Part shown: positions 1 through 35,226 of the stretch, in pieces
How positions within the stretch are numbered: the stretch's first letter is position 1
How the letters are laid out: every line of letters begins with the position of its first letter
NCBI GenBank assembly: GCA_009785045.1
Contig: WQXC01000002.1
Span: 1 to 35,226 of the forward strand
Length of the DNA: 35,226 nucleotides
Reading direction: 5' to 3'
From: Treponema sp.
Lineage (GTDB): Bacteria; Spirochaetota; Spirochaetia; Treponematales; Breznakiellaceae
The notes under the pieces: generated by a model
The model's input: only the letters and a program-made list of their open reading frames with translations
The model's database searches: none
Told to the model about the DNA's origin: nothing
Translations under genes and position numbers: made by a program

Positions 1-2342
1 GTTGCTTTTTCTATGAATATATTTCCACCTGTTGTAGATATATCAGTAATGCAAATAGGAGTTCTTTCAAAATCATAAACAATAATATTTATTGCTTTAA
101 AATTATTTCCATCCAAAAGAGCATTGATCGCTGTTCCAATATATCTTCCTCTACGAAAAGGATAAAAATCCAGAAAATTATCAATAGTTAAATCAACGCC
201 TGCAGTAGTAAACTCCAGATTTTCAAAAAATAAATTTCCATTAATTGTCTTTGAGTCAAAACCATCAAAACTGCCAAATAAATTCCATGAACGAATTCCT
301 CCGCCTAAATCACCGCTAATAACCGGTTTATTAGCAGTGGGATTAATCCTTTGTTCTTTACTTGTTTCCCACCCTTCAAAGCCGCCTATGTAACTTGTAT
401 TGGGAGATATTAAAAAATACTCTTCTGGATTACCAATAGCGCTTGGCTTGTAAGTACCAGCAGCTATCCATATTACTACATCTGTTGTATCAGGGAAGAA
501 ACTAGCAGCTTCGCATGCCGCCTGTAAACTTATAAATGCGTCTGTCCAATTTGTTCCGTCGTTCATTCCGGCTGCGTTAATATTTACAAAAATGGGAGAA
601 CTTAATTCGCGTACAATAACTTCGTAGGTACGTGTGTTCATGCCATTTGCAGAAACTACCGTATAAGTTACAGACAATGTAAACATCAACCCGGATTCGC
701 CGCTTGTCTGCACTACATCGTTTACTTTTACTGTTCCTGCTGCTGTAAAATCCGGGATCATTATCCGCGATTTAACGCCGGAACCAATAGGAGCGGCTAT
801 TGTGATTCTTCCTGTCGCCTGATCTATTCTTGCTTCCAGGTCTTCTGTAAGTTCCGGATTTTTATCCATGTAAAAACCAAAAGAGGTTATATTTGCTGCA
901 GATGATACATCCTGTACAAAACGAACCTGAACCCAGTAATCACGTGTAAGCACAGGGTTTTCCGGGTTTGTTACCGTATACTTTATCTGACGGGAATAAT
1001 TCTGCGCCGAAGCGCCGGAAACCTGTATACTTCCAGATACTGTTACAATTCCTCCTGCGCTGAACTCAGGTACTAGTGTTTGCGGCGCAGAAATGCTGGA
1101 ATAGAACACGTCGATCATAATAATATCACCGCCAATCTGCCCTTCGCTATCCTGTACAAGGTCTTCGTTAAGACGCTGGTTAAATCTGAAAGATGTAAAT
1201 CGCGGCGCATCTGCTGTAATACTGATAAACTCTACATTAACAGAATAAGTCCGCACAAAAAGTCCGTTACGCGATGTGACACGATATTCAAGCGGCAAGG
1301 AGAAATCATTTGATGTCACATCGCTTGTCTGCAAAGAACCGTTAACAGTAACGGTTCCGGGAGTTACAAAGCGGGCGGTAAGAGTATCAGGTTTTACTCC
1401 CGAATAATAAACTTGTACATTAATTGTACCAACATTGTCATTATTAATAATGGAACCTACAGCGGTTGCAGAAATACCTGAGTTTTTATCTTTTGTAAAA
1501 CGGAAGTCTGTAATACTTCTTATTGTATCTTTGTCTTCTTGAAAATTAATAATAAGGCTATAATTTTTTGATTCTTCACCGCGATGAACAGTTATTGTCT
1601 TTGACTGCGGTGATACAGAAGGGGCGTTAAAATCTATTTCATCAACACCGGAAATAATCTGTAAGCCATCAACTTCTACGCTGTCTCCAATAATTTCAAA
1701 AGAAGGGATCAGCGGAAAACTTGTATAGCCCATTTCTGCAGGGTATCTTGCATTGGCATAAATTGTTGCAGCCGCTTCGTTAACAAAGCATAACGCATCG
1801 CTCATTAAATCAGGGTTATCGTACTTTGTAAAACGAATACCTGATAGTTTTGGTTCGCCTGAATCGACTATTACTCTTACCGAATATAACCTAGTATTTC
1901 CAGCCGCTGCAAGAACAAGGAAATTTACAGGACCGGAAAAATCTATAGGCTTATTAATTGCAGGAACATTAAATTCTTTCCTGTTTTCCTCTACAAGATT
2001 TAATAGATACTCAGACATATCATCTGCCTGGTATAATGCCATTGCTTCTCTTGCTATATTTACCGAAGGAAACGCTTCCTGAATATAATTTAGAGTTATT
2101 GGAAAAACCGTAGCGTAAGGAGAAATTCTTATTACCGGCAGTAATGAATTCACATTTGTTTCTTTATCAACATATAAGGTGATTGTATTATCGGTGTTGT
2201 TTATGATCTCCTTATCCATTTGCCCTGGAACTTCAAACGATAAAATAAAATCTCCATCTGGAGGAATAAGGCTATGGAAAAAGTTGTTACAGCCAATAAC
2301 CATTATTGTTAATAAAAATGTTATTAAGACGCATTTCTTCAT
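1..2342 (-). CDS. Large lipoprotein (partial, C-terminus beyond left edge) with about four Ig/cadherin-like repeats followed by a right-handed beta-helix (Pmp/parallel beta-helix type) region
   Basis: Manual reverse-strand translation from ATG at 2342: MKKCVLITFLLTIMVIGCNNFFHSLIPPDG..., a signal peptide with lipobox-like VIGC. Repeats open with 'ITxFxFxxxxN' and end in 'YxVxV'. Then 'NINAAGMNDGTNWTDAFISLQAACEAA..VVIWIAAGTYKPS', typical of beta-helix surface proteins. Open to the window edge, so missing from the ORF track. Confidence 0.8.
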   Translation of the reverse strand, partial: MKKCVLITFLLTIMVIGCNNFFHSLIPPDGDFILSFEVPGQMDKEIINNTDNTITLYVDKETNVNSLLPVIRISPYATVFPITLNYIQEAFPSVNIAREAMALYQADDMSEYLLNLVEENRKEFNVPAINKPIDFSGPVNFLVLAAAGNTRLYSVRVIVDSGEPKLSGIRFTKYDNPDLMSDALCFVNEAAATIYANARYPAEMGYTSFPLIPSFEIIGDSVEVDGLQIISGVDEIDFNAPSVSPQSKTITVHRGEESKNYSLIINFQEDKDTIRSITDFRFTKDKNSGISATAVGSIINNDNVGTINVQVYYSGVKPDTLTARFVTPGTVTVNGSLQTSDVTSNDFSLPLEYRVTSRNGLFVRTYSVNVEFISITADAPRFTSFRFNQRLNEDLVQDSEGQIGGDIIMIDVFYSSISAPQTLVPEFSAGGIVTVSGSIQVSGASAQNYSRQIKYTVTNPENPVLTRDYWVQVRFVQDVSSAANITSFGFYMDKNPELTEDLEARIDQATGRITIAAPIGSGVKSRIMIPDFTAAGTVKVNDVVQTSGESGLMFTLSVTYTVVSANGMNTRTYEVIVRELSSPIFVNINAAGMNDGTNWTDAFISLQAACEAASFFPDTTDVVIWIAAGTYKPSAIGNPEEYFLISPNTSYIGGFEGWETSKEQRINPTANKPVISGDLGGGIRSWNLFGSFDGFDSKTINGNLFFENLEFTTAGVDLTIDNFLDFYPFRRGRYIGTAINALLDGNNFKAINIIVYDFERTPICITDISTTGGNIFIEKA
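625..1855 (-). repeat. About four tandem Ig-like (DUF5018-like) protein repeats within the lipoprotein
   Basis: Translated units start KLSGIRFTKYDNPDL / SITDFRFTKDKNSG / RFTSFRFNQRLNEDL / NITSFGFYMDKNPEL and share 'G.V.V.G..Q.S....(F/Y)S....Y.V......R.Y.V.V'. Boundaries are approximate. Confidence 0.6.
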
Positions 2343-2351
2343 ACTTTCCCC

Positions 2352-2978
2352 CTAACGGTTTAAAATAAAATGCTGCTCATTATTGTCTGAGCGTTTTATC
2401 AACTTTCCGAATTTAAACGAAATGCCAGCTTCTAAAAGCGGTAATGGAATAAGCCCGTCTTCTTCGAAAATTAAATCTGCGCCGCCACCCAAATAAAATT
2501 TAATTATATCACTCGGTGAATAAATCGCATAAAACCTTACTGTAGAGAATGGACTTTTTTCCTGTGATTCCTGCAAGTCATCAAGAACTATCGCAAGAAC
2601 GCTTTTATAATGCTGTGTCTTTGAAAAAGCCGCTCCCAACCCCAAATCTGCCTGTAAGCCAAGACCATATCTAATATGATAGGCGTAACCAAACTTAAAA
2701 GTCAGCGGAATTAAATCAATTTGCAATACAAGAGGATTTGTACCTGTTATACGGCTAAAACCAGACTCGAGCGCAAAACGAAAATTATTATACTCATAAC
2801 CTAAAGCGCCTCTAAACCCTACTTTTGTCTCTGCCAGTTCTTTTAATACATCGGGAACAAAGTAGTTATGAGCAGACCCTTCAAGAAAGATACCTTCATA
2901 CCATGTGGGGGCAGAATAAACAAAAGTAGTAAAAAATGAAAATAAGAGAAAAAATATTAAATAACGCCCTTTGTTCAT
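2352..2978 (-). CDS. Outer-membrane beta-barrel-like protein with signal peptide
   Basis: ORF 208 aa. N-terminal signal MNKGRYLIFFLLFSFFTTFVYSA, then alternating amphipathic strands (GALGYEYNNFRFALESGFSR..., LGLGAAFSK...). Confidence 0.6.
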   Translation of the reverse strand: MNKGRYLIFFLLFSFFTTFVYSAPTWYEGIFLEGSAHNYFVPDVLKELAETKVGFRGALGYEYNNFRFALESGFSRITGTNPLVLQIDLIPLTFKFGYAYHIRYGLGLQADLGLGAAFSKTQHYKSVLAIVLDDLQESQEKSPFSTVRFYAIYSPSDIIKFYLGGGADLIFEEDGLIPLPLLEAGISFKFGKLIKRSDNNEQHFILNR

Positions 2979-3134
2979 AATTATCCGCTAAGAGAATCAT
3001 AACGCGATATGCCAAAAAATGCAAGAATTTATAATTTAAATGCTGAGAATTGTAAACATAAAAAACCTTCAACTTTTTTTAAGAATTTTTCATTCTCGGT
3101 CAAGCAACAGACCATCTGTGCGCCATATATATAC

Positions 3135-4718
3135 ATGAAAAACTTATATTTTCTTGCCGCAGTTTTTCTGTGCGGCGCCATTGTGTTTGCTGAAAGTCCC
3201 GCGCCGGACAAACAGGCGTTATTATTTAACTGGAGTCTTTTGTGGAGCGGTTCATGGGAAGAAAAAACTTTTACTTTTTCTGATGAACCGGCACTATCAG
3301 GTACTCTTAATAACCGCGGGGAAGTTAAGCTCCATTTTCTTCCGGCAGGTCTTGTATTGCGCGGTCAAGTTCTGGACAGACGGCCTATCAATGTTTCCCG
3401 GGAATCAATTAACGGGGTTATACCCATGAGCGACCCGGATAAATGGGTAACCAATTACACCGGCGGTCTGTATCATAAACCAACAGGCTCGCGGCTGCTG
3501 TACGGTGTGCTTGATGAATGGGGTTTGTCTGCAAGAATCCGCAACCCGTGGATTCGTTCTCCGCCTTATGCAGAAAATCATAAACCTATCATTGCAGACG
3601 CCAGAACTACAGTATCCAGCACAAGGGAAGACGAAATTTATCTGTATCTGTCCAGTCCGTTATTACAACTTTCACAAAGTACAAAACTAAGGGGGTTTAT
3701 CAGCGCACAGACAGAAGTTGATGAATTTACGCCTGCCCTGAGCGGCGGAATCGATCTTTCTTTTGCGCATAACACAGGATTGCTGCTGGAAACCTTTTAC
3801 ACGGGAAAAACTCTGCCGCCAACAAAGACAAGCGGTTGGTTTTCTGACTCGCCGCCGCTTCCCCAGCGTGAGTTCAGACTTTATGCCGCCGGGTTTCTTT
3901 TTTCTAATCCTGATTTCGCAATAAGTTCGGATTTTGCAATGTCGGAAACTTTTGCCGTTGGCAGTGATATTTATGCAAATGCAGGCCTGTCTTTTTCACC
4001 TTTATTACCCTTTGGTTACAGAGCACGTCCTTTATTAATTTCGCTTGCGGCAGACGGAGCTGGAGGGCAGTTTGTCTACAGAGACGGCTTAAACCACGGA
4101 GAGGGATTCAGAGGCGCTGCAAAAATTGAATGGAAAGACAGATACAGCTCGCTTTTAAGAATTAACACAGTTTTACGCAGCCCGGGTTTTGGCGAAGATT
4201 TTAACCGCAGCTCTACAGGTTTTTACTGGCGTTTCCCGTCCTCGGCAGCAATACGGAACAACAGCACTATCCGCTTAACGAGAATATCATTATCAGCGGA
4301 CAGAAATGCGGTAAATCCAGATAAGGTTTCAGATGGATTTTCCGGCAATATTGGGATTTCCCTGAATTTACGGCAAATAGGGATAAAAACTCCGCTGGGT
4401 ATCAATTTTTCAGGCTCAATTAAGGGAATGACAACCGCAGAAAACAGCCAGTCATTTTTCCCTATACCAGATGATAGATGGACAAGGGACAGTACTGCCA
4501 TAAACTGCGATTTAATCTGGTCACCGTTGAATTTCCAATTAAGAGGAAGAGCCGGAATAACTTTTATTGAAGGAAAAGAAGAAAAATGGGACATTTCGGC
4601 AAGCTGTGCTGTACGCTTTAAGTACGGAAGATTAAGCTTAAAGATGGCTTCACCTGATTTTCCGGAAAAATGGAACTGGACCATCTCATGGCGGCTGGAA
4701 AAGAAGGAAAAACCTTAA
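3135..4718 (+). CDS. Secreted/outer-membrane conserved hypothetical protein
   Basis: ORF 3009..4718. An internal ATG at 3135 (MKNLYFLAAVFLCGAIVFAESPAP) begins a clear signal peptide, so it is the likelier start. C-terminal region is rich in beta strands. Confidence 0.6.
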   Translation: MKNLYFLAAVFLCGAIVFAESPAPDKQALLFNWSLLWSGSWEEKTFTFSDEPALSGTLNNRGEVKLHFLPAGLVLRGQVLDRRPINVSRESINGVIPMSDPDKWVTNYTGGLYHKPTGSRLLYGVLDEWGLSARIRNPWIRSPPYAENHKPIIADARTTVSSTREDEIYLYLSSPLLQLSQSTKLRGFISAQTEVDEFTPALSGGIDLSFAHNTGLLLETFYTGKTLPPTKTSGWFSDSPPLPQREFRLYAAGFLFSNPDFAISSDFAMSETFAVGSDIYANAGLSFSPLLPFGYRARPLLISLAADGAGGQFVYRDGLNHGEGFRGAAKIEWKDRYSSLLRINTVLRSPGFGEDFNRSSTGFYWRFPSSAAIRNNSTIRLTRISLSADRNAVNPDKVSDGFSGNIGISLNLRQIGIKTPLGINFSGSIKGMTTAENSQSFFPIPDDRWTRDSTAINCDLIWSPLNFQLRGRAGITFIEGKEEKWDISASCAVRFKYGRLSLKMASPDFPEKWNWTISWRLEKKEKP

Positions 4719-4741
4719 AAAGCATGAAAAAAGTGAATTAT

Positions 4742-4813
4742 TTGACTACTTTGTACGATATATATATTGTATCTTTATAATATATAGTATAATATGGAAA
4801 ATATTGAGGAGGT
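4742..4813 (+). promoter_or_regulatory. Possible promoter region and RBS for the receiver-CheX operon
   Basis: TTGACT at 4742-4747, AT-rich -10-like hexamers downstream (e.g. TATAAT at 4776-4781 and 4788-4793), GAGGAGGT RBS at 4806-4813 before ATG 4817. Spacing of any specific -35/-10 pair is uncertain. Confidence 0.35.
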
Positions 4814-4816
4814 CTT

Positions 4817-5203
4817 ATGCCTGCCGGTGTTACGATTATGATCGTCGACGACTCACGTATTATGAGGAACACAGTAAAAGGTGTTTTCTCTGGGGTAGAA
4901 TCCGTTTGCAACTTTATCGAGGCAAAAGACGGTGAAGAAGCACTTGCGTTACTGGAAACTCAAACCGTCGATCTGATACTGCTTGACTGGAATATGCCAA
5001 GATTATCAGGGATTGATTTCTTAAAGCAAGTTCGAGCGATGGATCAGTATAAAGATTTACCCATTATCATGGTAACCAGTGAAGCTGCGAAATTTAACGT
5101 TATTGAAGCGTTAAAACACGGAGCCACTGATTATATCACAAAGCCAATTAAACTGGATTTATTTAAACAGAAATTGGCAAAACTACGCTTATTCAGGATG
5201 TAA
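4817..5203 (+). CDS. CheY-like single-domain response regulator
   Basis: Receiver motifs MIVDDSRIMR, DLILLDWNMPRLSG, MVTSEA and YITKPI (DD, D, T/S, K all present). Confidence 0.9.
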   Translation: MPAGVTIMIVDDSRIMRNTVKGVFSGVESVCNFIEAKDGEEALALLETQTVDLILLDWNMPRLSGIDFLKQVRAMDQYKDLPIIMVTSEAAKFNVIEALKHGATDYITKPIKLDLFKQKLAKLRLFRM

Positions 5204-5205
5204 AG

Positions 5206-5694
5206 ATGACAGTAGAATTACAAAATTATGTAGAACCGTTTGTAGAAGTAACGGTAAACACTTTTAAAGAATTCGTTGGCATTGACGTAAGCCCAAGGCA
5301 TCCGCATTTTCTGGATCCGGATAAAGGTTTTGAATGGGATATTACAGCGGTTATCGGTCTTTCCGGTGTGGTAAAAGGCGCTGTTATAATTTCCATGAAG
5401 GCAGATCTTGCCATAAAACTTACAGATCTGCTTACCGGAGCGGAACATGATGAAATTGATGCTGATGTAATCGATGCTATTGGCGAAATAAACAATATTA
5501 TCGCCGGCAACATTAAACCAAAAGTGCCAAACGGGGATAGGATTGTTATTTCTATTCCAACAATTATCAAAGGAAGAGAGCATTCAATAGCATGGCCAAG
5601 CAAACAGACGCGCATTCTTTGCATTCCGCATAAAGCTTTTGATAACGATATTTTTCATCTTATGGTGGCAATCGAACTTGACCCTGAAAATTAA
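5206..5694 (+). CDS. cheX: CheX-like chemotaxis phosphatase
   Basis: 162 aa. CheX/CheC-type ExxN motif in 'DAIGEINNIIAGNIKP', 'VVKGAVIISM' fold signature, adjacent to the receiver (2-nt gap). Confidence 0.8.
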   Translation: MTVELQNYVEPFVEVTVNTFKEFVGIDVSPRHPHFLDPDKGFEWDITAVIGLSGVVKGAVIISMKADLAIKLTDLLTGAEHDEIDADVIDAIGEINNIIAGNIKPKVPNGDRIVISIPTIIKGREHSIAWPSKQTRILCIPHKAFDNDIFHLMVAIELDPEN

Positions 5695-5709
5695 ACAGGA
5701 GAGAACATA

Positions 5710-6672
5710 ATGAAACATGTTTTTGTGTTCGATCCAAAAGCATTTTACAGCCAGCAATGGAAAATGGATAATATCCTGGACAACATTGGGCAGTTTTTCA
5801 GAACTCAGGAAGCGCCCGACTTCTCTATTCAATTTTCACGCTACAGAAGAAACGCCATAGGGATAATCCAGGAAGAAGCGGAAAAAGCAAAAGCCGGCGA
5901 TATCATCAGAATTTATGCAATAGGTGGAGAGGAAATTCTTTTTGATTGCCTCAATGGCGTTGCTCATTTTCCAAACATGCAGCTTGCAGCCGTCCCGCAC
6001 GGTGAAACACATGATTTTTTAAGAGTATTCAGCGAAAAAGATGTTGAAGGTTTCAGGGATATTCCTTCTCTGGTTCAGGCGGAAGCGCTTCCAACAGATG
6101 CAATCAGATGGGGAATTAACTATGCGTTAAATTCCTGCTACATAGGAATGAATTCCGCAATATCAAAAAATCTTAAAGACATGAGATCCAGCTTAAACAA
6201 GGGAAGCTTTATAGTATTTTCAAAACTATCATCTTTTATGAATTTATTATTTACTGCATTCGACAGGAAAGTCGCTGCACGTCAATACAAAATTTCCATT
6301 GATGATCAGGATTACAGCGGACATTACTGCCTTATTCATATCGCGAATGGTCCGTTTCATGCAGGAAAGAAAACCGGCGTTGCAGACGCAACTCCCGATG
6401 ACGGATTGTTTGATATCGCATTGATAAAATCGTCACATCCTATGGGAATGCTGTCTTCCATGAGAAGATACTCCAGAGGAAAACGTCCAAGAAACTGCAT
6501 TTTTGTGCAGGGTAAAAAAATAACGGTTCAAGCAGACAGCCAAATGTGGATTCAGCTTGATAATGAATATATTCAGGATACCAATATCACATTGAACATG
6601 GTCCATCATGCGGTGCAAATGGTAGCGGTAAACGATCTATCATACCCAATGGCCTCGATAGCGGCTCTTTAA
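5710..6672 (+). CDS. Diacylglycerol/sphingosine-kinase-fold (YegS/BmrU-like) protein with diverged catalytic motifs
   Basis: C-terminal 'GPFHAGKKTGVADATPDDGLFDIALI' is diagnostic of the family. The N-terminal GGDGT equivalent is IGGEEILFDCLNG and the GTxNDFAR equivalent is PHGETHDFLRVF. Confidence 0.75.
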   Translation: MKHVFVFDPKAFYSQQWKMDNILDNIGQFFRTQEAPDFSIQFSRYRRNAIGIIQEEAEKAKAGDIIRIYAIGGEEILFDCLNGVAHFPNMQLAAVPHGETHDFLRVFSEKDVEGFRDIPSLVQAEALPTDAIRWGINYALNSCYIGMNSAISKNLKDMRSSLNKGSFIVFSKLSSFMNLLFTAFDRKVAARQYKISIDDQDYSGHYCLIHIANGPFHAGKKTGVADATPDDGLFDIALIKSSHPMGMLSSMRRYSRGKRPRNCIFVQGKKITVQADSQMWIQLDNEYIQDTNITLNMVHHAVQMVAVNDLSYPMASIAAL

Positions 6673-6682
6673 GGAATAGTTC

Positions 6683-8953
6683 ATGGCAATAAAGAGAACA
6701 GAAAGTACAAGATTAAGAAGTATCGCAAACTTTTCCGCTATTGCGATAGTTATTTTCTTAAGCGCCGCATTTGTTTTTGAAACATTAATGGCAGAAATAA
6801 AAGTTAATTACAGCGTCGCAGGTCTTGTAATGATCATAACCCTGTTAATTATTACTGCAATTATAAGAAATTCAATCAATCATTTTAAAATGGCTTTTAA
6901 TGTTCCGTTTGTGCTGCTGCTTTTCTATACTGCGCTTATGATGCTTTGCGGATGGTACAATTCGCATTATATGCTCATCAGTATTTTTCTTATCGCAATT
7001 AGCTGTATATATTCAAACTTTAACAGAACACTGACCTTTATTATCGTACAAAATATAATTATCGCATTCCTGTTTATCAGAGGTACTCCGATAGGCGGAG
7101 AAGTGCCAATGCTCACTGTATTGATTAACTGGGTAATCTGTATTTTCAGCGGAATAATCATGCTGCTGCTTACAAGAGCTGCTACAGTTATTTTAAACAA
7201 AGCGCTGGAACACCAAAATTCATTTATGGATCTTCTTGCATCTACAGAAAACTTTGTCGCCATGATAGACGAACGGAATGAGGTTGTTTATGCAAGTAAA
7301 ACCCTTTCTGAACTTGGTAATACAACAGAACCGACTCTGGTTCAGGGTCGTCCGTTAATCGACCTTTTCCCCGGAAGAAGCCTTAAGATTCATGCCGGAA
7401 AGTTATTAAAAGAAAAAGATGATTACGCAGAAGACTGGGAATTTTCACTGAACGGACAAAAGCGATTCTTTAAAGCTGCTTCGCACAGTCTGCCGGGAGG
7501 CGGCGGCACGCTAATCTCCCTGTATGACATGACGCACCTTGCTGAACGCGACGAAATTGCAGTTATGAAAGACAGCATGAGGATAGGTCTTTTCTTCATG
7601 GACAAAAATTTTATTATCCAGGATCATTATTCGCGGTATCTGGAAGAAATGCTGTCCGACACAAAACTTTTTGGAAAAGTATTTACAGATGTTATATCTG
7701 ATTCTGTCAACTTAAGCGAACTGGAAGCCATTAAGGATTACTTTAAGATGATCCTTGAACGTACATATGATCAGGACATGCTGGAAGAAATAAACCCATT
7801 GAATGAACTTCATTATGTAAACAGAGCAACTGGCGAAAAAAAAGTTTTTCAATTTGCGTTTGCTACAGTAGAAAGAGGGCGCGGAGAGGTTTTTATTCTG
7901 GTAACGGTCTACGATATAACCACAAGAGTAGAACTGCAGCAAAGGCTGGCGGAAGAAGAAGCAAGGCGCCAGGAAGAAATGCAGGCTGTCTTTGAACTTA
8001 TTCAGGTTGAACCGGATGTATTCAGCGACTTTATGTCAGACATGGAGCACGAGTTTGAAAGTATCGATAAAATCCTTAAAAACGAATCATTGTCTGCGCA
8101 TGACGCTCTGGTAAAAGTATACCAGTCTGTCCACGCAATAAAATCCAATGCAGTAATATTGGGACTGAATGTATTTGGAAATAAAGTACATAACCTGGAA
8201 TCAAAAATTAAAAAACTGCGTGAAATGCAGGGCGAAGTACCTTTCGGTGAAATGCTGAACCTGACAATGGAAATAGAAAAGATATCACAGGAAAAAGAAG
8301 GGTTCAGAAGCATAATTGATAAACTTCAGTCATATGCCGGAGGCGCAAAGAAAGTCGAAACCACAGGCAGCGACAGACAAAAGGTAATGATTGACTCACT
8401 TACCAAAACAACTACAAGAGTCGCAGCAGACTTAGAAAAGAAAATCAAGTTTATAGCAGAAGAGATAGATACCGAAGCCATCGAAAGAGGCCCAAGACGG
8501 GAAATGAAAGAAATACTTATGCAGCTTATCCGTAACTCTGCTGTACACGGGGTTGAAACACCAAAAGAACGAAAAGCAAAAGGCAAAAAAGAAACCGGCA
8601 TTATTAAGCTTTCAATCAAGTTATCAGAAGATCGCAAAAACATCATAATGAAACTGACAGATGACGGAAAAGGCCTTGATTATAAAAAAATCGCAGAAAG
8701 GGCTTTAAGCCGGAAATTAATAAAAAAAGAAGATGCGGAAAACAAAGATATTTTAATGAAAGCAATATTCTCACCCGGATTTAGTACTGCGGAAACCGAA
8801 GGTATTCACGGCGGCAGGGGAATTGGCTTAAATCTTGTCCGCGATCGCTTAAAAGAAATCAGAGGTACAGTTAAACTTAGATCCGAAGACAACAAGGGAA
8901 CACTGTTCTTTATGTCTATTCCGTTAAAAGACAGAAGAAAAAGGCAAAGTTAG
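6683..8953 (+). CDS. Membrane-bound CheA-like histidine kinase: multi-TM N-terminus, PAS-like region, Hpt, HATPase
   Basis: Hydrophobic N-terminal segments; PAS-like 'ENFVAMIDERNEVVYASKTLSEL'; Hpt 'VHAIKSNAVILGL'; CheA-type N/G boxes 'LIRNSAVHGVETPKERKAKGK', 'TDDGKGLDYKKIAERAL', 'IFSPGFSTAETEGIHGGRGIGLNLV'. No CheW-like domain at the C-terminus. Confidence 0.85.
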   Translation: MAIKRTESTRLRSIANFSAIAIVIFLSAAFVFETLMAEIKVNYSVAGLVMIITLLIITAIIRNSINHFKMAFNVPFVLLLFYTALMMLCGWYNSHYMLISIFLIAISCIYSNFNRTLTFIIVQNIIIAFLFIRGTPIGGEVPMLTVLINWVICIFSGIIMLLLTRAATVILNKALEHQNSFMDLLASTENFVAMIDERNEVVYASKTLSELGNTTEPTLVQGRPLIDLFPGRSLKIHAGKLLKEKDDYAEDWEFSLNGQKRFFKAASHSLPGGGGTLISLYDMTHLAERDEIAVMKDSMRIGLFFMDKNFIIQDHYSRYLEEMLSDTKLFGKVFTDVISDSVNLSELEAIKDYFKMILERTYDQDMLEEINPLNELHYVNRATGEKKVFQFAFATVERGRGEVFILVTVYDITTRVELQQRLAEEEARRQEEMQAVFELIQVEPDVFSDFMSDMEHEFESIDKILKNESLSAHDALVKVYQSVHAIKSNAVILGLNVFGNKVHNLESKIKKLREMQGEVPFGEMLNLTMEIEKISQEKEGFRSIIDKLQSYAGGAKKVETTGSDRQKVMIDSLTKTTTRVAADLEKKIKFIAEEIDTEAIERGPRREMKEILMQLIRNSAVHGVETPKERKAKGKKETGIIKLSIKLSEDRKNIIMKLTDDGKGLDYKKIAERALSRKLIKKEDAENKDILMKAIFSPGFSTAETEGIHGGRGIGLNLVRDRLKEIRGTVKLRSEDNKGTLFFMSIPLKDRRKRQS

Positions 8954-9795
8954 GTAGAAAGTCCCGCGCCAATTGCTGTTGTATACTCAGCATTTTCAGG
9001 GTAGATAAATTCAATTCCATACATCGCAGAAATAACAGAAAACACTTTCTGCCCTATCGGATTTTTACTTCCATTACCAGTAACAATAACACGGCAGACT
9101 TCGTTAGTTCCGGAATTTTTTGCCTTTGCAGCAAAAACTGAAAGAACTCCAATTACCTGATACACCATATTAATAATGCCTAAAGCAATATCCGCAGGAG
9201 TTGCGGTATCCAGCATTTTTCCAAAATTGGAAGCGGTACTCTCCCCGTTTAAAAAACTTAAACTTGTATCGGTAATGTCACCTAATAGAAGATCTACCTG
9301 GTTTATTTTCCCGTTTTTTGCAAGTTCCATTATGTCACGGAATTCAGCAACCGGAAGAAGTTTTTTTGCAAGTCCCAGAATTGTTCCGCCTCCGACGCCA
9401 GTTCCGCCAAAATGAAAAATGCCTCTGTCGCCGGCTTCGATTATAACTGTTCCTGTCCCAATGTTGGTAATAATAATATTTTTCATGCCGGAAAGGTACA
9501 TTCCGCCAATACCTATCGCTTCTATTTCGTTAACTCTGCCTGTGGGAATACCAAAAATATCATCATTTATTTTTGACGCTCCTGCGCCGGTTATTGCAAT
9601 TTTTTCGACTGCGCTTATTTTTATGCCATTTTCCAGAACTATCTTTCCAAACGCGCCGGTAGCGGCTGTAATGGCATCCTGGGCTCTTGCTTTTATCTTT
9701 CTTGTAACTTTACCGTTTTCTATGGAAATTGCTTTTGTTGTAGTGCTGCCAATATCAATTCCGATTATCAATTTATTCTCCTGCGTATGTAACAC
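8950..9795 (-). CDS. coaW: Type II pantothenate kinase (CoaW/PanK-II-like)
   Basis: Acetate/sugar-kinase fold: IGIDIGSTTTK, ITGAGAS, GGTGVGGGTILGL, ESTASNFGK, VTGNGS, TAIGAGL. The track start is GTG (9795). An in-frame TTG at 9771 preceded by AGGAG gives MIIGIDIGSTTTK and may be the true start. Confidence 0.8.
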   Translation of the reverse strand: MLHTQENKLIIGIDIGSTTTKAISIENGKVTRKIKARAQDAITAATGAFGKIVLENGIKISAVEKIAITGAGASKINDDIFGIPTGRVNEIEAIGIGGMYLSGMKNIIITNIGTGTVIIEAGDRGIFHFGGTGVGGGTILGLAKKLLPVAEFRDIMELAKNGKINQVDLLLGDITDTSLSFLNGESTASNFGKMLDTATPADIALGIINMVYQVIGVLSVFAAKAKNSGTNEVCRVIVTGNGSKNPIGQKVFSVISAMYGIEFIYPENAEYTTAIGAGLST

Positions 9796-10874
9796 TATTC
9801 CTTAAAGCGATCTGCAATTTTATTAAATATTTTTATCAGCGTCGGATCAAAATGCGTTCCGCTGCCTTCCAAAATTATCTGCACCGCTTCTTTATGGCTA
9901 TAGGCTTTTTTATACGGGCGTACGGAAATAAGAGCATCGTAAACATCGGCAATCGCCATAATACGACCCAATAAAGGTATGTCGTTTCCTTTTAATTTAT
10001 TGGGATAACCAGTACCGTCCCACCATTCATGATGGGTTGTTGCGAATATTTTTGCGTATCTTAAGAACTCGCTTTCGTCTGCCAATATTTCAACTTTTTC
10101 CATTATTTGCTTTCCGACATGTGTGTGAATCTTCATATCTTCATATTCATCGTTGCTGAGTTTTCCAGGCTTTCTTAAAATATTATCGCTTATAAATATT
10201 TTTCCTACGTCATGAAGCTGACAGGACTGAACCAATAAATCTATATTCCAACCCTTTGTTTCTTCTTTGTATAAACCGCTTTGAATAACTTCGTTAAGCA
10301 GAATTCTAAGTCCCCGCTGCGTTCGTTCGATATGCTTACCGGTAATATCATCGCGGTATTCAACAAGTTCCGCCATTGTTTTTAACAGAGCATTTTGAAG
10401 CTGTAAAATGTTTTGTGTTTTTTCATCTATCATCTTTTGCAGATTATCATTAAAGTACTTAAGTTCTGCAGCCTGATGTTCAAGGGTTTTTTTCTGCTCT
10501 TCTACCAAAAGATGAACCTCGATACGTTTTAAAAGCAGAGCCGGCTGAATGGGTTTGGTAATGTAGTCCATTGCTCCCAACGAAAGAGCGGCAAGTTCAG
10601 CGTCGGATTCGGCGCGCGCGGTAAGGAAAATTACAGGAATATCTTTGGTTTCGGCTTTGGATTTAAGGAGTTTGATGGTTTGATAACCGTCCATTTCCGG
10701 CATATCAACATCCAATAGTATTAAATCCGGGATATTACTGCTTAAAAGGTTAAAAAGCTTCTCAGCCGACGGAGCAGTAGCAACAACATATTTATCTGAT
10801 AATATATTCTTGCCTATACGGAGGTTCGCGGGATTGTCATCCACCATTATAATCAAAGCTTTTTGTTTTGGCAT
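9795..10874 (-). CDS. Response regulator with HD-GYP domain (RpfG-like cyclic di-GMP phosphodiesterase)
   Basis: N-terminal receiver (MVDDNPANLRIG, DLILLDVDMPEMDG, YITKPI). HD-GYP signatures: HDVGK, HTHVGK, THHEWWDGTGYPNKLKG, RIMAIADVYDAL. Confidence 0.92.
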   Translation of the reverse strand: MPKQKALIIMVDDNPANLRIGKNILSDKYVVATAPSAEKLFNLLSSNIPDLILLDVDMPEMDGYQTIKLLKSKAETKDIPVIFLTARAESDAELAALSLGAMDYITKPIQPALLLKRIEVHLLVEEQKKTLEHQAAELKYFNDNLQKMIDEKTQNILQLQNALLKTMAELVEYRDDITGKHIERTQRGLRILLNEVIQSGLYKEETKGWNIDLLVQSCQLHDVGKIFISDNILRKPGKLSNDEYEDMKIHTHVGKQIMEKVEILADESEFLRYAKIFATTHHEWWDGTGYPNKLKGNDIPLLGRIMAIADVYDALISVRPYKKAYSHKEAVQIILEGSGTHFDPTLIKIFNKIADRFKE

Positions 10875-10926
10875 GATACATTATACTATAAATCGTAACA
10901 TATGTCCATAAACCTGTAAAAAAGCG

Positions 10927-13900
10927 TCAGGAATTACTATTTATTGCCTTTTTTACAGTTTTTATAGCATTGTCAAATTCAGTTATAAGAACATCATCGG
11001 AAATTTTGTCGATTATTTCTTTAGTTGCTTCATCCAATGACTGTATATTTATAATTTTTAATATTCTGTCGATGTTTTCTGCATTTTTAGTAATTAATGC
11101 TTTTTCCAATTTTTTAAGCAGTGTTATAAACTTTTCATCGCTGCCTGACACTTTATTACTGTCATTCCCTGATATCTTATTTGCATCAAGATAAATAATT
11201 ATACTTTCCATTAGGTCGGATAGGTGATCAAAAAACTTATGGGCATTTCCGCTAATAAAAGATAAATCTCCATTCTTGCCGGCTTCTTCCAAAGCAGCGG
11301 CTTCTGCAGATAATTCAGACGCGCCTATAGCGCCGGAAGCGCTTTTTAAAGCATGGACATGAATAATAAATGACGGAAGGAAAGAGTCTGTTTCAAGAAT
11401 CTTCCGCAGCGTTTGTAGCCTTTCCTGCGCATCTTTACAGAAAGTAGATAACACGGAGATATATCCACCTTCTGTACCGCCTGTCATGGATATACCCTTC
11501 TGCACATTTACACCTTTAATTACAGGAACCTGAGCGGTTTTTTTATCTTGTTTATCCACAGTAACTCCCTTTTCCCTCTTGTCTTCAGGAATCCATCTGT
11601 TAAGAATATCATCCAGCGCAGATACATCAATCGGTTTTGCAAGGAAGTCATTGAAGCTTTTTTCTATGAACATTTCTCTGACTCCAAAAACAGCATTTGC
11701 AGTTAAAGCGATTATCGGGATTCTGTCTGAGTAAGATATCCCCTTATCTTTTTCCCAGTCACGGATAATTGCAGTTGCTTCAACGCCGTCCATATCGGGC
11801 ATCATGTGATCCATAAATATAATATCGTATTTAAAATGTTTAACCAGCTCTGTTGCTTCAGCTCCGCTAAGGCACGTGTCAACTTTTACATGATAAGGAG
11901 CCATTAAACCTTCGGCAACTTTTAAATTTGTTTGTATATCATCAACAACAAGTATTCGCGCATCCGGAAATGCATATCGGATAATACCGGAAACAACAGC
12001 GCCTTCCGAATAACCCTTACTGTCATCCCTTCCGTTTAGGATATTTGCAAGCGACAATGATTGTATCGGTAAAGACACAAAACGAACATTGGAAATATAA
12101 GCTTCTGTTCCCCATTCCACCATTAATGCAAGCGGCGGTTTTCTTCCTCCAGGATACTCGGCATCCGGTTTTTCCATTACTTTCTTTATTTTATCATGAA
12201 TACCATAACCGGAAAGAATAAGTGACCATTCATTTTCAAAAAGCGCTTTGGTAAAATCATCAATACATGTAACCAATTGATAAGGGACGCCTAAATTTTC
12301 CAAAGACCAGGCTACAGAATTTGCATAAATGGATCTGCCTTCGTAAATTAATACATTTTTATCTTTTGCATTTTCTACTACTGCAAATGTTTCATCTGAA
12401 TCCACACCCTGAGGAATTGTTGCGGTAAAAATACTGCCTTTGCCAATATCACTGTCCATGGTTATGTCACCATCCATGATAAGGCACAGCCGTTTTGTAA
12501 TTGCTAAACCCAGTCCGGTTCCTTCTATGTTTCTGTTTCTTCTAAGATCTACTTGTACAAATTCACCAAATAATCTTTTTTGATCTTCAAGGCTAATACC
12601 CTTGCCGGTGTCTGCTACGGTAAAACAAAGCCATACTTTATTATCTTTTCTGTGCCGCACAGTAATGGTTAGGCTGATAAATCCTCTTTCTGTAAATTTT
12701 GCAGCATTGGAAAGCAAGTTAAGCAGAATTTGACGAAGGCGTACTTCATCTCCAATCAGGCTGTTTGGTATTTGTCCGTCAATATTTGTATAAAAACGTA
12801 TAGGTTTATCTTTAAGCCGGGTGCGAATAATATTTACAGTATCGTTAACAAGAGAGGCAAGCAGGTACCTGACAGGTATAATTTCCATTTTGCCGGCTTC
12901 TATTTTAGAAAAATCCAGAATGTCATTAATGATAGAGATAAGATTATTCCCCGCCTGTTTAATGTCCTGTGCATAACTTCTTGCTTCGTCGCAAAGATCG
13001 CTTCGCAGAAGAAGCTCCGCCATTCCGGTGATGGCATTCATCGGCGTGCGAATCTCATGGCTCATGCTCGCAAGGAAGCTACTCTTTGTACGATTTGCCA
13101 TTTCCGCTTCTTCACGCAGTTCTACAAGACGGCTATTTTGAGCTCTGATTTCATCTACAATGTTAAAAACATACTCACCTGTTTTTTCTACATTGTTCTG
13201 ATAAACGATAAGCATTCTTTCGATATCTTCTTTTGAGATATTAGACTGCTCAATCATGGCGCCAAGGCTTTTCCTGATATTTTCGTAATTAACAAGAGCA
13301 GTCTCGTCAGTCTGAGCATCCATGCTTCCTTTTAAATAGGAAATAGTAATGTTTAAAAGTTCGCTGCGGCTTACGATATCAAAGACCAGGGATTTTAGCT
13401 TACTGTCCGTATAATGGAAAAGACGTTTTGTTTTAAAAGGGTCTGCCATTCCCTGTTCCAGCAAAGTTCCAAAAAACACAGCCGTTAAAGTCTGGTTGTG
13501 GTGTGTAAAAAGCTCTTCGCCGTATGTATTAAATCCAATCATTGGATATTTTTTAAATACATTATTAAACTCATCTACTATATTCTTGTCTACAAGTTCC
13601 AGGTAACGCTGAATGCAATTAAAAAGAAGACAACCCTGAATACCAGGTAAAAATTGTGTGGTTCCGGCTATACCTTCTTCTGCATTTGCAATAATGTCTC
13701 CCTGCTTAAGCAGAAACACTTTGGTACCGGCTTCTATGTAGCAGTAAAACTGCAGACCTTTACCGTTAATAACAAGGTTAGGACTGCGTAAATAAACGCT
13801 GTCTCCCAAAACAAGCCCAAGAGGATTTCTTGCAAAAACTTCCAGTGTTAGCTCGCTTACATCTTTTACTCCGACCTGTCTGGCATAAAATTCCGCCGCA

Positions 13901-14571
13901 GGTTCACCGTTAATCTCCCAGGCAATTCTCTGCATAATTTCAACACGGGTAATGGTGAACGATGCTGTTGTGGGTAAATAATGAACATAATGGTTAAAGT
14001 AAAAAGGTATTTTCATCTTAAGGATTGCAGCAACAAGTCCGTCTCCGGACATTTTATCGCCTGCTCCTACAAGAGTTTTTGTAAAAGTCATTTCGTCTGC
14101 GGCAGCTCCGCCGACAAATGCCATGTTAAGATCCTTCTCCATGGAGAATTCTTTCATTATTAATTCGCCAAGACAAAGGCCGTCAAAAAAAATCAATCCA
14201 AGGTATTCATCAGGGTTTATATTATGACCGGCTGTTTTGTTTTTTAGTTCCGAAATAGCCAGATGGGCGGCAAGGATAGGATCCCTTTTTACACCCTCCT
14301 GAAAGGAAAAATAGACTTCTGCTACTTCGTCGGAAGAAAGGGACATGACTGTAATACCGGTTCTAAGCGCTCCGCTGCTTGACCAACCCCCGTACATTGA
14401 AGCGCCGATACACACAGCTCCGGGAAATGCCTGAACAAGAGCTTTCTGGATTTTATATTCTTCAAAGGATGGCGAGAAGAAGTAGACAACAACCTTAATT
14501 CTAGGCTGCCCTACTTCGTCAATGATTTTTTGAATGTTCCAATCCTGTGAAGATGTTACCTTTACAGCCAT
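10927..14571 (-). CDS. FIST-domain hybrid sensor histidine kinase (FIST_N/FIST_C - HisKA - HATPase - pseudo-receiver - receiver - Hpt)
   Basis: N-terminal FIST sequence ([41 protein letters not shown]...); HisKA '[21 protein letters not shown]'; HATPase '[13 protein letters not shown]', 'VADTGKGIS', 'GTGLGLAI'; receiver '[14 protein letters not shown]'; Hpt '[17 protein letters not shown]'. Confidence 0.92.
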
Positions 14572-14612
14572 ACTTCAGTTTAACACAGAATTAGGGAATT
14601 TAAAACATAATA

Positions 14613-16682
14613 TTAAATCTTTTTCTTACTTAATAGCTCAACGGCTTCATGCGCCGTGGCGGCGTTAATCACAGCCTCGCGGACGGTTTCTTCCCTTAAA
14701 ATTGAACCAACAGCAGCAAGAAACTGCACATGCAAGCCGCAGGCTTTCTTCGGCGAAACAACCAAGACAAAGATTCGCGAGGGCTGACCATCCATTGACT
14801 CAAAATCGATGCCTGCCTTCTTTATACCTACCGCTACTGCAGTGCTTTCAATACCGTCTGTTTTTCCATGAGGCAGGGCAATCCCGTGATCCATACCGGT
14901 ACTCATGGTTTGTTCACGTTCCATAACATCCGCCAAAACAGTGTCACGATCCAAAAGGATGTTTGCGGCTGCAAGCACATCTACCAATTCTTTAATAACC
15001 TCTTCCTTGGTTTCGCCTTTTAATTCCATGGAAAAACAATGCGGATCCAGCAGGGCAAGAATATCTTTTGTGGTGCGGGCTTCGGCATCAAGCAGCTCCT
15101 TTTTCATTTCCTCCGGAGCTATGGATGTTTTTAATTTTTCTATAGTATGCGAAAGATCAAGAATAACTTCGTAAATTTCGTTTTTCACAAACGGCATGTC
15201 TGTTTTGGAAGTTGAAATCGCAATTGATTTTTTATCTTCGGTAATAATAAGAGCAATATCATCCTTGTGGGCTTTAGAAATGCCTTCATCAATATTCATG
15301 GTCTGAAGATAAAAACCTTCATTTCGCAGTTCGTTTAATAAATTGTCAATAACGAGATCTGCAATTTCTGCAGATTCAAAATTCCATACTTCTTTTACGG
15401 TATCATCGTTCTTTACCGATTTTCTTGTTCCTTGCCGCGAACTTTTCAACGCTAAACCAAGCAAAGGAGAAGAAGCAACAATGGTAAGAAAAATCATAAA
15501 AACCGCAGAGGAAAAAAGCTGGTTGTCAAGAACTCCGGCGGCAAGCCCAATACCGCAAGTAATTAAAGCGCCTTCGCCGCGGGGGATCATACCCGTTCCA
15601 ATTCTAAGAGCGCCTATACGGTTGAAACCCAAAAGCAGCGCAGGACCTCCAGCGCCGATTATTTTTGCCAAAATTACTGCCAATGTGTATATTGCGCCAA
15701 AGATCAAAACAGACGGCGAAATAATTTCTTTAACATTGACCATCATACCCATTACTGCAAAAAACATTGGCACAAAAAACACATACAGCGGACGGATACG
15801 TTCCTGAATTACTGCAGCAATATCGGTTTTTGAAAGTGAGAGCCCGGCAATATACGCGCCCATGATTAATGCTAATCCCTGTCTTTCAAGAAGACCGGCA
15901 AGTATTAATGCAAACCCAAGAGCAAGTACGGAAAAATCCAGACTGTTCTTAAAAAATTTTAAGAAACTGGCAAACACTTTTGATATGATAACAAAAACAA
16001 CTGTAACTCCCAGCCAGATTCCAAAAACTTTGCCAGCCATCAGTGCAATTGCAAGCGCCGAAAGTCCGTCTCCAGTATTTCCGCTCATTACAGAAACAAT
16101 TCCCATTACTACAGCCAGCAAAATAATCCAAACAACATCATCAAATACTGCAGCAGTTAAAATGGTTACGCCTTCCGGAGATTCAATTTTTTTACGCTCA
16201 GAAAGAGTACGGGCGCTTATACCTACAGAAGTTGTTGCGGCAATTATGCCTAAAAACAAGCAGTGCGGATCCCAAAAGGAAGCGTTAAAAACAAAAACAC
16301 CGCATAATGTTCCCGCCGCAAAAGAAAGAAGCGCGCCGCTTACGCCGATAATGCCGCCGGCTACTGAATAACGGAGAAATAAACTTAAATTGGTTTCAAG
16401 GCCGGAAACAAAGAGCAGGACGATCGAGGCAACTGTGGCAAAACCGTATAATTCAACACTTACTGCAACGCCGCTTGCCTCTGCAAGCGGAAAAATTCCC
16501 TGCGGAAAACCTGGCAGTACAATGCCGCCAAGCGCATAAGGACCAATAATTACACCTGCCATTAATTCACCCAGCACAGAAGGTATTCCTATCTTCTTTG
16601 CCAATTGACCAAACAGGCGTACTGAAAATAAAATAACGCCAATCTGGAGAACCAGTACGGCAACAAGTTCTGTTATTTGCAT
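14613..16682 (-). CDS. CPA2-family Na+(K+)/H+ antiporter fused to a C-terminal PTS EIIA (fructose/mannitol-type) domain
   Basis: N-terminal multi-TM antiporter (SVLGELMAGVIIGPYALGG..., LLFVSGLETNL, GMIPRGEGALI). C-terminal EIIA 'TVLADVMEREQTMSTGMDHGIALPHGKTDGI...', with the active-site His in ALPHGKT. Confidence 0.9.
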   Translation of the reverse strand: MQITELVAVLVLQIGVILFSVRLFGQLAKKIGIPSVLGELMAGVIIGPYALGGIVLPGFPQGIFPLAEASGVAVSVELYGFATVASIVLLFVSGLETNLSLFLRYSVAGGIIGVSGALLSFAAGTLCGVFVFNASFWDPHCLFLGIIAATTSVGISARTLSERKKIESPEGVTILTAAVFDDVVWIILLAVVMGIVSVMSGNTGDGLSALAIALMAGKVFGIWLGVTVVFVIISKVFASFLKFFKNSLDFSVLALGFALILAGLLERQGLALIMGAYIAGLSLSKTDIAAVIQERIRPLYVFFVPMFFAVMGMMVNVKEIISPSVLIFGAIYTLAVILAKIIGAGGPALLLGFNRIGALRIGTGMIPRGEGALITCGIGLAAGVLDNQLFSSAVFMIFLTIVASSPLLGLALKSSRQGTRKSVKNDDTVKEVWNFESAEIADLVIDNLLNELRNEGFYLQTMNIDEGISKAHKDDIALIITEDKKSIAISTSKTDMPFVKNEIYEVILDLSHTIEKLKTSIAPEEMKKELLDAEARTTKDILALLDPHCFSMELKGETKEEVIKELVDVLAAANILLDRDTVLADVMEREQTMSTGMDHGIALPHGKTDGIESTAVAVGIKKAGIDFESMDGQPSRIFVLVVSPKKACGLHVQFLAAVGSILREETVREAVINAATAHEAVELLSKKKI

Positions 16683-16746
16683 AAATTTACTCTAAGCGTA
16701 ATTCTAAGTCTTCTTATAGAGCATGTCTAGTGGTAATTTATGATAA

Positions 16747-17532
16747 TCAGCCGGTTTGTGAGTAGCGTTCAAGGAAACGTTTCATGCGTTCACTGGAAGG
16801 ATTGTCAAGCAGCTCCGGAGGCCCGTATTCAACAATAACACCTTCGTCCATAAACAGTATTGTATCGGCAACTTCACGCGCAAACTGCATTTCGTGCGTT
16901 ACGATGATCATTGTAGTATTTTTTACAGCCAGACTGCGGATAACCTTTAATACTTCGCCGGTTAATTCCGGATCAAGCGCGGAAGTCGGCTCGTCAAAAC
17001 ACAGAATATCCGGCTTTAATGCCAGCGCTCTGGCAATGGCAACACGCTGCTGCTGTCCGCCGGACAACTGATGCGGATAAAAATCGCGTTTTGCAGATAG
17101 ACCAATTTGATCAAGAAGCAGCATACCTTCGCGGTGTATTTCTTCGATAATGCTTTTCTTGTTTTTTTTGTAATCTTCAAGTTTTTTAGCAGCCAGTTCG
17201 CGGGCAAGCACAACATTCTGAAAAGCCGTGTATTGCGGAAACAGGTTAAATGCCTGAAATACAAGTCCAAAGTGCAGCCGTTTTTGACGCATAATTGCTT
17301 TATCGTACCGGATATGATCTTCAGAATCGTATAATGTTTCTCCGCGTACAATAATGCGTCCAGTATCAAGTTTTTCCAGAAAATTTAAACAGCGTAAAAG
17401 CGTGGTTTTCCCGCTGCCGCTTGAACCGATTATGGCAAGAACTTCGCCTTCATTCAAAGAAAAATTTATGTTATTTAAAACCTCTGCGGATCCAAAGCGC
17501 TTTGAAATATTATGTGCTTCCAGAATAATCAT
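16747..17532 (-). CDS. Polar amino-acid ABC transporter ATP-binding protein
   Basis: Walker A GSSGSGKTT, signature LSGGQQQRVAIARALA, Walker B ILCFDEPTSALDP, THEMQFAREVAD. Confidence 0.92.
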   Translation of the reverse strand: MIILEAHNISKRFGSAEVLNNINFSLNEGEVLAIIGSSGSGKTTLLRCLNFLEKLDTGRIIVRGETLYDSEDHIRYDKAIMRQKRLHFGLVFQAFNLFPQYTAFQNVVLARELAAKKLEDYKKNKKSIIEEIHREGMLLLDQIGLSAKRDFYPHQLSGGQQQRVAIARALALKPDILCFDEPTSALDPELTGEVLKVIRSLAVKNTTMIIVTHEMQFAREVADTILFMDEGVIVEYGPPELLDNPSSERMKRFLERYSQTG

Positions 17533-17535
17533 CGT

Positions 17536-18183
17536 TTACGCCCTAAAGAAATTTAATCTTTTTTCTATATGTCCAAACAGTAAAGTAAGGATCCCGACAA
17601 ACATTAAATAAAATGCTCCTGTATAAAACAATGGCCAAATAATTGCCCTTGTGGCAGCAAAAGTTTCTGCAACTCTGATTATTTCCACGACCATGATTAC
17701 CCGCGCCAGTGCAGTATCCTTTACCAGAGTGATAACTTCGTTTGACATGGGAGCGGTGATTCTTTTGATAACCTGAAGCAGAACAACACGGAAGAAAACC
17801 TGGGTTTTTGTCATCCCAAGAACTTTCCCCGCTTCATACTGGCTTTGAGAAATGCTTTCTATGCCTCCGCGGTATATTTCGCTGAAATAACATGCGTAGT
17901 TAATGGAAAAAGCGATAATAGCAGCGTTGATTCTTGATGATATCGGCGCGCCGAATATAAAACCCGGCACATAAAAGACAATAAAAATCTGGAGCATCAA
18001 AGGTACGCCCCTGATGCACCAAACAAAAATTTTAACAAGGATTCTAAGCGGCGCTATCTTCGACATGGACCCGAAGGAAATAATCAAGCCCAGCGGAAGA
18101 GCAAACAAAAGGGTCAGCGAAAAAATAAGGCATGTGGTTTGAAAACCCTGTAATAGCCTTAACGTGACCGCCCAGAAATCCAT
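17536..18183 (-). CDS. Amino-acid ABC transporter permease (HisM/GlnP type)
   Basis: 215 aa multi-TM. EAA loop 'EAGKVLGMTKTQVFFRVVLLQVIKRITAPMSNEVITLVKDTAL', 'RGVPLMLQIF'. Confidence 0.9.
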   Translation of the reverse strand: MDFWAVTLRLLQGFQTTCLIFSLTLLFALPLGLIISFGSMSKIAPLRILVKIFVWCIRGVPLMLQIFIVFYVPGFIFGAPISSRINAAIIAFSINYACYFSEIYRGGIESISQSQYEAGKVLGMTKTQVFFRVVLLQVIKRITAPMSNEVITLVKDTALARVIMVVEIIRVAETFAATRAIIWPLFYTGAFYLMFVGILTLLFGHIEKRLNFFRA

Positions 18184-18192
18184 GCTTAGGAA

Positions 18193-18993
18193 TTATCCCC
18201 TAAAATTAATATCCAGAACGAGTGAATCTTCAAGCCCGTATTTTCTGGCAAGTTCCATCATTGTTCCGTCGTCATACAGTTCTTTTAAGGCATTGTTTAC
18301 TCTCTGTGTAAGGTCGCTTCCCTTTTTAAAACCAACAGCAAATACTTCGTGTTTCAATGTGATATCTGCAATTGTTAAATCGGAATAGTCTCCCGAACCG
18401 GCAAGTCTTTGCGCCAGAAGAACGTCAATTATCGCAAAATCAACAGCTCCGGATTTTACTTCCAGGAATGTATTAATCTGCGCCGGCGAACCTATGATAT
18501 TACCATTAGCGCCGATAAGTTCTTTTGCATATGATTCACCTGCAGATCCGCTTTCGACTGCTGCGGTTCTTCCTGCCAAACTGTCGATACTTCTGAACTC
18601 GCCAGCTCTTACAGTCCTGACAACTACGCACTGCTGATTGCGAAGATAGCTGTAGCTAAAATCTACCATGTTGCTTCTTGGGATTCCGTTTTCGGATGCA
18701 TTGGCTGTAAATCCGTTCCAAATGGCATTGATTGTTCCGGCTTCAAGTTCCTGATATTTGTTTGCCCATTCAATTTCCTGGAACTCTACTGCCATACCCA
18801 GCTTCTGGCCGACAAGAATGGCAAGGTCTGTGTCGAAACCGGTCCAGTTGCCCCTTGCATCTCTAAAGTTCATTGGCTCATATTCGGTAACTCCGCAAAC
18901 GAGCTTTCCGGCTGTCTTGTTGCCGCATGATGTAAAAAACACCATACTTGTCAGCAATAATACTGCCAATACCAGATAAATAATTCTTTTCAT
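18193..18993 (-). CDS. Amino-acid ABC transporter substrate-binding lipoprotein
   Basis: Signal/lipobox 'LLTSMVFFTSCGNK'; SBP_bac_3 motifs 'GFDTDLAILVGQKLGMAVEFQEIEWANKYQELEAGTINAIWNGFT'. Confidence 0.9.
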   Translation of the reverse strand: MKRIIYLVLAVLLLTSMVFFTSCGNKTAGKLVCGVTEYEPMNFRDARGNWTGFDTDLAILVGQKLGMAVEFQEIEWANKYQELEAGTINAIWNGFTANASENGIPRSNMVDFSYSYLRNQQCVVVRTVRAGEFRSIDSLAGRTAAVESGSAGESYAKELIGANGNIIGSPAQINTFLEVKSGAVDFAIIDVLLAQRLAGSGDYSDLTIADITLKHEVFAVGFKKGSDLTQRVNNALKELYDDGTMMELARKYGLEDSLVLDINFRG

Positions 18994-19078
18994 AATACTT
19001 TCTCTCCTTATTAGTATTAATAAAATATGTTAATAACCTATTGTATCACAGGCAAAATAAATATACGAGGCATTAACC

Positions 19079-21925
19079 TCATTTAATATAAAAACTTTCC
19101 TGTGGTCCCAGGTAAGATTCTAAAGGTTCCTTGCCTTCCCTGTATATAAGAATTCTTTCAAGAACCAGCCCTGCTTCAAGCGCGCCAATGGAAATTTCCT
19201 GAATTCCGTTTCCAAACGTAAAAGAAACCCTATTAATACGAATATTATCCAGTACACCCTTGCACCAGTCTTCATCTGATGGATTTCCTGCTTTAAAGTC
19301 CCCGGGTATCGCTGTAATAACCTGTTTTTCACCCTTGGAACCAGAAATCATAAACCTTAGAGGACGCTTATCCTGTACAGAATTTGTCGGAGTAGTCCAT
19401 ATCTCTGCGGTATAACTTCCTTTTTCTTCGATAAAAAACCGGTAAGTCAAAGCAGGTTTTTCTTCTTTTTCGTTAAAATTAACAGTTGCGGGAAAGACCT
19501 TCATACCGCATCCGCTTCTTCCGTAGTTCTTAAGTTCAACAAACCCTGCGCCGTTAGAATCTTTTTTTTCACAATAATGATTTGCTTCCATGGCAATTAC
19601 ATCATTATTTTCCAGGAATGTCATTGGCGGCAGGTTTTTAATATCTACGGCTTTTGCTTTTATCTCTACTGCTACAACAGTTTGCTTGTCTTTGATTAGT
19701 AAACGTGCATTTTGTTCGCCTGAAATTTTTTGTCTGTTACACCGCAGCACTATTTCTTCCTGTACTTCAACAGAACCATTTAACGAACTAATCTCCAGCC
19801 AGTCATGCTGTGCATCCGGTTCAATTCTATAGTCCAGAGTTTCAATTCCATCATTTGCTATTTCAATAATTACTTCATCATTTCCGGCATAAAGAAAGTC
19901 ATTTATTATAATTGTTTCCGGATTGCCGTAAGTTTTTGTATATATAGGTTCCTGGTCTTTACGGGAAACAACCATACGCGGTTTATATGCCGGTTCAACC
20001 TGAAGGCGCAGCGGATATCTGCAATTGTCTTCGTTCCATTTGACAAATCCAATATGCTGTTCAAGTTCCATACCCTTCCATTTACTGTTTCTAAATAATG
20101 CGAATTCATTTGATAAAGCGCGATCATTATTAATGCATTCCGTTACAAGAGTTGCATATTTATTTGCAATTTTTTTACCCTGATTCGCATAATGCCTGTT
20201 TTTACCGGCAAATAAATGCATCCGCAGCAGGTTAATGCTTGCTCTTGCCGGAAAATAAATCAGGCTGTAGTATGCTTCCTTTTCTTTCTCCAAAAGCGCG
20301 TTGTAGATTTCTTCGTTTGTTTTTTCAATGTTACCGGCAAGAGCCAGCATTCTGTCTGTTTCCAGATAATGACACGGATGATAAATATTTTCGTTAAGCG
20401 CTTCGGGACGCCGCATTGCATTCATTCTGATGTATCCATGAAGAACACTTGCCATTTTCTCACGCAAAGAAACATCCACAGCCGGGAAAGTTTTTTTCAG
20501 CCAATCATTGGTGTAAATATCTATGCTGTTAGGTGCATTTGTTCCCCATTTTTCAAAGTCATAAGCCAGTTCCAGAAAATAAGCCAGAGGCACTTCGTTG
20601 AATTTCAAGTCTCCTGCATTGACAATCCAAACATCCTTTATTCCGTAATCATAAGCCATGCACATTTGTTCCCAGGTTCTCTCAAAAGATGTAGACGGCA
20701 TCCATTCATACGAAATAGGTCCTCCGTGATAATCAAAATGATAATACATTCCAAATCCGCCTCTGCGCGCACGCAGTTTATCCGTAGGCAGCGTACGCAT
20801 GAAGCCAAAGTTATCCTCGCAGAGCATACAGATAACGCCGTTAAGTTCATCCCAATCCTTAAGACCGGCTACATGATCGTTACCGTAAAAATATTCTTCT
20901 ACTTCTTTATATAAAGCCAATACCTGCGGAACATTATCAATATCCGGATTAACATGTTTTTTTATCAGTTCGCGCTGGTTTTTGATTATATCTTTTAACA
21001 AACCAATATTTTCCTTAAGCGCTGCATCATCGCCAAGCATTGAGCTGTCACGTTCACCGCGCATTCCTATGGTTATTAATTTCTCGTATTTTCCGCTTCT
21101 TTTTAATCCGTCTTCCCAGTATTTTAAAAGTCCGTTTTTATTGGTGTAATAACTCCATTCTTTGCCATATTCAGAATTTGGTCCCCTGACCTTATCCCAT
21201 TCTTCGCTTGCACGCAGACAGGGTTCATGATGAGAAGCGCCGACCACAACACCATAAATATCCGCGAGCTCTTCGTTAAGGTTTCCAGGTCCGTCAAGAG
21301 CAAACGAAGAAGTCCACATTGCAGGCCACAGGTAATTGCCTTTAAGCCGCAGTAAAAGTTCAAATACATGATCGTACATTTCTGCGTTAAAACCTTTATA
21401 GTGACTAAACGTCCAGTTTCCAAAACACGGCCACTCATCATTAATAAAAAATCCGCGGTACTTAACGCTTGGTTCTTTGGAAATTTTTTCTATCTTTTGG
21501 GTTATTTCTATTTTGTCATTTTTAACAGGATCAACATCACCCCAAAAATGCAGCGGAGAAACGCCGATAAATTCTGACAATGCGAATATACCGTAAATGG
21601 TTCCGCGTTTGTCGCTTCCGCAGATAAGTAAAACTTTTGATGCGCTGCCATATGATCCATCTATTAGTTTAATCTGGTAGACTTCTCTTTTTCCTCTGAT
21701 TGCAGAAGGATCAAATTTACCTTCACTTATAAATTTTTCTGCAAGCGGACTCTTTCCCAATGTTGCAAAAACAAAACAAGTATCGCAATTTAAATCTTTT
21801 GGAATTGAATCCAGTATATCAGGGAGCGCTCCGCTTACTTTTTCAAAATCCTTTGCTGCTTTTCCAGCGATTCTTTTTACTCCCTCGAATGCTTCCGGCT
21901 CTACTGCAAAAATGAATTTACTCAT
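19079..21925 (-). CDS. Glycoside hydrolase family 115-like (xylan alpha-1,2-glucuronidase type)
   Basis: Long protein with GH115-like blocks: 'RGFFINDEWPCFGNW', 'LRLKGNYLWPAMW', 'YGVVVGASHHEPCLRA', 'ITIGMRGERDSSM', 'YYHFDYHGGPISYEWMPS'. The ORF extends to 21955, but ATG 21925 (MSKFIFAVEPEAF) has AAAGGAAA upstream and avoids overlap with the preceding gene. Confidence 0.85.
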   Translation of the reverse strand: MSKFIFAVEPEAFEGVKRIAGKAAKDFEKVSGALPDILDSIPKDLNCDTCFVFATLGKSPLAEKFISEGKFDPSAIRGKREVYQIKLIDGSYGSASKVLLICGSDKRGTIYGIFALSEFIGVSPLHFWGDVDPVKNDKIEITQKIEKISKEPSVKYRGFFINDEWPCFGNWTFSHYKGFNAEMYDHVFELLLRLKGNYLWPAMWTSSFALDGPGNLNEELADIYGVVVGASHHEPCLRASEEWDKVRGPNSEYGKEWSYYTNKNGLLKYWEDGLKRSGKYEKLITIGMRGERDSSMLGDDAALKENIGLLKDIIKNQRELIKKHVNPDIDNVPQVLALYKEVEEYFYGNDHVAGLKDWDELNGVICMLCEDNFGFMRTLPTDKLRARRGGFGMYYHFDYHGGPISYEWMPSTSFERTWEQMCMAYDYGIKDVWIVNAGDLKFNEVPLAYFLELAYDFEKWGTNAPNSIDIYTNDWLKKTFPAVDVSLREKMASVLHGYIRMNAMRRPEALNENIYHPCHYLETDRMLALAGNIEKTNEEIYNALLEKEKEAYYSLIYFPARASINLLRMHLFAGKNRHYANQGKKIANKYATLVTECINNDRALSNEFALFRNSKWKGMELEQHIGFVKWNEDNCRYPLRLQVEPAYKPRMVVSRKDQEPIYTKTYGNPETIIINDFLYAGNDEVIIEIANDGIETLDYRIEPDAQHDWLEISSLNGSVEVQEEIVLRCNRQKISGEQNARLLIKDKQTVVAVEIKAKAVDIKNLPPMTFLENNDVIAMEANHYCEKKDSNGAGFVELKNYGRSGCGMKVFPATVNFNEKEEKPALTYRFFIEEKGSYTAEIWTTPTNSVQDKRPLRFMISGSKGEKQVITAIPGDFKAGNPSDEDWCKGVLDNIRINRVSFTFGNGIQEISIGALEAGLVLERILIYREGKEPLESYLGPQESFYIK

Positions 21926-21941
21926 GATCGTTTCCTTTTGT

Positions 21942-24458
21942 TTATTTATCTTCATTTATTAAGGGAGCAAGTTCCCTTAAAACGGCATTAAACTCTGTCT
22001 CCAGCGCATTTAACTGCTCTTTAGAAACTAAGTTAACACCATTCATAAGCTGACGTTCTACCGCATCAGCGGCAGACTGCAGATTATTTTTTTCAATCTG
22101 GCCTGCGTTGCTTCTTAACGTATGGACCAGCCTGTGCGCTAACTTTACATCACCTGTATCCAGCGCATTTGTAATTTCTTCAAATTTATTACGGTTATTA
22201 TTTACAAAGTAAGATTCAAGCGATTTTTTAAACACTAAATCAGATTCAACCAAAAAATCGGCATCAGACAGACTGCCTGCTTTCTGTGAAACACCGGCTG
22301 TTTTAATCGGTTTTAAAAATTTTAAAAGACACTGCCACAGTTCCTGTGATGTAAACGGTTTGCCGATACAATCCTGCAAGCCGCTGTTTTTGTAAATCTG
22401 CCTTTCATCGAACATTACGTTAGAGGTCATGGCTATTATGGGAACTTTTGCATTAAGCCCGATTATTTTTTTGGAAGCATCAAGACCGTCCATTACAGGC
22501 ATATGCATATCCATAAAGACAAGATCAAACTGCTTTTCACCGCTTAACATCCGCCCCCGAACCATATCAAAGCCGATTTTGCCATTCCACGCCACAATCG
22601 TTTTAATACCTACTCTTGCAAGATGTTCGCTTATAACCTGTTGATTCATGGGATTATCTTCGCATAATAATATTTCTCCCTCAAAGGCAGGTTTTTCAAC
22701 ATCATTTAAGGTCATTATATTTCTGGGAGTATAATTTTCTGACTCATCCATTGTTTCGAATGTTAATTCAAAACTAAACTTGCTTCCAACTCCCGGAGAA
22801 CTTTCAACAAAAAGTTTTCCGCCCATCAAGTCCAGAATATTTTTTGTTATGGAAAGACCAAGTCCTGTGCCGCCGTATTGCCGTGTAGTGCTTGTTTCGG
22901 CCTGCGTAAATGGATCAAATATTTTAACAATTTGCTCATTTGTCATGCCAATACCGCTGTCACTAATTTCAAAATATATTGTGACAAACTTATCTGTTTT
23001 TGCCTTAATTTTCGCATAAACCTTGACAGTCCCGATATTAGTAAATTTAATCGCGTTTGTAAGCAGATTTATAAATACCTGGCGTAATCTTGTAGGATCC
23101 CCCATTGGTATCTTTCCCAAACAAGGTTCAGCATAAAAGTGCAGCTCTATACCCTTCTCCACTGCATTTGGCATAACCAGAATACGGCAGCTTGTAAATA
23201 AATCCTGCAGATCAAAAGGAATTTTTTCCAGTTCAATTTTTCCGGATTCAATTTTAGAAATATCCAGTACGTTATTAATAATCTGAAGCAGCCACTCGGT
23301 GTTTAATTTTATCTTATCCAAATAATCTTTTGTCCGCGGAGACACTTCATCATCCAGAGCCAGTTCAGAAAATCCCATTATACTGTTCATTGGCGTCCGT
23401 ATTTCATGGCTTACATTTGCAATAAAGACAGATTTTGCACGGTTTGCAGTTTCGGCATCGTTCATTGATTTTCGTAATGGTTTAATAAGTCCGGAAATAA
23501 ACATGTTAAATATAATAAATACAAAAGCCATTACCAAAAGCATTACAAGAAAAAGAGATGTCATGGTATTATTAAAATCACTTAAACGATTTGGCAGTAT
23601 AATTACTGAATACCATTCCAACAGGGGTATTGCTGCCATCGCTATTTTTCCCATAGATGAATTAAAAATTAATGTCTCGTCCGGTAAAATGTTTTTTGCA
23701 AGATTTAAAATACTAACATCGGTATCTGCAAGCTGGTCATCGATATTCTTTTTTTCCGCTACATATTCAACATTTTCAGCTCCGGTAATCTCTCCCATTG
23801 CATTAAAAAAATAAATAGTAACTCTGCCGTCGCTGTCCTTATAAACTGACGCTAAAAATGTTGAAAGATCAATTCCTGTACCAACCATACCAAGCGGCTT
23901 TCGGTTTTCATCAAAAACCGGCGCATTTATCCAGAGGTTTGTTACATTAAGATCGGGATTATAGTTAATGTTAAAATTGTACACTTCTGTCTGGTAAAGA
24001 GTCATGTGATACCAGTAATTCTCGGGGCTTACAGGATCAACAATGTAAGAAATATACTCATCTGAATAAAATATTTTATCAAGGTCATTAACCCAAAAAA
24101 CAGTTTTTGCAGTAAAAGCCTGACGATATGCGTCAATTTCTTCAAAAGCAAGTTTTCTTAATTCCGAATCGCCGGGATTTGCAAAATACCTTCTTATCAG
24201 CGGAGAATTTGCCATTTTTAATGCAATGGAAATTTCACTGTTTACGGACATTCCAAGCCTAAGACGTTCAATTTCCAGCATATTGGTTAGTTCACCGTCA
24301 TTGTTTGCTCCGATTATCTGCTGCATAGAAAAAATAAATAATATTCCGCCGCCAACAAGAATTATAAAAAATAGTATTGCGGAAAATATGATAAACTTTC
24401 TCATCAGAGGGATTTGATTTTTTTGCAAATTCCACATCCCGTACTTATTTTCCAACAT
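21942..24458 (-). CDS. Membrane hybrid sensor histidine kinase (Cache-like periplasmic sensor - HisKA - HATPase - receiver - Hpt)
   Basis: Two TM segments flanking about 270 aa with Cache-like 'MVGTGIDLSTFLASVY'; HisKA '[22 protein letters not shown]'; HATPase 'NLLTNAIKFTN', 'GTGLGLSI'; receiver 'DLVFMDMHMPVMDG'; Hpt-like 'RLVHTLRSNAGQIE'. Confidence 0.9.
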   Translation of the reverse strand: MLENKYGMWNLQKNQIPLMRKFIIFSAILFFIILVGGGILFIFSMQQIIGANNDGELTNMLEIERLRLGMSVNSEISIALKMANSPLIRRYFANPGDSELRKLAFEEIDAYRQAFTAKTVFWVNDLDKIFYSDEYISYIVDPVSPENYWYHMTLYQTEVYNFNINYNPDLNVTNLWINAPVFDENRKPLGMVGTGIDLSTFLASVYKDSDGRVTIYFFNAMGEITGAENVEYVAEKKNIDDQLADTDVSILNLAKNILPDETLIFNSSMGKIAMAAIPLLEWYSVIILPNRLSDFNNTMTSLFLVMLLVMAFVFIIFNMFISGLIKPLRKSMNDAETANRAKSVFIANVSHEIRTPMNSIMGFSELALDDEVSPRTKDYLDKIKLNTEWLLQIINNVLDISKIESGKIELEKIPFDLQDLFTSCRILVMPNAVEKGIELHFYAEPCLGKIPMGDPTRLRQVFINLLTNAIKFTNIGTVKVYAKIKAKTDKFVTIYFEISDSGIGMTNEQIVKIFDPFTQAETSTTRQYGGTGLGLSITKNILDLMGGKLFVESSPGVGSKFSFELTFETMDESENYTPRNIMTLNDVEKPAFEGEILLCEDNPMNQQVISEHLARVGIKTIVAWNGKIGFDMVRGRMLSGEKQFDLVFMDMHMPVMDGLDASKKIIGLNAKVPIIAMTSNVMFDERQIYKNSGLQDCIGKPFTSQELWQCLLKFLKPIKTAGVSQKAGSLSDADFLVESDLVFKKSLESYFVNNNRNKFEEITNALDTGDVKLAHRLVHTLRSNAGQIEKNNLQSAADAVERQLMNGVNLVSKEQLNALETEFNAVLRELAPLINEDK

Positions 24459-24472
24459 TATATCCTTAATAG

Positions 24473-25234
24473 TTATCCGAATTTTCCGGAAATATAATCA
24501 CTTGTTCTTTTATCTTTTGGATTCATAAAAACTTCCGCTTTTGTACCTTCTTCCGTAAGGTGTCCCATCAGCATGAAGACTGCTCTATCACAAATTCGAC
24601 CTGCCTGCTGCACATTGTGCGGAGCGATTACAATTGTAAATTGTTCTTTAAGCTGAATTAAGGATTCTTCTATTTTTGCAGTTGATATTGGATCAAGACC
24701 GGAACATGCTCTGTCAATTAGAATTACTTCAGGCTGTAATGCCAGCACACGGGCAATACACATACGCTGCTGCTGACCGCCTGACAGGCTCATTCCGGAA
24801 ATTGAAAGCCTGTCTTTTACTTCATCCCAAAGTGCGGCTTTTTTTAAAGAGTCTTCAACGATATCCGCAAGATCACTTTTGCTTTTTCCTCCGATCAAGC
24901 GCGGACCATAAGCAATATTTTCAAAAATAGAAATAGGAAGAGGTGTTGGCACTTCAAAGACCATTCCTACTTTCCGGCGAAGTTCTGTAACGTTGATATC
25001 CTCGGCATGGATATTTTGACCGTCCAAAAGTATTTCGCCGTTCATCCATGCGCCGGGATTTAAGTCGCAAAGCCTGTTAAGCGAACGCAGCAAAGTTGTA
25101 ATACCGCTGTTTGCAGGTCCAAAAATAGCCATTATTTTATTTGCAGGAATTTTTAAGTTTAGATCGTGGATAACCTGCTTTTTATCGTAATAAACATTTA
25201 TGTTATTTAAAACAATCTTATATTGTTGATCCAT
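24473..25234 (-). CDS. pstB: PstB-like phosphate ABC transporter ATPase, degenerate nucleotide-binding site copy
   Basis: Conserved PstB sequence ending KDKRTSDYISGKFG. Walker A is GPANSGITT (Lys->Ile45), Q-loop VFEVP (Gln->Glu94), Walker B ILIDRACSGLDP (catalytic Glu->Arg175). Signature LSGGQQQR is intact. Confidence 0.9.
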   Translation of the reverse strand: MDQQYKIVLNNINVYYDKKQVIHDLNLKIPANKIMAIFGPANSGITTLLRSLNRLCDLNPGAWMNGEILLDGQNIHAEDINVTELRRKVGMVFEVPTPLPISIFENIAYGPRLIGGKSKSDLADIVEDSLKKAALWDEVKDRLSISGMSLSGGQQQRMCIARVLALQPEVILIDRACSGLDPISTAKIEESLIQLKEQFTIVIAPHNVQQAGRICDRAVFMLMGHLTEEGTKAEVFMNPKDKRTSDYISGKFG

Positions 25235-25237
25235 GCT

Positions 25238-26122
25238 CTACCTCTTTAAAGATTTAGCAATAAACCTGTTTACCAGCGTATTTGCAACAACGTTTATCAG
25301 CAAAATAAGAATTATTAAAAGCGCTGCCGTACCATATGCGTTTTCCATCGATATACCTTCCGATGCCAAAATAAAAAAGTGAACCGCCATTGTTCTTGTC
25401 GAAGAAAAAATTGAATTCGGCATACGTAATACAAAACCTGCAGTAAGATAAACTGCGGCAGCTTCGGCGACACAGCGGCCAACGCTTAAAATAACGCCGT
25501 TTACAATGCCAAGAAGAGCCGATGGGAAAACAACCCTGCTTATTGTCTGCCATTTTGTCGCACCCAAAGAAAAACTTACTTCGCGGTAGATTTTTGGAAC
25601 AGCAAGAATTGCTTCTTCTGATGTGCGAATAACTGTTGGCAGAATCATAATAGCCAGCGTTAATCCGCCCGATAAAATTGACCACCCCAAATTAAGAATT
25701 ATTACAAAGAAAATAAAACCAAAAAGTCCGTATACGATGGAAGGTATCCCTGCCAAAGATTCTGCGCTAAAACGGATAATACGGGTTACGAAAGTTTCTT
25801 TCGTATATTCTGCAAGATAAAAAGCAGTTCCTATGCCAAATGGAATTACCAAAATGATGGCAAGACCGGTCACCATAAAAGTACCAACTATCGTAGATGA
25901 AATACCGCCTTCACGTCCCATGCTTCGCGGAATTTCCGTTAAAAATTGAAAATTGATTACAGGAAGACCCCTGAATAAAATATAAAAAATAATAAATAAT
26001 AAAAGCCCGATAATAGAAAGGGCGATTGTCCAAATTAAAATTTTTACTATCTTTTCGCCTTGAGCAGGCTTAATTTTTAACACCGTTTTTATTTTTAATA
26101 ACAGGTTTAATATTGATTTCAT
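25238..26122 (-). CDS. pstA: Phosphate ABC transporter permease PstA
   Basis: PstA motifs 'REGGISSTIVGTFMVTGLAIILVIPFGIGTAFYLAEY', 'SLAGIPSIVYGLFGF', 'SLGATKWQTISRVVFPSALLGIVNGVILSVGR'. Confidence 0.95.
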   Translation of the reverse strand: MKSILNLLLKIKTVLKIKPAQGEKIVKILIWTIALSIIGLLLFIIFYILFRGLPVINFQFLTEIPRSMGREGGISSTIVGTFMVTGLAIILVIPFGIGTAFYLAEYTKETFVTRIIRFSAESLAGIPSIVYGLFGFIFFVIILNLGWSILSGGLTLAIMILPTVIRTSEEAILAVPKIYREVSFSLGATKWQTISRVVFPSALLGIVNGVILSVGRCVAEAAAVYLTAGFVLRMPNSIFSSTRTMAVHFFILASEGISMENAYGTAALLIILILLINVVANTLVNRFIAKSLKR

Positions 26123-26979
26123 TATCTCTTCCGTGTTATATACTGAGCGAATGAATTCAACAGCATGATTGAAACAAACAATACAATACCTGTTGCAAAT
26201 AGCGCCTGCTGGTGCTCGCCGGATGCGTAGCCCATTTCGATCCCGATATTTGTAGTAAGAGTTCTTACAGGATCTAAAATACTTTCGGGAAGCGCAACCG
26301 CGTTACCCAAAACCATAATTACCGCCATCGTTTCACCGACAGCGCGTCCAATGCCAAGGATTACCGCAGCCACAATTCCGGATTTTGCCGCCGGCAGCAT
26401 AACCGAAGAAATTGTCTGCCAATGCGTTAAACCCAAAGCAAGAGCGCCTTCCTTGTACTGCTTTGGCAGCGCTAAAATCGATACTTCCGAAATACTGATG
26501 ATAGTCGGCAAAATCATAATTCCAAGGATTATTGAACCTGTTAAAATGCTTAACCCCGGTCCGCCCAGGTAATTACGAACAGCAGGAACAACAAATACTA
26601 AACCTAAAAATCCATAAACTACAGAAGGAATACCTGCCAGAAGCTGTATTGCAGGCCTGAAAATATTACTCATTATTGGAGGAGCAAACTCGGCAAGAAA
26701 AACGCTGCAGCAAATTCCGACAGGAACACCAATAATAACAGCGCCGATAGTGACCGTTAAAGTACCGATAATCATGGGGAAGATTCCAAATAATCCCCTT
26801 GACGGCGCCCATTCCATTCCGAAAATAAAATTGATAATACCAACCTGCGCAATAATCGGAGCGCCTCTTATAATGATAAAAACCGTAATTAATACAAGCA
26901 CAGATATTGATGACAGGGCAAGAACAAAAAAGATGTTTCTGGAAAGATTCTCTTTAAACTTTTTAATCAATTTTGTCAT
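26122..26979 (-). CDS. pstC: Phosphate ABC transporter permease PstC
   Basis: PstC motifs 'GIFPMIIGTLTVTIGAVIIGVPVGI', 'LLAGIPSVVYGFLGLVFVVP', 'ALGLTHWQTISSVMLPAAKSGIVAAVILGIGRAVGETMAV'. Confidence 0.95.
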   Translation of the reverse strand: MTKLIKKFKENLSRNIFFVLALSSISVLVLITVFIIIRGAPIIAQVGIINFIFGMEWAPSRGLFGIFPMIIGTLTVTIGAVIIGVPVGICCSVFLAEFAPPIMSNIFRPAIQLLAGIPSVVYGFLGLVFVVPAVRNYLGGPGLSILTGSIILGIMILPTIISISEVSILALPKQYKEGALALGLTHWQTISSVMLPAAKSGIVAAVILGIGRAVGETMAVIMVLGNAVALPESILDPVRTLTTNIGIEMGYASGEHQQALFATGIVLFVSIMLLNSFAQYITRKR

Positions 26980-26994
26980 ATACTATTTACCATT

Positions 26995-27789
26995 TTAAGG
27001 TATAAGCCCCTCTTGTGTCATCAGTTCTTTTCCATGCGGAGAAAGAATAAATTCAATAAACTCCATTGCAAGCCCCGTAGGCGGTATTGACTTTGACACA
27101 AATAAAAACGGTCTAAAAAGGCTGTAGCTGCGATTCATGACATTTTCACTTGAAGCCTCTATGCCTTCCAGACTTACGGCTTTTACTGTCTTATCAACAA
27201 GCCCCAGGGATATAAACCCGATTGAATTAGGATCGCCTGCAACAAGCTGCCTTACAGCGCCGTTGGAATTCTGAACAATTGCCCTGGGGGTTATTCTGAG
27301 CGCCGAAGAACCGGTTCCCATTACCATTTCTTCAAAAGCGCTTCTGGTTCCCGAACCTTCTTCCCGCGCTATGATATGTATCCTTGCCTGCCTGCCGCCG
27401 AGCTGGCTCCAGTCAGTTATATTTGCCGCATAAATATCACGCACCTGCTCAAGCGTTAAATCGTTTACAGGATTGTTTGGATTAACTATTACTGCAAGAC
27501 CGTCTTTTGCAATTTCTACAGACCAAAGGTCTTCTTCTGTTCTTTTAAGCCAGCGTGACGACATGCCAATATCTGCGGCGCCCGATTCGGCGGCAGTAAT
27601 GCCGGCAGAGGAACCGCCGCCCTGAATATCAATACCGCTGCCGGGAAACATCAATTCAAATTCTTCCGCCAGAAGTTCGACATACGGCTGCACAGAAGTG
27701 GAACCTGCAACAACAAGATTTGCAGCAGATCTCCCGCCGCAAGAAATAACCGCCAAAGAAATTAACAATAGCAAAAATATTTTTTTCAT
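26995..27789 (-). CDS. pstS: Phosphate-binding lipoprotein PstS
   Basis: Lipobox SLAVISCGG; '[18 protein letters not shown]', '[27 protein letters not shown]', '[14 protein letters not shown]' phosphate-binding motifs. Confidence 0.93.
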
Positions 27790-28577
27790 CCGAACCTGCC
27801 GGTTATATAATCTTCTGTACGTTTATCTTTTGGTTTAATAAACATCTCGCGTGTTGGACCGTATTCAACCAGTTTTCCCACTCTGTCATCACCAATCATT
27901 AAAAACGCAGACATACCGGAAACACGCATCGCCTGTTCCATGTTATGTGTCACAATAACAATCGTATATTTTTTAACCAAATCCAGCATTAGTTCTTCGA
28001 TCTTCATTGTAGATTCAGGATCAAGAGCGCTGCATGATTCATCCATTAAAATGACATCCGGCTCTATCGCAATAGCGCGCGCTATACACAATCTTTGCTG
28101 TTCACCGGCTGTTAAATCCAGACCAGGTTTTTTTAACTTATCTTTTACATCGTCCCAAAGCGCAACCTGCGACAAACTGCGTTCTACGATATCATTCAAT
28201 ATTTGTGTACGTCTGATTCCATGCTGCCTGGGGCCGATGGCAATATTGTCATAAATACTTTTAGGAAACACATTAGGACGCTGAAAAACCATACCAACTC
28301 TTTTCCTGAGCGAAACAACGTCTGTAGCAGCGTCAAAAATGGAAAGATCATCCAGAAAAACACTGCCATCAACCCTGACACTGGGAATTAAATCGTTCAT
28401 GCGGTTAAAAACACGCAATAAAGTTGATTTTCCGCAGCCGGAAGGACCTATAATTGCGGTTATGGTACGATCGTAGATATCCATCGTTATATCGCCCAGC
28501 GCATGAAAAGAGCCGTAATAGAGGTTTAATGCGTCTGTCTTTAGCTTAACGCCTTTTTCCATTGTATTGGTTGTCAT
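27786..28577 (-). CDS. pstB: PstB phosphate ABC transporter ATPase, catalytic-site-intact copy with degenerate signature
   Basis: Walker [11 protein letters not shown]-loop VFQRP, Walker [15 protein letters not shown]-loop [10 protein letters not shown] signature is LTAGEQQR instead of LSGGQQQR. Ends [14 protein letters not shown]. Confidence 0.93.
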
Positions 28578-28691
28578 TCTGCCAACTCTATGTATATAGT
28601 ATACTTTTTTTAAGATGGTTTAAAGGGGGATTTAAGGAAATAATAGGAAGAAATAGATGACAAAATCGCGTTAATTTTTTATTGTTAAGGT

Positions 28692-29555
28692 ATGTCAATG
28701 CACAAATATGCAAATTGTATAGCGCACAATTCCAGTGAAGGCCAGCTTTTGATTGGGAATGAACAAACAGCTCTCATAGACTGCGGTATGGCTTTTTGCG
28801 CAGATAAAACCATAAAGAACATACAAAACGCTTTGGGCGAAAGACCGCTGGATTATATCTTTTTGACACACACCCATTATGATCATATCGGAGCGCTTCC
28901 GTTTATCAAAAAAGAATGGCCCTGTGCTCATGTAGTAACATCAGAGGCAGGAGCAGCCGTGCTTTTAAAAGACACACCCCGCAGAGTTATCCGCGAGCTG
29001 ACGATAAATGCCGCAAGAGTGCATGGAGGCACACAAAATTTTACGTATAGCGACGATGTATTTAAAGCAGATATAATTGTAAAAGATGGAGAAACAATTC
29101 CGCTGGGAGAACTTACAGTCGAGATAATGGAAACCCCAGGGCACACACGGGATTCCCTTTGTTTTTTCATACCGGAAATGGAACTGCTTATTCTTAACGA
29201 GACACCCGGTGTTTTGATGCCGGACGGTTTTATGTATCCATGCTATCTGACAAGTTTTGATGATACGATGCGCTCCATAGAAAAATGCCGCAGTAAACCC
29301 TACAAGCTTTTATCATTACCGCACAGAGGAATTGCAAACCAGGAAGATACAGACGAATACTTTAAAAAGTCATTATCTGTAAATACAGCCTGCAGGGATT
29401 TTATTTTTGAAATGAAAGAGAACAATTACAGCGAAGATAAAATGCTCGATCTTTTCTATCAAAAATACGGCAGCGAAACCCTGCTTACATACCAGCCAAA
29501 AAAGGCATTTATCGCAAATGCCCGCGCCACCATAACCTGTACTTTGAGAAACTAA
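28692..29555 (+). CDS. Metallo-beta-lactamase-fold hydrolase
   Basis: 'FLTHTHYDHIGALPF' (HxHxDH), 'METPGHTRDSL', 'LPHRG', LACTB2/glyoxalase-II-like layout. Confidence 0.88.
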   Translation: MSMHKYANCIAHNSSEGQLLIGNEQTALIDCGMAFCADKTIKNIQNALGERPLDYIFLTHTHYDHIGALPFIKKEWPCAHVVTSEAGAAVLLKDTPRRVIRELTINAARVHGGTQNFTYSDDVFKADIIVKDGETIPLGELTVEIMETPGHTRDSLCFFIPEMELLILNETPGVLMPDGFMYPCYLTSFDDTMRSIEKCRSKPYKLLSLPHRGIANQEDTDEYFKKSLSVNTACRDFIFEMKENNYSEDKMLDLFYQKYGSETLLTYQPKKAFIANARATITCTLRN

Positions 29556-29579
29556 TCTATTCTGCTCTGCACATTATAA

Positions 29580-31379
29580 TCAGGCAACCTTAAACCGGGA
29601 AACTTCCTGAATTAAAACATTAATTCCTTCGCGGTTCTTTATGGTAATTTCATTAACATGATGCACAGCTACGTTAATTTGATCAGCGCCGGATGCCATC
29701 TCGTTCATGCCCGAAGTAATCTCCTGAGTTGCTTTTTCCAGGTTAACACTTTCCTGTATTACTTCTTTTGCCCCTTCAAGCATTTCATGAGAACCGCTTC
29801 TTACCTGACGGGTTATTTCGTTTACATTGCTGATGCCGTCAAGAACCTGTTTACTTCCCTGCCCCTGTTCTTCCATGGCGCTGCGGATATTTTCTTCCTG
29901 TTCCGCCACAGTTCTGACACTTGTGTCGATAGCTTCAAAATTGGCAAGCACATTTTCTGTTGAACGAGTAATTTTATCAATCGATCCTTTTATCTTTTTA
30001 AGAACCGCGCTGATTGTTTTTGATTGTTCGCCGGAGCTTTCTGCAAGTTTTCGGATTTCGTCGGCTACAACTGCGAAACCTTTGCCCGCTTCGCCTGCAT
30101 GAGCTGCTTCGATCGCTGCGTTCATGGAAAGCAAGTTTGTCTGGCTTGCAATATTTTCCATAACCGAGTTAATCTCCATTAACCCCTCAGATTCGCGTGC
30201 AATTTCCTGAATATCCGACGCTACTTCCGAAAGACCTGTACGTCCAACATCCGAGGCATCTTTAAGTGTTTTTACATTATCACTGTTCTTGATAAGTGTC
30301 TCTGTAACAGATCGGGTATTGGCTACCATTTGCTCAATAGCAGATGAAGCCTGGGAAATATTATCACTCTGGTTTTCTACATGACCGTTAAGCTTATTAA
30401 TGTTTCCAACAACCTGTTCCATAGTCGCATTGGTTTCGCTGACGCTGGCACTCTGATTTATAACGCGGGTCTTTATACTCTGGACATTGGCAGTAATCTG
30501 ATTTATTGCAGCAGCAGTCTCGTTCATATTACTGGCAAGATCATTGCCAGTATTGGACAGCTCTGTAGTCTGGCTAATTATCGAATTAATCATTTTATTA
30601 AATGATTCCATTGTCTGGTTGTAGGCTTTGGAAGCTTTGGCAATTTCATCTTTGCCGTCATCCGTAAGCTTTATCCTTAAATCTCCGGTTGCAACTGTTT
30701 CAAACGCATGAACCAGACGGCCAAGAGGTTTACTTATCATATTGGATATAAACAATGCAAGGAATATCGTAGCGGAAAACGCTATTACAAGCGTTAAAAT
30801 TATCATAATAAGCAAAGTCTGCGCCAGAGTTGTTGAACTTGCATTAATCGATGAAGCAGTGTTTACCAAATATTCAAAGGATTTATCATAATTGTCCAGA
30901 ATTATATTACTGTACTCTCTACATTCTTCCAGTCCTTTGGTAATAGCGGGAATATCGGCTGTCTTAGAAGCTGCATATAAACCCAAAACAATAGGTACAA
31001 GGTCTCTTTCATACACTATTTTTGCTTCATCAAAGTAACGCGTTGCTCCGCCTTCGCTTACCGAAGACCTGTACGCATTCACATATCCGTCCAGTATCGG
31101 TAAATATCTCTCGATACTGCGGAATTCTGATTCAACCTGTGCAAAATCGCCTGTTAAAGACGCTACCACCATATCGCGAACATGGATCCTAACCTTAAGC
31201 AGGGTCTGTTCTACAAGTGATAAATGCGGCATCGGTCTGACAATACTGCGATACATGTAAAAACCTGAATCCCTGATTTGCTGCATACCATAAATGCCAA
31301 CTGCACCAATAGCAAGAGCCAATACGGCAACAATCAAAAAACTTACAATCAGCTTCACTCTTACTTTCATGTTTTTCAT
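29580..31379 (-). CDS. Methyl-accepting chemotaxis protein (four-helix-bundle-type sensor, HAMP, MCP signalling domain)
   Basis: '[32 protein letters not shown]' TM1; HAMP '[28 protein letters not shown]'; signalling tip '[35 protein letters not shown]'. Confidence 0.93.
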
Positions 31380-31493
31380 CTTAATTACACCCCTTTATCA
31401 ATAATATAACCTTCTCTTATTCTATATCCTTTATTTTACCACAATTTTAGTAATTTTATCCAGTCTTTTATTTAGATTTGATGCATTATTTTC

Positions 31494-31865
31494 TTAGCTT
31501 AATTTCTCTTTTACTTCCCGCGCCTTTTCGTCTTTACATATCTCGCACCTGAACTGCGGATTTTTATCCTGTTTGCGATCATAACCAAGCCACTCGGCAA
31601 TACGATAACCCCTGCCCTGCTTGCCGCAAGTTACACATACTACATCATCACGAATTTCCCATAGCGGATTTTTGGAAAGCGAGCGGAAAATAAACCTGTC
31701 TACCCAAAAGAAAATTAATCCGCCTATAAGGTTTGCGATAATAGTTGCCACAATAGGGGACATTCCTGCCAGCAGGATTAAAACAACCGCTAAAATCGGC
31801 GTACTTAACTGCCACCTCAGAAGATAAAGCAAATATTTTCTGATCAAAACAAACCTCCCAATCAT
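31494..31865 (-). CDS. Small membrane protein with C-terminal CxxC...CxxC putative zinc-binding domain
   Basis: 123 aa. Two hydrophobic segments then 'VVCVTCGKQGRGYRIAEWLGYDRKQDKNPQFRCEICKDEK'. A TTG at 31847 preceded by GGGAGG is an alternative start. Confidence 0.6.
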   Translation of the reverse strand: MIGRFVLIRKYLLYLLRWQLSTPILAVVLILLAGMSPIVATIIANLIGGLIFFWVDRFIFRSLSKNPLWEIRDDVVCVTCGKQGRGYRIAEWLGYDRKQDKNPQFRCEICKDEKAREVKEKLS

Positions 31866-31901
31866 TATAATCCGTAAAATATTGTCAAATATAATTATAT
31901 C

Positions 31902-31930
31902 TTGATTTTTCGGTATTTTTCAATGATAAT
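31902..31930 (+). promoter_or_regulatory. Candidate sigma70-like promoter for the 31960 chemoreceptor
   Basis: TTGATT (31902-31907), 17-nt spacer, GATAAT (31925-31930), 29 nt before ATG 31960. Confidence 0.5.
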
Positions 31931-31946
31931 AAATCATATTTATTAT
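31926..31946. repeat. Perfect inverted repeat ATAATAAAT-CAT-ATTTATTAT (9+3+9)
   Basis: Read directly. Overlaps the candidate -10 and expected transcription start of the downstream chemoreceptor. Confidence 0.7.
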
Positions 31947-31959
31947 TAGGCAGGATATT

Positions 31960-33783
31960 ATGAAACTATTTAACTCTCTTAAATTCAGATTAATCACATT
32001 CTTTATTGTATTTGTTATTGCCTTAACTGTAATAATAGTATTCTTGGGAGTGCGCGAGCTGTCCATGACAGTAGTCGATGCTTATGCTGAACAAGGTATC
32101 ATACTTGTAGAAAGAGCCGCTTCATTAATTGACGGCGATTCCTTTGAAGCATTGACTAAATCGCTTGATGAAGATGATCCATTTTATGAAGAAACAAGAT
32201 TAATGATGGTACAATTAAAGGAACTTTCCGGCTGCATTTATTTGTATACAATCGCGCCCAAAAGAGGAAATATCTGGCAATACATTGTTGACGGCTCAGC
32301 TCCGCCGGATGACGAAGAGCATTTCTCGGCGCTTGGAGATGAAGAAGATGCCAGCGGGCATGATGCAGCATTCAGAAGAGCATGGACTTCCGGACAGACA
32401 GAAGTTTCCGGTCTTGTTGATCAGGGGGATTGGGGCTGGTTAATATCAATTTATACTCCCATTATTAATTCGAAGGGAGAGACAGTAGGACTGGTATGCT
32501 GTGATTATGACGGCGCAGACCTTCGTCATGCCATAGTAGAAATTGAATTACAGCAGGCTGGCACAGGAATAGTTGCAATAATTATTGGAATTATTATGCT
32601 TTTATTTATCATGCGAATGATATTCAAACCGGCAAAAGAAATTAATTTAATCTTAAATGAAATATCTCAGGGAGACGGCGATTTAACAAAACGAATCGAT
32701 AATATAAAGGATAATGAAATCGGAGAATTGGCAAAATCATTTAACCAAACATTGGATATGATCACCAATATGATAAAAAATATTAAAATGGAAACTGCAG
32801 CATTAATTGATACAGGAAATGAACTTTCTACCAGTATGAGCGAAACCGCTTCTGCGGTAAACCAAATTACAGCAAATATTCAAAGTATTCAGACCCGCAT
32901 TCTTAGCCAGAGCGCCAGTGTCAGCGAAACTCACGCTACCATGGAACAGGTTGTTGTAAATATAAATAAACTAAATAAACATGTAGAAAATCAAAGTATA
33001 AATGTTTCTTCGGCTTCATCTGCAATTGAACAGATGGTTGCCAACACAAGTTCAGTTACCGATACGTTAATAAAAAATTCAGTTAACGTAAAAAATCTGG
33101 AAGAAGCATCAGATTTGGGACGAACGGGCTTGCAGGAAGTAGAGGCGGATATTAAGGAAATAGCGTATCAGTCAGAAGGCCTTTTTAATATTAATTCGGT
33201 AATGGAAAATATCTCCAGTCAAACAAACCTTCTTTCGATGAACGCTGCAATCGAAGCGGCTCATGCAGGAGAATCAGGTAAAGGTTTCGCTGTTGTTGCG
33301 GGAGAAATTCGCAAACTAGCAGAGAACTCGGGACAGCAGTCTAAAACAATCAGCGATGTTTTAAAGAAAATGAAAACCGCGATTGATAAAATGACACATT
33401 CAACACATAACGTACTGAATAAATTCGAAGCCATCGATTCCAGTGTAACTACTGTATCCGATCAGGAAGAACACATCCGGAACTCAATGGAAGAACAACA
33501 GGCAGGCAGCAAACAAGTTCTTGAAGGAATAGGTAACTTAAACGAGATAACCAGGCAGGTAAAAAGCGGGTCTCAGGAAATGCTGGAAGGCGCCGAAGAA
33601 GTCATAAGAGAAAGTACCAATCTGGAAAAAGTTACGCAGGAAATAACTTCCGGCATGAGCGAGATGGCAGCCGGTGCAAATCAGATAAATATTGCGGTAA
33701 ATCAGGTTAACGAAATAAGCGTGAGAAATCGCGATAATATCAGTCTATTGGTAAAAGAAGTTGCCCGGTTTAAGGTTGAATAA
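31960..33783 (+). CDS. Methyl-accepting chemotaxis protein with Cache-like periplasmic sensor and HAMP
   Basis: TM1 '[21 protein letters not shown]'; periplasmic domain with '[34 protein letters not shown]' (Cache-like); TM2; HAMP; '[42 protein letters not shown]'. Confidence 0.93.
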
Positions 33784-33804
33784 AATAATGAGATGAAAAC
33801 CATG

Positions 33805-33852
33805 TACATTTAAAATAAATTATATTAATATAAATGTAATTAATATAAAATG
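33805..33852. repeat. Nested AT-rich repeats upstream of the MalT-like gene: inverted repeat TACATTTA/TAAATGTA, 14-bp palindrome TTATATTAATATAA, direct repeat ATTAATATAAATG / ATTAATATAAAATG
   Basis: Read directly. Inverted-repeat arms at 33805-33812 and 33831-33838, palindrome at 33820-33833, direct repeats at 33824-33836 and 33839-33852. Confidence 0.6.
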
Positions 33853-33862
33853 AGGCGGAATT

Positions 33863-35226
33863 ATGGAAGCAATAGCTCCGGTACGCCGCAAATTGCATTT
33901 ATCATTTCACTTTGAACGCCAGCGGCTGAACAACCTGCTTATGCAGGCAATCAAATATCCGCTGGTTCTTATATGCGCAGGGGCAGGTTACGGCAAGACC
34001 ACCGCTGTTCATGATTTTGTTCATGAATATCAGGCTACTACAGTATGGATTCAACTATCTGAACGTGATAATGTAGGCAGTCGTTTTTGGGAAAATTTTA
34101 TTCATACCATGACTAAAGCTAAACCTGTATTTGCCAAATTGATTAACAAAATAGGTTTCCCGGACACCGAAGACAAGTTAAACCAATATCACACTATCTT
34201 ACGCGAAAATGTTACAAGAAAACGGCGAATCATTGTATTTGATGACTGCCACCTTATCGAAAACCCCGCTGTAATCCGTTTTATAGAAAGCGCATTCCAT
34301 AATATGCCGGTGGAAACATCTTTTTTTATGATTTCCCGTTCAACACCTCGAATTAATTTAGCCAGATTGGTTTCCAAAGGACATATTTTTAATATAAGTG
34401 AAGATGAGCTTCGTTTTACCGAAAATGAACTAACACAGTATTTCCGGCAGCTGGAAATATTCACTCAGCCTGGCGATGGATACCCAATGGAAACTGTACG
34501 GGAAATTATGCAGGATACGGACGGCTGGGCTTTTGCAATTAATCTTATTGCTCGGTCGTTTCAAAAAGCGCCTGCTTACACCGGCTATCTGCGCACTGCG
34601 ATGAAGACCAATGTTTTTCGTTTTATGGAAACAGAAATTTGGGATGGAATTTCTGTGCGGCTACAATTATTTTTGATTCAGCTTTCTCTTATTGATCATT
34701 TGTCAGTTGATATCATCACACTATTAACCGGCACTGATACAGCTTTGACTGATGAACTTGAGCGGCAAAACGCCTACGTACGCCGTGATAGTTATATCAA
34801 CGCTTATCTGATTCATCCGCTGTTTCTTGAATTTCTTGCCACAAAACAATCGCTTCTTTCGCAGGAACAAAAACATAAAACGTATTCAATAGCAGCGGAT
34901 TGGTGTAACAAAAACGGGTTTAAACTTGACGCACTGTCATATTATGAAAAAGTAGGCGATTATGAAGCAATTGTTTCCATTTTCTTTGAACTACCGACAC
35001 AAATTCCACTTGATATTGCGCGTTATGCGAAAGATATTTTTGACAAAATACCGGAAGAAGCATTTGAACAAATAAATTTTCTTGCTGTAATACATATACG
35101 CACTATCATGGGGCTTGGACTTTTGCAGGAAGCATTCAAGCTGGCAGAATCTTATGAAGCAAAAATCCTCAAATTACCTGATGAAAATCCCAATAAAGGT
35201 TATACGCTTGGAGGGATTTATTATTA
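33863..35226 (+). CDS. MalT-like (STAND ATPase) LuxR-family transcriptional regulator, partial (C-terminus beyond right edge)
   Basis: Manual translation from ATG 33863 with GAGGCGG upstream: MEAIAPVRRKLHLSFHFERQRLNNLLMQAIKYPLVLICAGAGYGKTTAVHDFV...VWIQLSERDN...RRIIVFDDCHLI... Walker A AGAGYGKTT is typical of MalT/AcoK regulators. Open to the window end, so missing from the ORF track. Confidence 0.8.
   Translation, partial: MEAIAPVRRKLHLSFHFERQRLNNLLMQAIKYPLVLICAGAGYGKTTAVHDFVHEYQATTVWIQLSERDNVGSRFWENFIHTMTKAKPVFAKLINKIGFPDTEDKLNQYHTILRENVTRKRRIIVFDDCHLIENPAVIRFIESAFHNMPVETSFFMISRSTPRINLARLVSKGHIFNISEDELRFTENELTQYFRQLEIFTQPGDGYPMETVREIMQDTDGWAFAINLIARSFQKAPAYTGYLRTAMKTNVFRFMETEIWDGISVRLQLFLIQLSLIDHLSVDIITLLTGTDTALTDELERQNAYVRRDSYINAYLIHPLFLEFLATKQSLLSQEQKHKTYSIAADWCNKNGFKLDALSYYEKVGDYEAIVSIFFELPTQIPLDIARYAKDIFDKIPEEAFEQINFLAVIHIRTIMGLGLLQEAFKLAESYEAKILKLPDENPNKGYTLGGIYY

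Follow-up and report, generated by a model that had tools for sequence, protein, structure and literature searches.

A DAGK-fold protein as a candidate input-side partner of a membrane-bound phosphorelay in termite-gut Treponema relatives

INTRODUCTION

The locus described here raises the question of what a lipid-kinase-like (DAGK-like) protein contributes to a signaling operon that otherwise encodes a CheY-like receiver (REC), a CheX protein, and a membrane-embedded CheA-like kinase. The operon lies on the forward strand of a 35,226-nucleotide stretch of a Treponema sp. genome, the whole of which is referred to here as the window. A first-pass annotation placed the DAGK-like protein at the output of the relay and knew of no described system with this composition; our analysis points instead to the input side, and to a composition of which only a part appears to be new.

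RESULTS

A conserved four-gene operon

The four genes are all on the + strand, are separated by 2, 15, and 10 nt, and each has a purine-rich ribosome-binding stretch at its start; the open reading frames and Pfam matches bear out both the composition and the spacing originally annotated. The first gene (4817..5203) encodes a single-domain CheY-like receiver (128 aa; PF00072, 102.6 bits) with D57 as phospho-acceptor, the second (5206..5694) a CheY-P phosphatase-like CheX (162 aa; PF13690, 80.7 bits, cut-off 27), the third (5710..6672) the DAGK-like protein (320 aa), and the fourth (6683..8953) a kinase of 756 residues (HATPase_c, 47.5 bits; Hpt, 20.7 bits, below the cut-off of 24.6). The 98-nt gap 5' of the first gene contains a promoter-like site (TTGACT-17-TATTGT, 4742..4770, +; 9 of 12 matches), which is weak on its own because the scanned region holds 21 such sites where 14.3 are expected. 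The upstream gene UP (3009..4718, +; 569 aa, no Pfam match) adjoins the module only within the window's genus, where it is 45 to 64% identical across loci; it is not found in more distant module copies and is possibly outside the system. No receptor, CheW, CheR, or CheB gene was identified by Pfam among the neighboring genes (3009-4718 and 8950-14571). The MCP genes of the window lie about 20 kb from the module.

The order REC-CheX-DAGK-kinase recurs in 40 distinct copies from two genera of termite-gut Treponema relatives (31 in the window's genus and nine in a sister genus, g24), with DAGK proteins from about 38% up to 82% identical to that of the window. This recurrence makes the arrangement more than chance, and the four genes are confirmed as real, correctly placed, and forming a conserved operon; the linkage of CheX to a DAGK fold, initially noted for this one locus, is thus conserved across both genera. 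In both trees the module copies group in a single clade (support 100/99 and 100/100), and on phylogenetic grounds the four-gene form has a single origin.

Receiver, CheX, and a two-part kinase

The REC catalytic residues (D11, D12, D57, T87, and K109) are all present, with D11, D12, D57, and K109 invariant in the family alignment, and the window REC is 88 to 99% identical to same-genus copies. In CheX, the ExxN motif is E94-I-N-N97, and neither E94 nor N97 varies among 13 CheX proteins; solved CheX structures are recovered with the family profile (best E 8e-33), and mean identity to the window copy is 88%. The phosphorylation/dephosphorylation loop between REC and CheX that had been proposed for this locus is supported as likely.

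Homology searches with phmmer divide the kinase into two modules at residue ~287. The N-terminal module, residues 1-287 (6683..7543, +), was delimited by this boundary, a reciprocal search, and the predicted fold; it has six hydrophobic helices within residues 14-162 and is predicted to comprise six helices and a PAS fold (pLDDT 82). Fold searches with this sensor domain returned PAS matches for its second half only and no convincing match for the six-transmembrane (six-TM) part, and profile-profile comparison with MASE6 reached only 55% probability over ~100 columns. The C-terminal module, residues 288-756 (7544..8953, +), contains a second PAS-like region, an Hpt region with the predicted phospho-histidine H484 (within HAIKS and unchanged across the 14 kinases aligned), and a CheA-type HATPase; the other catalytic residues (N618, DDGKG at 660, and GRGIGL at 711) are present. 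CheA models are the best NCBIfam partial matches (121 and 98 bits, residues 570-748, under whole-protein cut-offs). The kinase has no Pfam match at E 0.1 to CheW, H-kinase_dim (P3, PF02895), or P2, whereas the genome's real CheA carries all three, and together with the hydrophobic helices this agrees with the earlier description of a membrane CheA-like kinase lacking a CheW-docking domain. Gene order, domain content, and the intact REC, CheX, and kinase residues are all read directly from the sequences.

The combination of REC, CheX, and a membrane kinase with Hpt and a CheA-type ATPase, and without P3 or CheW, is a common spirochaete module present in several families of Spirochaetota, for which we found no published name in the literature searched. 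In these three-gene modules the gene order is alike and REC, CheX, and kinase residues 287-748 are homologous to those of the window, but homology to the window kinase is limited to this segment, there is no DAGK gene, and the six-TM + PAS domain is replaced by a MASE6 or dCache sensor. A profile of the DAGK-associated sensor scores no more than 13 bits against these DAGK-less kinases, compared with ~300 to 340 bits for the DAGK-linked ones. Literature searches covering CheX together with DAGK, non-chemotactic CheX, and DAGK linked to histidine kinases gave no description of the four-gene form. Its three-gene core, by contrast, is not unique, being widespread in the phylum. Spirochaete CheA-CheX-CheY systems also have an Hpt and CheA-type ATPase, a CheY-like receiver, and an ExxN CheX in common with the window, but the window kinase is membrane-embedded, has its own sensor, and lacks P2, P3, and CheW, and no receptor or CheW genes accompany it in the operon. 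A real cheA-cheX operon is present elsewhere in the genome (G000:C44, L122), and its CheX is 22% identical to the window CheX.

The DAGK-like gene travels with the sensor domain

With kinase residues 1-290 as query, the sensor domain was found at 64 places in relatives, 62 of which are in DAGK-bearing clusters and many of which are attached to HisKA-type hybrid kinases. Reciprocally, such a kinase lies directly downstream of 72 of the 76 distinct DAGK-like genes, with the four exceptions including L087 (at a contig end) and L062/L150 (the same gene, which leads a tandem pair); chance adjacency is ruled out by this linkage. About half of the partner kinases are HisKA-HATPase-REC(-Hpt) hybrids without CheX. 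What the partners share is thus the N-terminal domain, and we reject the DAGK gene as a marker of the CheX module. Distance matrices computed for the DAGK proteins and for their sensor domains are strongly correlated (r = 0.96 for all pairs, 0.89 for hybrid partners only; reached by 0 of 2000 permutations), a co-divergence that is partly owed to operon co-inheritance. At one locus (L067) the DAGK is fused to a HisKA-HATPase-REC kinase, and G229 has a second long frame that is possibly also a kinase-DAGK fusion. Mean identity to the window copy is 72% for DAGK and, within the kinase, 65% for the sensor half and 74% for the catalytic half. DAGK and the sensor half thus evolve faster than REC and CheX, but the similar value for the catalytic half means that evolutionary rate alone cannot separate input from output. 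Because the DAGK is coupled to the N-terminal 290 residues of the kinase, it most likely belongs to the input side, and an output role is not supported, as this coupling extends to kinases that lack CheX and have another type of catalytic core. By this sequence comparison, the window's system is a combination of a REC-CheX-kinase module and a DAGK + sensor-domain module.

The hybrid-kinase relatives resemble RpfF-RpfC-RpfG and PA1396 in having a multi-TM input and HisKA-HATPase-REC(-Hpt) architecture; in PA1396, fatty acids are sensed by a five-TM input domain that resembles the one in RpfC (PMC6536496). An RpfG-like REC-HD-GYP gene is often present (on the same strand in 15 of 32 hybrid-kinase loci) and a lipid-related enzyme gene lies alongside, although the enzyme has a DAGK fold and is not of the RpfF type. 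The window module differs from RpfC in its CheA-like core and CheX, and the pattern of HisKA hybrid plus REC-HD-GYP is not seen for the window kinase itself.

The DAGK-like protein has an altered ATP-binding motif

The window DAGK is assigned to the YegS/DgkB fold by Pfam and Foldseek. It scores 39.7 bits against YegS_C (PF19279, cut-off 27), 21.7 bits against DAGK_cat (PF00781, just below the cut-off of 23.6), and 77.1 bits against TIGR00147 (cut-off 118.65). The top Foldseek match of its model is DgkB (E 5e-17), with a two-domain fold, and the best PDB matches are 2QVL, 3T5P, and 2QV7; the model is of no more than moderate quality, with pLDDT 75.6 and TM-scores to DgkB near 0.4, which makes pocket-level claims impossible. 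The two-domain fold is common to the soluble lipid kinases DgkB, BmrU, and YegS, but the DAGK-like family forms a separate clade that is linked to histidine kinases and has GGDG and DGE altered in the window's genus.

In the window protein, the ATP-binding motif GGDG (PMC10331486) is GGEE (residues 72-75), and DGE is DNE (residues 284-286). GGDG is missing from 30 of the 31 window-genus copies, with GGEE in 25 (25 of the 40 module copies), and E75 is invariant across 21 aligned copies. Both GGDG and DGE are kept in all nine g24 copies, while the DAGK partners of hybrid kinases keep GGDG in 24 of 36 and DGE in 20 of 36. D130 and D284 are near-universal and E286 is usually retained, so that loss of activity is likely rather than proven. 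With its ATP motif replaced, the window-genus DAGK looks like a sensor part and less like an ordinary enzyme, and most likely serves to tune the sensor as a pseudokinase with a lipid or nucleotide ligand.

DISCUSSION

We propose, with a probability of roughly 60%, that the operon encodes a membrane-bound phosphorelay switch in which the six-TM + PAS domain has the DAGK-like protein as its partner on the input side. Through this domain the kinase would detect a signal located at or within the membrane, and it would phosphorylate its own Hpt histidine, H484; the phosphate would pass to D57 of the stand-alone REC, and CheX would remove it. In the window's genus, the DAGK is probably a pseudokinase whose binding of lipid (or nucleotide) would set sensor activity, and in sister lineages it is probably a working lipid kinase making or removing the sensed lipid. 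We infer the DAGK-sensor contact, the nature of the ligand, the direction of regulation, and the target of phosphorylated REC; the DAGK could be regulated by the neighboring kinase instead of regulating it.

An output role, with phosphorylated REC binding and switching the DAGK to alter diacylglycerol/phosphatidate or another lipid, is suggested by its conserved, co-directional place in the REC/CheX operon and by the L067 fusion, in which DAGK directly follows the receiver domain in what could be a receiver-to-effector arrangement. We nonetheless consider this unlikely, as the six-TM + PAS domain has a DAGK-like gene beside it even where CheX is missing, REC-CheX-kinase modules with other sensors have no DAGK, and the genus richest in copies has lost the ATP motif, which would be odd for an output enzyme. 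A related possibility keeps the DAGK at the input but as an active kinase of an unusual lipid, making or clearing the sensor's molecule by analogy with RpfF, and with the modified loop still working in the window's genus. The retention of GGDG and DGE in g24 and in many hybrid partners, the near-universal D130 and D284, the RpfG-like genes at hybrid loci, and the fatty acid sensing of PA1396 would all fit such an enzyme; the near-complete absence of GGDG and the invariant E75 in the window's genus do not, and this reading too seems rather improbable.

The fold and weak Pfam match might also suggest a housekeeping lipid kinase of the ordinary kind whose place in the operon is fortuitous. This is very improbable, and we reject it because the family is a separate clade and relatives have separate ordinary copies: ordinary DAGKs are separate genes in several of these genomes (G007:C1:124480, G021:C11:14308, G022:C1:29438, and G032:C44:69060) and score ~40 to 80 bits against the family profile, compared with more than ~235 bits for full-length signaling-linked members. 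Moreover, the latter keep their kinase neighbor in several diverged paralogues per genome. Neither result that the first-pass annotation had named as refuting its view, a lack of conserved linkage or a housekeeping enzyme, was thus obtained.

Dedicated accessory proteins of two-component systems are known, although none with a lipid-kinase fold was found in the literature searched. The odds are about even that these DAGK-fold proteins constitute a new class of dedicated histidine-kinase accessories, paired with a six-TM + PAS domain for detecting or processing membrane lipids, serving two kinase cores (HisKA hybrids and CheA-like/CheX), and in one genus having become a pseudokinase lipid sensor. 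If true, this would provide a testable case of lipid sensing via a recruited enzyme fold that subsequently lost the motif for catalysis, together with a two-module kinase whose components are traceable gene by gene. The REC-CheX-sensor kinase itself is a widespread and apparently undescribed spirochaete signaling module with interchangeable inputs.

Composition and conservation of the four-gene module

The four forward-strand genes, encoding a receiver (REC, 4817-5203), CheX (5206-5694), a 320-aa lipid-kinase-shaped (DAGK-like) protein (5710-6672) and a kinase (6683-8953), lie where the first-pass annotation placed them, with the same intergenic gaps of 2, 15, and 10 nt, and each follows a plausible ribosome-binding site. 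The predicted phosphotransfer and dephosphorylation residues are all retained in REC, CheX, and the kinase. The kinase combines six hydrophobic helices and a PAS region with an Hpt domain and an ATPase closest to that of CheA, and a domain search found no P2, P3, or CheW domains, bearing out its earlier description as a CheA-like membrane kinase without CheW docking. The assembly is 67% complete, and we read it as a termite-gut Treponema metagenome-assembled genome, with the host taken from relatives' isolate names. Other loci of this genome include an ordinary cheA-cheX operon (L122), a REC-CheX-kinase module of three genes (L121), and a further che-like cluster (L123), whose CheA bears a CheW domain and which also encodes a receptor.

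The supposed linkage of CheX with the DAGK-like gene is conserved: the comparison took in 40 distinct copies of the four-gene order from two genera, the window's own, where nearly all genomes with a close DAGK homologue have it, and g24, a second genus of the same family. Because the copies join in one clade in both the DAGK and kinase N-terminus trees (100/99 and 100/100), the sequences indicate a single origin, nested among relatives tied to other kinases. At L057 (7343-11883), two tandem six-TM CheA-like kinases follow one DAGK gene, and L048 (7044-11730) has an additional kinase copy whose match starts only at residue 292.

Convergent to the module are a Fumble (pantothenate-kinase-like) gene, an RpfG-like REC-HD gene, and a FIST-domain hybrid kinase (8950-14571), whose position is kept in many same-genus loci; a sodium/hydrogen exchanger fused with a PTS EIIA domain lies at 14613-16682. 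A 569-aa protein with a likely signal peptide and no Pfam match (3009-4718) is encoded just upstream of the module in most of the window's genus, evolves fast (45-64% identity), and is absent from more distant module copies.

The DAGK-like protein accompanies the sensor

The kinase consists of two modules joined near residue 287. Residues 287-748 match, at 190-480 bits, kinases of DAGK-less REC-CheX modules from the window's own family, from one other family of its order (L135), and from across the phylum; the sensors of those kinases are MASE6, dCache, or HAMP-linked, and none of them matches the sensor of the window kinase (at most 13 bits). Such three-gene modules (receiver, CheX, and a sensor kinase that has Hpt and a CheA-type ATPase and lacks a CheW domain) are spirochaete-wide with interchangeable sensors (L121, L124-L126, L128, L130, L131, L134, L135, L138, L222, L223, and L226), and we found no published description of them in the open-licence literature. 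Residues 1-290 match the N terminus of HisKA-HATPase-REC(-Hpt) hybrid kinases adjoining DAGK-like genes. The decisive searches, for the module split and for residues 1-290 alone, used only the window sequence as query; scoring profiles were partly built from the loci being compared, and the evidence is sequence from mostly incomplete assemblies.

Searched independently, residues 1-290 matched at 64 places in relatives. All but two of these, L142 and L143, lie in a cluster that includes a DAGK gene (62 of 64); the G045 place is truncated by a contig end, with the tail of its DAGK present. A six-TM sensor kinase lies immediately downstream of 72 of the 76 distinct DAGK-like genes. DAGK and sensor diverge in parallel (r = 0.96 overall and 0.89 in the hybrid group; 0/2000 permutations), which operon co-inheritance explains in part, but one genome can hold several diverged DAGK-kinase pairs with partners kept in each. 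At L067 (4006-7326), a DAGK domain is fused to the C terminus of a HisKA-HATPase-REC kinase; a 1130-aa frame at G229:C46:4517-5533 may be a similar fusion. In one subgroup (L078, L079, L080, and L083), a gene for a large protein immediately precedes the DAGK gene; in L080, where this protein (4429-6078) was scanned for domains, it has HAMP and Hpt and is possibly a further relay part.

Full-length DAGK-like members (above ~235 bits) are confined to the window's family in an order-wide sample, in contrast to the REC-CheX-kinase core, which is found across the phylum. The sole outlier in a phylum-wide sample, L220 (G326:C10; DAGK 363 bits), from a genome of another family, has the DAGK and six-TM kinase pair with a REC-HD-GYP gene, and may have arrived by horizontal transfer.

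Placement in the relay and nature of the DAGK-like protein

The first-pass annotation proposed the DAGK-like protein as the relay output. However, it accompanies the sensor domain into systems without CheX, and CheX systems that use other sensors lack it; because it tracks the sensor rather than CheX, an output role is less likely, and the best reading of the sequences is that it acts on the input side. Acting there, it would partner the six-TM and PAS sensor, which would govern autophosphorylation at H484; phosphate would pass from the kinase to REC, and CheX would reset REC. The very high conservation of REC (88-99%) would fit several binding partners. For the hybrid relatives, the closest functional analogy, offered without family assignment, is RpfC/RpfG, a system type whose multi-TM input detects a fatty acid (PMC6536496); an RpfG-like REC-HD-GYP gene is also present in 15 of 32 hybrid loci.

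The DAGK-like protein has a predicted DgkB/YegS two-domain fold (Foldseek E = 5e-17, from a model of moderate confidence, pLDDT 75.6), and its sequence matches DgkB and BmrU at 1e-11 to 1e-12. GGDG, an ATP-binding motif of lipid kinases (PMC10331486), is intact in 24/36 hybrid-kinase partners and all nine g24 module copies; among the 31 module copies from the window's genus, 30 have lost it (GGEE in 25), and most of these also have DNE in place of DGE. E75 is invariant among 21 aligned copies. The uniformity of the GGDG replacement leads us to infer that the protein of this genus is a pseudokinase and, together with the invariance of E75, suggests a selected new role for the GGEE form rather than decay.
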